Source of the DNA: Candidatus Roseilinea sp.
Lineage (GTDB): Bacteria > Chloroflexota > Anaerolineae > J036 > Brachytrichaceae
Length of the DNA stretch: 64,000 nt
Assembly (NCBI GenBank): GCA_026003755.1
Contig: BPHV01000001.1
Coordinates: 558,001 to 622,000 of the forward strand
Reading direction: 5' to 3'
This document shows, piece by piece, positions 1 through 64,000 of this stretch. The translations under genes were made by a program, and so were the position numbers. The notes beneath the pieces are model-generated. The model searched no databases and had not been told where the DNA came from. It worked only from the letters and a program-made list of their open reading frames with translations. Positions within the stretch are counted from its first letter, which is position 1; each line of letters begins with the position of its first letter.

Positions 1-879
1 AACCGCGTGGTCTTTTTGGGCGATTGGGTGGCCTATGAGGACTGGCCCAGCTACTTGCTCGAATCGGATATTGGGGTGTCATTGCACCACGATCATCTGG
101 AAGCGCACTTTTCGGCCCGCACACGCGTGCTGAGCTATCTGTGGGCCGGCTTGCCGATGGTGCTCACGCGCGGCGATGCGCTGGCCGAACGTATGGCGCA
201 GGCGGGCATGGCCCATCTGGTAGCAGAAAACGACGCCGATGCAGTCGCAACGGCCATCGAAGATTTACTCGCGCAGCCGCGCAGCGAGATTTCCGCCGAA
301 TTGAGCGCGCTGCGCAGCACGTTTCGGTGGTCTAAAACAGTTCAGGCGTTGCGATCGTTTTGTCTGCGTCCCACCCGCGCGCCAGACAGATCCCCTGAAG
401 CCACAACCGCAATTGCCGAACCAGAATCCACGCCGGCGACTGAGTCGAGCACCGATCTACGATCTGAGACCTCTCCGCCGGCTATCCACCAACCAACCAT
501 GAAGCACTCCTCCACTTTACCTGAGCTAGAGCTTGCCCAACCGGCCAGTTTCCTGGCACGCCTACTGTCGCCACTGTTAGACGCGCTGGTTTTTTGGCGG
601 CTCAAGAAGATGATTTGGCAGCAAAATCAGATCAATCGTTCTTTGCTCGACACGCTGAGCAGCATCCAGTCGGCTGTGGCGGACCTGGCCGGCCAGCAGC
701 AGCATACCCATGCAGTGGTGATGGACCTGGCCGGCCAGCAGCAGCATACCCATGCAGTGGTGATGGACCTGGCCGGCCAGCAGCAGCATACCCATGCAGT
801 GGTGGCGCATTTGGCCGAGCGATTAACGGATGCCGAACACTTGCAAACCGACTTGATCGCCGAAATAGCCAAGCAGTGA
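1..879 (+). CDS. Glycosyltransferase (GT-B fold), C-terminal part with coiled-coil tail; 5' end outside window
   Basis: The frame is open through base 1, so only the last 292 codons are visible. Residues ~1-110 resemble the donor-binding half of a GT4-type enzyme: a segment DIGVSLHHDHLEAHFSAR followed by a Gly/Leu/Pro turn (LWAGLPMVLT) typical of the nucleotide-sugar site. Residues ~115-180 are a Pro/Ser/Thr-rich linker. The tail (~180-292) has a hydrophobic/aromatic stretch, then QQNQINRSLLDTL and a coiled coil that contains three exact 14-residue repeats. It probably adds a sugar to a surface glycan, as its neighbours do. The same kind of tail appears in the small protein at 6764-7150. The sugar specificity cannot be read from sequence. 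Confidence 0.75.
   Translation, partial: NRVVFLGDWVAYEDWPSYLLESDIGVSLHHDHLEAHFSARTRVLSYLWAGLPMVLTRGDALAERMAQAGMAHLVAENDADAVATAIEDLLAQPRSEISAELSALRSTFRWSKTVQALRSFCLRPTRAPDRSPEATTAIAEPESTPATESSTDLRSETSPPAIHQPTMKHSSTLPELELAQPASFLARLLSPLLDALVFWRLKKMIWQQNQINRSLLDTLSSIQSAVADLAGQQQHTHAVVMDLAGQQQHTHAVVMDLAGQQQHTHAVVAHLAERLTDAEHLQTDLIAEIAKQ
682..804 (+). repeat. Three tandem 42-bp repeats inside a glycosyltransferase coding tail
   Basis: Units begin at 682, 724 and 766. They are identical except that the third diverges in its final codon. Each encodes DLAGQQQHTHAVVM. The period is two heptads, so copy-number change lengthens the coiled coil without breaking frame or register. Confidence 0.95.
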
Positions 880-883
880 AGTG

Positions 884-1894
884 ATGAAATCGGTCGTTGT
901 GCTGGTGACATGGAACGGAGCCTCACACGTCGAATCTTGCCTGCAATCTCTGATTCGACAGACGCATCCACCTCAGGCACTGATCGTGATCGACAACGCC
1001 AGCCATGATGAGACATTGCACATCGTCAATGCGCATCGTGCGCTGCTGGCTGCTATTGGAACTGAGTTGCATGTCACATCTAATGAGGTCAACATAGGGT
1101 TTACGTGCGCAGCAAACCAGGGGATGCACTATGCGCTCAGCAAGCCGATAGGCGCTGACATCGTGGTGTTACTCAATCAAGACACGGTGGTTTGTGAGAA
1201 GTGGATGGAAGCGCTGGAAGACGCTTTCTTGCGGTGGCCTAAGGCGGGGGCTGTAGGGTGCAAGATTTTTTATCCAGATGGCATGACCCTCCAACATGCC
1301 GGCGGCATGCTGAGTCGGCCTCGGCTGGTGGGTTCACACCACGGACATCACGAACCGAATGGGCCGGAGTATGACGTCCCGCGCGAGGTGGATTTTGTGA
1401 CCGGCGCCGCGACGGCGCTTCGCGTAAGCGCGCTTGAGCAGGTGGGGGTCTTCAACGAGATCTTTTCGCCGGGCTACTACGAAGATGTGGAACTGTGCGC
1501 GCGCATGCGCGCTGCAAATTGGCAGGTATGGTATTGCCCGTCGGCAACCCTCAAACACACCGAGTCGGCATCGTTTACAGATTGGATGGAGAGATGGACG
1601 CTCAGCCATCGCAATCGGCTTTTGTTTGCGCTGATGCACATGCGCGACGCGTGCTTTCGTCGTGACTTTGAGCAAGCCGAGGCTAAATTTTTGCAAGAGG
1701 AAGCGCAGTCGGACGAGCGCCGGGCGCTGTCGCTTGCCTATGGACGCGCCATGCTCATGGCCAGGCGCGTGTTTGCAGAGGGCGGTGGCGGCTTGCCGAT
1801 GGCTCATCCCGAGATCATTCGTGCTGCAATTGATGTTCTGGCTCGATTGAGGCACTTGTGTTTGAAACTCAGCAAAGAGGCAATCGTCGCATGA
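884..1894 (+). CDS. Glycosyltransferase family 2 (rhamnosyltransferase-like)
   Basis: A GT-A enzyme of about 336 residues, the usual length. The N-terminus has the nucleotide-binding start VVVLVTWNGASHVESCL and IDNASHDET. The metal-site region reads LLNQDTVV, and the acceptor/loop region GYYEDVELCARMR has the ED pair expected for the catalytic base. No membrane segments are seen, so it is a cytoplasmic enzyme building surface polysaccharide or O-glycan. A GTG at 881 is an alternative start directly before the ATG. Its stop overlaps the next gene's ATG, so it is co-translated with the sulfotransferase. Confidence 0.85.
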   Translation: MKSVVVLVTWNGASHVESCLQSLIRQTHPPQALIVIDNASHDETLHIVNAHRALLAAIGTELHVTSNEVNIGFTCAANQGMHYALSKPIGADIVVLLNQDTVVCEKWMEALEDAFLRWPKAGAVGCKIFYPDGMTLQHAGGMLSRPRLVGSHHGHHEPNGPEYDVPREVDFVTGAATALRVSALEQVGVFNEIFSPGYYEDVELCARMRAANWQVWYCPSATLKHTESASFTDWMERWTLSHRNRLLFALMHMRDACFRRDFEQAEAKFLQEEAQSDERRALSLAYGRAMLMARRVFAEGGGGLPMAHPEIIRAAIDVLARLRHLCLKLSKEAIVA

Positions 1895-3204
1895 ATCGCA
1901 CGCGCATTGTGGAGGTTCGCCGTTTTGAACTGCTCGAAGATCGGCTGGCCGGATTTAGCATCGACATTCCTGTGGCCAATGAATGCGCAGAGGGATTCTG
2001 GGCCAGAGTAGCAGGATGGGTGGTGGGCCGTCACCAACCTGTGCGAGAAATTCGCGTGAGCATCCCGGAAGTGGGTAGGCCAGTTCAACGTCTCGCCGCC
2101 AATTTGCCTCGACCGGATGTGCAGGCCTATTTGCCGTCCCATGCTCATGCAATGCACAGCGGCTTCGACGGGCATTTCAGCACATTCGGACTTGCCCCTC
2201 ACTTTGAGGTGGTGGTGGAAGTGGTTGACGCAGAACAACGGGTGATTCCTGTGGCAACAATCTGTGGCACGCGCGAGGGAAACCCCGTCTGGAAAGCCGA
2301 GCCTGGGCAACTGCAACCCATCTTAGTGACTGCGCTGGCCCGCTCGGGCACGACCTGGCTGATGCGCTTGCTGAGCGTGCATCCGGCAATTGTGGTATAC
2401 GCCCAGTATCCTTATGAGATGCATGCTGCGGGATACTGGTGGCAGGTGTGCCGCGTGCTGACTGCACCATCCGGCGGAATAGATATAGGACACCCAGACT
2501 ATTTCTGGTTCTACCTTGACCGGGTCGGGCCGCCCCCCTTCTCGATACCGGATATGCTGAGTGAGCCGGGGCTAGCACACTGGTTTAGGGCACAGCATGT
2601 AGGGCGAGTGCTAGCACACACCTCATCTATGATCGAAGCGTTCTATCGCCACATTGCCGCATCACAACAAAAACAAGCCGTCTCTCACTTCGCTGAAAAG
2701 CAAGCTATTCCTGCCTATTCCTGGCTGGTGTGGGAACTGTATCCGGGCGCGCGAGAAATCTTTTTGGTGCGCGATTTTCGCGACCTATACTGCTCGATTG
2801 TTGCGTTCAACCGCAAAAGAGGCGTGATCGCTTTTGAACGGGATAATTTTGATAGCGACGAAGCGTATGCGCGATGGTTAAGCGAATGTGCGGTTGTTCT
2901 GCAGCGCAACTGGGAGGCCCGCGCCGACCGCGCGCTGCTGGTTCGCTATGAGGACTTGATCACTGCGCCGCAACCCGAGATCGCGCGTGTGCTGAATTAT
3001 CTCGGTTTGGATAGTAGGCCGGGGATAGTGAGCATGATGTTGGCGCAGGCCAACATGCCCGACGTTAATCTGCAAAAGCACCGCACAGTGGATGACGCGA
3101 TGCAATCCATCGGTCGCTGGCGACGGGAGCTTAGCCCAGCGCTCCAGGCAGTGGTGAATGATGCTTTTCGAGACAGCCTGCGCGCGTTTGGTTACGGCGT
3201 GTGA
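1891..3204 (+). CDS. Sulfotransferase-domain protein
   Basis: The ATG at 1891 overlaps the previous stop (ATGA). The first ~140 residues form a beta-rich region of unknown role. From about residue 143 the sulfotransferase fold begins: LVTALARSGTTWLMRLL is the 5'-phosphosulfate loop that binds PAPS. Further on, REIFLVRDFRDLYCSIVAFN fits the 3'-phosphate site, and LLVRYEDLITAP is the conserved downstream motif. Total 437 residues. It likely transfers sulfate from PAPS onto a glycan made by the surrounding glycosyltransferases. The acceptor is unknown. The N-terminal domain could be a carbohydrate-binding module, which is inference. Confidence 0.8.
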   Translation: MNRTRIVEVRRFELLEDRLAGFSIDIPVANECAEGFWARVAGWVVGRHQPVREIRVSIPEVGRPVQRLAANLPRPDVQAYLPSHAHAMHSGFDGHFSTFGLAPHFEVVVEVVDAEQRVIPVATICGTREGNPVWKAEPGQLQPILVTALARSGTTWLMRLLSVHPAIVVYAQYPYEMHAAGYWWQVCRVLTAPSGGIDIGHPDYFWFYLDRVGPPPFSIPDMLSEPGLAHWFRAQHVGRVLAHTSSMIEAFYRHIAASQQKQAVSHFAEKQAIPAYSWLVWELYPGAREIFLVRDFRDLYCSIVAFNRKRGVIAFERDNFDSDEAYARWLSECAVVLQRNWEARADRALLVRYEDLITAPQPEIARVLNYLGLDSRPGIVSMMLAQANMPDVNLQKHRTVDDAMQSIGRWRRELSPALQAVVNDAFRDSLRAFGYGV

Positions 3205-3207
3205 TGA

Positions 3208-5784
3208 TTAATAAAACCGTTCCAGGCGACGGATGATGCGATCGGCCATCACGGTAGCTCCATAGAGCCGCTCGATATCCTGTGCGGCCTGTTGTCCTTT
3301 TCGTGTGCGATCCTCAGGATGCTCGAACACCCAGCGCATCAATTCTGCGGCATGCTCAACATCCGGATCGGCCCACACGTTGCCGGCGCGATACGGGCCA
3401 TAGTCCCGCTCCAGCTCGACCAGACGGTAGCGCACAGGATAACCGTTGTTTTGGTTGAGGAAGTCGCGTGTGCCACCGTAATCTGTGGCGATCACCGGCT
3501 TGCCCATCCGCATTGTTTCGGCTACCGTCAATCCAAATCCTTCGCTGCGGTGTAATGAGACATAGACATCGGTGAGCTGATATAGGGCGTTAAGGGGTTC
3601 TCGGTCTAGTGTTTGCTCGATGAGCGTACCTTGCACAGAATCTACTGCCTGGCGCAGACGCGCCTGCCATTCTGGAAAGCGGTGCAGGTGGTTGGCCTTC
3701 AAAACCAGATGGGTGTCCATGAAGTGTGGCTCGAACGCCAGGCGATATGCCTCGACGACGGCGAGCGGATTCTTGCGCTCGGGAATGCTGAGCATATCGA
3801 AGGCGTACAGGAACACGAACTTGTCTTCAGGTAGGTTCAACTCGCGCCGGCTCAATAAGGAAGACGGGCGCAACACGATAGGCACGCCTATTTTCACCAC
3901 AGGGATAGGGGACACCGCCCCGATGGCTTCCTGAATGAAAAGGCTACCTGCCCAGATCTCATCTAACTTGTCGAAACGATCAATCCATTCTTCAGGGAAG
4001 TGCGCAATTTCCCAGAACCAGAAGCCTATGTTTTTGCGTCCTTCAATAATGCGCGGGTCTAAGATCTGCTTGATGCTGGCCCAGCCATCGGAATTTACCG
4101 AGAACAGGTTAGCAGAGTATGGCGTGCCTTCTGGCAAGTCAAGCACCGACTTGTCGTTGCGACGAGCCCCATCAGGGTTATCGAGATGTGTGATGGATAC
4201 AGGATACCCGTGATGTTGAAGCGCGCGAATGATGGCTCGCGATACTTCTCCCACCCCCGTCTCAGCGCTCAGGTAGCCTAGAACATTTAGCCCGCGTTGA
4301 GCTGAAAAGGAGCGTTTTGGCGAAGGGGCTGTTTGAGCAAGAGCTGCCGGCGCAGCCAACTCAGGATAAAAGAAAAGGCGCAGGCGATACAGTTGAGGAA
4401 TCGCGCTTAGGCGCTTGACCCAAGATGCAGCGCGCAAGCTTAAGAACAAACGTTGCACGATCGGCAGTCTTCCGATGGCGCGGCGCACGCGCGAAGGCAG
4501 GCCGGCGAGTTTTGCCATCCGCTGTCTCAGGGCTATTGCGCGTATTTGGCCCGCCGCCAATCGCTGAGTCAGCTCATCACGCATGCGACCGATGAGGACG
4601 TCAGGGATGTGGTGCTCTTTGACGCCTGTGTTGAGGTACCAGGTGATGAACGGCACCCGATGGCGATGGCGAATATCGGGGAAAGCCTGGCGCACATCGG
4701 GACGGTTGAGATAGATCCATTCTGCCAAGCGGTTGATGGTGGGCTGATGGCTGTCGGCGGCTTGGGTAGCAAAAGCAATACAGTCGTCCAATGAAGCAGA
4801 GGCGCTCAGCTCGCCATTTTCAAACGCTTGACGCCATAGGTTTCGAGCCGCTGAAGGGATTTTCTGGCCAGTGGGCAATTGGTCAAAAGCAAACGGCCAG
4901 CGTTCTGTCTCGATCGCACCATGCTTCAGCAGCAACGCATGATAGATTTCAAACAGGCGCGCGCCCTCGCCGAGGTCTTCTAGAGACAACTTGTCCAGCG
5001 CAGGGGGCACATGCCGAGAGATACGGTCGGGCGTGCGATGCGAGTAGCCGCTGAAGTGAAAGAACTTCAGCGGGCTATCCTTGACGTAGAACTTGTCGCC
5101 GCGCTGAATGATGGGGCGCTCGGAGAGATTCCAATAGGCGACATTACACCCAGGATCGCGGTGAATCCAGACACCGTCGAACATCCCCGGCACGAGATCA
5201 ACCCATCGCTGGTCAACGAATAGATTACGCGGCGGATCGGAATAGCCGTGATCAAGCAGCTTTTTGCCCCACCAGTCGAGCAAGCGATCCGTCTCTGCGC
5301 TGCGCCGCAAACCGATGAAGCCTAAGTTATAGGCGCCGGCGCTCAGCATGGTGCGTTCGCTTGGCATGCGCTCCAGGCGCTGTGGCTCGACCATGTGGGG
5401 GGTGAGGACAACGTTAAATGTGTCGAGCTTTTGCCAGATTGATTCGATGGATGAGAGGAAAAGAATATCTGGGTCAAAGTAACACAGCTTCGCGAGATCG
5501 TACTTTTCAAACAGGTATTGCAGAAAGAAAGGTTTAACCGCAGTCAAGAGTTCGACGATCGAATACTTAATCGTAAGCTCGGTAAACCGAGGTATGTGCA
5601 AGTCTTCGACAAATGTTGTCTCGAATTGCTCACGTTGCGGATCGTAGCATCCCTCTAATCTGTCGCAAAGCAGGCCGAAAACCCGTTCGGACGGGTGCTG
5701 CGCAAGATAGGACTCAGCAAGGATCCGCACCTGCGGGAGATAGTTCTTGGCGAAAATAGTGCAGATCGCGCGATTGCTGTTCAC
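3208..5784 (-). CDS. Two-domain glycosyltransferase: GT8-like N-terminus fused to GT4 C-terminus
   Basis: 858 residues. Residues 1-~280 look like a GT-A retaining enzyme of the GT8-like group: AICTIFAKNYLPQVRILAES at the start and a DxD metal motif in CYFDPDILFLSS at ~101-112. A helical middle region (~290-470) has no recognisable motif. From ~495 a GT4 enzyme follows: GYLSAETGVGEVSRAI, then the EGFGLTVAETMRMGKPVIAT signature at ~745-765, with the two glutamates expected for sugar-nucleotide binding. The protein probably performs two successive sugar additions. It is transcribed against the upstream sulfotransferase, with stops only a few bases apart. Confidence 0.82.
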   Translation of the reverse strand: MNSNRAICTIFAKNYLPQVRILAESYLAQHPSERVFGLLCDRLEGCYDPQREQFETTFVEDLHIPRFTELTIKYSIVELLTAVKPFFLQYLFEKYDLAKLCYFDPDILFLSSIESIWQKLDTFNVVLTPHMVEPQRLERMPSERTMLSAGAYNLGFIGLRRSAETDRLLDWWGKKLLDHGYSDPPRNLFVDQRWVDLVPGMFDGVWIHRDPGCNVAYWNLSERPIIQRGDKFYVKDSPLKFFHFSGYSHRTPDRISRHVPPALDKLSLEDLGEGARLFEIYHALLLKHGAIETERWPFAFDQLPTGQKIPSAARNLWRQAFENGELSASASLDDCIAFATQAADSHQPTINRLAEWIYLNRPDVRQAFPDIRHRHRVPFITWYLNTGVKEHHIPDVLIGRMRDELTQRLAAGQIRAIALRQRMAKLAGLPSRVRRAIGRLPIVQRLFLSLRAASWVKRLSAIPQLYRLRLFFYPELAAPAALAQTAPSPKRSFSAQRGLNVLGYLSAETGVGEVSRAIIRALQHHGYPVSITHLDNPDGARRNDKSVLDLPEGTPYSANLFSVNSDGWASIKQILDPRIIEGRKNIGFWFWEIAHFPEEWIDRFDKLDEIWAGSLFIQEAIGAVSPIPVVKIGVPIVLRPSSLLSRRELNLPEDKFVFLYAFDMLSIPERKNPLAVVEAYRLAFEPHFMDTHLVLKANHLHRFPEWQARLRQAVDSVQGTLIEQTLDREPLNALYQLTDVYVSLHRSEGFGLTVAETMRMGKPVIATDYGGTRDFLNQNNGYPVRYRLVELERDYGPYRAGNVWADPDVEHAAELMRWVFEHPEDRTRKGQQAAQDIERLYGATVMADRIIRRLERFY

Positions 5785-5875
5785 AAAGTTCTCCCCTGCG
5801 ATATCGCCCTAATCTTCTAAGTGAATCAGCTCACCTGCCCAAGTCTCGACAGGAATGGCGAGGGGAGGACACCGA

Positions 5876-6646
5876 CTAGAAGATCGTCCAAGATTTTGGA
5901 TCAAGCGGATTCTGTCCAGTTGCGACACGAGGGATCACGCCATAGGCGATGTGATCTCTGTTGACACGATTTTCTGGAGCTTGTGCTTCCACCAGACAAC
6001 GCGTTCCCCAAACTTCCACACGCTCAACATGGTAACCGAGATCACGGATCATTAACTCGACGCATTTGGAAGTAAATCCCCAAAAGTTGCTCGTATCCTG
6101 ATTGGGTTGCTGATAACCCGGCAAACGCTCTGGGTCAGGGATGAAACGCGCCAAGGGGGCATTGGATAGCTTAGAGCCTAAACTGCTGTCAATGCAATAG
6201 GTCTCGACGAACAGTTTATGTTTGGCCAATCCAGCACAATTGGACAGCAAGCGGTAAGGCTCTGAAACGTGATAGAGCAGACCGAGACAGAGCACAATAT
6301 CAAATTGCCCAAATCGATCCGCTGTGACGTCAAGCACATTGATATGGTGGTGAGTTATATCATCTAGCCCGTTGATGAGTTGCAGTAGACCAAAGCCAGA
6401 GTTGTCTTTATGTCGAAAATCAAAAGCGGTTACACGCGCGCCGCGCTGACGAAGCGCAAAACTGAAATAGCCATTTGAAGCGCCCAAGTCAGCCACTGTA
6501 ACTCCATTCAGGTCTCTAGGAAGACCAAGCTTCTCAAACAGAAAAGTAGGATCATAGTTTCCTTGTGTGCGCACGCCTGGGATGACTTCAAAGGCATGAT
6601 GCCAGGGATGGCCGGCGATGAGTTGCTTGGCTTGATCAATGTTCAT
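5876..6646 (-). CDS. Class I SAM methyltransferase, CmoB/DUF1698-like
   Basis: The ATG at 6646 is preceded by AGAGGGAA, which decides the start over a TTG 15 bases upstream. 256 residues. PWHHAFEVIPGVRTQG matches the W-H/Y-H entry of DUF1698/CmoB-type enzymes. Motif I is VADLGASNGYFSFAL at 51-65, with FDFRHKD for motif II and DIVLCLGLLYHV for motif IV/post. Proteins of this type next to glycosyltransferases usually methylate sugars rather than tRNA, so a glycan-decorating role is inferred. A related protein lies at 13662-14462. Confidence 0.8.
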   Translation of the reverse strand: MNIDQAKQLIAGHPWHHAFEVIPGVRTQGNYDPTFLFEKLGLPRDLNGVTVADLGASNGYFSFALRQRGARVTAFDFRHKDNSGFGLLQLINGLDDITHHHINVLDVTADRFGQFDIVLCLGLLYHVSEPYRLLSNCAGLAKHKLFVETYCIDSSLGSKLSNAPLARFIPDPERLPGYQQPNQDTSNFWGFTSKCVELMIRDLGYHVERVEVWGTRCLVEAQAPENRVNRDHIAYGVIPRVATGQNPLDPKSWTIF

Positions 6647-6763
6647 AGTTCCCTCTTGCAAATTGTGGGTCTACTTTTTTGTGGTACTGTCGGCTCTTAA
6701 GACTGTCATGCAAGCACAGCATTATACCTGCCTGCCACTACTCCAATCGAACCCTTGAACGCC

Positions 6764-7150
6764 ATGATCGAGCTACCCGGCTATCTGCAAAAGCTGCAAG
6801 CGCGTCTGCTGGCCGGCGATCCTGCGGCCCGGCAAGAACTGGAGCGCCTGGCCTTGCTGTCCAACCTCCAGGCGCTGGTGGAAGAGGCAACTCAGGCCGG
6901 CGCGCTGCGTGAGCACCGCTTTGCACCTTCGCTGCCGTTGATTGGGCGGGCGGTGGCCGCGCTGCGCACAGCGCTGTTTGCCATCAGCGCGCGTTGGCCG
7001 CTGCGCGTTTTGATCGCACAGCAAACCCAGGTCAACCAGGCAACCGCCCGCGCCCTGGCCGAGTCGCTCAAGCTCAACCAGCATTTGCTGGCGCGCATCG
7101 AAGCGTTGGAGGCCCGCATGGCAGAATTGGAGCGTGAGCGCCATCAATAA
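6764..7150 (+). CDS. Small coiled-coil protein resembling glycosyltransferase tails
   Basis: 128 residues. A short helical N-terminus (YLQKLQARLLAGDPAARQEL) leads to a hydrophobic patch (LIGRAVAALRTALFAISAR). Then come LRVLIAQQTQVNQATARAL and a heptad-rich end (LLARIEALEARMAELERE). The QQTQVNQ core parallels QQNQINR in the tail of the protein at 1-879, so this is a free-standing version of that tail. It may scaffold a glycosyltransferase complex or measure chain length; both are inference. The next gene starts 17 bases inside its 3' end, so the two are translationally linked. Confidence 0.6.
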   Translation: MIELPGYLQKLQARLLAGDPAARQELERLALLSNLQALVEEATQAGALREHRFAPSLPLIGRAVAALRTALFAISARWPLRVLIAQQTQVNQATARALAESLKLNQHLLARIEALEARMAELERERHQ

Positions 7151-8346
7151 TGCTGAGCATCCGCGCATCGCGTGGTGGTCGCCGTGGCCGCCGGCGCGCA
7201 GCGGCATCGCCGAATACAGCGTAGCCTTGCTCGACGCGCTGCGCAGCGCAGCCAGTATCCAGGTCTTCGTGCGCGATGGGGAGGCGGCGCGGGCGCGCCG
7301 GCCCTTCCCAGAGATCAGCGTGCTGCCGGCCGGCGCGTTTCTCGCCGAACACGCCCGGCAGCCCTTCGATGCCGCGGTGTTCCAGTTGGGCAACCAGGCC
7401 GGCCATGCCTACATGGCCGACGCCTTGTTGAGCGCCCCTTGCCCGCGCGTGGGTGTCTTCCATGACGGCTCGCTGTATCACCTCTATCAGGGCATCTCCC
7501 TCTGGCGGCTGCTGCGCGAGATTGGGGCCGAGGAAGGGTGGATGTCGGCCTGGCGCGCCTGGCGGCGCATGCGCCTGCCAGGCTCAGACAGCTACGCTCA
7601 TCCGCTCTTAGGGCGCATCGCGCGCTTGCCAAGCCGTGATTGTTCACAGCGCCTACCTTGCCGAGCGCATTCGCAGCCTTGTGCCGGGCACCCCTGTTGC
7701 AGTCGTGCCCTTTGGCACAACGCTTTACGCCGAGGACGGCGGGCGGTTGCAAGCTGAATGCCGGCGCGTCCTCGGCCTGCCCGCAGATGCGGTGATCTTC
7801 GGCGTGTTTGGCTATGTGACGGCAGCCAAGCGGGTTGAGCGGGTGATCGAAGCCTTTGTGCGCAGTGAGGCGCCCGACAGTTGGCTCTTGATTGTCGGCG
7901 AGGTCACCCCGCTGGCCCCGCCGGAGGTTCGGCGTTGGGCCGACGACCCGGCAGAATGCCGGCAGCGGCGCATTCGTTTCGAGGCAGGATATTGCACGCC
8001 GCTCTACACCTCTCTGGCCATGCAAGCTGTGGATGTGGGCGTCACCCTGCGCTTCCCCACCACGGGCGAGACTTCGGCGGTGGTGAGTGAGCTGCTCGGC
8101 ATGGGCAAGCCCATGATTGTGTCAGATGTGGGCGCCTTCCGCGAGTTGCCCGCTGCGTGCGCCATCAAGGCGCCCGTGGGGGACGGCGAGATCGAGGCGT
8201 TGGCCACCGCTATGCGCGCTTTGGCCGACGATGCCGGCCGGCGCGCCGGCATGGCGGCGGCTGCGTGCGCCTATAGCGTCGAGCGCACTTGGAGCAGGAC
8301 GGCGTATCATTACCTTGAATTGATCCGGCGTACGCAAACCAGATAG
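7134..8346 (+). pseudogene. GT4 glycosyltransferase, interrupted by one frameshift near 7620-7635
   Basis: The gene opens with GTG at 7134 (MSAINNAEHPRIAWWSPWPP) and carries the acceptor-side fold WSPWPPARSGIAEYSVALL, typical of GT4. Around 7620-7635 the match moves to the next frame. The upstream frame reads HPLLGRIAR, and the continuation ACQAVIVHSAYLAERI is in the other frame. The second part has the donor site (FGVFGYVTAAKRVERVIEAF) and the ETSAVVSELLGMGKPMIVSD loop. Removing one base would restore ~404 residues, a normal GT4 length. Whether this is a real mutation or a base-call error cannot be told here. Confidence 0.75.
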
Positions 8347-8405
8347 CCGTTCTCTTGCGCTGCGATCACAGAGATCAAATCAGGAGCTGAGCGGAGGAGA
8401 GCAAG

Positions 8406-11297
8406 GTGTCAACGTTGAGGCTGATGGCCCGTTACAACCTGGTAACCGTGGCGCTGTTGGTGCTGGGAATCGGAACGCCGGCGCCAATCAGCCGAGCGGC
8501 ATCAACCACTGCGCCGATCGTCATCAACCTGGGCGGGTCGCGCATCATGCGGGCCAACCCCGCTGCTGCCGATTTCAACGGCGACGGCTTCAAAGAGCTG
8601 GTCGTGCCCACCGACGACGGCCGGCTGTTTGTCATCGGCTGGAACGGCAGCGCGTGGGCTGTGCTGTGGTCGCGCAACGTGGTGCTGGACATCAACGCCG
8701 CCGGTCCAACCAACCCGACCAGCGATACCAGGATCACATCCGCCGTGGCCGTCGCCGACCTTGACCTGGACGGCAAGCTGGAGGTCGTCGTGCCCGCCGG
8801 CGGCTTGCCGGAGTATCACAAGAACGGCGGCCTGCTGGTCTATGGCTACAACAGCCCATGGAGCTTCAGCATCAAAGGCAACTGGCCACAGCCGAAGATT
8901 GATCAGGTCGGCGGCGGAACAGGATTTGGCAATCCCGACGGCTACTGGGATGGCATCTTCTCCAGCGCGGCGCTGGGCGATATTGACGGCGACGGCGATC
9001 TGGAGATCGTCTGGGAGGGCGAGGACCGGCGCATCCATGCCTATCATCACGATGGCAGCGTCGTGGCCGGTTGGCCCCTGTATCGCTGGCCGCCCTACCT
9101 CTATCCGCTGGCGCGCGGCGGACTTTCCTCGCCGGCCATAGGCGACCTGGACGGCGACGGCATCCATGATGTCGTAGTCGGCGGCACCAGCCCAAAGTGC
9201 ATCCCTTCGCCAATTGATGGCTGTGGCGGCGGCTCGGACTATACCGTGGCGCCGGTGTGGGCGATTCGCGGGGATAGCAGTTTGATCGCTGGCTGGCCGA
9301 AATACGTGGGGCAGTGGGTAGATTCGTCGCCGGCCTTGGGCGACCTGGACGGCGACGGCTATCTGGACGTGGTGGTAGGCACCGGCCGGCCTGGGATCGC
9401 CGGCGCGGGCGGATACAACGTGTTTGCCTGGAAGCGCGACGGCACACCGCTGCCCGGCTGGCCGCGCCCCACCACCAACAACATGATGGCGTCGCCGGCG
9501 CTGGCCGATTTGGACGGCGGCGGCTTGGACGTGGTGATCGGGTGCGGCGCAGATGGCGCGGCGAACTGTCCCACCCTGTATGCCTGGCGCGGCAACGGCA
9601 GCAATGTGCTCGGCTTTCCCATGACGCCGCTGAACGCCAACTACTGGGATCGCCAGCCTGCGGATGGGCGCTATTCCCCCGTGATCGCCGATCTAAACGG
9701 CGACAATCAGCTCGAAGTGTTATTCATCAGCCACAGCTCGGTGGGCATCTCATTGATCACAGCTTCCGGCGGCAACAGCCCCGATGTGTCGCGCGCCCAA
9801 GGGCCGGCCGATGGGGCGTTGTACTCTCCGCCTCTGGTGACCGACATTGACAACGACGGCCTGCTGGAGACGATCTTCGCCGGCAGCGTCAACGGCACCA
9901 ACGGGACCGATGGGCAGGCCGCCGTGTACATCTGGCAGGAATCCGGCGCGGCGCTGCCTGCGCGCACGCCCTGGCCGATGTACCGCCACGACAACCGGCG
10001 CACCGGCAACTATTGCTACACCGAACAGCCCCCCGCGCCGCCGAGCGCCGTGAGCGCCACCCCTGCGGCCAATGTATGGAGCAATCAAACCACCGTCAAC
10101 GCCACCTGGAGCGGCGCGGCCGGTTACGGCTGCGCCCGCCTGAGCGGCTTCTCGCTGAGCTGGTCGCAGTCGCCATCGGCCGTCCCGGACACTTTGGTGG
10201 ACACCTTCGCCAACAGCGCGACCAGCCCGGCCCTGAGCGACGGCGCCTGGTATCTGCACGTTCGCGCCCGCGACGAATGGGGCAACTGGAGCAGCACGGC
10301 GCACTTCGGCCCGTTTTTGATTGACACCACGCCGCCGGCTGTGACGGTGCAAGCGCCGGCCGCTGTGCCGGGCGGCAGCGCGCCGGTGGGTTGGAGCGGC
10401 GCCGATGCGGGTTCGGGCGTCTTCAGCTACACCGTGCAGGCGCGCATCGGCGCCGGCGCATGGACGACCTGGCTGGGCAGCGTGCCGGCCGGCACCACCG
10501 GCGGCAGCTACGCCTTGGGCAGCAACGCCTGCACCACCGTCTCGTTCCGCGCGCGAGCCAGGGACGCAGTCGGCAACCTCGGCGCGTTCAGCGCGCCGGT
10601 CACTACCGCCATCGGCAGCGCCCACGTCATCAGCGGCTGGGTGGTCAACAACCGGGGACAGCCGGTGTTTAACGCGCTACTCGGCGCAAGCGGGGCCTGC
10701 CTCACCCAGAACAGCGACCCACAAGGATTGGCCCGCGCCTACCTGGCGGCGCCCGGCGCCAGCGACTTGAGCGTGTCGCGCGCCGGCTTCGGCAGCCTGC
10801 CCACGCTGTATGCCCGCAGCACGGGCACGCAGGACACCATTGTGCTGCCGCCGGCCACCAACGTCATCAGCCGCTCGCACTTCGAGGTCGGCGGCGCCTG
10901 GGCTTTCAGCGGCAACGCCGGCTATACCGCGCAAGCCCACAGCGGCGTGCGCGGAGCCGCCATCACCGGCACGGGCAGCCTTCAACAAGTGATCAGCAGC
11001 GCGCCGGCCGGCGGCGTGCTGTCGCTGTTGCTCAAGGCGAGCAACGCCGAGCCGGGCGACCTGGTCTCCATCCGGTTGGAGGGCGCCTCTCACACCGTCG
11101 CGCTTACCCCCACCCTGGGCGCAGCTTGGCAACATGTGTGGGAGGACGCGGGCGCGCTGGCCGGTCAGGCCGTCACCCTGACCATCGAGGCAAACGACGC
11201 CGGCGTCCCCGGACTCATCGTCATGGTGGACGAGGTCACGCTGGGGCCGACCCTCACAGGCAGCTATCCCATTTACTTGCCAACAGTGCAGCGCTGA
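8406..11297 (+). CDS. Secreted FG-GAP/VCBS repeat protein with Ig-like domains
   Basis: GTG start after a GGAGGAG site. A signal peptide spans residues ~1-32 (VTVALLVLGIGTPAPISRAA). Residues ~50-510 hold eight FG-GAP-type repeats with Asp-rich calcium loops (ADFNGDGFKELVV, ADLDLDGKLEVVV, GDIDGDGDLEIVW, GDLDGDGIHDVVV, GDLDGDGYLDVVV, ADLNGDNQLEVLF, TDIDNDGLLETIF), which fold as an integrin-like beta-propeller. Then come fibronectin/Ig-like domains (~540-740), a carboxypeptidase-regulatory-like segment and a lectin-like jelly roll. The protein ends SYPIYLPTVQR, like other exported Chloroflexi proteins. Likely a surface adhesion or glycan-binding protein. Low-identity remnants of its Ig domain lie just downstream. 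Confidence 0.85.
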   Translation: MSTLRLMARYNLVTVALLVLGIGTPAPISRAASTTAPIVINLGGSRIMRANPAAADFNGDGFKELVVPTDDGRLFVIGWNGSAWAVLWSRNVVLDINAAGPTNPTSDTRITSAVAVADLDLDGKLEVVVPAGGLPEYHKNGGLLVYGYNSPWSFSIKGNWPQPKIDQVGGGTGFGNPDGYWDGIFSSAALGDIDGDGDLEIVWEGEDRRIHAYHHDGSVVAGWPLYRWPPYLYPLARGGLSSPAIGDLDGDGIHDVVVGGTSPKCIPSPIDGCGGGSDYTVAPVWAIRGDSSLIAGWPKYVGQWVDSSPALGDLDGDGYLDVVVGTGRPGIAGAGGYNVFAWKRDGTPLPGWPRPTTNNMMASPALADLDGGGLDVVIGCGADGAANCPTLYAWRGNGSNVLGFPMTPLNANYWDRQPADGRYSPVIADLNGDNQLEVLFISHSSVGISLITASGGNSPDVSRAQGPADGALYSPPLVTDIDNDGLLETIFAGSVNGTNGTDGQAAVYIWQESGAALPARTPWPMYRHDNRRTGNYCYTEQPPAPPSAVSATPAANVWSNQTTVNATWSGAAGYGCARLSGFSLSWSQSPSAVPDTLVDTFANSATSPALSDGAWYLHVRARDEWGNWSSTAHFGPFLIDTTPPAVTVQAPAAVPGGSAPVGWSGADAGSGVFSYTVQARIGAGAWTTWLGSVPAGTTGGSYALGSNACTTVSFRARARDAVGNLGAFSAPVTTAIGSAHVISGWVVNNRGQPVFNALLGASGACLTQNSDPQGLARAYLAAPGASDLSVSRAGFGSLPTLYARSTGTQDTIVLPPATNVISRSHFEVGGAWAFSGNAGYTAQAHSGVRGAAITGTGSLQQVISSAPAGGVLSLLLKASNAEPGDLVSIRLEGASHTVALTPTLGAAWQHVWEDAGALAGQAVTLTIEANDAGVPGLIVMVDEVTLGPTLTGSYPIYLPTVQR

Positions 11298-11484
11298 GCC
11301 GCGCAACGCCGGAACACGCTCAGTCGTGACTCGCCGGTCAGAAATTACCTTGAGGTAGTTCATAGATGACACAGATGTCCACACATCGGCGCAGCGCGCG
11401 TGATGGGCTCCTCGCCGCCCGACCAGCGTCAGCCTGTTCACCACGGCGAACGCGGTGATGACCTAATATGCCCACCTGTGCGCT

Positions 11485-11690
11485 GTGGATTTGATAGGCA
11501 ACGCCGCCAATACAACGTTGCACTACAGCCTGTTTCGCATTGACCGGGTTGCGTCCACATCGCAACTGGTCGGCCCGCCCACCGCGCTGAGCGATGCCGC
11601 CGTCGCGCCGTCGTGGAGCGGCAGCGATTGCGGTTCTGGCATGGCCGGCTACGATGTTCAGGCCCGCCAGGCGCCAACCGTCGGCTACGG
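11485..11690 (+). pseudogene. Remnant of an Ig/Fn3-like domain related to the upstream FG-GAP protein
   Basis: The forward frame reads PSWSGSDCGSGMAGYDVQAR. This parallels GWSGADAGSGVFSYTVQAR in the upstream protein (about residues 665-685). It has no start, no signal peptide, and runs out of homology at about 11690. It looks like the leftover of a duplicated or deleted paralogue. The rest of the 11298-11684 gap shows no other gene. Confidence 0.5.
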
Positions 11691-12542
11691 GGCGCACCCG
11701 CCTGTTAACTCAAAAGCATCCACCGTCGCCGAGGCGGTGTTCAACACGTCAAAGCGCAGCCGTGAGGCAGTGGCGTCCAATCGCAGCGCGCCGTAATCCC
11801 CGTTGTATCGCACCACGCTGCCGGCGATCGGCGCGCCAAAGGTATAGAGGGGTGCGCCGCCGATGCCGTTGACCAGATACACGATCCCATCGCGCGAGAG
11901 GCGCTCGTAATTGTGGGCATGGCCGGCGATCACCACGTCGGCGCCCCACGCTGCAAACGGCCATTGCGTGGCCGGCATTGAGCCATGCACCGCCGACGAG
12001 GAGTAAGGCGGATGGTGCAAGACGACGATCTGCCAGCAGGCGGTCGAGGCGGCCAGCGCGCTTTGCAACCATAGCGCCTGGGCCGAGGATGCCGTGATGC
12101 CGTCCGGCTCGTGCACATCGCTATTGAGGATAAACCAGTGCACCGGCCCGATGAGCACGTCGTAATAACGCTCGTTGCCCGGCAGGGTGAAGTAGCTCAG
12201 ATGCGCGGCGTAGCCAGCGCTGCTGTTCCAGTCGTGATTGCCCAGGGCGGGATAGAAGCGATTGAACCCCGGATTGTTCGGCGCAGGGTACGAACCGAGA
12301 TAAGGATGGATGAAATCGGCGTAATACTGGCCGATGTTCTGGTCAATGGTGCCGGCGAGGCCGCTGTAGTAGTTGTTGTCGCCGGCGGCGATGATGGCCT
12401 GCGGCTGCCAGGACTTCACCAAGTTTGCGACGGCTGCCGCCGGCGCGCCGGCCAGCCCAAAATCGCCGATCACGGCGAAGCGCGTCGGCTGGTTTAGGCA
12501 GGAAGACGCGATAACTCTGCGCGATGGCGCCCGGCCGGGCAT
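11685..12542 (-). CDS. Calcineurin-like metallophosphoesterase
   Basis: All five metal-site blocks are present: FAVIGDFG, IAAGDNNYY, ALGNHDW, VVLHHPPY and VIAGHAHNYER, so a binuclear metal phosphatase of the purple-acid/PhoD-like superfamily is well supported. From ATG 12542 the protein is 285 residues but lacks an export signal. A second frame beginning at ATG 12621, 13 bases after the upstream glycosyltransferase stop, encodes a good signal peptide (MLRATILLCIMLGALARP). It reaches the same point at ~12495-12500, so one base shift there may have split an exported enzyme. The substrate is unknown; a nucleotide or phosphoester in the periplasm or outside is likely. Confidence 0.85.
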   Translation of the reverse strand: MPGRAPSRRVIASSCLNQPTRFAVIGDFGLAGAPAAAVANLVKSWQPQAIIAAGDNNYYSGLAGTIDQNIGQYYADFIHPYLGSYPAPNNPGFNRFYPALGNHDWNSSAGYAAHLSYFTLPGNERYYDVLIGPVHWFILNSDVHEPDGITASSAQALWLQSALAASTACWQIVVLHHPPYSSSAVHGSMPATQWPFAAWGADVVIAGHAHNYERLSRDGIVYLVNGIGGAPLYTFGAPIAGSVVRYNGDYGALRLDATASRLRFDVLNTASATVDAFELTGGCAP

Positions 12543-12634
12543 GTTGCCTTTCGCTTGGCGGCGGCAGTGGCCGGGCCAGTGCGCCGAGCATGATGCACAG
12601 CAAGATCGTTGCTCTCAGCATAGTGACTCGACAG

Positions 12635-13624
12635 CTAGCGGGTGTTGACTTGCAAATGTCGGTAGCGCGCCATAACCGCCCTCGGCGATTGCGCCGGGGC
12701 CAACCGGTCGAAGATGTGCCGGTCTGAACGGCGTCGCAGTAGGGCGCGCCGTTTGCGCCAGGCGTGCGCCGCGTTGCGCCAGCCTTCCCAGCGGCCGGCC
12801 AGGACGCCTGCCGCCTGGCGCGTGATGAGCGCGCGGGCCACCGCGGCTGCGTCGTATCCCCACATCAACAGCCAATATCGCCACAGATACGGCAACGGAT
12901 AGTTCTTCAAGATCAACCATACTTTGTTGCGCCCAAGCAACCGGCGCTTCAACGGCGAGCCTTCGCCTGCCGTGGCCGAGTGGCAATGCAACACGCGGGC
13001 GGTGGGGACATAGGCAGTCGTCCAGCCGGCCCATTGCGCCCGCCAGGCCAGATCCACATCTTCCAGATATGCGAAGAAGTCTTCGTCGAACAGGCCCACC
13101 TCGTCCAGCATGGCGCGGCGATACAGCGCTGCTCCGGCGCACGCGCCGAACACGGGCGTCGGCGCGGTCTCGCTCTCGGCGACCGGCTGCCCTCCCCGCC
13201 GGTCCCAGGCAATCCCCAGGCGATCCACCGCGACGCCGGCCGAGTTGATCATGCCGGGGCGATCGGCAAACAGCATCAGCGAGGCCGCCGCGCCCAGGCG
13301 CGGGTCTGCATCCAGCGCGCGCACCAGCTCTGCCAGCCAGCGCGGATCGGGCATGGTGTCGTTGTTCAGGGTGGCGACGTAGGGCGCGCTGCCGGCGCGG
13401 ATGGCTTGATTGTTGGCCGCCGCGAAGCCTCGGTTGTGCGCGTTGAGCAGCAGGCGCGTCTGCGGTTCGCGCCGGCGCACCCACTCGACCGAGCCATCGG
13501 TCGAGCCGTTATCCACCAGCCAGACTTGAAAATCGGTGAAGGTCTGAGCGCGCAGCGCGTCGAAGCAAGAGGGGAGATGGCGTAGCCCGTTCCAGTTGAC
13601 GATGACCAGATCAACCCGAGACAT
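12635..13624 (-). CDS. Glycosyltransferase family 2
   Basis: 329 residues, ATG at 13624. The start VDLVIVNWNGLRHLPSCFDA and VDNGSTDGSVEW are the GT2 nucleotide-binding signature. The metal-site region reads ATLNNDTMPDPRW. The acceptor loop has DEDFFAYLEDVDLAWRAQ with the ED pair near the catalytic base. This is the N-acetylglucosaminyl/rhamnosyl-transferase type of GT2 without membrane spans. It is divergently transcribed from the methyltransferase at 13662. The phosphoesterase follows it closely, so the two may be one transcript. Confidence 0.87.
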   Translation of the reverse strand: MSRVDLVIVNWNGLRHLPSCFDALRAQTFTDFQVWLVDNGSTDGSVEWVRRREPQTRLLLNAHNRGFAAANNQAIRAGSAPYVATLNNDTMPDPRWLAELVRALDADPRLGAAASLMLFADRPGMINSAGVAVDRLGIAWDRRGGQPVAESETAPTPVFGACAGAALYRRAMLDEVGLFDEDFFAYLEDVDLAWRAQWAGWTTAYVPTARVLHCHSATAGEGSPLKRRLLGRNKVWLILKNYPLPYLWRYWLLMWGYDAAAVARALITRQAAGVLAGRWEGWRNAAHAWRKRRALLRRRSDRHIFDRLAPAQSPRAVMARYRHLQVNTR

Positions 13625-13645
13625 GATTGCTGGCTGTGCGCGTGA

Positions 13646-13651
13646 TAGAAT
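13646..13651 (+). promoter_or_regulatory. -10 box (TAGAAT) for a probably leaderless transcript
   Basis: TAGAAT ends 10 nt before the ATG at 13662 and no ribosome-binding site intervenes. The expected transcription start would fall on or next to the start codon. This also supports choosing 13662 over the upstream in-frame codons. Confidence 0.45.
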
Positions 13652-13661
13652 CGCGCGTGCG

Positions 13662-14462
13662 ATGCCGTCGCCCGATGCGGAAGTGCGCGCACTGCAACCA
13701 TGGTATCACGACTTCTCGCGCTTCGGCCTGCAAACCCAATTTCCTCCCCGCCGCGCCGATCAACTGCGCGCCCTGTTCAACAGTTTACGCCGCCGGCTGG
13801 ATCCTGCCTATGTCGAGAAGGGCGAACGCTTCTCGTTGCGCCAGCTCCTGAAGCCTGCGCCGCCGGCTCATGTCGCCAATCAAGGCGTCAAAGAACAGGT
13901 GATCGAAGCGTACTTGCGGCGTTGTCTGGCCGACCTGCCGAGCGCCGCGCCTGAGTGTCTGGACCTTTTCTGCGCCGATGGCTACTATGCGTGTTTGCTG
14001 GCCACGCTGCGGCCCGATGCGCGCATCACCGGCGTGGACCTTGACCCGCAAGAGATTCGCCGCGCGCAGACGGCGGCCCGCCTGTTGAAGCTGTCGGCGC
14101 TGCGCTTCGAAGTGGGCGACGTGTGGGATGTGACGCGCGCGGGGCGGGCCTATGACCTGGTCTTGTGCACCGGCGGCTTGTATCATCTGGCGCAGCCGGC
14201 CGAGTTCGTGCGCGCCCTGCGGCCGGTGGCGCGCTGCTTCCTGGTGGTGCAGAGCGTGGTCACGCTGGAGACGGATGATCCGGGCTACTTTGTCACGCCG
14301 GCCCCCGGCTGGAAGCACGGCAGCCGCTTTACCCACGCCGGGCTGGGGCGCTGGCTGACCGAAGCCGGCTGGCGCATCCTCGATAGCGCGCTGCGTGAGT
14401 TGCCGGCCAACCCGCGCCGCTGCGACCGCGGTTCTAGCTTCTACTGCTGCGCTGCGGGCTGA
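13662..14462 (+). CDS. SAM-dependent methyltransferase, DUF1698-like
   Basis: 266 residues from ATG 13662. ALQPWYHDFSRFGLQTQF is the W-Y-H entry seen in CmoB-like enzymes. Motif I is LDLFCADGYYACLLA, motif II TGVDLDPQEI, motif IV YDLVLCTGGLYHLAQP. The first glycine of the usual G-x-G loop is replaced (FCADGYY), which is common in this subgroup. The C-terminus (RRCDRGSSFYCCAAG) has a Cys pair. A role in methylating sugars of the surface glycan is inferred from the flanking glycosyltransferases. It is 14 bases ahead of the next gene and likely co-transcribed with 14477-18364. Confidence 0.78.
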   Translation: MPSPDAEVRALQPWYHDFSRFGLQTQFPPRRADQLRALFNSLRRRLDPAYVEKGERFSLRQLLKPAPPAHVANQGVKEQVIEAYLRRCLADLPSAAPECLDLFCADGYYACLLATLRPDARITGVDLDPQEIRRAQTAARLLKLSALRFEVGDVWDVTRAGRAYDLVLCTGGLYHLAQPAEFVRALRPVARCFLVVQSVVTLETDDPGYFVTPAPGWKHGSRFTHAGLGRWLTEAGWRILDSALRELPANPRRCDRGSSFYCCAAG

Positions 14463-14476
14463 GTGATCCCTTCACT

Positions 14477-15379
14477 ATGACCCTGGGCATCATCATTTTG
14501 AACTGGAATCAGGCCGGGGATACCCTGACTTGCCTGCGCAACGCCCAGCAGTGGGATATGCCGGGCAAGCGCATCTGGATAGTGGACAACGGCTCACGAC
14601 CAGAAGATGTGCGCGCGCTGACCGAAGTTTCGGGCGACGGTGTACAGGTCATCTTCAGCGCGGTGAATCGTGGCTTTGCCGGCGGCAACAACTTGGCGCT
14701 CCAACAGGCGCTGGATGCCGGTTGCCAGGCGGTGCTGTTGCTGAACAACGATGCCCAGGCCGGCGCAGACGCCATCGGCCAACTCTGGCGCACGTTGAAC
14801 GATCGCGCAGAGATCGGCATCGTCGGGCCGGTGCTGGTGGACGCCGCCGATCCCCGGCGAGTGCTGTCGGCCGGCGGCAAAGACATCGCGCGGCATCTGG
14901 CATCTCACAGGTCGGATGTGCCGCCGCCGGGCCAGGTGCGGCTGGTGGATTACGTGCCGGGCACGTGTGTGATGATCCGCGCCGACGTGTTGCGCGCGGT
15001 GGGGCTGTTGGACGAGGATTACTTCTTCGGCGGCGAAATGGCCGACCTGTGCGCACGGGCAAGACAAAAAGGCTGGCACAGCGCTGTGCATGGATCGGCG
15101 GTCGTGCGTCATGCTGTGGATCGCTCGGCCCTCATCCGACATCAAGTGCATGTTTATTATGTAATAAGAAATCGCTTTCTGTACATCCGCAAGTTCCATC
15201 CGCAAGGACGGCGGGGATTGTTTGCCGTCTGGACGGCATATAGCCTGTATGTCACCGCGCTCGCCGTTCTGCGCGGCGATCTGGCGCATGCGCGTGCGAT
15301 TGGGTTGGGCTGCCTGGACGGCTGGCGCGGGCGATTCGGCGGGCAGAATGCGCGGGTGACGCGGGGCAAGGTGTCTTGA
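14477..15379 (+). CDS. Glycosyltransferase family 2
   Basis: 300 residues. LGIIILNWNQAGDTLTCL and IVDNGSRPEDV form the nucleotide-binding start. VLLLNNDAQAGADAI is the metal-site strand. DEDYFFGGEMADLCARAR replaces the more usual YEDVDL, keeping an acidic residue pair. Start ATG at 14477; its TGA is followed without gap by the ATG of the next glycosyltransferase. A cytoplasmic enzyme of the glycan assembly line; donor and acceptor are not determinable. Confidence 0.86.
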   Translation: MTLGIIILNWNQAGDTLTCLRNAQQWDMPGKRIWIVDNGSRPEDVRALTEVSGDGVQVIFSAVNRGFAGGNNLALQQALDAGCQAVLLLNNDAQAGADAIGQLWRTLNDRAEIGIVGPVLVDAADPRRVLSAGGKDIARHLASHRSDVPPPGQVRLVDYVPGTCVMIRADVLRAVGLLDEDYFFGGEMADLCARARQKGWHSAVHGSAVVRHAVDRSALIRHQVHVYYVIRNRFLYIRKFHPQGRRGLFAVWTAYSLYVTALAVLRGDLAHARAIGLGCLDGWRGRFGGQNARVTRGKVS

Positions 15380-16399
15380 ATGCGCGCGTTGTATCACGTC
15401 ACCATTCCGCCTTCTGCAATGGCCGATTGCGAGGCGGTGATGCAGGATATCCGACTGTTGCAGCAGATTGCGCCGGGGGAGGTCATTCATCTCTACCCGA
15501 CGCGCACGCCGGGCACGCGCATCCCGCGCCTGCTGTGGGGGGCGAATCGGGTGCTCGAACTTTGGCGCGCTGAACGAGCGGTTGACCTGCATCATGTGTT
15601 CAACCCCGATCCGTTTCCATTTCCGGCGCTGCGCTTTCTGAAGCGACCGATTGTCTATACGGTGGTGGGGGGCCTCGATGAACGTCATCGGGATATGGCG
15701 CGCCGGCTGTCTGAGCTGGCCTACACGATCATCGTGTCGAGCGAGGCAGATTACGAACGTCTACAGGCATGGGGCATCGCCGGGGGACATCTCATTCCGC
15801 CGGCCATAGATGCGAGTCGGTTTTCGCACACGCCGCTCCCGCCCGATGCACCGCCTACCCTGCTGGCCGGCTCTGCGCCCTGGACCGCGGAGCAATTCAC
15901 CAGCAAGGGGGTGGATGCTTTGCTGGACGCCGCGCAGCGACGCCCCGACTTACGCCTGATCTTCTTGTGGCGTGGCGTGTTGTTTGATGAGATGATGCAA
16001 CGGGTCAAAGCGCGAGGTCTGGAGGGGCGCGTTCGTGTGCTGAACGAACGGGTGGACGTGAACGCAGCGCTGGCCGGCGCAAGCGCCGGCGTGGTGCTGG
16101 CCACGCGGCCTGAAGTGGTCAAAGCTTATCCCCATTCGCTGCTCGAGTCGTTGGCGGCCGGCAAGCCGGTTTTGGTAAGCCGCGTCATTCCGATGGCCGC
16201 ATGGGTCGAGCGCGAGAGACTGGGCCACGTGATTGAGGCCGTGGAGGCCGAAGCGATCTTGCGCGCGGTGGCCGAGCTGGAGCGCGGGACGGCGCGCTTT
16301 GCGGCCGAGGCATTGCGGGCGGCGGTGCGCGACCGGCTGGCGCGCTTCATGCAGGCGCACCGAGATGTCTATGCCGCTGTCGCGCGTGCGCATCGCTGA
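15380..16399 (+). CDS. GT4 glycosyltransferase
   Basis: 339 residues, starting directly after the preceding stop. The N-terminal half is short (VTIPPSAMADCEAVMQDIRL; DLHHVFNPDPFPFPALR). The donor half has VSSEADYERLQAWGI and a clear LATRPEVVKAYPHSLLESLA segment followed by AGKPVLVSR. The second Glu of the usual EX7E signature is kept (LLES). About 40 residues shorter than typical GT4 proteins, but continuous. Operon position 3 of a five-gene run (13662-18364). Confidence 0.84.
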   Translation: MRALYHVTIPPSAMADCEAVMQDIRLLQQIAPGEVIHLYPTRTPGTRIPRLLWGANRVLELWRAERAVDLHHVFNPDPFPFPALRFLKRPIVYTVVGGLDERHRDMARRLSELAYTIIVSSEADYERLQAWGIAGGHLIPPAIDASRFSHTPLPPDAPPTLLAGSAPWTAEQFTSKGVDALLDAAQRRPDLRLIFLWRGVLFDEMMQRVKARGLEGRVRVLNERVDVNAALAGASAGVVLATRPEVVKAYPHSLLESLAAGKPVLVSRVIPMAAWVERERLGHVIEAVEAEAILRAVAELERGTARFAAEALRAAVRDRLARFMQAHRDVYAAVARAHR

Positions 16400-16427
16400 T
16401 GGTTGCGCCGGTCGGAGAGAGCACACC

Positions 16428-17663
16428 ATGCGGGTGTTGTTTGTGACTCATGCGTATCACCCTTCCAAAGGCGGCGTGCAGTGGTTGATGCAGTCGCTGG
16501 CCGAGCGGCTGAGCGCGGGAGGGGATGCGGTGACGGTGTTCACCACGGTGGCCCATCGCTGCGAGCTGTTCATTGACGCCCGTCAACCCCGCTTGCCCGT
16601 GGGCGAGGTGACGCTGAACGGCGTGCGGGTGCGCCGATTTGATGTGTTCAACCGGCTGACGTGGCTGCGCCTGAACGCGGCGCGCGTAGCGCACAAACTG
16701 CGTTTGCCCGGCCAGGATTGGATGCGTGGGCTGTACTTCGGGCCAATCGTGCCGGGGCTGCGCCGCGCGATCCTCGATCAGCCGGCCGATGTCATCGTGG
16801 CCGCCTCGTTCCCCATGATTCACATGTACGACGCGCTCGCTGCCGGCTGCGCCGGCGGTCGGCCGGTTGTCTTGGTCGGGACGGTGCATCCTGCCGACCG
16901 GTGGAGCTACGACCTGCCGCGCATGTATCGCGCGATTCGCCAGGCCCATGCCTACATCGCGCTGAGCGACTATGAGCGGGACTACCTGGCCGCGCGTTGC
17001 CCGGGCGCGCGCCTTCACGTCATCGGCGGCGGCGTGGACGCTGCGGCATTCGCTGCGCCCGAGGCAGGCCGAGCTTTCCGCCTTCGGCAGGGCTGGGCAG
17101 ATGATGATCTGGTAATTGCGATGATCGGGCGCATGACGGCGTACAAACGCGCGGATGTGATGCTGGCAGCCATGCCGGCCATCTGGGAGGCGCTGCCGCA
17201 GGCGCGCTTGCTGCTGGCCGGCGCCGGCACGGGTGAGCTGGCCGCTCTGGAAAGGCGCGTTCAGGCGCTGCCGCATCCGCAGCGTGTGACGATCTTGCCG
17301 GACTTTGACGAGCGCGATAAGCCGGCCATCTTTTCCGCAGCCGATATGATTGTTCATCTATCGGAGCGCGAGTCGTTCGGCATGGTGATCGTCGAGGCGT
17401 GGGCAGCCGGCAAGCCGGTGATCGGGTCGCGGGCCGGCGCCTCCGCGAGCGTAATCGCCGACGGGGAAGATGGCGTGCTGGTGCACTATGGCGACGCCGA
17501 CGCGCTGGCGCGCGCGGTGATCGCGCTCGGCAATTCGGCCACGATGCGCCAGGCGCTGGGGCGCGCCGGCCAGGCTAAGGCGCGTCGGCTGTATGACTGG
17601 CAGGTCGTGGTGCCCCGCTATCGCGCATTATTCAATGCATTGGTGGAAGGTAAGGGCGCATGA
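16428..17663 (+). CDS. GT4 glycosyltransferase
   Basis: 411 residues from ATG 16428 (MRVLFVTHAYHPSKGGVQWL), chosen because the GT4 fold begins exactly there; in-frame codons upstream overlap the previous gene. Features are GGVQWLMQSLAERL (acceptor glycine loop), ALSDYERDYLAARCPG, VIAMIGRMTAYKRADVMLAA, and the EX7E signature in LSERESFGMVIVEAWAAGKP. A normal-length retaining enzyme. Its 3' end overlaps the next gene by four bases (ATGA). Confidence 0.9.
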   Translation: MRVLFVTHAYHPSKGGVQWLMQSLAERLSAGGDAVTVFTTVAHRCELFIDARQPRLPVGEVTLNGVRVRRFDVFNRLTWLRLNAARVAHKLRLPGQDWMRGLYFGPIVPGLRRAILDQPADVIVAASFPMIHMYDALAAGCAGGRPVVLVGTVHPADRWSYDLPRMYRAIRQAHAYIALSDYERDYLAARCPGARLHVIGGGVDAAAFAAPEAGRAFRLRQGWADDDLVIAMIGRMTAYKRADVMLAAMPAIWEALPQARLLLAGAGTGELAALERRVQALPHPQRVTILPDFDERDKPAIFSAADMIVHLSERESFGMVIVEAWAAGKPVIGSRAGASASVIADGEDGVLVHYGDADALARAVIALGNSATMRQALGRAGQAKARRLYDWQVVVPRYRALFNALVEGKGA

Positions 17664-18364
17664 GGCCGGCGCATTGGTTCCTGCCGTATGATCTTTACGA
17701 GCGTCATCAGGTTGTGGCGCAGATGATCGCTTGGCGCGGCGGGGAGGTCAGGCGCATTCTGGACGTCGGCGGCCGGGTGGGGTTGCTCTCTCGATTTGTT
17801 GCCTATCCGGTGGTGAGCGTGAATGTAGATGGCAGCGGCGATGTGCAGTATGGCGGCGACTGTCTGCCGTTTGCGCCGGCGTCGTTTGATGTCGTGACCG
17901 CGATAGATACGTTGGAGCATCTGCCGCGCGAGCGGCGGCTAGGTTTTGTGCAAGATTGCCTGCGCGTGGCCCGGCGCGCTGTGATCTTGGCTGCGCCGTT
18001 TGGCAGCCCCGGCCATGCCGAGAGTGAAGCCCGCCTAAACGCACTGCATACGCAGCTCATCGGTCGTCCGCATCCCTACCTCAGCGAGCACATCGCCTAT
18101 GGCTTGCCGGATTGGGATGAGGTGCAGATGTTGATCGCACGTAGCGGGGCGGCGGAATCGCGGCTGTTGTTTGCCGGCGACTATCGGCGCGAGGCGCGCC
18201 ACTTCACAGCAGCCATGCGCGGCCGCGCTCGGCGGGGCTGGCGAGCGCGGTGGGAAGCCCTCCTGTGGCACTGGCGCAGCCGGGCCATACTGACCCCTTT
18301 GCACCTGTCCGACCAACCACAGCCCTACAGCAACCGATTTTTCATGGAGCTGGTTTCAGGGTAA
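17660..18364 (+). CDS. SAM-dependent methyltransferase (type 11)
   Basis: 234 residues. ILDVGGRVGLLSRF is motif I, VVSVNVDGSGDVQYGGD lies around motif II, and FDVVTAIDTLEHLPRERR is the motif IV block of methyltransferase-11 proteins. ATGA overlap with the GT4 gene places it last in the five-gene glycan run. After it, the region changes to mobile-element debris, so this marks the left border of the inserted CRISPR module. Confidence 0.8.
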   Translation: MRPAHWFLPYDLYERHQVVAQMIAWRGGEVRRILDVGGRVGLLSRFVAYPVVSVNVDGSGDVQYGGDCLPFAPASFDVVTAIDTLEHLPRERRLGFVQDCLRVARRAVILAAPFGSPGHAESEARLNALHTQLIGRPHPYLSEHIAYGLPDWDEVQMLIARSGAAESRLLFAGDYRREARHFTAAMRGRARRGWRARWEALLWHWRSRAILTPLHLSDQPQPYSNRFFMELVSG

Positions 18365-18502
18365 CTGTCACACTGCGTATCGCCGAGTCACCCGCTACAG
18401 CGCGACCAGCAGATCAAAGTCCGGCGTGTGACACCCGCCGACGGGCTAAGGCCGTCCAACCGAACATTCCGCGCCCTGCCTCCTGCCGTTTAGGCTCGTC
18501 GA

Positions 18503-18745
18503 GTGGAAGCCACACTCATCGGCCACCTGGGCCAGGTGGCCGGCATCATCGGGCTGCCGCCCCTGGTGGACCAGCGGATAGGCCCTCGCCTAGGGGAAAG
18601 GGTGAACACGGAGATGGCCTTAACGCCTTGGGCTTCGCCACCTCTCCCCCTACCCCTTTCGGCCACTATTGGCCGGGCAGACCCCAGCGCAGTTCTTGGG
18701 GAGGGCATCACCCCCAGAACTTCTCAACACCGCCCCCAGCTTCGG
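18503..18745 (+). mobile_element. Remnant of an IS1634-like (DUF4277) transposase N-terminus
   Basis: The translation starting VEATLIGHLGQVAGIIGLPP with LVDQRIGPRLGERVNTEMAL resembles the N-terminal DUF4277 domain of IS1634-like transposases (H-L-G-x-V-A-G-x-I, then L-x-D). After ~35 residues the frame changes (ALGFATSPPTPF in the next frame) and homology fades. No inverted ends were found. A decayed fragment, not an active element. Confidence 0.5.
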
Positions 18746-18789
18746 CCAGGCCTCCATCGGCAAAATACGTCAGGCAAGCCGGATCGTTC

Positions 18790-19270
18790 ACCCGTCGGTG
18801 TTCGCGCCGATCGCGCCGGCCATGGCTGCGCTCCTCCGTTTGCAGATACTCGTGCTGCACCCGCCCAAGTTCGCCGGCCTGCTCCTGCTGCCGGGTCTCG
18901 CGGCGCGCTTCATACCGCCGCGCATGATTGCCTTCGAGCGCAAACCCATACTCGCGCCCCCGCGCCGCTGGCTGTGGCGCGCGTTTCGCTTTTGCGCATG
19001 CGCCGCATCGGTGACCACCCCATGCCCGCGCAGTTTGACCTGCTTGAGCACCTCAGGCAACGCTGCAATCTCGTTGCGGGCCGCTTCCGGACGCACCACA
19101 CCCTCGGCCGCCGATGCAGTGAGGCGCGCTTGCCAGAAGGTGGCGATGTCCAACCCGCTATCGGCGCTGCCTGCGACAGCGATGACTGCCAGAATGACAA
19201 GGGGGAACGCTTGGCCAGATCGCGACGGAAGTCCTGAATCTGTTCGGCATGCTCGGCCGGCAACTTAACA
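18790..19270 (-). mobile_element. Remnant of an ISAs1-type transposase, frameshifted
   Basis: In reverse, LPAEHAEQIQDFRRDLAKR and a shifted VIAVAGSADSG resemble the N-terminal ISAs1-associated domain. EIAALPEVLKQVKLRGHGVV with TDAAHAQK matches the conserved block around the catalytic core (L-P-E-L-L-x2-L-x-L-x-G-x-V-V-T-x-D-A). Segments are in different frames and the central part is missing. Together with the preceding remnant it fills 18365-19397, which holds no intact gene. Confidence 0.5.
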
Positions 19271-19397
19271 GCTCAAGGCATCTCGTCACTCATCATCATG
19301 ATTCTGACTGTGATGCGTAAGCCCTGGTTGCTAGGGATAGACCTAATCGCGCGCGGACTCTGTCCCGTTTCCGACCAACCGCATAGGTTACGGACAC

Positions 19398-20291
19398 TCA
19401 CACTCTTTGCCACCATCCCTCTTTCTGGATGGCAAAGCCGTGCATAGTCTCGGTGGACGATCCCGGTTCCCAAGCACTGTGCGCCGACATCATACTTCCC
19501 TTCACCATATCCCATCCGCCGATGCAGGTCCAACGTCCGATGAACGACACGTTCCCCTTGGGAAGGGTGTGCGCCAAGACCCGTTGAGTCTGCACGATGG
19601 GGTCGGGGGGCTGCAAATTGACCTGGTTACCAAAGAGGTGCTGCTCCTCATTATTAGGTTGGTCGTATCTTCGCAAATGGCCCAACCCGTAACGCACATC
19701 TCCGCCGACGAAGATTTCGTCAATCGCCATGACATTTTGGCACAATTGTTGGTATGATTGATCGTCTTTGCATAATACATACCCAACCATTGCCACGGAA
19801 TGGGCAGAGTCCTGTCCGTTCACCTGACGCCACCATGGGCTGATGCATTCCAGTTCGCGGAGGGTGGCCTCGGCGGCGCTATCGGCAGAGGGATCAATTG
19901 CGGTGCTTGGGCAAGTAATAAGGATACGCCGGCGGAACTGACGGTCGGGGAGAGATTTGCCGCCATCTTCGCGACACCAGCTTAACCCTGATTCGTCCCC
20001 GTTTTGTTCGTACTGGGGCAGCCAAGCCTGCCACTTTCCGTTGACTTGCTCTGCCGGATAGAGGTAGGAAAAACGCATTGCCTCCTGTACTTGCTGACCG
20101 GTGCCTGCGTAGTCGGGGAAAGATGCAGAAGATGCAGAAAAAGAACGGCGGGCAAGTTCTTCGGTCAACGCCGCCCAGATGTTGCGCGCCGGGATGTAAA
20201 GGCGCGTGCGGTTCAAGAGACCGGCAGGGGTGATGCCGATATGGAGCGGTGCTTCCAAGCGCCAGACCCACCGATACAGCTTCCAGCTCAT
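19398..20291 (-). CDS. RAMP-superfamily CRISPR protein (Cas5/Cmr3- or Csx10-like)
   Basis: 297 residues, last gene of the type III operon, with its ATG overlapping the cas11 stop (ATGA). The start WKLYRWVWRLEAPLHIG fits a RAMP beta-strand 1 with the T/H-I-G turn. RLYIPARNIWAALTEELARR is the usual IPGSSLRGAL-type helix region. The glycine-rich loop GGDVRYGLGHLRRY near residue 205 is the RAMP signature. The long second half suggests a Cas5/Cmr3 role at the crRNA 5' handle, but assignment to Cmr3, Cmr6 or Csx10 is uncertain. Confidence 0.7.
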   Translation of the reverse strand: MSWKLYRWVWRLEAPLHIGITPAGLLNRTRLYIPARNIWAALTEELARRSFSASSASFPDYAGTGQQVQEAMRFSYLYPAEQVNGKWQAWLPQYEQNGDESGLSWCREDGGKSLPDRQFRRRILITCPSTAIDPSADSAAEATLRELECISPWWRQVNGQDSAHSVAMVGYVLCKDDQSYQQLCQNVMAIDEIFVGGDVRYGLGHLRRYDQPNNEEQHLFGNQVNLQPPDPIVQTQRVLAHTLPKGNVSFIGRWTCIGGWDMVKGSMMSAHSAWEPGSSTETMHGFAIQKEGWWQRV

Positions 20292-20677
20292 GGTGTTTTA
20301 TCTCCCTTGGCTTTGAGATGGTAACGGGCGTAGGAGAGTGCTGTGCGCAGCAGATCACGGGCAAAGAGAAGATCGTCCAGGTTACGCGCCAGGTGCGTGG
20401 TAGCCTCCAGGACATCCTTAGCATTATTGAGCTGGGTCACATTATTGGGCTGGGCGTTAAAGATGTCTTGCAAAAATTTGAGGGATTTGTCGCTGCTCTC
20501 ACCGGCTACGTTGCTGTGCCGGGCTTTCAAATAGAGAAACATGGCATACGGACCTTGTTCTTCAAGAACTGCAAGGGCAGCGTTGATAACCTTCTCGTCC
20601 ATGTCTTTGATCCTTGCCAGATCGCGTCCCAACTCGGCGCATTGGATGTCCAGGTTTTTCTTCTGAGCGTCACTCAT
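20288..20677 (-). CDS. cas11: Type III small subunit, Cmr5/Cas11-like
   Basis: 129 residues from ATG 20677, which has a strong GGAGGAGGT site and overlaps the cmr4-like stop. All-alpha: NLDIQCAELGRDLARIKD, AALAVLEEQGPYAMFLYL and the C-terminal DDLLFARDLLRTALSYARYH resemble Cmr5-type small subunits. The EQGPYAMFLYLKAR helix is typical of Cmr5. In type III complexes this subunit forms the inner filament along the target RNA. Position directly after the Cas7-like gene supports this. Confidence 0.72.
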   Translation of the reverse strand: MSDAQKKNLDIQCAELGRDLARIKDMDEKVINAALAVLEEQGPYAMFLYLKARHSNVAGESSDKSLKFLQDIFNAQPNNVTQLNNAKDVLEATTHLARNLDDLLFARDLLRTALSYARYHLKAKGDKTP

Positions 20678-21824
20678 GGTTGACCTCCTCCCTGGCTGGT
20701 AGACGAGATTGTCTGTCCTGAAGCGGCCGAACCGCATTGAACGATTTGATTGGAAGGCGATTGATTCGCGTGAATCACCTTCACCCGCCCCATGCCCCGG
20801 GTGCCCATGCCGCCGATGCCCAGGTGTTCCAGGTAGGGGTGGGCTTGCTTGGTTACATCGTGAACGGCAGCCGGTTTAGAGACCGCCGGAGCTGTCGGAG
20901 CCTGAGCCGCGCCTGCCGGAGCCGTCGGAGCCTGAGCCGCGCCTAACGTAATAGGTTTTTTGTCGATGTTGAAATGCGCCGGGTTCTTGGCGATGATCTC
21001 CCACACCAGCACGGTGCCCCGCGGCAGGGCTTCGTAAGAGAACAACGCTCCTTCCTCGGCTGCGCCGGTGGCCGGGTCGATAGAAACGGAGGTGCGCACC
21101 TCCAGGTTGCTGTTGACGATGTGGGCAAAGAGGCGGTCGGGCACCAGGGCCAGGCTGTCGCGGATGTAATCAGGAGATGTACAAACTTTGAAGTTGACTC
21201 AGTTATTGTGTTCATTTGAGCACATGTTTTTACCGGCAGAAGAAGCCATCCCAGGTTGATCTGATTGTTGGTCTGGTTGTTGGTCTGATTATTGGAACCA
21301 CTTTGCAGGTAAACTGCATCATCTTCCACTCCGTTGACCTCCAACCCAACCAAGTGCAGGACCATCGGGCAGGTCACCCACATCGGTCCCTCGGCGGGTG
21401 GGCACGGGGAAGAGCAGCACGTGAGCGTCGGTGAAGGCGGCCAGGCCGGCAAAACCGCCCTCTTGGCCCGCGCCGCGGGCGAAGCCGAAGACGGTGCAGA
21501 CGGGGCAATCGGGCTGGCGGCAGTGGCCGCGGTTCGTATCCAGACCCAACCCGGCGCAGTCGGGGTAATAGGGTTTCTGTCGCCCCTGAAACTGTTGTCC
21601 GGACTGGCTTGCCTGTTGAATTTGCTGCTGGCGTTGTCCTCATAGTGCATCGCCACATAGGTCCGGTACACGCCCGCCAGGCTGGAGCCGGGAATTTTGG
21701 GCACCTGGGTGACCGGGTCGCGGACGATGGTCAGGTCCACCCGGCCGATGCGGGCGCCGCCGGTCCCTACGTGGATAGGATCCAGCGCCATGCCGATCTG
21801 GATAAATTTCTCGTAACTTGCCAT
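20674..21824 (-). pseudogene. cmr4: Cmr4/Cas7-like RAMP protein, three frameshifts
   Basis: ATG 21824 with AAGGAG upstream. The start is FIQIGMALDPIHVGTGGARI with IPGSSLAGVYRTYVAMHYE, the typical Cas7/Cmr4 opening. The frame must then change near 21570 to reach DCPVCTVFGFARGAG, near 21390 to reach VTCPMVLHLVGLEVNG, and near 21180 to reach DSLALVPDRLFAHIVNS. The final frame runs through ALPRGTVLVWEI and the glycine loop GGMGTRGMGRVKVI to the stop at 20674. Repaired length is ~383 residues. Cmr4 is the backbone subunit that cuts target RNA. A repeat-rich Ala/Pro linker precedes the glycine loop. Confidence 0.7.
20885..20944 (-). repeat. Two 30-bp repeats encoding an Ala/Pro linker in the Cmr4-like gene
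   Basis: Units at 20885-20914 and 20915-20944 differ at one base. They encode a doubled GAAQAPTAPA linker placed just before the RAMP glycine loop. Confidence 0.9.
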
Positions 21825-21837
21825 AGCGATAGCTCCT

Positions 21838-24800
21838 TTACACGCTTTCTTTCAGTACGGTTATGTGCCAGTCAAGCGCCCATTGGAGGATGCCCTGTGT
21901 AGCGGCTCCGGTCAGCGTCTCTAAGGCCGCACCTTGGACTTCCAGATGATGCACCAGTAGAGCTGCGCAGGGTGTCCTGCCAAAGGTCCGGGGCAGCTCC
22001 AGGCCACCTGCCGGCGATTGCCAGTCTTTCTCCAGGCGCGCCAGTTCGCTGCGCAAGCGTTGCAGGGCGGTCTGGCTGGGCGCCACCCGTTGCAGAAGTG
22101 CCCACACGTCCCGCATCTGTGTCCAGTCGTCGAGGGATGCGTGAAGGCGTTGGTATCAAAGCGGGCAGCAGTGCTGTCCATGAAGAGCGTCTTCACCTCG
22201 CGCAGGGAACACCTTGATGCCATCGCCCGGACCGCAGGTCGGCCACATGACGGTAGACCTGGCCGTTGGGATGTTGAAAGTCTCGGGGGAAGCGCACCTG
22301 CTGATCTTCCACCGCCACGTAGGGGTAGAACACATCCTCCCGGCCGTCGGGCAGGGTTACCGGCACGACCCGGAGGGTTTCCCGGCCATCACGCCGGCGC
22401 AGGCGCAGGGCCACCACACCGGACTTGCCTATACTTCCTGGACCTGCCAGGTTTCTTCCTTGCCTGCAAGGCATCTTCCACATTGCGGGTCGCTTCCACC
22501 ACCGCCTGGTAAGGTGCTCATACGGGGGAAGGCGATCACGCCCACCCGCAGCGGCAGGCGATCCCACACCCGGCGAAACGCTCCTGCCACCAGGCCACGG
22601 CCAGGTCCACGCACTCCGATGCCGCCTCCAGCGGCACGATGACCCGGAAGCGCAGGGGTGAGATTTCCACGGGGATCACCGGGTGGTAAACGCTCAGGTG
22701 GCGTGGGGCTGCTGCAATTCCCGAACCTGGGTCACCGTAATGTTGCGGCTCTGGCCGGGCGCATCTTCGTCTTCCAAAGTGATCTGCGCCCCTTGAAGGG
22801 CTGTGTGATGCTCTTCTGGTCGCAGCAGGCGCGCCAGGTTCGTGGCTGTCACGAAAGCCGCTCAGGCTCTGCACATAAACCAGGCTGATCTGCCGCCCCT
22901 GCCAGTGACCATCGTAGAGGGTCAGATCACGCCAGCCGCTGTTGTTATCTGGGCACCAGCACCAGTCGCCGCACCCGCCAGGGGTTGTCGCTGCGGGCCG
23001 CTAACTGCCGAAACTCCCGCAGAAGGTCGCGGAAGAACTCCTCCGCCTCGCGCCAGAAGCGGTAGACCCGGCCCGGGGAAGGGAGTTTGCGGAAGAGCTG
23101 ATGCGCCAGCCATGCGGCGCGCTGGTCGTCGTTCAGACTGCTCCACGAAGGCGCGTCCGCGCGGTCTTCGACGATCTTGCTCATAGAAGGTGCGCCACAA
23201 TCGTTCCTCGTAGACATTCTGCTGTTCTCCTTGCCTCTGGGGATTTAATTTCCGGAGGTGCCGAAATCCCTCTTGCAGGTTCGCTAACAGAAGGTCAGTG
23301 TCCGGAAATTTCCAGTTGCCCGATTGGTCGCGAATCTCTGACGGATTTCGGTTGCAAGGTGAGTTACCAAATGGTAACGGAGTGATAGGGTTGCCTTCAG
23401 CACAGGATTGAACCGTGCCCACTCCGGAATCGCCTGCGCCCGCAGGCTGTCCACCCGCTCGCCGCTGAGCCAGTCTTCCACGTCCAGGGAAAACGTCAGC
23501 AGGCCAGGCGGCCGTTGCGGTCGGCCACCTCTTCAAACCAGATGGTGTCGTTGCCCAGTTGGCCCTGAAGCCAGGCGTCGCGGCGGTGGTGGCGCCGTTC
23601 CCGGCAGACAGCACAGGGCTTGCCCTTGTTGGTGGGATCGCCGTTCAAGCCGCACCCCGCAGACGGGACAGACGTGGCCCGCTTTTGGCATTGTGACCAG
23701 TAATACTCCACCTGCGATGGACCGGGACGCCAACTGTCCTCTTCGCCTCCCGCCATTCGCGCACCATGGGCACCAGAGAGCGGGTGGGGCCGCTCAGACG
23801 CACATGGGGCGGGGTTTCCAGGTCAAGATCGTGGGCGATGGACTCCACCTGCTCTTGCAGCCAGGCACTCCAATCTTGAAGCCAGGGCGCGAATTCGCGT
23901 TCGTTGTATTTGAAATTGGGGTCGTTTCGGTTTTGCCGTTCTTGTTCTTCTTCATCAAACCGCTCTCCCGGGAAGGAGAAAACAGCCACGCTGCCGTCGC
24001 GATACAGCAAAGAACCCACTGCCAGGTCCACCTCCACCAGTGTAGCCACGCGGTGGAAGAACTCCTCTATCGCGCCCTTAGCCCCCGTCCAGTCGCCGAT
24101 CTTCACCGCCCGGGCTTCATAGTGCTCCGTGCCGAGGGCTACGGTCAGCAGGCGCCAGCGAGTATTGTTTTTCACGTAGGACTCCACCATCTGCTGGCGC
24201 TGATTCTTTGTTAGATTGTTCCAGTTTGCTACCTGGGTTGTAAGGTGGTTTTCGATGTCTCGCGCCATGAGCATGGGCGAACGATTGAGTAACACCCCCG
24301 CCACCGCGCTCTTGAACAGCGCCGCGGCCACATAGGACTGGTCCCACAGGGTCACATCGTTGTTGGGCAGCCGCGTCTCGGCCAGGGTAGAGAGAAAGGC
24401 CCGGCGGATGAAAGAACCTTCGCCGATGGCATCTTCCCGCCAGCGTTGCCAGAAGGCCACGTCCTGGGCGTTCTGCCTGCCCAGTTTCTGCAATTCCTCC
24501 AACACGCGGTGGATCTCGGATACTAATTGTTTCCATCCTTGGGGCGAGAGGATCTCCGGCGGGTCGGCCAGCAGGTTACGCTTGAAATGACCCCAGGGGG
24601 AGGAAAGCCACATGTGGGGAATGGTCTGACGAAGGTAACCAGATGTGGAACCCGGCAGGTTTTTCTCGACGCCGGAGACAATCCCGTGCCCGGCTTGAAG
24701 CAGGCCCAGCAGGCCGGGGTCTCTATCGGCGTGCTTTTCGGTAAAGGCGGCAAATGTGCTCGGCCAGGCGTTGGCCAGGTTCCCCACGCTGTAGCTTTGC

Positions 24801-25012
24801 TTAACCCAGTCTAGCAGTTGATCCCAGGGGAAGGGTGGTATTTCTTGCTGGTGCCATTGGCGCTCGTTGTATCCGTTGTTATCACCACCATGGCTTCGCA
24901 GGAACTCTACCCGTGCCTTACCCGCCATGTGGAACCAGCCGATGGCCTCCATAGCCAGGAGTAGAGGGCGATGCTGGCGCAAGGTCCCGGCGGGGGAGAA
25001 GGTGCTGGTCAT
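21838..25012 (-). pseudogene. csx11: Csx11-type Cas10-like large subunit, intact N-terminal half and multiply frameshifted C-terminal half
   Basis: ATG 25012 with GAGGAGG upstream. The intact part (25012-~23750) reads MEAIGWFHMAGKARVEFL, WLSSPWGHFKRNLLADPPEI, ETRLPNNDVTLWDQSYVAAA and TRWRLLTVALGTEHYEAR with VKIGDWTGAKGAIEEFF, blocks I recognise from Csx11. Later pieces in changing frames continue it: CPVCGV...CAVCRERR (zinc ribbon), RLALLTFSLDVEDWLSGERV, FRVIVPLEAASECVDLA, WDRLPLRVGVIAFPRM, VTLPDGREDVFYPYVAVEDQ, HPNGQVYRHVADL and a helical end. Repaired length ~1060 residues. I see no GG-D-D cyclase motif in the pieces. It anchors the type III complex at the 5' end of crRNA. Confidence 0.7.
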
Positions 25013-25023
25013 GGTGTGCCTCC

Positions 25024-25920
25024 TCAAGATAACCAGCTCTGTATGCCTTGGTAGAGATCATTGCGACTCTGCTTCTGTGTGCTTCCGTGCGTTTTGTGGA
25101 AAGCACGCCACTCCGTGATCTTCGCCGTGCCCCAGCCCACGGTGCGCTTGGCGGAGATGCCGTAGGTGGTGAGTAGATCTTCAACGGCTTCCAGCAGTTT
25201 AGGAATCACATCCCGGGGCTTCGCTGCGGGCTTCATACCCGGCCAGGGGGCGTAGAGGAGGGAAAGCGTTCCTTTTGCTCCGGGCGGCACCACCTCATAG
25301 TAGATGGGCTGGGTACCGGCGCGGCGCTCCCGACTGTGGGGGTTGATCACCTCAAAGCCGATCTTGTCGAACCAGGTGGGGTAAAGAACCAATGCGCCCC
25401 GGCTGAACTCCTCGCCCTCTCCTTTTTCGTTGCCGAAGAGGTGCAGAATCCAGTCCGGGTCGCGCCAGTCGTCCATTTTTCCACCTTGCTTTTCCAGGTG
25501 CTCGCGCAGTCCGGCCTGCATCCGGCAGACCCAGCGCAGCATCCCCTTCCAGGACGAAGCTGCCATGAAGGGCACGCCAAACACCCGGTCCTTGCGCACC
25601 GGGTTGTCCAGTAGGTGAAAGACCCGGTCGTCTTTGGAGTACCAGGGGGTGAGGAGTTCAAAATCGACCTGGAAGGCGAGCCAGGTGGAGGAGGGGAGGG
25701 ATGAGAAATTGGGTTTAGTCTGCGAAATCAGGTCTGGGAGCGTGAAAGTCTTACCTGCGCTTTGCACATAGCGTTTGCGATCTTCTTCCTTAACGCCTTC
25801 AAACAAACGCACTGAGACTTCATCCACAAAACCGCCAGCAAGGTCTTCAGGTAGGGTCAGCGTTTCTTGCAGTCTGGGGTTGTTGCCCAGAAAAACAAAA
25901 TAATCCCAGGTCATGAGCAT
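25024..25920 (-). CDS. RAMP-superfamily CRISPR protein (Cas7-like, Cmr6-type position)
   Basis: 298 residues. After a ~80-residue lead-in, WLAFQVDFELLTPWYSKDD and FGVPFMAASSWKGMLRWVCR match the RAMP strand and the S-x-x-K-G-x-L-R helix. DWILHLFGNEKGEGEEFSRG is the L-F-G block shared by Cas7-like RAMPs. GISAKRTVGWGTAKI near the end is the glycine-rich loop. It overlaps cmr1 by about ten bases upstream and csx11 downstream. Likely a Cas7-type filament or capping subunit; Cmr6-like is a guess from gene set. Confidence 0.72.
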   Translation of the reverse strand: MLMTWDYFVFLGNNPRLQETLTLPEDLAGGFVDEVSVRLFEGVKEEDRKRYVQSAGKTFTLPDLISQTKPNFSSLPSSTWLAFQVDFELLTPWYSKDDRVFHLLDNPVRKDRVFGVPFMAASSWKGMLRWVCRMQAGLREHLEKQGGKMDDWRDPDWILHLFGNEKGEGEEFSRGALVLYPTWFDKIGFEVINPHSRERRAGTQPIYYEVVPPGAKGTLSLLYAPWPGMKPAAKPRDVIPKLLEAVEDLLTTYGISAKRTVGWGTAKITEWRAFHKTHGSTQKQSRNDLYQGIQSWLS

Positions 25921-27005
25921 CCCTCCTGCTGAAACAGTGCTTTCAAGATTTGTTCACCTGTTAGGAATTCATTGTCTTGAAAGTTATTCCAGACTTGCTC
26001 AAGGCGTTTTTTCATATCGTCAAAACTCACCGAGTTCGATTGCCCCGGTTGCCCCGGTTGCCCCGGTTGCCCCGGTTGCCCCGGCTGCCCCGGCTGCCCC
26101 GATTGCCCCGGCTGCCCCGATTGCCCCGGCTGTCCCGACTGTCCTGGCTGTCCTGGCTGCCCCGGTTGACCCGGCTTTACAAAGCCGAAGGTGCGCCGTC
26201 CTTCGGTCGGATGCTTGAAACTGAACACCTTCTTGCTCTCCTGCTGGCTGCCAGCGAGCCAAGAATCACCTTGCGCGGATCGTTGCTTTGGCTCTGGGCG
26301 GCCGATAACGACATTAAAAGAACTTGTGTTGGCGTTCTGCCTTGCCAGATACCGCCCCTTCACACACCAGAAGTTTTGCAGCGAAGCCCAGGAGAAGTCG
26401 TGCGCTACTCCCTGTTTGTCTTGGTATGAATGTGGCGCTTGACGCCAGCCGTTTTGCGTCACATAGTCTCGGATGTCTTTAAGCGTTTTGTTACACTGCC
26501 AGCCTTGAGGGCTTTCTATGTACTCCACAAGCCCAAAGTCTTTGTGATGAAGTGCATTCTGCCTATTCTGCTGATCCGACGGCTTGAACACTGTCTTCCC
26601 GCCTATCGCGCCGTAGTTGGCGATGAGGCGCAGGGTGGCATCCAGCAGGCACCACTCCTCGTCCCGAATCGGTCGCAGGGGGATGAAGCGCAGGATGAAG
26701 GTTTGACCGGCTTGAATCCGGTCTTGAGTAACCTGCCCGTTCTCATCCAGAATCATCAACCGGAACTTGCGCGCCCAGCCGGTGCAGCCGAAGAGTTCGC
26801 AGACCACGCAGTGCCGACCGTCCTTGTCCGGGCAGCGCACATCCGACGTGGGGTCGCACGCCTTCCCGCCGAGGCCGCGCACCAGCACCTCAAACCACCA
26901 GCGCAGTGATCCCATGATGCCGGTTGGAATGAGGCGGTCGGGTTTCCCTGCTGCGTCTCCGGTCCAGATGTCGGTATGGGCTGTGAGCTTCCATTCTTTC
27001 ACCAT
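25911..27005 (-). CDS. cmr1: Cmr1-like RAMP protein with collagen-like insert
   Basis: 364 residues, first gene of the operon, ATG 27005. WKLTAHTDIWTGDAAGKPDR followed by IPTGIMGSLRWWFEVLVRGL is the Cmr1 opening with its G-x-L-R-W-W motif. A cysteine cluster (CDPTS...CPDK...CVVCELFGCTGWARKF) follows, then IANYGAIGGKTVFKPS. Residues ~277-322 are fifteen PGQ/SGQ triplets, a collagen-like run absent from Cmr1 proteins I know. The C-terminus resumes as a helical segment (FDDMKKRLEQVWNNF). Cmr1 caps the 3' end of the Cmr complex. Confidence 0.8.
   Translation of the reverse strand: MVKEWKLTAHTDIWTGDAAGKPDRLIPTGIMGSLRWWFEVLVRGLGGKACDPTSDVRCPDKDGRHCVVCELFGCTGWARKFRLMILDENGQVTQDRIQAGQTFILRFIPLRPIRDEEWCLLDATLRLIANYGAIGGKTVFKPSDQQNRQNALHHKDFGLVEYIESPQGWQCNKTLKDIRDYVTQNGWRQAPHSYQDKQGVAHDFSWASLQNFWCVKGRYLARQNANTSSFNVVIGRPEPKQRSAQGDSWLAGSQQESKKVFSFKHPTEGRRTFGFVKPGQPGQPGQPGQSGQPGQSGQPGQSGQPGQPGQPGQPGQPGQPGQSNSVSFDDMKKRLEQVWNNFQDNEFLTGEQILKALFQQEGCS
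26041..26175 (-). repeat. Fifteen 9-bp repeats encoding (PGQ/SGQ)n in cmr1
   Basis: Fifteen consecutive 9-base units of the type tgccccggt (plus strand), with point changes at a few positions. Each encodes Pro/Ser-Gly-Gln. The count is a multiple of three bases throughout, so expansion or contraction leaves the frame intact. Confidence 0.95.
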
Positions 27006-27538
27006 CGAGGTATCCTTTTAGCAGGGCTCTTAATTATGCTCAGTAGTATATTCCACAGCGTTGTTTTGTGCACAATTGGTTCTTTTCTATCAGTCGAAGG
27101 TCGTGTCTCACAGGCGCGCGTCTCTAACAATGGGCATGCAGGTCGTGGGAGCGCATCCGTGGAGATCAACGCCTGGGGCGGCGCACTCTCCTTCCTCTTG
27201 GGATGTGGCTGGCGCTCTCGTCTCGGCCGGAGCGTCCAACGCATTTCAGCAACGCTTAGCCGTTCACGCACTCATTACTGTGGGAACAGCTACCTTGAGC
27301 TTCATCGCACTGGGGGGCGGCCCATATCGGAGTTATCGTGTAAGGGGGCGACCACTCACAATCCGTCCTCCGGCTGCCAGCCCGGCCAGCGAACCCTTAA
27401 CTGCCCGGGACAAACACGCGCAGCGGTGTTGCGCGAGCGTTCGGCCGTCCCGCTGCCGAGCGTCCTGCCCTGAGACGTGGATGGGCGTGAGCCGACCGCG
27501 CATCTCATGGCGGGACAGATGACGTGCTGCGTTTCCCC
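27006..27538 (+). other. Gene-free interval between the CRISPR operon and the next glycosyltransferase
   Basis: I recognise no gene, array, leader or tRNA here. The left ~80 bases are AT-richer and hold the likely operon promoter. The rest has GC-rich open frames on both strands without familiar motifs. No direct repeats spaced like a CRISPR array are seen. Confidence 0.5.
27045..27075 (-). promoter_or_regulatory. Likely promoter of the type III operon
   Basis: On the minus strand TTGTGC (27075-27070) and TATACT (27050-27045) are 19 bases apart, 40 bases before the cmr1 ATG. The surrounding DNA is AT-rich compared with its neighbourhood. The spacing is slightly long, so the -35 choice is tentative. 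Confidence 0.35.
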
Positions 27539-28666
27539 TCAGTCCACGGGATGGGAGGCTTGCAGCTCCCACTCGAGGAGGGCTTGCGGGTCGCCGTAGA
27601 TGACGTGCTCCATGAAGCGCTCGTAGCGATCTGCAAAGCGTTCCAGTGAGAACTTCTCGGCACGTTTACGGACGAGGCGACGGTCTAGCCGGTCCACGCG
27701 GCGCACTGCCTCGACCAGGGCATCTACATCGCGCGGCGGGACAAGGAAGCCGCTCACACCATCCTGCACCAGCTCGGACGGCCCACCGGCGTTGTAGGCA
27801 ACGACGGGCGTGCCGCCGGCCATTGCCTCGATGCACGTGTTACCGAATGCTTCGATCCAGTGTGGCGTCATCAACAGAGCTTTGGCGTTGCGCACCACGC
27901 GATGCAAGGCATCCTGATTGAGAAAGCCGTGATAGGTCACGTCCACATCCGGGTAACGCGCCACACACGTCTCCCAGTATTCCGGGTGTTGCATCTTGCC
28001 GCACACATCGAGCGGGATGCGCAGACGCTGGGCCACAGCGAAGGCATCCTCGAGGCCCTTCTCCGGCGAGATGCGCGCCACCCAGCAGATGCGGTCCTGC
28101 GGGGCGAGGTTCGGTGAGTACCGCGCGAGGTCCACACCGCCGTACAGCGACATCATGCGGCAGGGATCAATGAACGGGAAGGTGGACGCTTGGGCGCACG
28201 TGTTCACCGCAAAGTGATTGGGGTATTCATAGAAACGCTCACGGATGATGGCGTCCACGGCGTCTATGGTGGAGACGATGCTGATGATGTGCCCCACCGG
28301 CGTCTTGAAGAAGGGCGTGAGGTAATAGGCGAGCCAGTCGTAGTTGATGCCGATGATGACATCGTATTGATCCTGGACGCGCATAGCCAGCTCCCACATA
28401 CGCTCCAACACCCCATCGGGCTGACAGACGACGGGGGCATCGCGTCGCGCCGTAGTGGCGTAGGGCGGGGGTTTCCCCTCAACTTGATACACGAGCACCT
28501 CAGGCGCGGGTTGAACGCTGCCGGCTGGCGCGGCAATCGCCACAGTGTGGCCGCGCCGGGCCAAAATAGGCGTCAGGTTCATCAGATTGGTCTCTACGCC
28601 GCCGCCCTCGCCCGAACCCAACGGGCCTACCGGGCTGGTCAGGAAAAGCACTCGCCTCCGCGCCAT
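27539..28666 (-). CDS. GT4 glycosyltransferase
   Basis: 375 residues from ATG 28666 (MARRRVLFLTSPVGPLGSGE). The upstream in-frame extension has no homology and runs into the next gene. The acceptor glycine loop is GEGGGVETNLMNLTPILARR. The donor half has VARISPEKGLEDAFAVAQRL, and the EX7E signature is HWIEAFGNTCIEAMAGGTPV with AYNAGGPSELV after it. It most resembles cyanobacterial/Chloroflexi GT4 proteins that use UDP-sugars. It sits on the far side of the CRISPR module from the main glycan cluster. Confidence 0.86.
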   Translation of the reverse strand: MARRRVLFLTSPVGPLGSGEGGGVETNLMNLTPILARRGHTVAIAAPAGSVQPAPEVLVYQVEGKPPPYATTARRDAPVVCQPDGVLERMWELAMRVQDQYDVIIGINYDWLAYYLTPFFKTPVGHIISIVSTIDAVDAIIRERFYEYPNHFAVNTCAQASTFPFIDPCRMMSLYGGVDLARYSPNLAPQDRICWVARISPEKGLEDAFAVAQRLRIPLDVCGKMQHPEYWETCVARYPDVDVTYHGFLNQDALHRVVRNAKALLMTPHWIEAFGNTCIEAMAGGTPVVAYNAGGPSELVQDGVSGFLVPPRDVDALVEAVRRVDRLDRRLVRKRAEKFSLERFADRYERFMEHVIYGDPQALLEWELQASHPVD

Positions 28667-28733
28667 GCAGACCCCCGATGCAAAAATTGAGGGCACCCAC
28701 GCGCCGCTATCGCGTAGATGCCCATCCCGATGC

Positions 28734-30185
28734 TCAATCCGCCAAGCCGCGCACGTCCTCAACCGTTGCCTGCGGTGCGCCGAAGTCCTCAGGACGCTTG
28801 TGTATGGATCGCGCGGTCACAAAGCTCTCCACCATCCCTTTGGTGTGCTCCACCCCCAGTCGGTTGAAGAGCATGCGGAAGCGCTCATACAACGCATCGC
28901 GCACCCGCGCGCGATCGCTTTCGGGCAATGACCAGAGCTCTTTCTTGAACGGGCCGGTCGCTTTTTTGCGCGTCTTGTAGAGAAATTGCTCATCGGTATC
29001 GCCCGGCTTGCGCTCGTCGGCTGCATTCTTGAAGAGCCAATGGGTAATCATCTCATTGAGCGACTTCGGCAAGTGCGCGTAAGCGATTTGTTGGAAGGCG
29101 GTGGCCAGGTGCACTTCGATCGCGCCAGCCTGCACAAATTTGCCGAAGGCTTCTTCGGGCAATGTGCTTGCGCCATGTTGCACGGCGCCGCCCATGCCGT
29201 ATTCCTCGCGCGCCGCAGTAGAGAGTTCGCGCAGCGTGTCGAAGTCAATGTTGACATCGGCGATGGAGCCATCGGGCAGCACCACCCCGCCGTGGGTCGT
29301 GCCGGTCTGGATGGAGATCTTGCTGATGCCGGGCGTATGCTTGATCAGGCGCAGATAGCCGCTCATGAAGGCGCGCAACTCGTGAACGTCGCTGTTCTTC
29401 TGACCGACTTCGCCGATCTCACCGCCTAGCGAAACAATCACGCCGGCCGGTTGGCGCTGACGGATGTAATCGCTAAACAGCGCGCATAGCTCATAATTCA
29501 GATGCTGCTGCTCATCCAGGGTGGGCTTACTCAGGTCCACCAGCGTTGAGGTGTCAATGTCTATGTTGTAGAAGCCGGCAGCCATCGCCTCATCAATCAG
29601 CTTGCGCAGAGCCGACAACTCGGCATCCGCATCCGCTTTGTATTTTTTAGCGTTCACCTGAAAGTGATCGCCTTGGATGAACAAAGGCCCCCGGAAGCCT
29701 TCCTTGATGGCCGCGGCGATCATCACCGTGGTGTATTCCGCCGGGCGCTGATCGGTGTAGGACATCTCGCTGCGCGCGATCTCAAAGATGAGCGCTCCGA
29801 CTTGCTTTTCAACGGCGGCGCGGAAGGCTGCGCGCGCCGTGTCGTAAGCCATCATGCGGATGTTCATGGCCGGCGTGGTGAAGGTATGGCCGAGCGCATC
29901 GCGACCACGCGCCACGTATAGCTCGTGAATGGACGCGGGCCGGATACCCACGGCCTGCCCGATCTCCCAGATCAACCAGCGCGCGGCGGCTTGCTGTTCG
30001 GGTGTGCCGAACACCGCTGCGTTCACCAGCACATCAATCCCGCGGCTACACAGGCCATCCTGATCGCGCACCTCCACGCTCATCTCACCCACGCGAGTAA
30101 ATGGGTCGGATGACGTCGCCTGCCGCGTGACAACCTCAACCACATCGCCGGCCGAACGAAGCAATTCACGCAAGGTGTTGGACAT
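28734..30185 (-). CDS. Class II fructose/tagatose-bisphosphate aldolase family protein
   Basis: 483 residues, longer than the usual ~300. The TIM-barrel blocks of class II (zinc) aldolases are present: GPLFIQGDHFQVNAKKY with the metal-binding His, IVSLGGEIGEVGQKN, ISIQTGTTHGGVVLPDG and GGAVQHGASTLPEEAFG. An N-terminal ~130-residue domain and a C-terminal helical domain (~400-483) extend the core. It probably cleaves or forms a ketose bisphosphate or a similar sugar phosphate. No partner subunit is adjacent. A 214-base region upstream separates it from tRNA-Pro. Confidence 0.75.
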   Translation of the reverse strand: MSNTLRELLRSAGDVVEVVTRQATSSDPFTRVGEMSVEVRDQDGLCSRGIDVLVNAAVFGTPEQQAAARWLIWEIGQAVGIRPASIHELYVARGRDALGHTFTTPAMNIRMMAYDTARAAFRAAVEKQVGALIFEIARSEMSYTDQRPAEYTTVMIAAAIKEGFRGPLFIQGDHFQVNAKKYKADADAELSALRKLIDEAMAAGFYNIDIDTSTLVDLSKPTLDEQQHLNYELCALFSDYIRQRQPAGVIVSLGGEIGEVGQKNSDVHELRAFMSGYLRLIKHTPGISKISIQTGTTHGGVVLPDGSIADVNIDFDTLRELSTAAREEYGMGGAVQHGASTLPEEAFGKFVQAGAIEVHLATAFQQIAYAHLPKSLNEMITHWLFKNAADERKPGDTDEQFLYKTRKKATGPFKKELWSLPESDRARVRDALYERFRMLFNRLGVEHTKGMVESFVTARSIHKRPEDFGAPQATVEDVRGLAD

Positions 30186-30381
30186 TCAGCACTCTCCTTA
30201 AATGAGGGAATAGACGGCCACCCCAAGCGGCCGTCACACATGAGATTTGCATGACTCGAACGATCCACAAAAAATAAACTCGCGTAAGTATATCCTTTCA
30301 GCGCAGCGGGACATCGCACAAGCCGCCATCACACGCGCGATTCGCGTGAACGCGGCATCGGTGGGACCGCTCACGCGCGTG

Positions 30382-30387
30382 TATAAT
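30382..30387 (+). promoter_or_regulatory. -10 box of the tRNA-Pro gene
   Basis: A perfect TATAAT lies 12 bases before the first base of the tRNA, as expected for a short 5' leader. No good -35 is seen. Confidence 0.6.
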
Positions 30388-30399
30388 CGCTCGCGCATA

Positions 30400-30473
30400 C
30401 GGGGAATGGCGCAGCCTGGTAGCGCGCTGCGTTCGGGTCGCAGAGGTCTCGGGTTCAAATCCCGATTCCCCGA
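30400..30473 (+). tRNA. tRNA-Pro (anticodon CGG)
   Basis: A full cloverleaf: 7-bp acceptor CGGGGAA/TTCCCCG, D arm with AGCCTGGTAGC, anticodon stem CTGCG/CGCAG with loop TTCGGGT (CGG at 30434-30436), and T arm TCGGG-TTCAAAT-CCCGA. CCA is not encoded. Confidence 0.96.
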
Positions 30474-30480
30474 CTGCGCA

Positions 30481-30513
30481 GGGCGAAGCACCCCCTGCGA
30501 AAGTGCTTCGCCC
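30481..30513 (+). terminator. Hairpin after tRNA-Pro, possible terminator
   Basis: A perfect 10-bp stem GGGCGAAGCA / TGCTTCGCCC with a 13-nt loop directly follows the tRNA. No T-run follows, so an intrinsic terminator is uncertain; it may instead be a processing or stability hairpin. Confidence 0.45.
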
Positions 30514-30533
30514 GCTTCGTACGCGCTCATAGA

Positions 30534-31619
30534 ATGCGATCTCGCCAGGTTCCACAGCGCGCCCGACCGCGTGACATTCCCGCTTCCGAGTGGGATAACT
30601 TCGTCTCGCGACATCCCCACGGTCACATTCTACAGACTCAGGCGTGGGGCCAGCTTAAGGCTGCGCACGGATGGCGCGTCTTGTACGCCAGCGTGCTCGG
30701 CGACCAAAACAGGCTGGTCGGCGTCGCATTGGCGCTGATGCGCGCGCTGCCCTTCGGCTTGGGCAGAGTCATCTACGTTCCGCGCGGGCCGGTGGTGAAT
30801 TGGGACGACGAAAGATGGATAGAGGCCGCCATGCGCACCCTCTATCGCTTGGCGCGCCATCACGGCGCCTTCGCCGTCGTACTCGAACCGGATTTACTCG
30901 ACACGCCGTCAGATCGTCACCTGCTCCGGTGGTTGAAACTGAAGCCGGTGGATTTCAGCGTGCAGCCGCGCCGCACCATCTGGGTCAATCTGGACGTCGA
31001 TGAAGATGTGGACATCCTGATGGCCATGAAGCCGAAGACGCGCTACAACATCGGGTTGGCCAAGCGGCGCGGCGTGACGGTGCGCATCGGCAACGTGGAT
31101 GATGCCGAGCTGTTCTACGCCATGATGCGCGCGACGGCGGCGCGCGACGCGTTCGCCATTCATCCGGCGTCTTACTATCGCGATTTCCTCGACTTGTTCA
31201 CGCGCGGCGCGGATGCGCCCGCCCGGCTGCTCATCGCCGAGTATCAGCACGAGCCACTGGCCGCTTTGATTGTGACGGCGCTGGGCGAGCGCGCCACCTA
31301 CCTCTACGGCGCCAGCACCAACCACCATCGCGAGCTTATGCCCACGTATCTGCTGCAGTGGGAAGCGATGCTCTGGGCGCGCCAGCGCGGCTGCAAGACC
31401 TACGATCTGTGGGGCGTGCCCGATGAAGACGAGGCCACACTTGAAGCTAACTTCGAGAAACGCAACGACGGGCTATGGGGGGTGTATCGCTTCAAGCGCG
31501 GTTTCGGCGGGCAGGTGGTCAGGCATGTTGGCGCATGGGTATGCGTGCTTTCTCCGCTGCGTTGGTGGCTGTTCAACCGCGCCCGCGCGCTACGCAAGTC
31601 CACCGGCTTAGCAGCGTAG
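30534..31619 (+). CDS. FemAB/FemX-family peptidyltransferase-like protein
   Basis: 361 residues. ASEWDNFVSRHPHGHILQTQ with AWGQLKAAHGW is the FemAB opening, and GRVIYVPRGPVVNWDD the first GNAT strand. MAMKPKTRYNIGLAKRRGVT is the conserved K-x-R-x-x-I-x-x-A motif between the two domains. YLYGASTNHHRELMPTYLLQ and KTYDLWGVPDEDE complete the second domain. Such proteins add amino acids from aminoacyl-tRNA to peptidoglycan precursors or cross-bridges. The GT/tRNA setting does not reveal the amino acid. Confidence 0.88.
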   Translation: MRSRQVPQRARPRDIPASEWDNFVSRHPHGHILQTQAWGQLKAAHGWRVLYASVLGDQNRLVGVALALMRALPFGLGRVIYVPRGPVVNWDDERWIEAAMRTLYRLARHHGAFAVVLEPDLLDTPSDRHLLRWLKLKPVDFSVQPRRTIWVNLDVDEDVDILMAMKPKTRYNIGLAKRRGVTVRIGNVDDAELFYAMMRATAARDAFAIHPASYYRDFLDLFTRGADAPARLLIAEYQHEPLAALIVTALGERATYLYGASTNHHRELMPTYLLQWEAMLWARQRGCKTYDLWGVPDEDEATLEANFEKRNDGLWGVYRFKRGFGGQVVRHVGAWVCVLSPLRWWLFNRARALRKSTGLAA

Positions 31620-31644
31620 TCACGCCACCACTCGTTTGCGCGCT

Positions 31645-32985
31645 GTGTCCGAGTTCACCCTGCACTTCCCCCCCAACTTCAAATGGGGCACTGCGACCGC
31701 TGCCCACCAAGTGGAAGGCAACAACACAAACAACCAATGGTGGCAATGGGAGCAGACGCACAAGCGCATCGTGAACGGCGATCGCTCCGGCATTGCCTGC
31801 GACTGGTGGAACAACGCCGAGGCGGATTTCGACCGGATGGTCGCGCTCGGCCTCAATGCACACCGCTTGTCTGTGGAATGGAGCCGCATCGAACCCCGGG
31901 AGGGCCGATTCGATTCAGCCGCCCTCGACCGTTATCGCGCCATGTTGCTTGCCCTGCGCCAGCGCGGCATCGAGCCAATGGTCACGCTCCACCACTTCAC
32001 GAACCCATGCTGGCTGGAGGAGCGCCGCGCCTGGGAAGATGCCGATGTCATCGTCCCGCTCTTCCGACGATTTACCGAGAAAGTGGTGCATGCGTTGGGC
32101 GACCTGTGCGACCTGTGGTGCACGATCAACGAGCCGAACGTCTATGCCACCATGGGCTACCTGTCCGGCGGGCGCATGCCGCCCGGACTGCAAGACGCCA
32201 GGCTAGCCGCTCAGGTGCTGCGCAACATGCTCATCGCTCACGCCGTCGCCTACGAGACCCTGCACGCAAAACAAACGCTGGCCCGCGTCGGCCTGGCGCA
32301 CCACATGCGCTACTTCCAGCCTCTGCGTCCCGGCCACTTGCTCGATGGCATAATCGCGCGGGCGCTCAACAGCATGTTCAATCAGAGCATCCTAGACGCG
32401 CTGGCGAAGGGGCGCTGGCAACGGATCCTCGCACGCGGCGCGCCGGTGAGCGCGCGCAAACTGCGCGGCACGCTCGATTGGATCGGTTTGAACTACTACA
32501 CCCGCCACCGCGTCGCGTTCGACCCCACCAAACGCGAGACGTTCTACAGCGAGCTGCTCCTCTACCCGCAAGACGTGGCGATGACCGATTTCAACTTTGG
32601 CGAGATATACCCCGAGGGCATCTTGATCTTCGCCCGACAGCTCAGCCGCTACAAGCTGCCGATCTACATCACCGAGAACGGACTGCCCGACCACGACGAC
32701 GATCTGCGGCCGGCCTTCCTCGTGCAACATCTGCATACCACTTGGCAGGCGATCCAGAGGTGTTACGACGTGCGCGGCTACTATCACTGGAGCTTTGTGG
32801 ATAACTTCGAATGGGGCGAGGGTTGGCGCATGAAGTTCGGCCTCGTCGCGATGGACACCCACACCCAAGAGCGCCAGTTCCGGCGCAGCGCCCTGCTCTA
32901 CCGCGACATCATTAAAGCCGGCGCGATCACCAGCGCGATCGTGCGCGAATATACGCCGCAGTTGTTCCAAACGTTGTATCGCTGA
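31645..32985 (+). CDS. Glycoside hydrolase family 1 beta-glucosidase
   Basis: 446 residues from GTG 31645 (a TTG at 31636 is possible). FPPNFKWGTATAAHQVEGNN is the GH1 N-terminal signature. CTINEPNVYATMGY carries the acid/base Glu and YITENGLPDHDDD the nucleophile Glu. WSFVDNFEWGEGWRMKFGLV closes the barrel with the substrate-binding Trp/Glu. No signal peptide, so cytoplasmic hydrolysis of imported beta-glycosides. Length is normal. Its 3' end meets the convergent NTF2-like gene six bases away. Confidence 0.93.
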   Translation: MSEFTLHFPPNFKWGTATAAHQVEGNNTNNQWWQWEQTHKRIVNGDRSGIACDWWNNAEADFDRMVALGLNAHRLSVEWSRIEPREGRFDSAALDRYRAMLLALRQRGIEPMVTLHHFTNPCWLEERRAWEDADVIVPLFRRFTEKVVHALGDLCDLWCTINEPNVYATMGYLSGGRMPPGLQDARLAAQVLRNMLIAHAVAYETLHAKQTLARVGLAHHMRYFQPLRPGHLLDGIIARALNSMFNQSILDALAKGRWQRILARGAPVSARKLRGTLDWIGLNYYTRHRVAFDPTKRETFYSELLLYPQDVAMTDFNFGEIYPEGILIFARQLSRYKLPIYITENGLPDHDDDLRPAFLVQHLHTTWQAIQRCYDVRGYYHWSFVDNFEWGEGWRMKFGLVAMDTHTQERQFRRSALLYRDIIKAGAITSAIVREYTPQLFQTLYR

Positions 32986-32990
32986 GCGCG

Positions 32991-33836
32991 TCAGTTCGCA
33001 TCCGCACGCTTCACGCCGAATACGGTCTGCTCCAGCGTTTGGGCGGATTGGGTGCTGTCGTAGTATTCGCGCCAGCGCCAAAATCGGCCATCTTGCATCA
33101 CGCCGATATTGAGGTCTTGATCGTCGGCGCGCACGCCGGTTTTGCGGTTGGTGCAGCTCCAAGTCTGGTGAATCGCCAGATAATCGCCGCTATACACGAC
33201 GCGATGCACAGTGATGACCGTGTCGGCATAGTTCTCGGCGTAGGCGCGCACAGCGCGACGCAACTGGTCGTGGCCGCGCACCACCTCGAACGACGTTTGG
33301 ATCAAGCTTTCAGGCGCATGACAACTCAGGACGGTTTCGGCATCGCCGCGCGCCCAGCCCTGCCGCACGTGTCGGTAATGCACGGCCAAGATTTCGTCAT
33401 AGGTCATGTTGCGCGTCCGCGGCGGGATGAACGCGGGCCAGGCTTCGTCGCGCAGGGGCGCATCGGCTGCCACATGGCGAACGCTGCGATGGTCGTTGTG
33501 GATGCGCAGATGAGTGACCTGCCCGGCGCTGAAGCACAGCATCACGCCCTGTTCCACTTCGCGCCAGCAACCATCGTCCGCCGCAGTGCGCAGCGCCCAT
33601 TCAGCCGCCCACCATTCCGGCTCGCGCAAGTCGCGAAACGCCCGGCGAGTCAGGATGCGGACGCGCTGTGGCATGACGCCGATGCTGCGCAGCCAGGCGC
33701 TGATCTCAGCGCGGCCGTGATATGGCCGGCCGTCCACAATCCATGTGGCGTTAGGATGGCAGAGGCTTGCGACCTGCTCCGGCTCGCCGGATTGCCAGGC
33801 GCAAGCCAGGGCATCGAAAGGGGAACCTTCAGCCAT
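32991..33836 (-). CDS. Tandem SnoaL/NTF2-like domain protein
   Basis: 281 residues made of two ~130-residue NTF2-like cones. The first opens FDALACAWQSGEPEQVASLC with HPNATWIVDGRPYHGRAEIS. The second opens AVHYRHVRQGWARGDAETVL with FEVVRGHDQLRRAVRAYAEN. Each has the long first helix and a conserved W-x-x-G region of the SnoaL group. Catalytic residues are not obvious, so it may bind or convert a small molecule. The SCP2-domain gene follows upstream on the same strand, 12 bases away. Confidence 0.72.
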   Translation of the reverse strand: MAEGSPFDALACAWQSGEPEQVASLCHPNATWIVDGRPYHGRAEISAWLRSIGVMPQRVRILTRRAFRDLREPEWWAAEWALRTAADDGCWREVEQGVMLCFSAGQVTHLRIHNDHRSVRHVAADAPLRDEAWPAFIPPRTRNMTYDEILAVHYRHVRQGWARGDAETVLSCHAPESLIQTSFEVVRGHDQLRRAVRAYAENYADTVITVHRVVYSGDYLAIHQTWSCTNRKTGVRADDQDLNIGVMQDGRFWRWREYYDSTQSAQTLEQTVFGVKRADAN

Positions 33837-33848
33837 TCGGCCTCTCGA

Positions 33849-34169
33849 TCAGCCGGTCATGAACATGCGCTGGAAGCGCATCATCAGGCCGAGGTCGCCG
33901 GCAATGCGCAGCTTGCCGCTCATAAACGCCTTGGTCGGGTCAAGCCGACCGCCGATGATATCAATCCAGTCCTGCGCAGCCACATTGATGGTGACGGTGG
34001 GCTGTTCGGCCACGCCCTCTTTCACGTCAAATTTGCCGTCTGCGATGGCCAAGGCATAATTGCCGCCACCGTCGCCGGTCGCGTTCAATTGAATCACCGC
34101 ATTTACGCCTTTGGCCAACGCAGGGTTGAAGTTTGCCGCCATGGCCTGAAGCGCCTCGATCAGCGTCAT
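33849..34169 (-). CDS. SCP2 sterol-binding domain protein
   Basis: 106 residues, the size of a single SCP2 domain. KGVNAVIQLNATGDGGGNYA followed by LAIADGKFDVKEGV is the beta-sheet core. ATVTINVAAQDWIDIIGGR-type residues and DPTKAFMSGKLRIAGDLGLM are the SCP2 signature helix and final strand. It likely binds a lipid or other hydrophobic ligand in the cytoplasm. It probably shares a transcript with the NTF2-like gene. Confidence 0.85.
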   Translation of the reverse strand: MTLIEALQAMAANFNPALAKGVNAVIQLNATGDGGGNYALAIADGKFDVKEGVAEQPTVTINVAAQDWIDIIGGRLDPTKAFMSGKLRIAGDLGLMMRFQRMFMTG

Positions 34170-34267
34170 CGTTCACTCCGTATGGGTAACAACGTCTTCG
34201 ATTTCCGTTTATTCGACGAGTAAATCGGCAAGAGTATACCGCGCCGCACTTTCGCTTACAACCGCTC

Positions 34268-35749
34268 ATGGGACGACGCTTCCTGAACCGTAGCACGCTG
34301 GAGAACGCCGCCGTTGTCTCAGCCATCCTGATTTTGGCGCTCCTGGTTGCCAACGGGATCGCATTCATCAGCTCGCGCGACCGGCTGCCGCCGGAGACGC
34401 GGCTGGGCGACCTGGACGTGAGCGGACTCACGGTGGACGAGGCGATCGGCGCTGCCATGCGCGTCTTGCGACAGCCGGTGACGCTGCGCTATCTCGACCA
34501 GCGCATTCAGCTTGAGCCGGCGGCGATCAGCTTTCGGCTGAACGAACTGGTTGCGCGGTTGCAACTCGAAGCAGTCATCGCTGGCCAGCAAGGGCTGGAT
34601 AAGCTGCCGGCATTCATCTTGCGTCGAAACGATAACCCGGCGCGCATTCCGCTGCCCTACCAGTATTCCGAGCCGCAGCTTCAAGGGGTTTTGGCCGAAC
34701 TGGCCACGCGTTACGACCGCGACCCTCGCCCCCCTGCGCCCGACCTGGCCTCCGGCACCGTAACGCCCGGCCAGGACGGCGCCGTGCTCAACGTGGCCGA
34801 AGCGTCACAGGCGATCCTGGCCGCGATGCAATCTGGCACCGCGCGCACGGTGGACCTGCCGGTGGATGTCATGCCGCTGGGCATGAAAGGCGTCCGGTCG
34901 CTCGAATCGGCCGTGCTGGAGCGGCTTCGTCCGTTCACCGCGCGCGCGGGCAATCTGGCTGGGGTCTTCATCAAGGACCTGCGCAGCGGCGAGGAGTTGG
35001 CCATCAACGGCGACGTCGCCCTCTCCGGCGCGGGCTGGTTGAAGCTGGGGCTGATCCTAGAAGCCTACCGCGCAAATGAACTGCCCATCGCGCCGGCGCT
35101 GCGCGAAAAGCTTGAAGTGCTCTCGGCGGGCGGCGGGCCGGCAGAGGTCAACGACGTCTTGCGCGAATTGGGCGACGGCGACGCGCAGCTCGGCGCCGAC
35201 CGCGTGAACGCTACACTGCAGAAGCTGGGACTGCGCAACACCTTCCTAGCGCAGCCGCTCGGCCAAGGCGTCGCACCGCCCACCATCGTGACGCCGGCCA
35301 ACGCGCGCGGCGACATCAACGCCGACCCGGACCCGAACGCGCAATCCACCGTCGCCGACGTCGGTGTGCTATTGGAGATGATCGAGCAATGCCGCAACGG
35401 CGCGGGCGGGATGATCCTCGCGTTCGACGGCAGGTTCTCGGCGGCGAAATGCGACGAGATGCTCACCGTGATCGCCAAGAACAACGCCTCGGGCTTGATC
35501 GCAGCCGGCAGCGGGAGCGCCACCGTCTTTCACCGCCAGGCGTGGGACGCGCGCAACCACGGCGATGCCGCCCTGGTGCGCTCGCCCAAAGGCGAGTATG
35601 TGGTCGCCGTGATGTTGCACGGCCCAGGCCAGCTCGATTGGAAAGAGACGTCGCCGATCATCAGCGACATCGCACGTCTGGCGTATGGCTTCTTTAACGA
35701 GGAGATGCCGCCTGCACCCCCTGCGCTGACCGGCGCGCCGCCCCCATAG
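34268..35749 (+). CDS. Beta-lactamase-fold (class A/transpeptidase-like) protein without the catalytic serine
   Basis: 493 residues. An N-terminal membrane anchor (VVSAILILALLVANGIAF) is followed by a YoaR-like/PG_binding_4 domain (RLGDLDVSGLTVDEAIGAAM). The C-terminal ~300 residues follow the class A beta-lactamase fold: GVFIKDLRSGEELAINGDVA, then ALSGAGWLKLGLILEAYRAN. Aligned to the S-x-x-K helix of the family (A-S-x-I-K-L), the serine position is Gly while the lysine is kept. Enzymatic activity is therefore doubtful, and a binding or scaffolding role at the wall is more likely. Confidence 0.75.
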   Translation: MGRRFLNRSTLENAAVVSAILILALLVANGIAFISSRDRLPPETRLGDLDVSGLTVDEAIGAAMRVLRQPVTLRYLDQRIQLEPAAISFRLNELVARLQLEAVIAGQQGLDKLPAFILRRNDNPARIPLPYQYSEPQLQGVLAELATRYDRDPRPPAPDLASGTVTPGQDGAVLNVAEASQAILAAMQSGTARTVDLPVDVMPLGMKGVRSLESAVLERLRPFTARAGNLAGVFIKDLRSGEELAINGDVALSGAGWLKLGLILEAYRANELPIAPALREKLEVLSAGGGPAEVNDVLRELGDGDAQLGADRVNATLQKLGLRNTFLAQPLGQGVAPPTIVTPANARGDINADPDPNAQSTVADVGVLLEMIEQCRNGAGGMILAFDGRFSAAKCDEMLTVIAKNNASGLIAAGSGSATVFHRQAWDARNHGDAALVRSPKGEYVVAVMLHGPGQLDWKETSPIISDIARLAYGFFNEEMPPAPPALTGAPPP

Positions 35750-35751
35750 CT

Positions 35752-36663
35752 TCACCCCGGTAAATAGCGGCGCGGAATCTTGCACACCATGGTGTAGGCC
35801 GGGTCGAAGAAGTTGCCCAAGTCATATCGGGCAGCCTGGCCCATCAGGATGCCGGTCTCGTGCGCATCCAGGCCGTAGTCATCGCGCAGCCAGCGAGCCA
35901 TCTCGGTCGTCGCGTGCTGCAACGCCTGGTCAAGCGGACGCGCATTGCCGACGGTGAAGATGAAATCGGCATGCTCGCCGCGCGGCCAGCCGATTGCCTT
36001 ACGTTCGATCACGCGCACAGTAAATTCCACCTCTATCGAGATTTCGACGCCCGTGCCGCTGATTTCGCCATCGCCCTGTAGCGCGTGACCATCGCCGATA
36101 TGGAACAGCGCGCCCTCGACGAACACCGGGAAGTAGGCGGTGACGCCGGCCACAAAGCCGTTGTAATCCATATTGCCACCGTGCGGGCCGGATGTCGCTG
36201 TGCTGATGGCCTGGCCGCCGTCCGGCGCCACGCCAAAACAGCCGATCATCGGCGCGAGCGGCAACGTGAATGCGCCTAGGCGAGGCTGTGGCGATTCCAG
36301 CGTCGCCGTGCCGGCAGCCAGGTCTATGCGCCATCGGCTAATCGCCTGATCGCGTTCGGGCAACTCGCGCGCAAAGCCTGGATCCACCGTGTTGAATGCA
36401 AGCGGGGTGCGCACCCAGCCCCACTCGCGATTGGGGGTGATGCGATCCAGACGCACGGCCAGCACGTCACCGGGCTTGGCACCCTGGACGAAAAACGGGC
36501 CGGTCATCGGGTTTGGCCCATGCGTCAGGCGCTCGCCGCGCGCGTCTTGACCCCACGCATCCACACACGTAGTAACCACGGTGTCGCCGTCGGCGACGGC
36601 AAGCGCCGGCTCGTGCGCGCCAATGGTGTTGTAGTAGCGCGTCGGCTTGAAGTGATGGAGCAT
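35752..36663 (-). CDS. Acetamidase/formamidase family protein
   Basis: 303 residues, the family's usual length. Recognisable blocks are GPNPMTGPFFVQGAKPGDVL with VRLDRITPNREWGW, GCFGVAPDGGQAISTATSGP with HGGNMD, and DGHALQGDGEISGTGVEIS. The family hydrolyses formamide or acetamide to ammonia and the acid. It is convergent with the beta-lactamase-fold gene, with two bases between stops. No permease or regulator is adjacent, so substrate is open. Confidence 0.88.
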   Translation of the reverse strand: MLHHFKPTRYYNTIGAHEPALAVADGDTVVTTCVDAWGQDARGERLTHGPNPMTGPFFVQGAKPGDVLAVRLDRITPNREWGWVRTPLAFNTVDPGFARELPERDQAISRWRIDLAAGTATLESPQPRLGAFTLPLAPMIGCFGVAPDGGQAISTATSGPHGGNMDYNGFVAGVTAYFPVFVEGALFHIGDGHALQGDGEISGTGVEISIEVEFTVRVIERKAIGWPRGEHADFIFTVGNARPLDQALQHATTEMARWLRDDYGLDAHETGILMGQAARYDLGNFFDPAYTMVCKIPRRYLPG

Positions 36664-36678
36664 GTTATCGGCCGCTCA

Positions 36679-37104
36679 TTACCGCCAGGCGACTGGCTGC
36701 GAGTAGTATGGATTGGCCGAGACCCAGCACACACCCCCCCACGGGCAACGCACGCGCCACCAGTGGTAGTCGTCGCTTAGTCCGGTGACGGCGGCGCGGT
36801 GGCCAGGTCGTAGCGTGCCCAAAATGCGGTAGTGCAGGCCCGGGCCGGAGCGGATGTTCAGATTGACGAGCGCGGCGACCTGCGCCACCGGCGTGCCGCG
36901 CACGTTCGCCGGCGCGGCGAGGGCCGGCGGCGCGGCGCCGCCGAGCGCTGCCATCCACGCAGCCAGAAGAGCAGCAAACGCTAAGGTGAAAGTTCGAGGC
37001 TGCAACGCGTTCCTCCCACACAAACGCTTTGGTCGGCCGCGCGCGGCCGCCGCCCAGAGCTGCGCGCCCAGCGCGCCCTTGAACGCGCTGGGCGCAAAAT
37101 TCAT
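36679..37104 (-). CDS. Secreted SH3b-domain protein
   Basis: 141 residues if ATG 37104 is used. A hydrophobic export segment (FAALLAAWMAALGGAAPPAL) suggests the real start could be a TTG about 35 codons in. The mature part is a single bacterial SH3 domain: ALVNLNIRSGPGLHYRILGT and DDYHWWRVRCPWGGVCWVSA, ending YYSQPVAWR. Such domains bind peptidoglycan or proteins. It lies between the amidase and the Gfo/Idh gene on the same strand. Confidence 0.75.
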   Translation of the reverse strand: MNFAPSAFKGALGAQLWAAAARGRPKRLCGRNALQPRTFTLAFAALLAAWMAALGGAAPPALAAPANVRGTPVAQVAALVNLNIRSGPGLHYRILGTLRPGHRAAVTGLSDDYHWWRVRCPWGGVCWVSANPYYSQPVAWR

Positions 37105-38289
<1,185 letters not shown>

Positions 38290-38313
38290 TGTGCCCTCCA
38301 GATTGGGGAGAAG

Positions 38314-38362
38314 TCAGAAGTCAGATATCAGATATCAGATATCAGATATCAGATGTCAGATG
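38314..38362 (+). repeat. Heptamer array (TCAGATA)n, left side of the four-helix-bundle gene
   Basis: Seven consecutive 7-bp units: TCAGAAG, four TCAGATA, two TCAGATG. The gene's stop codon (38349) lies inside the array. It is the inverted counterpart of the array at 38737-38820. Confidence 0.92.
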
Positions 38363-38732
38363 CAGGCTGATCTTCGCGCTGCAAGGACTTGGCCAAACCG
38401 ACAATCATCGCCACGATCTCATCCACGTCTTTGAGCAACGAATCGGCGAGTGCATCGGTCCAGTATCCAAGCCCGCGCGCGATGTCAATCCCGGTCATGA
38501 CCTCGTAGCCCGAACGCTGCGCAATTTCAAGAAAGCGACAGAATTCTCGATTCGAGCTGTTGCCTGATCCCTCTGCGATATTGAGCGGGATCGCGGCGCT
38601 CGCTCGGCGCAGCTGGCTGACCAAGCCGAATCTCTCGTCCGCGGGGAACTGGGCAGTCTCTCGATAGATCGAAATCGTGAACGCCATCGCCCTCTGCCAG
38701 ACTTTGAGATCCCTAAACTTGTGCTTAGCCAT
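38349..38732 (-). CDS. Four-helix-bundle protein (S23/23S rRNA intervening-sequence protein family)
   Basis: 127 residues. FRDLKVWQRAMAFTISIYRE, LVSQLRRASAAIPLNIAEGS and REFCRFLEIAQRSGYEVMTG are hallmarks of the S23-like four-helix bundle, related to Avd of diversity-generating retroelements. Function is unproven; members bind nucleic acid. It stands between two genes of a sugar operon, and heptamer arrays in inverted orientation run into its 3' end and sit just before its start, suggesting that gene and arrays arrived as one unit. Confidence 0.88.
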   Translation of the reverse strand: MAKHKFRDLKVWQRAMAFTISIYRETAQFPADERFGLVSQLRRASAAIPLNIAEGSGNSSNREFCRFLEIAQRSGYEVMTGIDIARGLGYWTDALADSLLKDVDEIVAMIVGLAKSLQREDQPASDI

Positions 38733-38736
38733 CCGT

Positions 38737-38820
38737 CTCTGACCTCTGACTTCTGACCTCTGACTTCTGACTTCTGATTTCTGATTTCTGATTTCTGATT
38801 TCTGATTTCTTACTTCTTTC
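38737..38820 (+). repeat. Heptamer array (TTCTGAT/TTCTGAC)n, right side of the four-helix-bundle gene
   Basis: Twelve 7-bp units: CTCTGAC x2, TTCTGAC, CTCTGAC, TTCTGAC, TTCTGAT x5, TTCTTAC, TTCTTTC. The register continues across the stop codon of the isomerase gene (38810-38812). Reverse complement of a unit (e.g. GTCAGAA) matches the left array's core. Confidence 0.92.
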
Positions 38821-39814
38821 TCTCAAACGCTGCGTCGAAGGCCATCGCGCTGGGTTTGAAGTCGTAGCGGCGCACATTCGCGCAGCTCTCGGTTGCGCCG
38901 TGCTCACGATCCATGCCGGGGTCTTCCCATTCGACCGACAACGGGCCGTTGTAACCGATCTCGTTCAACGCCCGGATGATGGCGTCGAAGTTGATGTTGC
39001 CGCGGCCCACGCTGCGGAAGTCCCAATAGCGGCGCGAGTCGCCGAAGTTGGTGTGGCCGCCGAACACGCCGGCTTGCGTCGGCACGCTGCTCCAGGCGAC
39101 GTCTTTCATGTGCACGTGATAGATCCGATCGCGGAACTTGCGGATGAATCCGACGTAATCCACACCCTGATAGCCGAAGTGCGAGGGGTCGTAGTTAAAC
39201 CCGAACTCAGGCCGATGATTCACTGCCGCCAGGGCGCGCTCGGCGCTAACGATGTCGAAGGCGATCTCGGTAGGGTGCACCTCCAGCGCGAATTTGACCT
39301 GGTTCTCCTTGAACACATCGAGGATGGGGTTCCATCGCTCGGCGAACTCGGCATAGCCGGCGTCAATCATGGCCGGGCTGACCGGCGGGAACGAATACAC
39401 ATACGGCCAAATGCTGCTGCCGGTGAAGCCATTCACCACCTTCACCCCAAACAGCTTGGCCGCGCGTGCGGTGTTGGCTACTTCTTCGGCAGCGCGCTTG
39501 TTCACCTCCGACGGCTTGCCGTTCCCCCACACGCGGGGCGGCAGGATGGCCTTATGCCGCTCATCAATCCGATCGCAGACGGCCTGGCCCACCAGATGGG
39601 TGCTGATCGCGAAGCACTTCATGCCATGCTTGTTCAACACGTCCCATCGTCCGCGCACGTAGCTGTCGTCGCTCAACGCTTTCTCAACGTCGAAGTGATC
39701 GCCCCAACAGGCGAGCTCCACGCCGTCGTAGCCAAACGACTTGGCTTTCTCTACGATGGTCTCGAAGGGCAAATCGGCCCACTGACCGGTGAAGAGGGTG
39801 ACAGGTCTTGCCAT
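38810..39814 (-). CDS. Sugar phosphate isomerase/epimerase (AP endonuclease 2-like TIM barrel)
   Basis: 334 residues. [63 protein letters not shown] and [15 protein letters not shown] supply the Glu/Asp/His/Glu metal ligands of this family. It probably acts on the product or substrate of the Gfo/Idh dehydrogenase, a common pair in inositol or rare-sugar pathways. The 3' end has been joined to a heptamer array exactly at its stop codon. Confidence 0.88.
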
Positions 39815-40026
39815 AGATCATTGCTCCTTATGAGGGTTCGATGCGCTCATACGCTTGTTTCCCCTTGCCTAGTCTATTCAGCAAGCGATGAACGCGCAAA
39901 TTCCATTGCCCGTTGCTCATGGCCGGATACGGGTCGTTCACAGCCGATCGCCGGTCACCAATCCTCAACCATCCGTGCACCGATACATCGGCCCGCAACC
40001 GCCGCGCACGAGGAACGGTCTACGCC

Positions 40027-40032
40027 TACAAT
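40027..40032 (+). promoter_or_regulatory. -10 box (TACAAT) for a probably leaderless kinase transcript
   Basis: TACAAT ends 8 nt before the ATG at 40041 with no ribosome-binding site between, so the message likely starts at or beside the start codon. Confidence 0.5.
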
Positions 40033-40040
40033 CCGCCTGC

Positions 40041-41006
40041 ATGGCATACGACGTGGTGATCGGCATAGACGGTGGGCAAACCAGCACCAAGTGCGCGCTG
40101 GTTGCCTGCGATGGCCGCGTGCTGGCCTATGGCCAGGGCGGCGGTCTGGTGCATCTGGCCGCTGCCGGCGCGCGCGAGCGGCACGCGTCGGCGCTGCGCG
40201 AAGCCTTCGCCTCGGCCTGGGCCAACGCCGGCCTCGAACCGCAGCCCGTCGCGGCGATCGGCCTCGGGCTGACCGGCATCGAGGATGGCTCGCCCGAAGC
40301 AGCGCTCGCGCGCCAGATCGTCTCCGAGCTGATCGAGGCGCGCACGATCGCGGTGCATAGCGACGCCTATGCCGCGCTCATCGGCGCGCATGGCAATCGG
40401 CCTGGCATCATCGCCATCAGCGGCACTGGCTCTCACATCCTCGGGAGGAACGCCGCAGGCGAATTAGCCCGCGCCGGTGGTTGGGGCTGGCTGCTCGGCG
40501 ATGAGGGCAGCGCCCTGTGGATCGGACGAAGCGGGCTGATGGCCGCGCTTCACGCGTACGACGGCGTCGGTGAGCCAACAATGCTCGAGGGCTTGATGCG
40601 CGAGCACTTCCAGGTTCAAGCCCTAGGCGATGTGAAGCGGCGCGTGTATGACTCCAGCTTTGGCGCAAAGGGATTCGCTGCTTTGGCGCCGCTGGTCTCG
40701 CAGGCAGCAGCTCAAGGGGACGCCATCGCGCAAAGCATCGTGACACAGGCTGCGCGCGACCTGGCGACGCAGGTGATGGCCGTCCAACGCCGGCTGGCAC
40801 TGCCGCCGGACGCGCCCGTCGCGCCTGTGGGCGGCGCGTATGCGCACGTGCACGGCTTGCGCGCAAAGTTCACGGCTGCGCTGTGCGAGATTAATCCACA
40901 AGCGAACGTTGTTGATCCCCTGTTGTCGCCGGTGCTCGGCGCTGCGCTGATCGCACTCCAGGCTTGCGGCTGCCGAGCGATCATCCGGACGGATGCTGTA
41001 GATTGA
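40041..41006 (+). CDS. BadF/BadG-type amino-sugar kinase (NagK/MurK-like)
   Basis: 321 residues from ATG 40041, where the ATPase fold starts: VVIGIDGGQTSTKCALV (phosphate 1). GIIAISGTGSHILGR (phosphate 2) and GWGWLLGDEGSALWIGR are typical of BadF-type N-acetylglucosamine kinases. PVAPVGGAYAHVHGLR is the adenosine region. Enzymes of this group phosphorylate GlcNAc or, in the MurK branch, both GlcNAc and MurNAc at O6. With NamZ, AnmK and MurQ 5-8 kb away, a MurNAc role is plausible but unproven. Confidence 0.82.
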   Translation: MAYDVVIGIDGGQTSTKCALVACDGRVLAYGQGGGLVHLAAAGARERHASALREAFASAWANAGLEPQPVAAIGLGLTGIEDGSPEAALARQIVSELIEARTIAVHSDAYAALIGAHGNRPGIIAISGTGSHILGRNAAGELARAGGWGWLLGDEGSALWIGRSGLMAALHAYDGVGEPTMLEGLMREHFQVQALGDVKRRVYDSSFGAKGFAALAPLVSQAAAQGDAIAQSIVTQAARDLATQVMAVQRRLALPPDAPVAPVGGAYAHVHGLRAKFTAALCEINPQANVVDPLLSPVLGAALIALQACGCRAIIRTDAVD

Positions 41007-41180
41007 CCAACGCGCCGGCTCGTCCCGATGCGATGACCGCGCAAATCGCGCGCATGGCAGCGACGCCGTCTTCGCCGGCGCTGCCGAGAATCTCCAGTTT
41101 CAAATCCCTCACCGTCGCATGCGCGCGCACGCGGCGAAATCCAGGTGTGCTCGAAGACGGCCACCGCACCTCGAATAGAA
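40981..41180 (-). pseudogene. C-terminal remnant of a Gfo/Idh/MocA-like oxidoreductase
   Basis: In two reverse frames the pieces VAVFEHTWISP and VRDLKLEILGSAGEDG line up with the C-terminal beta-sheet of Gfo/Idh proteins. MRAICAVIASGRAGALVNL fits their last helix and strand. No start or Rossmann domain remains. It overlaps the kinase 3' end by 26 bases. Confidence 0.4.
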
Positions 41181-41237
41181 GCCTGTAGTCACCCAGGCCT
41201 TGGAGGCAGACGGAGTCAAGGCCAGGTCGAAGACTTT

Positions 41238-41360
41238 ACTGAAAGACCAGGGGACCAAGCCCAGCGCTCGACCTCGGTGGTGGGTTGTCGTTCACAGGGG
41301 GGATGAACGACGGGGGGGACTCCAAGGTCTGAGATAGACCTGATCCCCTGGCTTTTCAGT
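41238..41360 (+). repeat. MITE-like inverted-repeat element
   Basis: Left arm ACTGAAAGACCAGGGGACC (41238-41256) and right arm 41342-41360, whose complement reads ACTGAAAAGCCAGGGGATC, match at 16 of 19 positions and face each other across 85 bases. No coding frame lies inside. Size and layout fit a small non-autonomous element. Together with the repeats below it occupies the 590-base gap to the permease gene. Confidence 0.5.
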
Positions 41361-41371
41361 AACGCCCTCAA

Positions 41372-41420
41372 TTTTACCTCACTATACGTTTTACCTCACT
41401 ACGTTTTACCTCACTATACG
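41372..41420 (+). repeat. Three tandem 15-17-bp AT-rich repeats
   Basis: Units TTTTACCTCACTATACG, TTTTACCTCACTACG and TTTTACCTCACTATACG, back to back. The AT content stands out from the surroundings. They could be protein-binding sites or a replication slippage product. No gene is seen from here to 41597. Confidence 0.85.
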
Positions 41421-41597
41421 TTAGCACATCAGCGCATGACGCGCGGATGAGTGATCTGAGGGCGGGCGCACGAGGCGCTGTTCTCCGCGAGCGCCACAGT
41501 CAATGTGCACGGCGGCTCAAAGTGAGTGAAGGCTGGGCATGCGTGCTCCGCCCTGGGTTTTGCTGAATCAAGTCTACGCGCAGTCATGCTTTTTCCT

Positions 41598-42485
41598 TTA
41601 TCCTTTGATCGCCCCCATACGCACGCCCTCCAGAAAATACCTCTGGAACGCCAGGAAGAACACGATTGTCGGCAAGGCCGCCAGCGCCGCGCCGGAGAAA
41701 ATCACCCCCCAGTCCGTCATGAACTCGCCCTGCAGATTGGCGACGCCGACCGTTAGGGTGTAATTTTGTGGCGTGTTCAGCACGATCAACGGCCACAAAA
41801 AATCATTCCAAAAGCGCACAAAGGTAAAAATGGCCAGCGAGGCCACCGCCGGCTTACACAACGGCAGAATGATCTCCCAAAAGATGCGCAGCTCGCCGGC
41901 GCCGTCCACGCGCGCCGCTTCCTCCAACTCCGAGGGCAGCGTCTGGATGTACTGGCGCATGAGGAAAATACCGAACACCACCGCCGTGCCGGGCAAGATC
42001 ACCCCGCCCAGGGTATCCACCAAGCCGATGCGGCGCGTGATGAGATACAAGGGAATCAGCGTCACGTGGACGGGGATCATCAACGTGCTGAGCAACACCC
42101 AAAACAAGAGGTTGCGCCCTGGGAAGCGCCGCTTGGCGAAAGCATAGCCGGCCATGGTGTCGAAGATCACGTGCCAAGCCGTGATCGCCAACGCCACGAC
42201 CAAGCTGTTGAGCATCCAATTTGCGTAATACTTGGTCCCGCCCAGCAAGCGCGCAAAGTTATCCAGCCGAAAGGCGGGGACGAGGATGGGGGTAAGCGGC
42301 GGGGTGCCCGAAATCGGCGTGAACGCATTGGCAAACAGCCAATACATCGGGAACAGGGCGACGACGGCGGTGACGACGAGGACCGCCACAGCCGCCCACT
42401 TGCCCCATGCCGCCGCCCCGTGCGATCTGCGTCGGGGCTGCGCCGGGCGAACGCCGGCGCGCACATGACCGATTGGTTCAATCAT
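41598..42485 (-). CDS. Sugar ABC transporter permease (MalG/UgpE type)
   Basis: 295 residues, six membrane segments starting with VAVLVVTAVVALFPMYWLFA. The EAA loop AARVDGAGELRIFWEIILPL is the ATPase-contact site of CUT1 permeases. It ends FQRYFLEGVRMGAIKG, the typical MalG tail. Second permease of the operon; no ATPase gene is adjacent, as is common when a shared MsiK-type ATPase serves many CUT1 systems. Confidence 0.92.
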   Translation of the reverse strand: MIEPIGHVRAGVRPAQPRRRSHGAAAWGKWAAVAVLVVTAVVALFPMYWLFANAFTPISGTPPLTPILVPAFRLDNFARLLGGTKYYANWMLNSLVVALAITAWHVIFDTMAGYAFAKRRFPGRNLLFWVLLSTLMIPVHVTLIPLYLITRRIGLVDTLGGVILPGTAVVFGIFLMRQYIQTLPSELEEAARVDGAGELRIFWEIILPLCKPAVASLAIFTFVRFWNDFLWPLIVLNTPQNYTLTVGVANLQGEFMTDWGVIFSGAALAALPTIVFFLAFQRYFLEGVRMGAIKG

Positions 42486-42512
42486 CAGAACGCCGTCCCA
42501 CGCGCGCCTTGG

Positions 42513-43409
42513 CTAATACTCCACATCGCTGCGCAACAATCGAAACTGCACAACGGCCACGGCAGCGATCATCACAAACAACACGAACGCCTGGGCCGAA
42601 GCCACGCCGAAGTTCAAATCTTTGAAGCCGTTGTTGTAAATCTGGGTCACGATGGTTTGCGTGCTGTTGCCCACCCCGCTCGGCACCATCACGTAGATGC
42701 GCTCGAAGACCTCGAAGCTGGCGATGGTGTAGATCACCACCAGGTAGAGCGTGGTGGATTTGATCAGCGGCACGGTGATGTGCCACCATCGTTGAATTGG
42801 GCCGGCGCCGTCCAACTCGGCGGCTTCGTAGTACTCGCGCGGGATGCTGCCCATCGCAGCGCTGAACAGCACCACGGCCGTCGCCGGCACGGTGAGCACC
42901 GCCGAGAGCGTCACGCTGCCCAGCGCGATGTCCGGGTCGGAGAGCCAACGCACCGGCGGCAGGCCCACCAAGCGCAGCACATAGTTGGCAAAGCCCCACT
43001 GCGCGTTGAAAATGTAGGCCCAAGTCAGCCCGATGATCAGCGCGCTGGTCACCGCCGGCAGGTAATAGGCTGCCCGAAAGAAGGTGCGCAACCGGTGGCT
43101 CAGCGGCTGGATCAGGCTGGCCAGCACCAACCCCACCAGGATGTTCGAGGTCACGGTGAACACCGTGTAGATCAGCGTGTTCCGAATCGCGCTGACAAAC
43201 ACCCCTCCGAATTGCGTGAAGGCGGTCAGGTAATTTTTGTAGAACGGCGTCATCCACCGGCCGCCGCGCACCAGGCTGTATTCTTGGAACGAGATGACGA
43301 GCGCCCACACCACCGGCGCCAGCACAAAGACGCTGAAGGTGATCAAGCTGGGCAGGATGAAAGCATAGCTCCAACCGTGCCGACGAATGAAACGACGCAG
43401 GCCAGTCAT
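42513..43409 (-). CDS. Sugar ABC transporter permease (MalF/UgpA type)
   Basis: 298 residues with six predicted membrane segments (SYAFILPSLITFSVFVLAPV first). The EAA loop is YYEAAELDGAGPIQRWWHIT. This is the MalF-like partner of the adjacent permease. A stable hairpin lies between this gene and the binding-protein gene. Confidence 0.92.
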   Translation of the reverse strand: MTGLRRFIRRHGWSYAFILPSLITFSVFVLAPVVWALVISFQEYSLVRGGRWMTPFYKNYLTAFTQFGGVFVSAIRNTLIYTVFTVTSNILVGLVLASLIQPLSHRLRTFFRAAYYLPAVTSALIIGLTWAYIFNAQWGFANYVLRLVGLPPVRWLSDPDIALGSVTLSAVLTVPATAVVLFSAAMGSIPREYYEAAELDGAGPIQRWWHITVPLIKSTTLYLVVIYTIASFEVFERIYVMVPSGVGNSTQTIVTQIYNNGFKDLNFGVASAQAFVLFVMIAAVAVVQFRLLRSDVEY

Positions 43410-43434
43410 GGGCTGATCCGACTATAGCAGGGTT

Positions 43435-43466
43435 GGGAGAGGCGCAGCGCAGGCCGCACCTCTCCC
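43435..43466 (-). promoter_or_regulatory. Intercistronic hairpin after the binding-protein gene
   Basis: A perfect 8-bp stem GGGAGAGG / CCTCTCCC around a 16-nt loop. Hairpins here often stabilise the binding-protein message or partly terminate transcription, giving more binding protein than permease. That role is inferred. Confidence 0.5.
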
Positions 43467-43487
43467 CCACCCCTCATCGTTCGGCGA

Positions 43488-44897
43488 TCATTGTTCGGCG
43501 ATCAGCGCGTTGGCCTCTGGCGCAATCTTGGCCATGGCCTCGCGCGGGTCGGCTTTGCCGAACACGATGTTCTGATATTCGGGATGGAACAGCCGGGTGA
43601 GCTTCGGCCAGGCCGGCGTGAGCGGGGTGATCCACATGTAGTCCAGCATTGGCACGAATTGGTCCAAGGGCGGCGCGACCTTCACCGACCGCCGCGCAGC
43701 GGGGGCCAGGTAAAAGCCGGTAGCGGCGGTCTCGCTGGGCGGCACGTCCTCTTGCACCTCGGCGCTGGTCAAGTAGCGCGCCAGATCCATCGCCGCCTGT
43801 TCCTTCGCCTTGTCGTTCGTGGCAGCTACGGCGATCAAGCCGATCGCGCCCACCGTCAGCCGGTTGCCGTTGACGCTGGGGAGCGGGTAGATCGCGAAGT
43901 TGATCTTGTCCGCCTTGAGTTGTGGGCTGAAGCCGGTGGCGTCCACGATCATGCCGTATTGCTTACTCTTGAAGCCGCCTTTCACGTCTGCGTCTTTCTG
44001 CGAACCGAAGTCGGGCGGCGTCACCTTGTGCACCAGCGCCAGCTCGGCAAAGCGCTTCAGGCCGGCTGCGGCCTTGTCGCTGTCAAAGCCGAACTTGCCG
44101 TCCACGATCGGGCGCACGCTGGGGTCCTCGTTCATCCACAGCCCCCAGGTGTTGATCACGCCTGGGTCAATGAAGCCGCTGAAGCCATACACCTGTTCGC
44201 CGTTGGCGCGCCGGAAGGTGAGCTTCTTGGCGGTCTCGACGAATTCATCCCATGTCCAATCTTTCGACGGCAGCGGCACGCCCGCTTCCTGGAACACGTC
44301 CAGGTTCAGATAGATGCCCATCGGCACCACCCACAACGGCCATGCGTACGCTTTGCCGTCTTTGAGCCGGACGGCATCGAGCGTATTGGGCAGGATATCG
44401 GCTTTGTCAGCGTCAGTGAGATAGTCGTCAATTGGCGCGATCAGGTCGTCTTTGACGAAAGCCGGCAGGCGGTCGGACGGCAGGCGCAGCACGTCAATGC
44501 CCTGGCCGCTCTGCAGCGCGGTAGTGAGCTTGGTGAACCCTTCGTCGTTGGGCGGGTAGCCGGTGATCTCGACGTTGATGTCGGGGTTGTCGGCCTCAAA
44601 CTGGGCGATGGCCAGGTCGAAGGGGTTGGCGAATTGATTGCCCGGCGTGTAGCCCAACACCCACAAGTTCAGCGTGCCTTTGTAGCCGCTGTTGCTCTTG
44701 CGCAAGCCACCTTTAGGGCTAGCAGCCGGCGCCTGGGGCGCGGCAGGCGCTTCGGTAGCAGCCGGCGCCGAGGCTTCGGTCGCGGCAGGGGCTTGGGGGG
44801 CCGCCGGGGCCGTAGGGGCAACCGGGGCGGCGCAGGCGCTCAACAGCACGCTCATTGCGCCGGCCAGGCGAATCAAGATTGAAACGCGCTTGTCCAT
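43488..44897 (-). CDS. Sugar ABC transporter solute-binding lipoprotein
   Basis: 469 residues from ATG 44897, which has a GAGGAGG site nine bases upstream. LAGAMSVLLSACAAP is a lipobox with Cys as lipid anchor. An Ala/Pro/Thr-rich linker follows (~25-60), then a CUT1-type binding protein: GTLNLWVLGYTPGNQFANPF, FEADNPDINVEITGYPPN and DVLRLPSDRLPAFVKDD. The repeated permease/regulator context suggests an oligosaccharide or amino-sugar ligand. MurNAc-containing sugars are possible given the next genes. Confidence 0.92.
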   Translation of the reverse strand: MDKRVSILIRLAGAMSVLLSACAAPVAPTAPAAPQAPAATEASAPAATEAPAAPQAPAASPKGGLRKSNSGYKGTLNLWVLGYTPGNQFANPFDLAIAQFEADNPDINVEITGYPPNDEGFTKLTTALQSGQGIDVLRLPSDRLPAFVKDDLIAPIDDYLTDADKADILPNTLDAVRLKDGKAYAWPLWVVPMGIYLNLDVFQEAGVPLPSKDWTWDEFVETAKKLTFRRANGEQVYGFSGFIDPGVINTWGLWMNEDPSVRPIVDGKFGFDSDKAAAGLKRFAELALVHKVTPPDFGSQKDADVKGGFKSKQYGMIVDATGFSPQLKADKINFAIYPLPSVNGNRLTVGAIGLIAVAATNDKAKEQAAMDLARYLTSAEVQEDVPPSETAATGFYLAPAARRSVKVAPPLDQFVPMLDYMWITPLTPAWPKLTRLFHPEYQNIVFGKADPREAMAKIAPEANALIAEQ

Positions 44898-44928
44898 GGA
44901 TTTCACACTCCTCCTCGTCATGGTGAAT

Positions 44929-45699
44929 TCAAGTGCTGGGTTCAGCCGTCAGGCTCAACTCAGCGTAGAACACGTATTTATCTCCGCGGTAGTACGATTC
45001 CACAGTCTCGAACGGACAGCCGTGTTGCGAGTATGTCGTGCGATAGAGGTGCAGCACCGGGCTGCCGACGGGCACGCCCAGCACCTTCGCTGCCTCCACC
45101 GGACAGGCAGCCGCCTCCAACTGCTGTTCAGCCCGTGTGGGGATCACCCCATACTTTTGAGAGAGCAAATGGTATAGGGATTGGTTGGTCAGGTCTTCGC
45201 GCAGAATATCCCGGCATAGCGTCGCGCTCAAGTAGGCAGTCTCCACCGCCATCGGCTCGCCGTTGGCGGTGCGCAAGCGTTGCAATAGGATCACCTGCCG
45301 ATGACGAGCGTCCAAGCGCAAGCGATGGGCCACCGCCGCCGTAGCGCGCGTCACCGTCAACTGCAACACCACCGAGCCGGCCTTCTTGCCGCGCTCCTGC
45401 ATGTCTTGCGTGAAGCCGGTCAAGCGCGTCAAATGTTGCGCGATGCGTGGCGGCGCGACAAACGTGCCGCGGCCCTGATCGCGCACCAAGCGGCCCTCCA
45501 TCTCCAGCTCCGCCAGCGCCTGGCGCACGGTGATGCGGCTGATGCCAAAGCGCTCGCACAATTCCCGCTCCGAGGGCAACTGCATCCCCGGCGACCATGC
45601 GCCGGAATCGATCTGCGACAGGATCACCTCCTTGAGCTGGCAATACAACGGCGTGGGATCACGCTTATCCAACCTGCGGATGGATTGCCAGGTGTTCAT
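44929..45699 (-). CDS. GntR-family regulator, HutC/NagR type with UTRA domain
   Basis: 256 residues. The winged helix spans ~14-80: LYCQLKEVILSQIDSGAWSP, LPSERELCERFGISRITVRQ and LVRDQGRGTFVAPP. The rest is a UTRA effector domain that binds a sugar phosphate in NagR/DasR relatives. It is the first gene of the transporter operon, 31 bases before the binding protein. A NagR/DasR-like operator lies just before its own start, so autoregulation by an amino-sugar phosphate is likely. Confidence 0.9.
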   Translation of the reverse strand: MNTWQSIRRLDKRDPTPLYCQLKEVILSQIDSGAWSPGMQLPSERELCERFGISRITVRQALAELEMEGRLVRDQGRGTFVAPPRIAQHLTRLTGFTQDMQERGKKAGSVVLQLTVTRATAAVAHRLRLDARHRQVILLQRLRTANGEPMAVETAYLSATLCRDILREDLTNQSLYHLLSQKYGVIPTRAEQQLEAAACPVEAAKVLGVPVGSPVLHLYRTTYSQHGCPFETVESYYRGDKYVFYAELSLTAEPST

Positions 45700-45702
45700 G
45701 AT

Positions 45703-45746
45703 GTCATGACCAGTTGGTATTGTAGCTTATCCTCAGCCCTGGTCAA
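45703..45746 (-). promoter_or_regulatory. Promoter and GntR operator of the transporter operon
   Basis: Reading on the minus strand: TTGACC (45746-45741), 16 bases, TACAAT (45724-45719). Directly after it is ACTGGTCATGAC (45714-45703), close to the DasR/NagR-type site ACTGGTCTAGACCA in its left half and central GAC. The site sits between the -10 box and the gntR start, where binding would block transcription. Confidence 0.55.
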
Positions 45747-45749
45747 GCC

Positions 45750-46907
45750 TTATGCATACAGCAGGGCAAACGCGCGTTGCCGGTGAAATTCCTGCTCTGA
45801 CGCGCGCCACGGCGCAACGATCTCGGCAACCGAAGCGCCGGCCTCCAGGCCGGCGCGCGGCGCACTGGTCCCCATCAGCAAATCAAAATGCGGCGCACGG
45901 CCCTCCCAGCTCGCCGGCAAAAACGCGAAATCGCCCGGCGCCATGGTCCGACACGCCGCGACGAGGTGCAAGCCCATCCGCACCGGCGATAGCACTTCGC
46001 GATCCATAACATGTGCCTGAACGCCCCGACACAACCGGCCGGCGTGCTTGCCGGCGCTGGGGATGAACTGCGCAGGCCGGAAGCGCACCCCCGGCAGGCC
46101 GAGCGCGTTCAGCGACTGCGCCAGGCCATAGGCATCCAACCATGGCGCGCCGATCAGCTCAAACGGTAAGGCGGTGCCTCGGCCTTCGGAAAGCGTGGTG
46201 CCCTCGACTAGACAAGCGCCTGGATAGACCGTCGCCGTGCTCACATGCGGCATGGCCGGCGATGGGGGCACCCAAGGCAAGCCGGTATCGTCGAACCACA
46301 TCGCCCGCCGCCAGCCTTCCATCGGCATCACAGTCAGGTCGGCGCGCAGGTTGCACTCCGCGTTCAGCCAGCGCGCCAACTCGCCCATCGTCATGCCGTG
46401 ACGCACCGGCAACGGGGCGATGCCGACGAACGACGCAAAGCCCGGTTCGAGCAACGGGCCTTCGACGGCGAGGCCGTTGATCGGGTTGGGCCGGTCCAAC
46501 ACGATCAACGGCAACCCGAATTCCCCGGCGGCGCTCAGCACGTGGAAGAGCGTGCTCAGATATGTGTAAAAGCGCGCGCCCACATCCTGCATGTCGAACA
46601 CCAGCACATCCAAATCGTTCAACATGGCCGGCGTCGGGCGGCGCGTCTCGCCGTATAAGCTGTAGAGCGGGATGCCGAAGCGGGGATATACGCTGTGGGC
46701 GACCGGAACGGCGTCGGCTTCCGCGCTCTCCAGGCCGTGCTCCGGCGCGAAGAGCGCGCGCAGCATCACGCCGGCGCCGGCCAACGCTTCGGGCGCAGCC
46801 TGCAGGTCAGGCGTCACCGCGGCGGCATGGGTCACCAAACCCACGCGCCGACCGCGCAGGAGTTCTCCGTTTTCTCTGATCAGGCGATGTAAACCGGTGA
46901 TGACCAC
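45750..46907 (-). CDS. namZ: NamZ-type exo-beta-N-acetylmuramidase (DUF1343)
   Basis: 385 residues from GTG 46907; a TTG at 46928 is also in frame. [43 protein letters not shown] and [17 protein letters not shown] are the DUF1343 signature blocks. The family releases MurNAc from the non-reducing end of peptidoglycan fragments. No signal peptide is seen, so it may act on imported fragments in the cytoplasm, unlike secreted relatives. It is head-to-head with anmK. Confidence 0.88.
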
Positions 46908-46942
46908 AGCAAAATACTTATACCCCAATCCATCTTGCAGGC

Positions 46943-46948
46943 TAGAAT
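46943..46948 (+). promoter_or_regulatory. -10 box (TAGAAT) before anmK
   Basis: TAGAAT ends 7 nt before the ATG at 46956, favouring that start over the ATG inside the box at 46947 and implying a leaderless message. Confidence 0.45.
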
Positions 46949-46955
46949 GTCGCCC

Positions 46956-49018
<2,063 letters not shown>

Positions 49019-49094
49019 CAGCAGAGCGGACGGCGTCGTGCGCCGAGGCGATCGAGAAGAGGTGCAGGGCGACCCTATAGGGTTGCCCTTTGAG

Positions 49095-49183
49095 CGGGGA
49101 GACAGGGATTCGAACCCTGGGTCCAGTTTTACCCGGACAACCGCTTAGCAGGCGGCTCCGTTCGTCCACTCCGGCACCTCCCC
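49095..49183 (-). tRNA. tRNA-Ser (anticodon GCT)
   Basis: 89 nt. Acceptor GGGGAGG/TCTCCCC with one G-T pair, D arm with GGAGTGG, anticodon loop CTGCTAA in stem GCCGC/GCGGT, a long variable arm, and T arm CAGGG-TTCGAAT-CCCTG. The long variable arm fits class II. Confidence 0.95.
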
Positions 49184-49278
49184 AGAGGTCAGATCGCTCT
49201 AGCCAGTCCGAGGGTCAGCTAGTCCGATCGATGGACGTGTCCGACCCTTCTGGCGGCTTGACGCCTCTGACTTGCCGA

Positions 49279-49366
49279 CGGAAAGGGTGAGATTCGAACT
49301 CACGGTGAGGCGAAGCCCCACAGCGGTTTTCAAGACCGCCGCCTTAAACCACTCGGCCACCTTTCC
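49279..49366 (-). tRNA. tRNA-Ser (anticodon TGA)
   Basis: 88 nt. Acceptor GGAAAGG/CCTTTCC, anticodon stem GCGGT/ACCGC with loop CTTGAAA, long variable arm (GTGGGGCTTCGCCTCAC region) and T arm with TTCGAAT. 95 bases from tRNA-Ser(GCT), same strand. Confidence 0.95.
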
Positions 49367-49416
49367 CCTTGGTCATTGACCAAACGCCAGTGGTGACGTA
49401 TCTTAGCACAAAATGC

Positions 49417-49422
49417 TAGAAT
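49417..49422 (+). promoter_or_regulatory. -10 box upstream of tRNA-Leu
   Basis: TAGAAT lies ~50 bases before the tRNA. TTAGCA about 12 bases further upstream is a poor -35. Confidence 0.3.
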
Positions 49423-49470
49423 TCTCGTCGCCACTGCGTGTGGCAAACGGCGAGCCTCAGGCTCATCAGC

Positions 49471-49555
49471 GGGGCGGTGGCGAAATGGCAGACGCCGAAG
49501 ACTTAAAATCTTCTGCTGCGCGAGCAGCGTGTGGGTTCGAGTCCCACCCGCCCTA
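49471..49555 (+). tRNA. tRNA-Leu (anticodon TAA)
   Basis: 85 nt. Acceptor GGGGCGG/CCGCCCT with one G-T pair, TGGCGAAATGGCAGAC D arm, anticodon stem GAAGA/TCTTC with loop CTTAAAA, variable arm GCTGCGCGAGCAGC, and T arm GTGGG-TTCGAGT-CCCAC. Confidence 0.95.
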
Positions 49556-49584
49556 TTTATTGTGGTCGGCGCCCGGCGCGCAGA

Positions 49585-51684
49585 TCAAGTTGCAGGAGAC
49601 GCGCCAGCCTGTTGATCGCTGCAGTCGCAACCGGCGCCTAGCAGCTTGAGCTGGCTATTGATTTCTTGTTCACCCTGCCCCCGACGGACGAAGATATACG
49701 TGCCATCCGGCTGCATCAACCGCGCCTTGACGTTGTCGCGCAGGCCCAGGTCGAGAATCTCGACTTTGATCCGGCGCTTGATGGCGGGATCGAGGATGGG
49801 ATAGACCGTTTCGACGCGCCGGTCGAGGTTGCGTTCCATCAGATCGGCGCTGCCGGAGTAGATCTCTTCGTCACCGTTGTTACGGAAGTAATACACCCGG
49901 CTGTGCTCCAAGAAGCGGCCGACGATGCTGACCACGCGAATGTTCTCGCTCAGATTCGGCACGCCTGGCCGCAGCGAGCACATGCCGCGCACGAGCAGGT
50001 CCACCTTCACGCCCGCTTGCGACGCACGATACAGCAGGTGAATCATCTCCGGATCCACGAGTTGGTTCACTTTGAAGATCAGGTGGCCGCCGCCGTGCCG
50101 CAAGTGATGCGCGATCTCGCGCTCGATCAGCTCGGTCATCCGCCTGCGCAGCGTCACCGGCGCGACCAGCAGCCGGCGATATGACTTTTGTTTGAAGTAG
50201 CCGGTCAGGTTGTTGAACAGTTCGGCCACGTCCTGACCGATCTCTGGGTCACAAGTGAACAGGCCGAGATCGGTATAGACGCGCGCGGTGCTGGCGTTGT
50301 AGTTGCCGGTGCTCAAGTGGACGTAGCGGCGAATCTCGCCGTCGGAATCGCGCCGCACGACCATGCAGGCTTTGGCATGCACTTTGTAACCGGGCAAGCC
50401 ATAGACCACGTGCACGCCCACTTCCTCCAGCGCGCGCGTCCACTGAATGTTGTTCTCTTCGTCAAAGCGCGCCTTCAGTTCCACCAGCACGGCGACCTGC
50501 TTGCCGTTCGTGACCGCTTCCATCAGCGCCTCGACGATCGGCGAGTTTGAGCCGACGCGATACAGCGTCTGCTTGATGGCGAGCACGTGGGGATCGCGCG
50601 CAGCAGCGCGCACGAACTCCACCACGGGGGCGAACGAGTCGTATGGGTGATGCAACAGCACATCGCCGCGCCGAATCCGCGCGAAGATGTCTTCGGAATT
50701 GTTCCAATCGTTAGGGATACGTGGGGACAGCGGCGGGTCTTTCAACTCCGGCAGCGGCAAGCGATGCAGTTCCCACAAGCTGCTCAAATCCAATGGGCCG
50801 GCCAGCCGAAACACCTCGTCGCTGGACAGGTTGAGGTTCTCCGTGAGGATGTCGCACACTTCCTCCGGCATATCGTGCACCACTTCCAGACGCACCACGC
50901 TGCCGAAGCGACGATCTCTGATCGAGCGCTCGACGGTCGAACGCAAATCGTCGGCTTCGTCTTCCTGAATCTCGATGTCGGCGTCGCGCGTCACGCGGAA
51001 GGCGTAGGTGCCGGCGATGTCCATATCCGGGAAGAGCGCACCCACGTTCGCCGCGATGATCTGATCCAGCCATGCGAAGCAGCGCTCACAGCGCTCGTCC
51101 TCGGCGCAATCGTTCAGCGGGAAGAAGCGGGGCAGCGAAGGCGGCACCTTGACCCGCGCAAAGTGCAAACGGCCGCGCGAGCCTCGAATGACGACGGCTA
51201 GGCTGAGGCTGAGGTTGCTGATGTGAGGGAACGGGTGCGCCGGATCCACGGCCAGCGGCGTGAGGATGGGGAACACCGTGCGGTGAAAATACGCCGTCGC
51301 CGTGGCGCGCTGCGCGTCGGTCAGCTCGTTCCAATCCAGGACGCAGATGCCATGATTCGCCAACTCCGGCCGGATCACATCGCACCAAGTGCGTAGATGC
51401 TCGGTTTGCAACGCGCACACGCGCTCGTTCACCAGCGCCAACGTCTGCGCCGGCGGAATTCCCTCCGGCCCTGGCCGAGTAATCCCCGCCATCACCTGCT
51501 CGCGCAGCCCGGCGACGCGAATCATGAAAAACTCGTCCAGGTTGGTTGCGAAGATGGCCAGGAACTTGGCGCGCTCAAGCAATGGGTGGGTGGGGTCTTG
51601 CGCCTCCTGCAACACACGCCGGTTGAACTCCAGCCAGCTCAATTCGCGGTTGATCAACTGCCCCGAAAGATGCACCGCCGTCAT
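49585..51684 (-). CDS. ppk1: Polyphosphate kinase 1
   Basis: 699 residues from ATG 51684 (MTAVHLSGQLINRELSWLEF), the normal PPK1 start and length. RELSWLEFNRRVLQEAQD, HPYDSFAPVVEFVRAAARD, IKQTLYRVGSNSPIVEALME and YVHLSTGNYNASTARVYTDL (phosphorylated His region) are conserved. MCSLRPGVPNLSENIRVVSI and IYSGSADLMERNLDRRVE close the enzyme. It makes polyphosphate from ATP, reversibly. Divergent from prmA. Confidence 0.96.
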   Translation of the reverse strand: MTAVHLSGQLINRELSWLEFNRRVLQEAQDPTHPLLERAKFLAIFATNLDEFFMIRVAGLREQVMAGITRPGPEGIPPAQTLALVNERVCALQTEHLRTWCDVIRPELANHGICVLDWNELTDAQRATATAYFHRTVFPILTPLAVDPAHPFPHISNLSLSLAVVIRGSRGRLHFARVKVPPSLPRFFPLNDCAEDERCERCFAWLDQIIAANVGALFPDMDIAGTYAFRVTRDADIEIQEDEADDLRSTVERSIRDRRFGSVVRLEVVHDMPEEVCDILTENLNLSSDEVFRLAGPLDLSSLWELHRLPLPELKDPPLSPRIPNDWNNSEDIFARIRRGDVLLHHPYDSFAPVVEFVRAAARDPHVLAIKQTLYRVGSNSPIVEALMEAVTNGKQVAVLVELKARFDEENNIQWTRALEEVGVHVVYGLPGYKVHAKACMVVRRDSDGEIRRYVHLSTGNYNASTARVYTDLGLFTCDPEIGQDVAELFNNLTGYFKQKSYRRLLVAPVTLRRRMTELIEREIAHHLRHGGGHLIFKVNQLVDPEMIHLLYRASQAGVKVDLLVRGMCSLRPGVPNLSENIRVVSIVGRFLEHSRVYYFRNNGDEEIYSGSADLMERNLDRRVETVYPILDPAIKRRIKVEILDLGLRDNVKARLMQPDGTYIFVRRGQGEQEINSQLKLLGAGCDCSDQQAGASPAT

Positions 51685-51738
51685 GCTGCAAGATTGTAGC
51701 CGAGCGCGCCTCTCAAGCATGCGCACCACCGCCTTTGC

Positions 51739-51744
51739 TACACT
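51739..51744 (+). promoter_or_regulatory. -10 box (TACACT) before prmA
   Basis: TACACT ends 7 nt before ATG 51752, implying a leaderless message and favouring this ATG over that at 51746. Confidence 0.4.
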
Positions 51745-51751
51745 CATGGCA

Positions 51752-52693
51752 ATGGCCGATAGCCCGCGCTGGCTGGAACTCCGCCTCGAAGCCGACGCCG
51801 AATTAGCCGAGGCAATCAGCGAGGCGATCTTCCCCTACGTTGAAGGCGGCGTGGCTCTAGAGCAGACCCACCGGCAACAACCGGGCGTCATGGTCGCCGA
51901 CCGCTGGGAGGACGAGCGCGCCGAAGGGCCAATCATCGTGCGCGCCTATTTGCCCGACGATGAAACGCTGGCCGAACGCAAGCGCAAGGTCGAAGAGGCG
52001 CTCGCCTACCTGAATATGGTGCGGCCCACGCCGCAGCCGGCCTATCGCATCGTCGCCCAATCGGACTGGGCCGACGCATGGAAGGCATCGTTCAAACCGC
52101 TGCGCATCGGTCGGCGCATCCTCATCCGCCCATCATGGATAAACGACGTGTCGTCCGACCACGCCGCAGACCGCGACTTGGTCATCACGCTCGATCCCGG
52201 TATGGCGTTCGGCACCGGCCTGCACCCCACCACCCAACTGTGCGCCGCTGCGATGGAAGACTACGTCCAAGCCGGCATGCGCATCCTTGATGTCGGCAGC
52301 GGTTCGGGCATCCTTTCGATTTTGGCGGCCAGGCTCGGCGCGCGCGAGGTGGTGGGCGTAGACACCGATGATGAGGCCGTGCGCGCCGGCCGCGAGAACG
52401 TCCGGGCCAACGGCGTGGGCGACCGTGTGACAATCATGCATGGCTCTCACGAGGTCGCCCATGGCGTCTACGATCTAGTCGTGGCCAACATCCTGGCCGG
52501 CGTGATCATTCGCATGTTGGCCGAAGGGCTGACATCGCGCGCGCCGCAGTTCATCTTCTCCGGCATCTTGGACATGCAGGCCGGCGACGTAGTGCGCGCT
52601 GCCGAGACGGCGGGGTTATCCGTCCTGGAGAAGCGAGCGATAGACGACTGGATATGCCTAGTGTGCGCCAGGCGCGATGGGGATAGGAGATAA
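51752..52693 (+). CDS. prmA: Ribosomal protein L11 methyltransferase
   Basis: 313 residues. WLELRLEADAELAEAISEAI and VALEQTHRQQPGV form the N-terminal substrate domain. DWADAWKASFKPLRIGRRIL precedes the SAM domain, with FGTGLHPTTQLCAAAMEDYV, ILDVGSGSGILSILAARLGA (motif I) and LVVANILAGVIIRML. PrmA trimethylates L11. Stop 52693, about 50 bases before the convergent infA. Confidence 0.93.
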   Translation: MADSPRWLELRLEADAELAEAISEAIFPYVEGGVALEQTHRQQPGVMVADRWEDERAEGPIIVRAYLPDDETLAERKRKVEEALAYLNMVRPTPQPAYRIVAQSDWADAWKASFKPLRIGRRILIRPSWINDVSSDHAADRDLVITLDPGMAFGTGLHPTTQLCAAAMEDYVQAGMRILDVGSGSGILSILAARLGAREVVGVDTDDEAVRAGRENVRANGVGDRVTIMHGSHEVAHGVYDLVVANILAGVIIRMLAEGLTSRAPQFIFSGILDMQAGDVVRAAETAGLSVLEKRAIDDWICLVCARRDGDRR

Positions 52694-52744
52694 CGCGCGA
52701 CGCAATCGCCTGCATGCGCCGCGCTGCCGTGAGAGAAGCCGGCG

Positions 52745-52972
52745 TCAGGCGGGCACGTTCTCGCGGCCGGTGCGCAAGCGGTAGGAGATGCGCCCGCGCG
52801 TCAGGTCATACGGCGAAAGTTCCACGCGCACGCGGTCGCCGAGCAAAATGCGAATGTAGTTCTTGCGCATCTTGCCAGACAGCGTGGTCAGCACCTGGTG
52901 GCCGTTGTCCAGTTGCACCTTGAACATGGTGCCGGGCAACGCCTCGATCACTTCGCCTTCGACCTGAATCAC
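52745..52972 (-). CDS. infA: Translation initiation factor IF-1
   Basis: 75 residues from GTG 52972: [40 protein letters not shown] and [20 protein letters not shown] cover the S1/OB fold of IF-1. The usual N-terminus MAKK... is visible upstream at ATG 53012 ([11 protein letters not shown]) in another frame. Dropping one A in a three-A run joins it as KEDVIQVEG. So the true gene is probably 53012-52745 with a one-base insertion in this sequence. It also has a short C-terminal extension (RTGRENVPA). Confidence 0.9.
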
Positions 52973-53195
52973 GTCTTCCTTTCTGCTTCTGCTCTCGATC
53001 TTTCTTGGCCATTCGACCCTCCTCTCACCAAGAGAGGCGAAGCATTTGCACCGCGCTTCCGCCAGCCCAGACTACGCTTGCAAACGCTTCGCCTCTGCTA
53101 CCTCCAACCTTCAATCCTGCAACTGGCCGAAATTATAGGCTCTTGTAAAATCGCCGTCAATCAACTACTCTTCAGTCACCTTCCGCGAATATCGC

Positions 53196-54212
<1,017 letters not shown>

Positions 54213-54315
54213 GCACAGCGACGCTGCTTGCACACGGCTTGCGCGTGCATTCAGATAGCGCACCTGGCCCCGTCCGGGCAAAGGCGCCTGACCTCTCGCC
54301 CACCCCAAGAAGCCG

Positions 54316-55171
54316 ATGGTCAAAGTCGTGACTGATTCCACCGGCGACGTCTCCGGCGGACATCGCTGCAGCGCCTGGGCATCATCGTCCTGCCGATGAT
54401 CGTCGAGGTGGACGGTGTGACCCATCAAGACGGGGTGACCCTCACCCGCGAGCAGTTCTACGCCAGCCTGCCAAGCTATGCCGGTCTTCCCCAAGACGGC
54501 TGCCGGCCTCGCCCGAACGGTTTCGCGGACGCTTACCGCGCCGCACACGCTGCCGGAGCGGATGGGGTGGTCTCGGTGCACATCGCCCGCACGGTGAGCG
54601 GCGTGTGCAACGCTGCGGAGCTGGCTGCGTCCGACGTGGCCAATGAGGGAATCCCCGTGCGCGTGGTGGATTCCGGCCTCGATGACGATGGGGCTGGGCC
54701 GACTTGGTCATCGCGGCCGCCGAAATGGCGCAACAAGGGGCAACGTTGGACGCGATCGTCTCGACGCTGGAAGCGATGAAGCGACGCATCCGCATCGTGG
54801 CGATGGCCGACACGCTGAAATACCTCCGCAAGGGCGGGCGGGTGTCATCGCTCACCGCCGGCATCGGTGAACTGCTACAGGTCAAGTTGCTGATCGAACT
54901 CAAGCAGGGTGCCATCACCCAACTGGATCGCGTACGCACGCGCGGGCGCGGTGTGGAACGCCTCATAGAAGCGGTGCGCCAGACGCCGGGCGCTCCCCGT
55001 TGTTTCTCCATCGTCTACACCGGCGGCGACCAAGCGAGCGACATTGCCCGCATTCGGCGCGCGTTGGAGCCCATCGCCCCGATTGCCCCCCCCACCCCTG
55101 TGCTCGTCACGCCGGTCATCGGTGCACACTTCGGGCCGATGGGCCTCGGCGTGGTGATCGTGAACGAGTAG
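54316..55171 (+). pseudogene. degV: DegV family fatty-acid-binding protein, frameshifted
   Basis: ATG 54316 reads MVKVVTDSTGDV, the DegV opening. The frame must shift near 54350 (PADIAAA) and again near 54375 to reach IVLPMIVEVDGVTHQDGVTL. It shifts once more near 54700 to reach LVIAAAEMAQQGATLDAIVS and the C-terminal LKYLRKGGRVSSLTAGIGEL...VLVTPVIGAHFGPMGLGV. Repaired length is ~285 residues, as in other DegV proteins. They bind fatty acids for FakA-type kinases. No fakA is adjacent. Confidence 0.82.
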
Positions 55172-55178
55172 CCAAGCG

Positions 55179-55184
55179 TATAAT
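55179..55184 (+). promoter_or_regulatory. -10 box (TATAAT) between degV and recG
   Basis: A perfect TATAAT eight bases after the degV stop, followed by a heptamer array. The -35 is not clear. Confidence 0.45.
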
Positions 55185-55194
55185 CCATCGCCGA

Positions 55195-55250
55195 GTTACG
55201 AATTACGTATTACGCATGACGTGTTGCGTATCGCGCACCGCGTAATACGC
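55195..55250 (+). repeat. Eight degenerate heptamers before recG
   Basis: Units: GTTACGA, ATTACGT, ATTACGC, ATGACGT, GTTGCGT, ATCGCGC, ACCGCGT, AATACGC. The last ones complement the first (ATTACGC versus GCGTAAT), so the transcript can fold. They end two bases before the recG ATG and would form its 5' leader. Confidence 0.8.
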
Positions 55251-55251
55251 C

Positions 55252-57876
55252 ATGCCCGCCATGCCCAATCCAGCGACTGAAAAACTCCTCAAAATCCTCA
55301 GGCTCGAAGCGCAGACCGGCTATCACGACAAGGCGGTCACACGCGGCCTGCAGTCGTTCGCTGCCGCTTGGCTGGCCGACGCCGCGCGCAACGACATTGA
55401 CCCCGACTGGGCCGAGACGATCGCGCAGGAAATGCGCGACTACAGCGCCTCTGCCGATGAAGCGCACCGTCGCGCGGCGCTCGACGCGCTGATGACCCGG
55501 TTGCGCTCGCCCGTCCTGCGCAGCTCGACGCAGGCGCGCGCCAAGGGCACCCCCAGCCCCCCTTCGTCACAGCGCCCCTGCGAAGGAGCGATGACATTTG
55601 CAACGGAAAATCAGGCTGCCACAGACTCCGAAATATCGCCCGTGGAGACGGCGCCGGCCGTCACGACTGCGCCGCCCCCCGACGCTGCCCCCGCACTCAC
55701 CCCAGATGCCAAGCCGCCGCAGTCGGTGGAGCAGCCGGCACAACGTCGGCGCTCAGAGACGCGCCCCGCCAACCCGCGCGAAGCCGGCCTGGGCCTAGAC
55801 GCGCCGGTGACCAAGGTCGTCGGCATTGGTGACTTCAACGCGCAGAAGCTGGCTCGCCTCGGCGTGCATACCATCCGCGACTTGCTGTATTACTTCCCGA
55901 CGCGCTACGACGATTACAGCGCAATGAAGACGATCAACCAGCTCTTTTACGGCGAGCAAGTCACCATCATCGGGCGCATTGCGTCGGTGCGCAAACATCG
56001 AACGAAAAGCAACTTAATGATTGTGCGCGCGGTGATCGAGGACAAATCGGGCGCCATCGAATGCAGTTGGTTCACCGGCGAGCGCTACGTTGATCACTTG
56101 ATGAAGCAGTTGTCGGTCGGGCGGGAGATCGTCATCAGCGGCAAGGTGACCGAGTATTTGGGCCGGCTGACCTTCCAGAACCCCACCTATGAGCCGGCCG
56201 AGCGCGAATGGATCACCGGCGGCAGCATCGTGCCGGTGTATCGCCTGACCGAGGGGTTGCAGCCGCTGCTGTTGCGCCGGGTGATGAAGCGCATGGTCGA
56301 GTACTGGCCCTCGCGCGTGCCCGAGCATCTGCCCGAGGAGGTGCGCAGCGAACTCGGCCTCATGCCGATCGCCGAAGCGCTGCGCGAAATTCACTTCCCA
56401 CGCTCCATGAAGTCGCAGGAGCGCGCGCGACGCCGGCTGGCCTTCGACGAACTGTTCACGGTTCAGTTGGCCGTGCTGCGCCAACGTCAGATTTGGCGCC
56501 AGGCGCCGGCGCAACCGCTGCGCGTTGATCCGGCTGTGCGCGATCGGCTGATCGCCGCCCTACCCTATCCACTCACCGGCGCGCAACAACGCGCCCTGCA
56601 GGCCATCATCAAAGACCTGGGCCAACCCAACGCCATGCACCGGCTGCTACAAGGCGATGTCGGCTCCGGCAAGACGGTGGTCGCCGCGTTAAGCATGGCG
56701 CTGGCCGCGGGCTTGGGCGCGCAATCGGCCATGATGGCGCCGACCGAAATCTTGGCCGAGCAACACTACAAAACCATGAAGCGCCTGTTCGACGGCTTCG
56801 CCGAGCGCGGGGCTACCGCTCCGATCACGCTGGCGCTGCTGACGGGTAGCACGAAGCCCGGCGAGAAGCGCACCATCCACGATGGACTCGCCCACGGCAG
56901 CATCCACGTCGTGATCGGCACACACGCCTTGATCCAGGAAGCTGTATCGTTCCAGAACCTGGGGCTGGTGGTCGTAGACGAGCAACATCGTTTCGGCGTG
57001 TTACAGCGCGCGGCGCTGCGGCAAAAGGGCGGCGCGTTGAACCCCCACACGCTGGTGATGACGGCAACCCCCATCCCGCGCACCCTGGCGCTCACGCTCT
57101 ACGGCGACCTGGACAACACGGTGCTCGACGAGATGCCGCCCGGCCGTCAACCGATCGAAACGCACTGGTTCACCCCCGCCGAGCGCGAGCGCGCGTACCG
57201 CTTTGTGCAACACCAGGTCGAGCAAGGCCGACAAGCCTTCATCATCTGCCCACTCGTCGAAGAGTCGGACAAGATCGAGGCCAAGGCAGCGGTGGAAGAG
57301 CACGCGCGACTGCAGCGCGAGGTGTTCCCCACGCTCAAGCTGGGCTTGCTGCACGGCAAGATGAAGCCAGCGGAAAAAGAGCAAGCCATGCGCGCCTTCG
57401 CCAGCGGTGAGACGCATATCCTCGTCTCCACCTCGGTCGTCGAAGTGGGCATTGACGTGCCGAACGCGACGGTCATTTTGATCGAAGGCGCGAACCGCTT
57501 CGGCCTGGCACAACTGCACCAATTCCGCGGGCGCGTCGGCCGCGGCGAGCACAAGTCCTACTGCCTGCTGATCGCCGACACCAGCTCGGCCATCAGCGAC
57601 CAGCGCCTGCAGGCGATCGTGAACACCCAGGATGGCTTCAAGTTGGCCGAGATTGACCTGGAAATTCGAGGCCCGGGCGAGTTCTTCGGCACTCGCCAAA
57701 GCGGCGCCCCCGAGCTCAAGCTGGTCAGCGTGAGCGACCGCGACTTGTTGGATGCGGCGCGCGCGCAGGCCGAGAAGCTGCTCGAGCACGATCCGGAGCT
57801 AGCACAACATCCCTTGCTGGCCGAGAAGGTGTCCGAATTCTGGAAGCATCGCGAGGCGGTCGGCGACGCAAGCTGA
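55252..57876 (+). CDS. recG: ATP-dependent DNA helicase RecG
   Basis: 874 residues. A ~185-residue N-terminal extension has a helical part and a Pro/Ala-rich linker. The wedge/OB domain starts at VTKVVGIGDFNAQKLARLGV and YGEQVTIIGRIASVRKHRTK. The motor has GDVGSGKTVVAAL (Walker A, ~468), MMAPTEILAEQHYKTMKRL, VVVDEQHRFGVLQ (DEQH, ~576), VMTATPIPRTLALTLYGDLD, and GRVGRGEHKSYCLLI (motif VI). RecG remodels stalled replication forks. It is followed closely by coaD. Confidence 0.95.
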   Translation: MPAMPNPATEKLLKILRLEAQTGYHDKAVTRGLQSFAAAWLADAARNDIDPDWAETIAQEMRDYSASADEAHRRAALDALMTRLRSPVLRSSTQARAKGTPSPPSSQRPCEGAMTFATENQAATDSEISPVETAPAVTTAPPPDAAPALTPDAKPPQSVEQPAQRRRSETRPANPREAGLGLDAPVTKVVGIGDFNAQKLARLGVHTIRDLLYYFPTRYDDYSAMKTINQLFYGEQVTIIGRIASVRKHRTKSNLMIVRAVIEDKSGAIECSWFTGERYVDHLMKQLSVGREIVISGKVTEYLGRLTFQNPTYEPAEREWITGGSIVPVYRLTEGLQPLLLRRVMKRMVEYWPSRVPEHLPEEVRSELGLMPIAEALREIHFPRSMKSQERARRRLAFDELFTVQLAVLRQRQIWRQAPAQPLRVDPAVRDRLIAALPYPLTGAQQRALQAIIKDLGQPNAMHRLLQGDVGSGKTVVAALSMALAAGLGAQSAMMAPTEILAEQHYKTMKRLFDGFAERGATAPITLALLTGSTKPGEKRTIHDGLAHGSIHVVIGTHALIQEAVSFQNLGLVVVDEQHRFGVLQRAALRQKGGALNPHTLVMTATPIPRTLALTLYGDLDNTVLDEMPPGRQPIETHWFTPAERERAYRFVQHQVEQGRQAFIICPLVEESDKIEAKAAVEEHARLQREVFPTLKLGLLHGKMKPAEKEQAMRAFASGETHILVSTSVVEVGIDVPNATVILIEGANRFGLAQLHQFRGRVGRGEHKSYCLLIADTSSAISDQRLQAIVNTQDGFKLAEIDLEIRGPGEFFGTRQSGAPELKLVSVSDRDLLDAARAQAEKLLEHDPELAQHPLLAEKVSEFWKHREAVGDAS

Positions 57877-57961
57877 GGCCGTCTGTCGGCCCAACACTTC
57901 GAACACAACGCAATGTGCAGCAGACACCAACCACCCAAGCGAACGGACTAACGCCTCGATC

Positions 57962-58450
57962 ATGACCATCGCGCTTTACCCTGGCACGTTCGACCCCTTT
58001 CACAATGGCCACCTTGACATCGCCCAACGCGCGCTGGCGCTGTTCGACGAGCTCGTCATCGGCGTCTATGACCAGCCGGACAAAAAGCTGCTCTTCTCGC
58101 ATGAGGAGCGCATCGCGCTGGTGGATGAGGTGCTGCGCGAGGTGGGCGTGGACGGTCGGGCGCGCGTCACCGGCTACAGCGGCTTGACGGTGAACTTCGC
58201 GCGGCAACTGGGCGCATCGGTGCTCATCCGCGGCCTGCGCAACAGCGTGGATTTCAACTTCGAGCTTCAACAGGCACAGACCAATCACTGGCTGGCCGCA
58301 GACATCGAGGTGATCTGCCTATTCGCTAACGCCCCGAACCACTTCTTGAGCGCAACGTTGATCCGACAGATCGCTACGCTGGGCGGCGACGTGACGGCGC
58401 TCGTGCCGGACTGCGTGGCACGCGCATTGAGGCGACTTAAATATACTTAA
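57962..58450 (+). CDS. coaD: Phosphopantetheine adenylyltransferase
   Basis: 162 residues, normal length. IALYPGTFDPFHNGHLDIAQ holds the H-x-G-H nucleotidyl-transfer motif. NFARQLGASVLIRGLRNSVD contains the R-G-L-R substrate loop. FLSATLIRQIATLGGDVTAL is the C-terminal signature (usually S-S-T-x-V-R/K-E-x). It makes dephospho-CoA from 4'-phosphopantetheine and ATP. The downstream gene's -10 box overlaps its stop. Confidence 0.95.
   Translation: MTIALYPGTFDPFHNGHLDIAQRALALFDELVIGVYDQPDKKLLFSHEERIALVDEVLREVGVDGRARVTGYSGLTVNFARQLGASVLIRGLRNSVDFNFELQQAQTNHWLAADIEVICLFANAPNHFLSATLIRQIATLGGDVTALVPDCVARALRRLKYT
58442..58447 (+). promoter_or_regulatory. -10 box (TATACT) at the coaD stop
   Basis: TATACT ends 8 nt before ATG 58456, within the last codons of coaD. 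It suggests a separate leaderless message for the next gene. Confidence 0.45.
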
Positions 58451-58455
58451 CGACT

Positions 58456-58992
58456 ATGGACATTCAACACCTGCTTGGAAGACTGGAAGCGATCCTTCTG
58501 GAGGCGCGCCGCGTGCCCGGCACAAAGATGAAGCTGGTGGACGCAGACCGGTGCTTTCAGTTAATAGACCAGATGGTGTTGGCCATTCCTGAAGAAATCA
58601 AGCAAGCGCAGCGCATCCGGCAAGAGCACGACCGCATTATCGCGCAAGCCAGAGAGGAAGCCGAACGCATCAAGGAGATGGCGCGCGAGGAAGCCAGCCG
58701 GCTGGCCGACGACACCACCATCATCGCCATCGCTCAGGATCGCGCTCAGGCGATCGAGGCGCGCGCCCGTCGCGAGGTGGATCGCATGCGCTCAGAGGCG
58801 GACGCTTACGCCCTCGAAACGCTGATGCGCCTGCGCGAAGAACTTGAACACACCATAGCGGTTGTTTCCAACGGCATCGCGAAGCTAGAACGGGATCGGG
58901 CCGAGCGGTTGAAGGCGCTGGAAGACAGCTCTGGGGTGCCGCCAACCGACGCACAGCCCGCGCAAGAGTCGCAACCCCAAGCCGGTAGCTAG
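58456..58992 (+). CDS. Coiled-coil protein next to coaD (ATP-synthase B-subunit-like helix)
   Basis: 178 residues. A short N-terminus (MDIQHLLGRLEAILLEARRV) and LVDADRCFQLIDQMVLAIPE precede a ~110-residue charged helix (REEAERIKEMAREEASRLAD) rich in Ala/Glu/Arg. Similar to F-type ATPase B or DivIVA-like coiled coils, but without a membrane anchor. A gene of this type next to coaD is common in Chloroflexi as far as I recall. The function is unknown; a structural or division role is speculation. Confidence 0.65.
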   Translation: MDIQHLLGRLEAILLEARRVPGTKMKLVDADRCFQLIDQMVLAIPEEIKQAQRIRQEHDRIIAQAREEAERIKEMAREEASRLADDTTIIAIAQDRAQAIEARARREVDRMRSEADAYALETLMRLREELEHTIAVVSNGIAKLERDRAERLKALEDSSGVPPTDAQPAQESQPQAGS

Positions 58993-59055
58993 ATCGAGCG
59001 ATATGTCACGCCTCGCCCTACCGCCGACGGAGCCGGCGCCCCTTTCGCTGATCCC

Positions 59056-61290
59056 GTGAGCGCGCGCGCCGAGAAGATCTGCGCAGCGCTGATCATCGCT
59101 GCGTCATTTGTCCTCTTCAGCCTCTACAGCGTTCTCACGCCGCTCTTCGAAGCGTCGGATGAACTGTGGCACTATCCGATGGTGCAACACCTGGCGACGG
59201 GCGGCGGCCTGCCGGTGCAGCGCGCCGGACAAACCGACGCCGAGGCCCCTTGGCGGCAAGAAGGCAGCCAGCCGCCGCTCTACTATTGGATCGCGGCTGC
59301 ATTCAGCGCGCCCTTCGATTCATCAAATTGGCGCGACATTCGACGCATTAACCCACACAGCGACATGGGCGTGCCCACGCGCGACGGCAATGCCAATGTC
59401 GTGTTGCACACGCCGGCCGAAGCCTGGCCCTGGGCGCGCGCCACGCTGGCCGTCCGCGCCGCGCGTCTGGCTTCGATCCTGATGAGCACGGCAACCGTGT
59501 TCTTCGCCTACCTGGTCGCCCGCGAACTCTTCCCGAATGACGCAGGACGCCGGACGCAAGACGCGAGTCTCCCGCGTCTTGCCTCTCCCGTCATCGTCGC
59601 CTGCACGCCGATGTTCGCCTTCATCAGCGGGGCGATCAACAACGACAACGCCGCCGTCATGTTCAGCACCCTCGGCGTGTGGTGGGCGCTGCGGCTGATG
59701 CGCATCGGCGATTTATCGCCTAAGAGCGCAGTCGTCGCAGGGGCTATTGCCGGCCTCGGCGCGCTGAGCAAGAGCAGCGCGCTGGGGTTGGTGGGCCTGT
59801 TCGGGCTTGCCGGCTTGCTGACCGCTTTTGACGCAAGACGCAAGGCGCAAGACGCGCCGCGCTCGCTCGTCTTTCGCCTTTCGTCTTTCGCCTTCGTCAT
59901 GCTTGCCGTCACGTTGCTCATCAGCGGCTGGTGGTTTGTGCGCAATCAGGCGCTCTACGGCGACCTGCTGGGCTGGAACGCCTTTCTCGATGTCGTCGGG
60001 CGGCGCGACCAGCCGGCTTCACCGGCGCAACTGTGGAGCGAACGCGAAGGCTTCATCTGGGCGTATTGGGGCGTGTTCGGCGCGATGAACGTGATCATGT
60101 CGCCGTGGATTTACGATGTGCTGAACGGGCTCGCAGCGCTGGCAGTCGTTGGGCTCGTCTTGCGTCTTGCGTCTGCCATCCTGGGCAGAGCGCCGCTGAC
60201 GCAAGACGCACGACGCAAGATCCTCCTCTGCCTCTTCTGGGTCGCGCTCGTCTTCGTGGCGCTGATGCGCTGGACATCGCTCACGCCGGCCTCACAGGGG
60301 CGACTGATGTTCCCGTGCATTGCCGTCATCTCGGCGGCGCTGGCCTACGGCTGGCGAATGCTCCATCGCTACGTGCTGCTGGGCGCGTGCGCCGGCTTGG
60401 CTGCGCTGGCGATCATCGCGCCGTTCACGTTCATCGCGCCGGCCTACGCGCAACCGCCTGACGGTTGGACGCAGCGCCTGCCGCTGACCGTGAACGCCGA
60501 ATTCGGCGGCGCAGTGCGTCTTCAGGAAGCCGGCTTCGATACGACGAGTGTTCCACAGCCCGGCGACGAGGTCGCACTGCACCTGAACTGGGCGCTGGCG
60601 CAGCCGGTGACGCGCAACTACAGCGTCTTCGTGCACCTCATTGACGAGCACGACGTGATCGTCGCGCAACGCGACATGTACCCTGGTCAAGGCAGCCTGG
60701 CGTTGAGCGAGCAGCCGGCCGGCCGCCGATGGAGCGACCGGTACACGCTGCGCCTCTCGCCGCTCACGCCGGCGCCCAAGCAACTGCGTTGGGCCGTCGG
60801 CCTCTACGACCACGCAACCGGCGAGCGGCTGCCGCTGGCCAACGGTGACGACCGCGCGCTCTTCGGCGCAATCGAACTCGGCAGACGCACGGACGAGTCG
60901 CCGCTGCTGCGCTATGCCAATGGGCTGGACCTGCTCGGTTATGCGCTCGATCCATCCGCCCTCATGCCCGGCGCGACGCTCACCGTTACCACCCGTTGGC
61001 GCGCCACGAGGCCTCTCCCGTACGATCTGAACGTGTCGTTGCAACTGCTGGACGATGGCGCAAACAAGATCGCGCAGCAAGACCTTGGGCAAATGCTCAC
61101 GCAGTGGCCGGTCGGCGCAGAGATTGCGCTGACCCACGCGCTGGCGGTGAGCGACGACGCCACGCCGGGCGTATACCGCCTGTTGCTGGTGTGGTATGCG
61201 CCGAACAACTTCGCGCGACTGCCGGCCTACGACGCACAAGGCCAATTCGCCGGTGATCAGATCACGCTGACGCGCTTGCGCATACGCTAG
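59056..61290 (+). CDS. ArnT/PMT-like membrane glycosyltransferase with C-terminal beta domain
   Basis: 744 residues, GTG start. About ten membrane helices in the first 460 residues (ICAALIIAASFVLFSLYSVL first). The first outer loop LFEASDELWHYPMVQHLATG carries the acidic pair used by lipid-linked-sugar transferases, followed by APWRQEGSQPPLYYWIAAAF. The last ~270 residues are two beta-sandwich units (VFVHLIDEHDVIVAQRDMYP; VTTRWRATRPLPYDLNVSLQ). Three heptamer hairpins are inserted in frame within loops. Substrate unknown. Confidence 0.82.
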   Translation: MSARAEKICAALIIAASFVLFSLYSVLTPLFEASDELWHYPMVQHLATGGGLPVQRAGQTDAEAPWRQEGSQPPLYYWIAAAFSAPFDSSNWRDIRRINPHSDMGVPTRDGNANVVLHTPAEAWPWARATLAVRAARLASILMSTATVFFAYLVARELFPNDAGRRTQDASLPRLASPVIVACTPMFAFISGAINNDNAAVMFSTLGVWWALRLMRIGDLSPKSAVVAGAIAGLGALSKSSALGLVGLFGLAGLLTAFDARRKAQDAPRSLVFRLSSFAFVMLAVTLLISGWWFVRNQALYGDLLGWNAFLDVVGRRDQPASPAQLWSEREGFIWAYWGVFGAMNVIMSPWIYDVLNGLAALAVVGLVLRLASAILGRAPLTQDARRKILLCLFWVALVFVALMRWTSLTPASQGRLMFPCIAVISAALAYGWRMLHRYVLLGACAGLAALAIIAPFTFIAPAYAQPPDGWTQRLPLTVNAEFGGAVRLQEAGFDTTSVPQPGDEVALHLNWALAQPVTRNYSVFVHLIDEHDVIVAQRDMYPGQGSLALSEQPAGRRWSDRYTLRLSPLTPAPKQLRWAVGLYDHATGERLPLANGDDRALFGAIELGRRTDESPLLRYANGLDLLGYALDPSALMPGATLTVTTRWRATRPLPYDLNVSLQLLDDGANKIAQQDLGQMLTQWPVGAEIALTHALAVSDDATPGVYRLLLVWYAPNNFARLPAYDAQGQFAGDQITLTRLRIR
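59556..59582 (+). repeat. Heptamer hairpin 1 inside the membrane glycosyltransferase gene
   Basis: A perfect 10-bp stem GCAAGACGCG / CGCGTCTTGC with a 7-nt loop, in frame, encoding part of a loop between helices. Confidence 0.85.
59830..59892 (+). repeat. Heptamer insert 2 inside the membrane glycosyltransferase gene
   Basis: GACGCAA, GACGCAA, GGCGCAA on the left (59830-59850) and GTCTTTC, GCCTTTC, GTCTTTC on the right (59869-59889), complementary in part. In frame. Confidence 0.8.
60157..60220 (+). repeat. Heptamer insert 3 inside the membrane glycosyltransferase gene
   Basis: GTCTTGC x2 and GTCTGCC (60157-60177) face GACGCAA, GACGCAC, GACGCAA (60198-60218). They can pair into a long stem. 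In frame. Confidence 0.85.
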
Positions 61291-61391
61291 CAGCGCGTCG
61301 TCGTCGGCGGCGCCGGCCATGCCGCCATGACTGACGCGCGTGGGCAACTTGGCGTTCACGGGGCCGATCGCCCAGGCAGCGCACCCAGCGC

Positions 61392-61520
61392 ATGGCCTAC
61401 GGCCTGGGCGACGACGGCGAGTGGCACAGCAACGCTTCGGTGGTCGGCGCGTTGTCGCTTTACCTGAGCTTTATCAAGCTCTTCTTGTTGCTACTTCGCA
61501 TCTTCGGCAACCGCAAGTAA
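61392..61520 (+). pseudogene. C-terminal remnant of a Bax-inhibitor-1/YccA-like membrane protein
   Basis: MAYGLGDDGEWHSNASVVGA with LSLYLSFIKLFLLLLRIFGN resembles the last helix and tail of BI-1/YccA proteins (A-L-x-L-Y-L-D-x-I-N-L-F-L-x-L-L-R-x-x-G). Only 42 codons remain and nothing upstream continues it. The rest of 61291-61540 is empty. Confidence 0.45.
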
Positions 61521-61540
61521 CGACAGGGGGCAAGCCGGCC

Positions 61541-62428
61541 TCAATCGCCGCTCGCGCTCCTGACGGTGGCCGCAAAGCGTTCGAGCGAAGCGCGGCCGTG
61601 CACGCGGATGCGTTGCCATGTCATGGCGTTGGCCAGCGTATGGATCGAGCCGTGCTCGGTGGTCACCGCTGCCCAGGTCTGCACCGAGTGCAGCATGCGG
61701 ATCACGGCGTCGTCGTAGCGGCCGGAGGGATAGCAAAAGAAGCGCGGCCGCTTGCCGGTATGCGCGGTGATTTGCTCAATTGGCCCCAGAATCTCCCACA
61801 CGAGGAACTGAAAGTCGCGGTTGCGCAGATCGCGGTGTGTGCGGGCGTGTGATTCGATGTCCATCCCCGCCGCCGACATTTCCTTCACCATCTCCCACGT
61901 CAGGTAGTTGGGGTTGCCGAAGTTGATGAAGTCGGTAGTGATGAAGAACGTGCCGCGCATGCCATACTTCTGCAGCAGCGGGAAGGCGTGCTCGTAGTGG
62001 TCACGGTAGCCGTCGTCGAAGGTGAGCACGATAGGCTTGGGCGGCAGCGACCGGCCCAGCTTCAGATGCGCATACAAGTCGTATAGGCTGATGGTGGTGT
62101 AGCCGTTCGCCGCCAGGTACTGGAGCTGCCGTTCGAAGTCCTGCGGCGTCACCGACAGGTCAATACGATAGCGGTCGGCGACGGGCGGCGGCTCGGAGAT
62201 GTAGTGATACATCAGGATCGGCACGCGCGCCGAAGCCGGCGGGCGAACCGGCGCGGCTGTCGCGGTCGGCGCAGCCGTGGGCAGCGGACGAGGGGGCAGC
62301 GTCGCCGGTGGTTGATCCTCCGGCGGCAACTTAGCCTCGCCGAAGGCCGGACGGCCTGAAAACGGCCCAACCCAAACAAATGCCAGCGACAAGACAACGA
62401 CGAGCGCGACGCGCGCGAGACGAGACAT
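61541..62428 (-). CDS. Polysaccharide deacetylase (NodB domain), exported
   Basis: 295 residues from ATG 62428. Signal peptide ~1-28 (VALVVVLSLAFVWVGPFSGR), then a Pro/Ala-rich linker. The catalytic domain has ILMYHYISEPPP, IVLTFDDGYRDHYEHAF (metal and base Asp), GMRGTFFITTDFIN, DIESHARTHRDLRN (metal His pair) and RFFCYPSGRYDDAV. It removes N-acetyl groups from peptidoglycan or a surface polysaccharide. A close fit to the Chloroflexi/Firmicutes secreted form. Confidence 0.92.
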   Translation of the reverse strand: MSRLARVALVVVLSLAFVWVGPFSGRPAFGEAKLPPEDQPPATLPPRPLPTAAPTATAAPVRPPASARVPILMYHYISEPPPVADRYRIDLSVTPQDFERQLQYLAANGYTTISLYDLYAHLKLGRSLPPKPIVLTFDDGYRDHYEHAFPLLQKYGMRGTFFITTDFINFGNPNYLTWEMVKEMSAAGMDIESHARTHRDLRNRDFQFLVWEILGPIEQITAHTGKRPRFFCYPSGRYDDAVIRMLHSVQTWAAVTTEHGSIHTLANAMTWQRIRVHGRASLERFAATVRSASGD

Positions 62429-62473
62429 GACGCGATAGACCCGCGCAATTGTAGCGGGTCGGCCCACAGGCGC

Positions 62474-62479
62474 TATCAT
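62474..62479 (+). promoter_or_regulatory. -10 box (TATCAT) before the lipoprotein gene
   Basis: TATCAT ends 8 nt before ATG 62488, with no ribosome-binding site, suggesting a leaderless message. Confidence 0.45.
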
Positions 62480-62487
62480 TACTTGCC

Positions 62488-63141
62488 ATGAGACCGGCAA
62501 CCAGGATCGCAACAGCCGCGTTCATCTGCATCGCGATGGCTGCGATGATCGGATGCGCGCCGGCTTCCGGCGCGGGCGCGCCGGCGTTTACGCCGCTGCC
62601 CTACACCGACGACTTCAGCAACCCGAACAGCGGCTGGCAAACCCTCTCCGACCTCAACGCCGACGTGAAGTACGACGGCGGCGGGTTGCGCATCATCGTC
62701 AAGCTGGAGAACCTGACCCAATGGAGCGCCGCCGGCCAGAACTTCAAGGACGCGGTCTTCGAGGTGGACGCCCGGCCCAACAGTGGCCCAACGGATAATG
62801 GCTTCGGCGTGCTCTTTCGCATGCAAGACCGCAAGAACTTCTATCACTTCGCGATCTCATCGGACGGCTACTGGCGCGCCGGCTACGTGAAGGACGGCGA
62901 CTGGGAGAACTGGGACGACTGGCAGCCGCATCCGGCCATCAAGCCGGGCAGCGAAACCAATCGGATCAAGGTAGTGATGCGCAACAACGAACTCTCGTTC
63001 TTCGTAAATGACCAACTGATCTCGTCCAGGCAGGACGACACCTTCGCCAGCGGCGACATCGGCGTGTTCGCCCTCACGCTAATTGACAAACCCGGCACCG
63101 ACGTGACGTTCGACAACGTGCGCGTTACTGCGACGGAGTGA
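62488..63141 (+). CDS. Lipoprotein with a jelly-roll (DUF1080/LamG-like) domain
   Basis: 217 residues. A lipoprotein signal ends AAMIGC with Cys ~23. YTDDFSNPNSGWQTLSD starts a beta-jelly roll with DAVFEVDARPNSGPTDNGFG, VLFRMQDRKNFYHFAISSDG and NELSFFVNDQLISSRQDD. This fold is usual for concanavalin/laminin-G-type glycan binders. Likely a surface carbohydrate-binding lipoprotein; the ligand is unknown. Confidence 0.8.
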   Translation: MRPATRIATAAFICIAMAAMIGCAPASGAGAPAFTPLPYTDDFSNPNSGWQTLSDLNADVKYDGGGLRIIVKLENLTQWSAAGQNFKDAVFEVDARPNSGPTDNGFGVLFRMQDRKNFYHFAISSDGYWRAGYVKDGDWENWDDWQPHPAIKPGSETNRIKVVMRNNELSFFVNDQLISSRQDDTFASGDIGVFALTLIDKPGTDVTFDNVRVTATE

Positions 63142-63149
63142 GCGCAGGG

Positions 63150-63324
63150 GCTTTGCGCAGTCCTTCCTGCTGCGGCTTCTTGCGGAGGGCAGGACCGTGC
63201 CGGAGATCGCGGCGACGTTGTATCTCGGCAAGGCACGGCGGACAAGCGCAAGCAGAACGTCTTTCGGAAGATGCGCATGCACCGCAAACAGCGCGCCTGG
63301 GTAAAATTGCGGCAACAGGGCCTT
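63150..63324 (+). pseudogene. Remnant of a LuxR-type HTH domain
   Basis: LAEGRTVPEIAATLYLG resembles the first HTH helices of LuxR regulators. After a frame change, DKRKQNVFRKMRMHRKQRAW and VKLRQQGLV follow as the recognition helix and last helix. No receiver domain precedes it. The fragment runs in frame into the L,D-transpeptidase. Confidence 0.45.
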
Positions 63325-63789
63325 GTGAGAAGACTCCTTGCTGCTGTCGTTGCGACCATCCTGTTCTTCGTCGCGTCCGAGCCACTATCGGCCGGATCGT
63401 CTGACTCTGAACATGGCGCGACGCGCTATGCCCGCCGCGGCAAGTGGATCGAAGTCGTCATCGCCGAACAACGGTTAATCGCCTGGGAGAACGGGCGCAA
63501 GGTGATGTCTACGCCGGTCTCCACCGGCGCCCGCTCCACACCCACCCCGCGTGGCATGTTCCGCATCTACAGCAAGTATGTCAGGCAGCGCATGCGTGGG
63601 CCGGGCTACGACCTACCCAACGTGCCCTATGTAATGTACTTCCGACGGGGCGGCTACGCGCTGCATGGCGCATACTGGCATACCGACTTCGGCCGGCCCC
63701 GGAGCCATGGCTGCATCAACCTGCCGATCACCGCCGCTGCCTGGCTCTACCACTGGGCGCCGCGCGGCACCGTTGTGGTGATTCGATGA
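63325..63789 (+). CDS. L,D-transpeptidase (YkuD domain)
   Basis: 154 residues from GTG 63325, where a signal peptide begins (VRRLLAAVVATILFFVASEP); ATG 63271 is an alternative that adds an HTH remnant. WIEVVIAEQRLIAWENGRKV starts the YkuD domain, and PTPRGMFRIYSKYV follows. The active site is HGAYWHTDFGRPRSHGCINL, with the catalytic Cys in S-H-G-C-I-N. It cross-links peptidoglycan or attaches proteins outside the membrane. Confidence 0.92.
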   Translation: MRRLLAAVVATILFFVASEPLSAGSSDSEHGATRYARRGKWIEVVIAEQRLIAWENGRKVMSTPVSTGARSTPTPRGMFRIYSKYVRQRMRGPGYDLPNVPYVMYFRRGGYALHGAYWHTDFGRPRSHGCINLPITAAAWLYHWAPRGTVVVIR

Positions 63790-63832
63790 TGCACAAGACG
63801 GCCTATACTCGAGCTGAGTATCCACACGGGAT

Positions 63833-64000
63833 ATGAAAACGACACGACGATGCTTCTTGAAGGTCAGCAGCAGCCTGGCGCTGGCCGTTCCGTTCATCCA
63901 CATACGCTCGACGCATGCGCAAGCGCCCGATCCCGGCGCCGGCGAGCCCCCAGAGTTGCGCACTCCCGAGCTGCAACCCATCCCTTACGCCTTTGGCCGA
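63833..64000 (+). CDS. Tat-exported protein, N-terminal part; 3' end outside window
   Basis: 56 codons visible. KTTRRCFLKVSSSLALAVPF is a twin-arginine signal (T-R-R-x-F-L-K), followed by a Pro/Glu-rich segment (PDPGAGEPPELRTPEL) ending IPYAFGR at the window edge. A cofactor-bearing or folded exported protein is expected. A second L,D-transpeptidase is possible, given the neighbour, but not shown. Confidence 0.6.
   Translation, partial: MKTTRRCFLKVSSSLALAVPFIHIRSTHAQAPDPGAGEPPELRTPELQPIPYAFGR

Follow-up and report, generated by a model that had tools for sequence, protein, structure and literature searches.

The window (the whole 64,000-nucleotide stretch that was analysed) contains, on its minus strand, an operon of six genes in which cmr1 comes first and is followed by the genes for Cmr6, Csx11/Cas10c, Cmr4, Cmr5 and Cmr3. 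Its features are given below with the evidence for each, which includes comparison with the near relatives L008, L009 and L010 and with G263, a second genome that carries the orthologous operon.

25911..27005, minus strand: cmr1, type III-C effector subunit with a collagen-like insert (364 aa; open reading frame, RAMPs and TIGR01894 profiles, predicted fold)
26040..26174, minus strand: in-frame 9-bp array encoding (P/S-G-Q)15, the collagen-like insert (TRF, Pfam Collagen, unit table)
25024..25920, minus strand: cmr6, intact (298 aa; RAMPs and weak TIGR01898 match; 70% identical to the L008 reading frame; orthologue called Cmr6 by PADLOC)
21841..25012, minus strand: csx11 (cas10c), with 17 apparent frameshifts at 23692-21964 and no stop codon (TIGR02682, frame-aware alignment, G263 comparison, Cas10c model)
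20689..21824, minus strand: cmr4, with 3 apparent frameshifts (profile, frame-aware alignment, G263 orthologue)
21255..21295, minus strand: 12-bp repeat in cmr4, 3.4 copies (NNQT), absent in G263
20885..20944, minus strand: two 30-bp copies in cmr4 (GAAQAPTAPA), 11 copies in G263
20288..20677, minus strand: cmr5, small subunit, homologous to the equally placed reading frame in L008-L010, its role taken from operon position, with no profile match
19398..20291, minus strand: cmr3 (homology to the relatives' reading frames; G263 orthologue called Cmr3 at 1.7e-98)

The PADLOC models, applied to the orthologous operon of G263, recognise Cas10c of type III-C (1.5e-114) together with Cmr1, Cmr6, Cmr4 and Cmr3, and the frame-corrected window Csx11 and Cmr4 are 75% and 72% identical to their L008 counterparts. 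The operon has the content of a type III-C effector module, namely a Cas10c/Csx11 large subunit with Cmr1, Cmr3, Cmr4 and Cmr6. The Csx11 subfamily has been described as an inactivated Cas10 (PMC3150331), and no GGDD motif was seen in the 1073-aa G263 orthologue when it was read by eye. A crude exact-repeat scan found no CRISPR array in the window or in the G263 stretches, and arrays may lie elsewhere. The same genome harbors a second type III locus (G000:C2:559151-564831; L002, L043, L044) with a Cmr1 paralogue and a Csx11 in an unbroken 867-aa frame.

The cmr1 product matches the RAMPs profile PF03787 (77.8 bits, 2e-21) and TIGR01894, the Cmr1 model (64.5 bits, cut-off 28.65), which, together with a fold that resembles solved Cmr1, bears out the identity given in the original prediction. 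The array within the gene consists of 15.0 copies of 9 bp with 86% matches, no indels and a score of 158 (TRF), the copy number of 15 being that of the assembled sequence. The predicted array is real, and only its range was one base off, at 26041-26175 instead of 26040-26174. It encodes residues 278-322 as 15 consecutive [P/S]-G-Q units, and, as had been noticed, these are collagen-like: the Gly-X-Y register is uninterrupted and the match to Pfam Collagen (PF01391) reaches 37.2 bits, above the cut-off of 27.2. Chance is excluded, since the own genome of 3,337,543 bases shows the GQ[P/S] pattern in this array only and a reversed control gave 0 matches; PF01391 likewise finds the cmr1 array and no second place in these 3.34 Mb.

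A scan of one genome per species over 84,980 species yielded 19 Cmr1 relatives from several phyla, 49-72% identical over the best segment. The insert is absent from all 19, from the own-genome paralogue, and from the later-found L050, L051, L052, L053 and L145; the supposed rarity of the feature is supported. In the 19 relatives a short repeat-free turn, VKPG-LVDFDEMK or a similar sequence, connects the strand RTFGF to the C-terminal helix; the window protein reads VKPG-QPGQPG...-QSNS-VSFDDMK at that turn, and the flanking turn and helix are conserved across the relatives. A broken cmr1 copy on a Thermus thermophilus plasmid, adjoined by IS elements, also does without the insert; it was the only close one of three records in the plasmid search, and no relative was found among viral contigs.

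Other additions to Cmr1 were met among these relatives. A PDZ domain (PF13180, 7e-10 to 3e-8, above cut-off) lies between the two RAMP domains in L052:562-1890, L053:1465-2733 and L024:6787-8061, all in type III-C loci, and its insertion site differs from that of the collagen-like loop. The Cmr1 proteins of L008, L011, L022 and L024 carry a Cys-rich, zinc-ribbon-like insert (e.g. KRCKNCGRVHLPGQRCPKT) in a second loop, and that of a Desulfobulbus MAG (L023:8285-8344) has an independent in-frame 15-bp repeat of 4 copies (EKSRD) in yet another loop.

G263, which is presumably Chloroflexus aggregans DSM 9485, is a single-contig genome of 4,684,931 bases from a class of Chloroflexota other than that of the window. 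Its operon agrees with that of the window at 91% of aligned DNA positions, and blastn similarity does not extend beyond the operon; since the two hosts belong to different classes, the operon has probably moved between lineages. Csx11 (1073 aa, within L077 6950-10171) and Cmr4 are unbroken open reading frames in G263. Its Csx11 contains a tandem duplication of the zinc-knuckle stretch NKGKPCAVCRE, and the window lacks the corresponding 72 bp. The G263 Cmr1 is 495 aa long, and its insert occupies the site of the window insert, shares the 3' junction NSVSFD and comprises 56 units (56.6 copies by TRF); the difference of +369 bp is 41 x 9 and keeps the frame, and the Pfam Collagen score rises to 103.5 bits (cut-off 27.2). 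In-frame length variation, which had been anticipated from the 9-bp period, is therefore seen between orthologues with 15 and 56 units. In the tree the two proteins form a two-member clade with support of 100/99, the bootstrap being not fully settled, and a single gain followed by length change is the simplest reading of both inserts.

AlphaFold modelling of the window Cmr1 (17-sequence alignment, pTM 0.78) gave pLDDT below 50 for residues 282-322 and about 90 for the C-terminal helices 328-338 and 350-359, although such low values are weak evidence of disorder when they fall in a low-complexity repeat. At the insert site, the insert-free Cmr1 of L009 is modelled with confidence as a short turn (residues 287-293). 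The top three structural matches (VIA-align) are solved Cmr1 proteins, PDB 9l7c chain A, 4l6u and 4w8x, which share the fold over model residues 1 to ~350 (Z 10.9-12.4), with alignments ending at residues 349-352 and a sequence identity of just 13-17%. A search of PDB sequences with the Cmr1-alignment profile returned two distant RAMP proteins and nothing else. Cmr1 is known to have a double-domain nature, with two RAMP/RRM-like domains (PMC3150331), and the structural matches assign this two-domain fold to the window protein. The insert is predicted to be a disordered loop that bulges out of the second RAMP domain at a strand-to-helix turn. Its placement between the RAMP core and a helical C-terminus must thus be revised, as in the predicted fold it interrupts a beta-alpha turn within that domain, and an extruded loop is a better description than a tether to the C-terminus, whose helix is modelled with high confidence and can be aligned to solved Cmr1 structures.

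Relative to L008, frame-aware alignment shows 17 frameshifts in the window Csx11 and 3 in Cmr4, with no stop codon; relative to G263, most of the frame-breaking indels are of one base, with both gains and losses among them, and they cluster within 23.7-21.2 kb. These ~20 apparent frameshifts cluster at window 21186-23692, a stretch that looks poorly polished. Once the frame of the broken part of Csx11 is corrected, dN/dS is 0.14 and no nonsense codon appears. Consensus errors seem likelier than decay, because the indels are single-base, of both signs and clustered, nonsense codons are lacking, and dN/dS is 0.14; a pseudogene reading was considered and rejected. That the array itself is an assembly or sequencing artefact is extremely improbable, even though the own genome is a 5-contig assembly and the bad stretch lies ~2.4 kb away. 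In G263, an independent single-contig genome, the insert recurs at the identical position and is built of different units, which argues against an artefact. The array is also free of frameshifts although it contains many C runs, and its unit variants are ordered. The outcome that could have undone the original prediction, a repeat missing from all homologues and created by assembly, does not apply, as the G263 orthologue carries the insert.

Gly and Gln are unchanged in 71 of 71 units (15 + 56), and positions 1-2 of both codons never vary. All variation falls on third codon positions and on base 1 of the Pro codon, where the changes give Ser or Ala. The seven distinct substitution classes all lie within the 9 of 27 that preserve [P/S/A]-G-Q, a pattern whose chance is at most ~4e-5 for the several transition biases tried in a crude model that counts classes, not events, and ignores the shared ancestry of units. 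This suggests protein-level constraint on the repeat units. Gln is as fixed as Gly, and a collagen helix would not demand an invariant Gln. Outside the repeat, dN/dS is 0.14-0.38 in all subunits but Cmr3 (0.77, with dS only 0.04). The synonymous divergence from G263 is itself uneven, dS being 0.04 in Cmr3 and 0.09 in the C-terminal part of Cmr4, against 0.19-0.30 in most of the operon; the low values at window 19398-21180 may be read as patchwork transfer or recombination.

In-frame tandem repeats also occur in other subunits. Besides the two cmr4 repeats of the window, the G263 operon (L077) carries the following:

L077 5786-6116: in-frame 30-bp repeat in Cmr4, 11 copies
L077 10905-10957: in-frame 9/18-bp repeat in Cmr6 (SQTSQA run), in G263 and not in the window
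L077 4494-4561: in-frame 15-bp repeat in Cmr3 (APQS run), in G263 and not in the window

No such arrays are present in these genes of L008-L010, and L023 has its own. The G263 DNA that flanks the operon is also rich in tandem repeats. Elsewhere in the window, three identical 42-bp in-frame repeats occupy 681-804 within the open reading frame 7-879. Of 400 Chloroflexota genomes, 14 contain runs of the (GQx)n type.

We consider it probable that the insert is a tolerated, extruded, disordered loop derived from an in-frame minisatellite, and not assembled collagen. The (PGQ)n run would be a 9-bp in-frame minisatellite within cmr1 of the type III-C effector operon, which probably had a single origin in an operon ancestral to those of the window and G263, as the shared site, the NSVSFD junction and the two-member clade suggest. 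Duplicated native Pro-Gly codons of the conserved KPG turn may have been the seed, and the order of the units points to replication slippage and segmental duplication as the processes that changed the length to 15 and 56 units. Capture of a foreign collagen gene was considered as a repeat source; the native turn can supply the seed, however, and the own genome holds no other collagen run. In the protein, the AlphaFold prediction is consistent with a solvent-exposed, polyproline-II-like disordered loop that leaves the turn of the second RAMP domain while both flanks stay folded. Within the complex, Cmr1 sits at the 3' end of the crRNA and contacts it (PMC7192623), so the loop would protrude there. 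Selection would keep it mainly in frame, uncharged and soluble, and a dedicated function would not be needed. The other in-frame repeats of the same operons appear to fit a general expansion process. The confinement of changes in the 71 units to silent or P/S/A ones and the dN/dS of 0.14-0.38 in most subunits also speak for this reading. Against a tolerated loop it can be argued that the strict retention of Gly and Gln over 71 units hints at more than passive tolerance, that 56 units is long for a neutral insert, and that the insert is present in two genomes and no more.

The same strict retention favors a less probable alternative, in which selection maintains the repeats as tunable spacers and variable loops on Cmr1, Cmr4, Cmr6 and Cmr3 tune the surface of the complex, for example in anti-CRISPR shielding, partner recruitment or condensation. 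Several subunits of both operons have in-frame expansions, some private to one operon, and other Cmr1 proteins of the clade gained PDZ or Cys-rich inserts, which indicates that the subunit accepts add-ons. Such spacers have no known partner or phenotype, the near relatives L008-L010 do without the repeats, and the repeat-rich flanks in G263 mean that the process may be regional. A bolder version, in which the type III-C complexes of thermophilic Chloroflexota carry selected hypervariable loops on several subunits (collagen-like in Cmr1, Ala/Pro-rich in Cmr4) that alter surface or assembly state, up to collagen-type trimerisation, appears rather improbable. Each complex contains one Cmr1, so a collagen helix would need three complexes. 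That the run is in fact a triple helix joining three Cmr1 chains, and so bundling three effector complexes, is very unlikely, despite a Gly-X-Y register that runs unbroken through 15 triplets in the window and 56 in G263, where Y is Pro, Ser or Ala, and despite Pfam Collagen scores above cut-off in both proteins. Gln is as invariant as Gly, which the helix does not require, the run has no Hyp and no charge pairs, and profile searches detected the RAMP domains and the repeat alone in Cmr1, with no trimerisation domain. Recombinant bacterial collagens without hydroxyproline have a Tm that levels off at 36-39 C (PMC7824840), whereas C. aggregans lives in hot-spring mats at ~56 C at one sampling site (PMC5790269), and trimerisation of this type is thermally unlikely. 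A special end domain can raise the stability limit, as in BclA (PMC8968730), and none was seen in Cmr1. The suggested bundling of complexes is thus disfavored by the missing trimerisation domain, the predicted disorder (pLDDT <50) and the Tm of recombinant bacterial collagens, which lies below the temperature of a hot-spring habitat.

In the open-access literature that was searched, neither a collagen-like nor a hypervariable tandem repeat is described within a Cas effector subunit, and the hypervariable collagen-like loop in type III-C Cmr1 is a true and rare variant unreported there. It provides a natural length series (0, 15 and 56 units) at a single site in an RNA-targeting complex that is conserved in other respects, which shows where Cmr1 tolerates large insertions and is useful for tagging or cargo fusion, and it makes testable whether an intracellular Gly-X-Y sequence can trimerise.

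Compared with known type III-C (Csx11/Cas10c) operons, the window has the same six-gene content and differs in the in-frame tandem repeats in Cmr1 and Cmr4; the related Cmr1 sequences examined have no PGQ run at the turn that holds the insert. Among the GQx runs examined, those of the window and G263 alone lie in a Cas subunit, and the others are linker-like stretches in unrelated or unclear frames, one of which resembles a small heat-shock protein. The bacterial collagen-like proteins Scl2 and BclA share the Gly-X-Y register and the Pfam Collagen match with the window Cmr1. However, the reviewed members of that group are mostly surface or spore proteins, several of them with trimerisation domains (PMC8968730), whereas the window insert differs from Scl2 and BclA in lying within an intracellular RNP subunit and in consisting of a single repeated triplet type.

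Follow-up and report, generated by a model that had tools for sequence, protein, structure and literature searches.

Heptamer hairpins in a membrane-protein gene of Candidatus Roseilinea and their possible relation to S23 genes flanked by heptanucleotide arrays

What is the origin of seven-base repeats that form hairpins within the reading frame of a gene? In Candidatus Roseilinea sp. a membrane-protein gene carries three tracts of such repeats. Here, we describe these tracts in a stretch of DNA of 64,000 nucleotides (the window, i.e. the whole stretch that was analysed), in the genome it belongs to (G000) and in related genomes (other G numbers). The original prediction was that the tracts are in-frame inserts at loop positions, that at least two of them form good stems, and that they are repeats colonising coding DNA. 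In Rickettsia, palindromic elements are tolerated in frame in coding DNA; these elements share a consensus and are cleanly inserted. To our knowledge, the excess of heptameric repeats reported in many bacteria has no explained source.

Heptamer tracts in the membrane-protein gene

All three tracts lie in frame in one gene, as predicted, and they are present in the predicted span of 59556-60220, except that the first starts about 17 bases earlier, see Table 1. At a score of at least 10 the gene contains five period-7 segments and none with a period of 4-6 or 8-13. When the codons are shuffled synonymously, with protein and codon usage held constant, the mean is 0.043 period-7 segments and the maximum two, i.e. 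none of 3000 shuffles reaches five. Neither does any of 3000 codon permutations. The folding energies of tracts 1, 2 and 3 are -25.2, -30.5 and -35.4 kcal/mol, so all three form stems (z about -3). Given the shuffles and the folding of all three tracts, the tracts are real and far from chance. The window is GC-rich (62.5%) and GACGCAA would suit common codons, which would favour an origin by chance or by the codon bias of the protein; however, both shuffle tests of the gene refute such an origin, and we regard it as extremely improbable.

Table 1. Positions of the features in the window that are discussed in the text
Feature	Position	Strand	Evidence or remark
Host gene, PMT_2-like membrane protein, 744 aa, GTG start	59056..61290	+	ORF; Pfam PMT_2 E 6.7e-8
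Heptamer tract 1, GACGCAx units then inverted CGCGTCTTGCC; in-frame hairpin	59539..59592	+	fold z -3.0
Heptamer tract 2, GACGCAA x3.7 then TCGTCTT/TCGCCTT x4; in-frame hairpin	59829..59898	+	fold z -2.9
Heptamer tract 3, CGTCTTG x2.7 then GACGCAA x3.3; in-frame hairpin	60155..60220	+	fold z -2.9
Whole S23 unit (locus A) with flanks, 532 bp	38291..38822		21-22 bp at same place in G001 (contig 8), G003, G006
Left heptamer array of S23 unit, AGAAGTC/AGATATC	38309..38362
S23/four helix bundle gene between arrays	38349..38732	-	PF05635, TIGR02436
Right inverted heptamer array of S23 unit, CTTCTGA/TTTCTGA	38737..38818
Degenerate inverted heptamer array, TTACGTA type, ahead of ORF at 55252	55193..55248		stem z -0.85

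The tracts are found in weakly conserved stretches of the protein alignment, with conserved hydrophobic segments on either side. In agreement with the predicted loop positions, these stretches are probably loops between membrane helices, judging from the alignment. The double heptamer GACGCAAGACGCAA occurs three times in the genome of 3.34 Mb, twice in this gene and once in the gene at locus L040; the three loops are therefore more alike than they are to anything else found in the genome.

Of 60 relatives, 59 have a match to the gene; the comparison covers 20 loci. Over these orthologues there are 15 period-7 tracts, where 0.5 are expected: five in G000, five in G001, two each in G002 and G007, and one, with another unit (CAATTCT), in G005. 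None is scored in G003, G006, G004 and G008 or in 11 family outgroups. If the hairpins were selected functional structures in RNA or DNA, serving regulation, mRNA stability or pausing of this gene, the folding of all three tracts (z near -3) would be explained, and so would the perfect hairpin of other sequence that G003 and G006 retain at site 2 (by eye). However, the absence of tracts from G004, G008 and all 11 outgroups, together with the lack of any scored tract in G003 and G006, makes such a function quite improbable.

At site 3 all nine members of the genus have the same 90-nt block, and between G004 and our sequence this block differs by 10 synonymous and 7 non-synonymous codon changes. 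The tracts had been predicted to be inserts, seen as clean gaps in homologues, and equal-length loops with conserved residues were named as the sign of the opposite. At site 3 no gap is found: the loops are of equal length in 9/9 genus members and their residues are partly conserved. Sites 1 and 2 vary, partly by 21 nt. At site 1 the loop is 21 nt shorter in G004 and 21 nt longer in G001 than in our gene. At site 2 the block has an equal length of 84 nt; as read by eye, it contains GACGCAA/TTTCGTC in the own clade, a perfect stem of 12 bp with another sequence in G003 and G006, and AACCAAG-type heptamers in G005.

In a tree built without the three loops, G003 and G006 are nested among the tract-bearing species, with supports of 0.89-0.998 on the branches concerned; loss or replacement of the tracts in these two is therefore likely. 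Further, the other heptamers and hairpins in orthologous loops point to in situ regeneration of the sequence rather than to a single element that is copied.

Heptamer arrays elsewhere in the genome

Arrays were scanned by period in a sample of 464 kb, i.e. the window and 20 evenly spaced stretches, from contigs C1 and C2 only. Nine arrays have period 7, and every other period from 2 to 13 gives 0-2. In a looser scan nine array sites are found; three lie within coding sequence, and one is accompanied by an S23 gene. The sequence of the unit differs from site to site. In general, heptamer arrays recur throughout the genome, often inverted, and some of them are in frame inside other genes (at L040 and L047). 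An array ahead of the ORF at 55252 (Table 1) was considered as a further hairpin and rejected, its stem being no better than those of shuffled sequences.

As read by eye, the units in the loop of the L040 gene are GACGCAA/AACGCAA, with CAATCGG units instead in G003. This loop is 21 nt longer in G007 and shorter in the family outgroups, so that DNA was added in the L040 gene. In the L047 gene the units, again by eye, are CAAATCG in our genome, AATCATC in G001 and CTCAACG in G015. A survey of genes for the same heptamers had been proposed: outside the membrane-protein gene GACGCAAGACGCAA is found only in the L040 gene, and heptamer arrays of other units are widespread.

In line with the prediction, repeats in coding DNA are found in other genes as well; a palindromic element shared by these genes is not supported. 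A dispersed palindromic element that inserts into genes in frame, comparable to those of Rickettsia, as was originally suggested, would fit the in-frame hairpins in three loops and the length of the L040 loop relative to the outgroups. However, there is no common consensus (even the double heptamer occurs just three times), the site 3 loops are of equal length in the genus, and orthologous loops carry different heptamers. The likeness to the Rickettsia elements is the in-frame palindromic sequence in coding DNA; here there is neither a shared consensus nor a clean gap in homologues, and we consider this origin unlikely.

By class the tracts in the gene are heptameric simple repeats. Features of this class that are seen here are an excess of period 7 over other periods, inverted pairs and a minority of intragenic arrays. 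According to the text of Rehm 2015 (PMC4692102), the heptameric repeats of Xanthomonas (GGGAATC) and Nostoc (GGGGA(C/T)T) are tandem and mostly intergenic, with an intragenic minority; Xanthomonas has 70-75 inverted heptamer pairs, and its prominent repeats are not at the same genes in two species. Beggiatoaceae have TAACTGA repeats (MacGregor 2015, PMC4679880). As far as these two texts go, they follow one unit sequence per genome and give no source for it, and their main texts do not mention S23 or four-helix proteins. What is alike is the tandem 7-nt arrays and the inverted pairs, while here the unit changes from one site to the next and S23 genes have arrays on their flanks. The TAACTGA unit is also found at the S23 loci L099/L277 (one place) and L100.

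REP elements are short palindromic repeats that are dispersed in prokaryote genomes (on REP and RAYT, see also PMC3733652). If the hairpins belonged to a REP/RAYT system, single palindromes would be moved by a Y1 transposase, and the genome does have one borderline Y1_Tnp match (23.0 bits). However, the palindrome at that locus is GTAG-tagged and unlike the heptamers, and the arrays at the heptamer sites are tandem, with units that keep changing. A GTAG- or CGTC-tagged single palindrome with a linked Y1 transposase is not found at the heptamer sites, and membership in REP/RAYT is very unlikely.

A few other repeats were observed. The borderline Y1_Tnp (RAYT-like) frame, at L297 1200-1730 (also L038 near 19615), contains the REP-like palindrome GTAGGGGCGGGTTTCAAACCCGCCCC, of which there is a further copy at L038 2371 on the minus strand. 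In the window there are fifteen tandem copies of the 9-mer TTGCCCCGG at 26040-26174, a 42-bp unit perfectly repeated three times in tandem at 681-804, and three copies of a 15/17-bp unit, TTTTACCTCACTATACG, at 41372-41422.

S23 genes between heptamer arrays

Stand-alone S23 genes are common and structures of their proteins have been solved. The PF05635 profile has five matches in this genome, at four places: the window at 38.3-38.8 kb, L005, L006 and a weak remnant at L008. Two of the five are one frame-shifted gene, the S23 gene of locus C, whose two matches are in different frames (L006/L007, C5 46121-46437). All three clear S23 ("four helix bundle") genes are flanked by inverted heptamer arrays, each with a different heptamer, and at the L008 remnant the heptamer traces are decayed. 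A full unit has a length of 0.5-0.65 kb and consists of a purine-rich heptamer array, the S23 gene and a complementary pyrimidine-rich array. By eye, all three units are just ahead of a start codon, between genes co-directional with S23. The predicted S23 transcripts fold as panhandles (z -5.2 at locus A and -9.8 at locus B).

The association is also seen outside this genome, at S23 loci that are mostly best-scoring matches rather than a random sample. A period-7 array is found within 400 bp of the S23 gene at 36 of 60 Chloroflexota loci (20 on both sides; 33/60 with approximate gene bounds at contig ends, 36/60 being the count with corrected bounds) and at 25 of 80 loci from many phyla (11 on both sides), 22 of these 25 being outside Chloroflexota by record title. 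On contigs that are classed as viral, and that could be true phages or host flanks, it is found at 16 of 35 loci (L106-L140; nine on both sides). Control genes, which are orthologues of three genes in relatives of this genome only, have an array in 1/50 cases (Fisher p 8e-12 versus Chloroflexota S23). Because of this origin of the controls, a zone of the same size 1.1-1.5 kb away, with an array in 4/80, is the fairer control for the many-phyla set. Periods 4-6 and 8-13 occur beside S23 at most 3 times in the Chloroflexota, many-phyla or viral set. Among further S23 copies period 7 is found in 8/19 in G086/G168 and in 10/19 in the genus, where period 8 is found in 5/19; with the nine-mer hairpin of G005 described below, this indicates that the period is not strictly 7.

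Of 212 scored S23 loci, 93 carry an array at a distance of up to 300 bp: on both sides in 46, upstream only in 27 and downstream only in 20. It should be noted that the underlying set of 213 loci, one of which gave no match, contains duplicates of at least three places (L060/L257, L073/L270, L099/L277) as well as near-identical viral contigs, and that L269 and L279, with two S23 genes each, are omitted. The median distance of the arrays from the S23 domain is 49 nt upstream and 37.5 nt downstream. On the sense strand the purine fraction is 0.62 in upstream and 0.42 in downstream arrays (p 1e-9), and in 24 of the 31 loci with arrays on both sides the inverted match between the arms is better than the direct one.

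In Coxiella, an S23 ORF within a panhandle forms an intervening sequence of the 23S rRNA, whose transcript is cut by RNase III; as reported in the text of Warrier 2016 (PMC4990558), two to three tandem GACAGAT and one degenerate heptamer precede the ORF, in a number that varies between strains. This is the only case found in the PubMed Central open literature, where no general link between S23 and heptamers was found. The likeness lies in the S23 ORF, the heptamers and the panhandle; the Coxiella sequence is in 23S rRNA, while the S23 units tested here are outside rRNA. Rfam detects no rRNA at the unit in the window, at L005 or L006, nor at 20 of the 25 loci in other species that have arrays, and we reject the S23 units as rRNA intervening sequences by location, or as another known RNA. 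We class the S23 unit as a new variant, which would work like an rRNA intervening sequence but is not one. An S23 ORF inside complementary terminal repeats is found in the S23 units, a description that leaves out the tracts in the membrane-protein gene.

Solved structural relatives of S23 are 2gsc and 2rld. The PHROGs family of Avd, an accessory protein of diversity-generating retroelements, is weakly matched by one of two S23 proteins tested (E 4.5e-6). However, a difference from these retroelements is that no reverse transcriptase is found: a PF00078 search of our genome (95% complete) gives 0 matches, and we reject this source.

Units are present or absent at corresponding places in related genomes. 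Locus A, in the window, has a length of 532 bp in G000, 567 bp in G007 and 560 bp in G002; the differences from our copy (35 and 28 bp) are multiples of 7, i.e. steps of 7 nt are observed here. The empty or short sites have 21 bp in G001 (contig 8) and G003, 22 in G006, 32 in G008 and 71 in G005, with 89 bp at a second place in G001, and the empty sites are free of heptamers. Locus B has a length of 655 bp in G000, 605 in G002 and 591 in G007, with short sites of 15 bp in G004, 18 in G008 and 43 in G006; the site in G005 has 100 bp and retains heptamer remnants. In G001 the S23 gene of locus B is only 73% identical to ours, the flanks are 90% identical and the arms are of another unit. Locus C has 582 bp in G000, 600 in G002 and 505 in G003; it is shortened to 162 bp in G006 and 175 bp in G007, where arms or traces remain. 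In G005 (L251) an S23-less hairpin of nine-mers (TGGTGTCNN), 111 bp long, is found at the site of the S23 unit. Whole units are gained or lost, and loss of the S23 part leaves the arms.

Three species share the S23 core of locus A (window 38363-38736; relatives L222, L223) without a single difference in 374 bp. The nearby flanks of G000 are diverged from those of the other two species, with 5-15 differences per 100 bp on the left side and 0-15 on the right. The identity of the core despite the diverged flanks of G000 suggests a recent transfer or conversion.

Origin of the in-gene hairpins

One possible source of such arrays is plain slippage: the polymerase would slip preferentially by 7 nt, arrays would grow where they are tolerated, and the S23 genes would be unrelated passengers. 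Most arrays are without S23, and units turn over by site and species, as slippage would have it. Earlier work related in the text of PMC4679880 reports that in many genomes heptamers are the most common of the long simple repeats, and proposes a 7-nt polymerase contact. However, plain slippage leaves unexplained the association with S23 across phyla, the inverted matched arms (24/31), the purine/pyrimidine polarity around S23 and the heptamer-free empty sites. As a complete account, we find plain slippage doubtful.

The explanation that we prefer, whose chances of being right and wrong we judge to be about equal, is that the hairpins in the gene belong, as bare arrays without S23, to a class of mostly inverted heptanucleotide arrays whose full form is the S23 unit. 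The period would be fixed at 7 and the unit sequence free: it varies by site, turnover of the heptamer between species is observed at one site, and the arms of a site share their unit. Arrays may grow and shrink in 7-nt steps through slippage, and the complementarity of the arms may be maintained by hairpin-templated repair. Deletion of the S23 part would leave bare hairpins behind. In addition, bare arrays would arise and turn over in permissive DNA, protein loops included, and in genes selection would retain a net change only if it is a multiple of three (21 nt). By analogy with the intervening sequences of 23S rRNA, the transcript of an S23 unit would fold as a panhandle and be handled in the same way. 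What probably connects the in-gene tracts and the S23 units is a common process, and the tracts may descend from such units.

Several observations count against this S23-based explanation. An S23 gene is lacking at eight of the nine array sites of the sample, which argues against the in-gene hairpins coming from S23 units. Further, at the threshold used, arrays are missing from 119 of the 212 S23 loci, and inversion is not seen at 7 of the 31 two-sided loci. An active transposon usually leaves near-identical copies at different sites; no such S23 copies are found when the loci of the genus, G086 and G168 are compared. At loci A and B, where the array ends vary, no target-site duplication is readable against the empty sites. 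The nine-mers of G005 and the period 8 of some genus copies speak against a strict period of 7. At site 3 the tract arose at a constant loop length, which is left unexplained by simple slippage.

A wider proposal is possible, and we put it forward tentatively. S23 genes may mark widespread, unrecognised small mobile or selfish elements, with an RNA panhandle and heptamer-array ends, of which the intervening sequences of 23S rRNA would be the one described branch. Much of the heptamer excess, in-frame hairpins included, would then be the ends and relics of such elements, and the S23 protein would act on, or make, the 7-nt steps.

The excess of heptamers and the function of stand-alone S23 genes are two puzzles that are tied together by a period-specific association across many phyla. 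Judging from the tracts in the membrane-protein gene, coding DNA may be reached by the same period-7 process, which would rewrite protein loops there, and the association with S23 may explain the origin of seven-base repeats.
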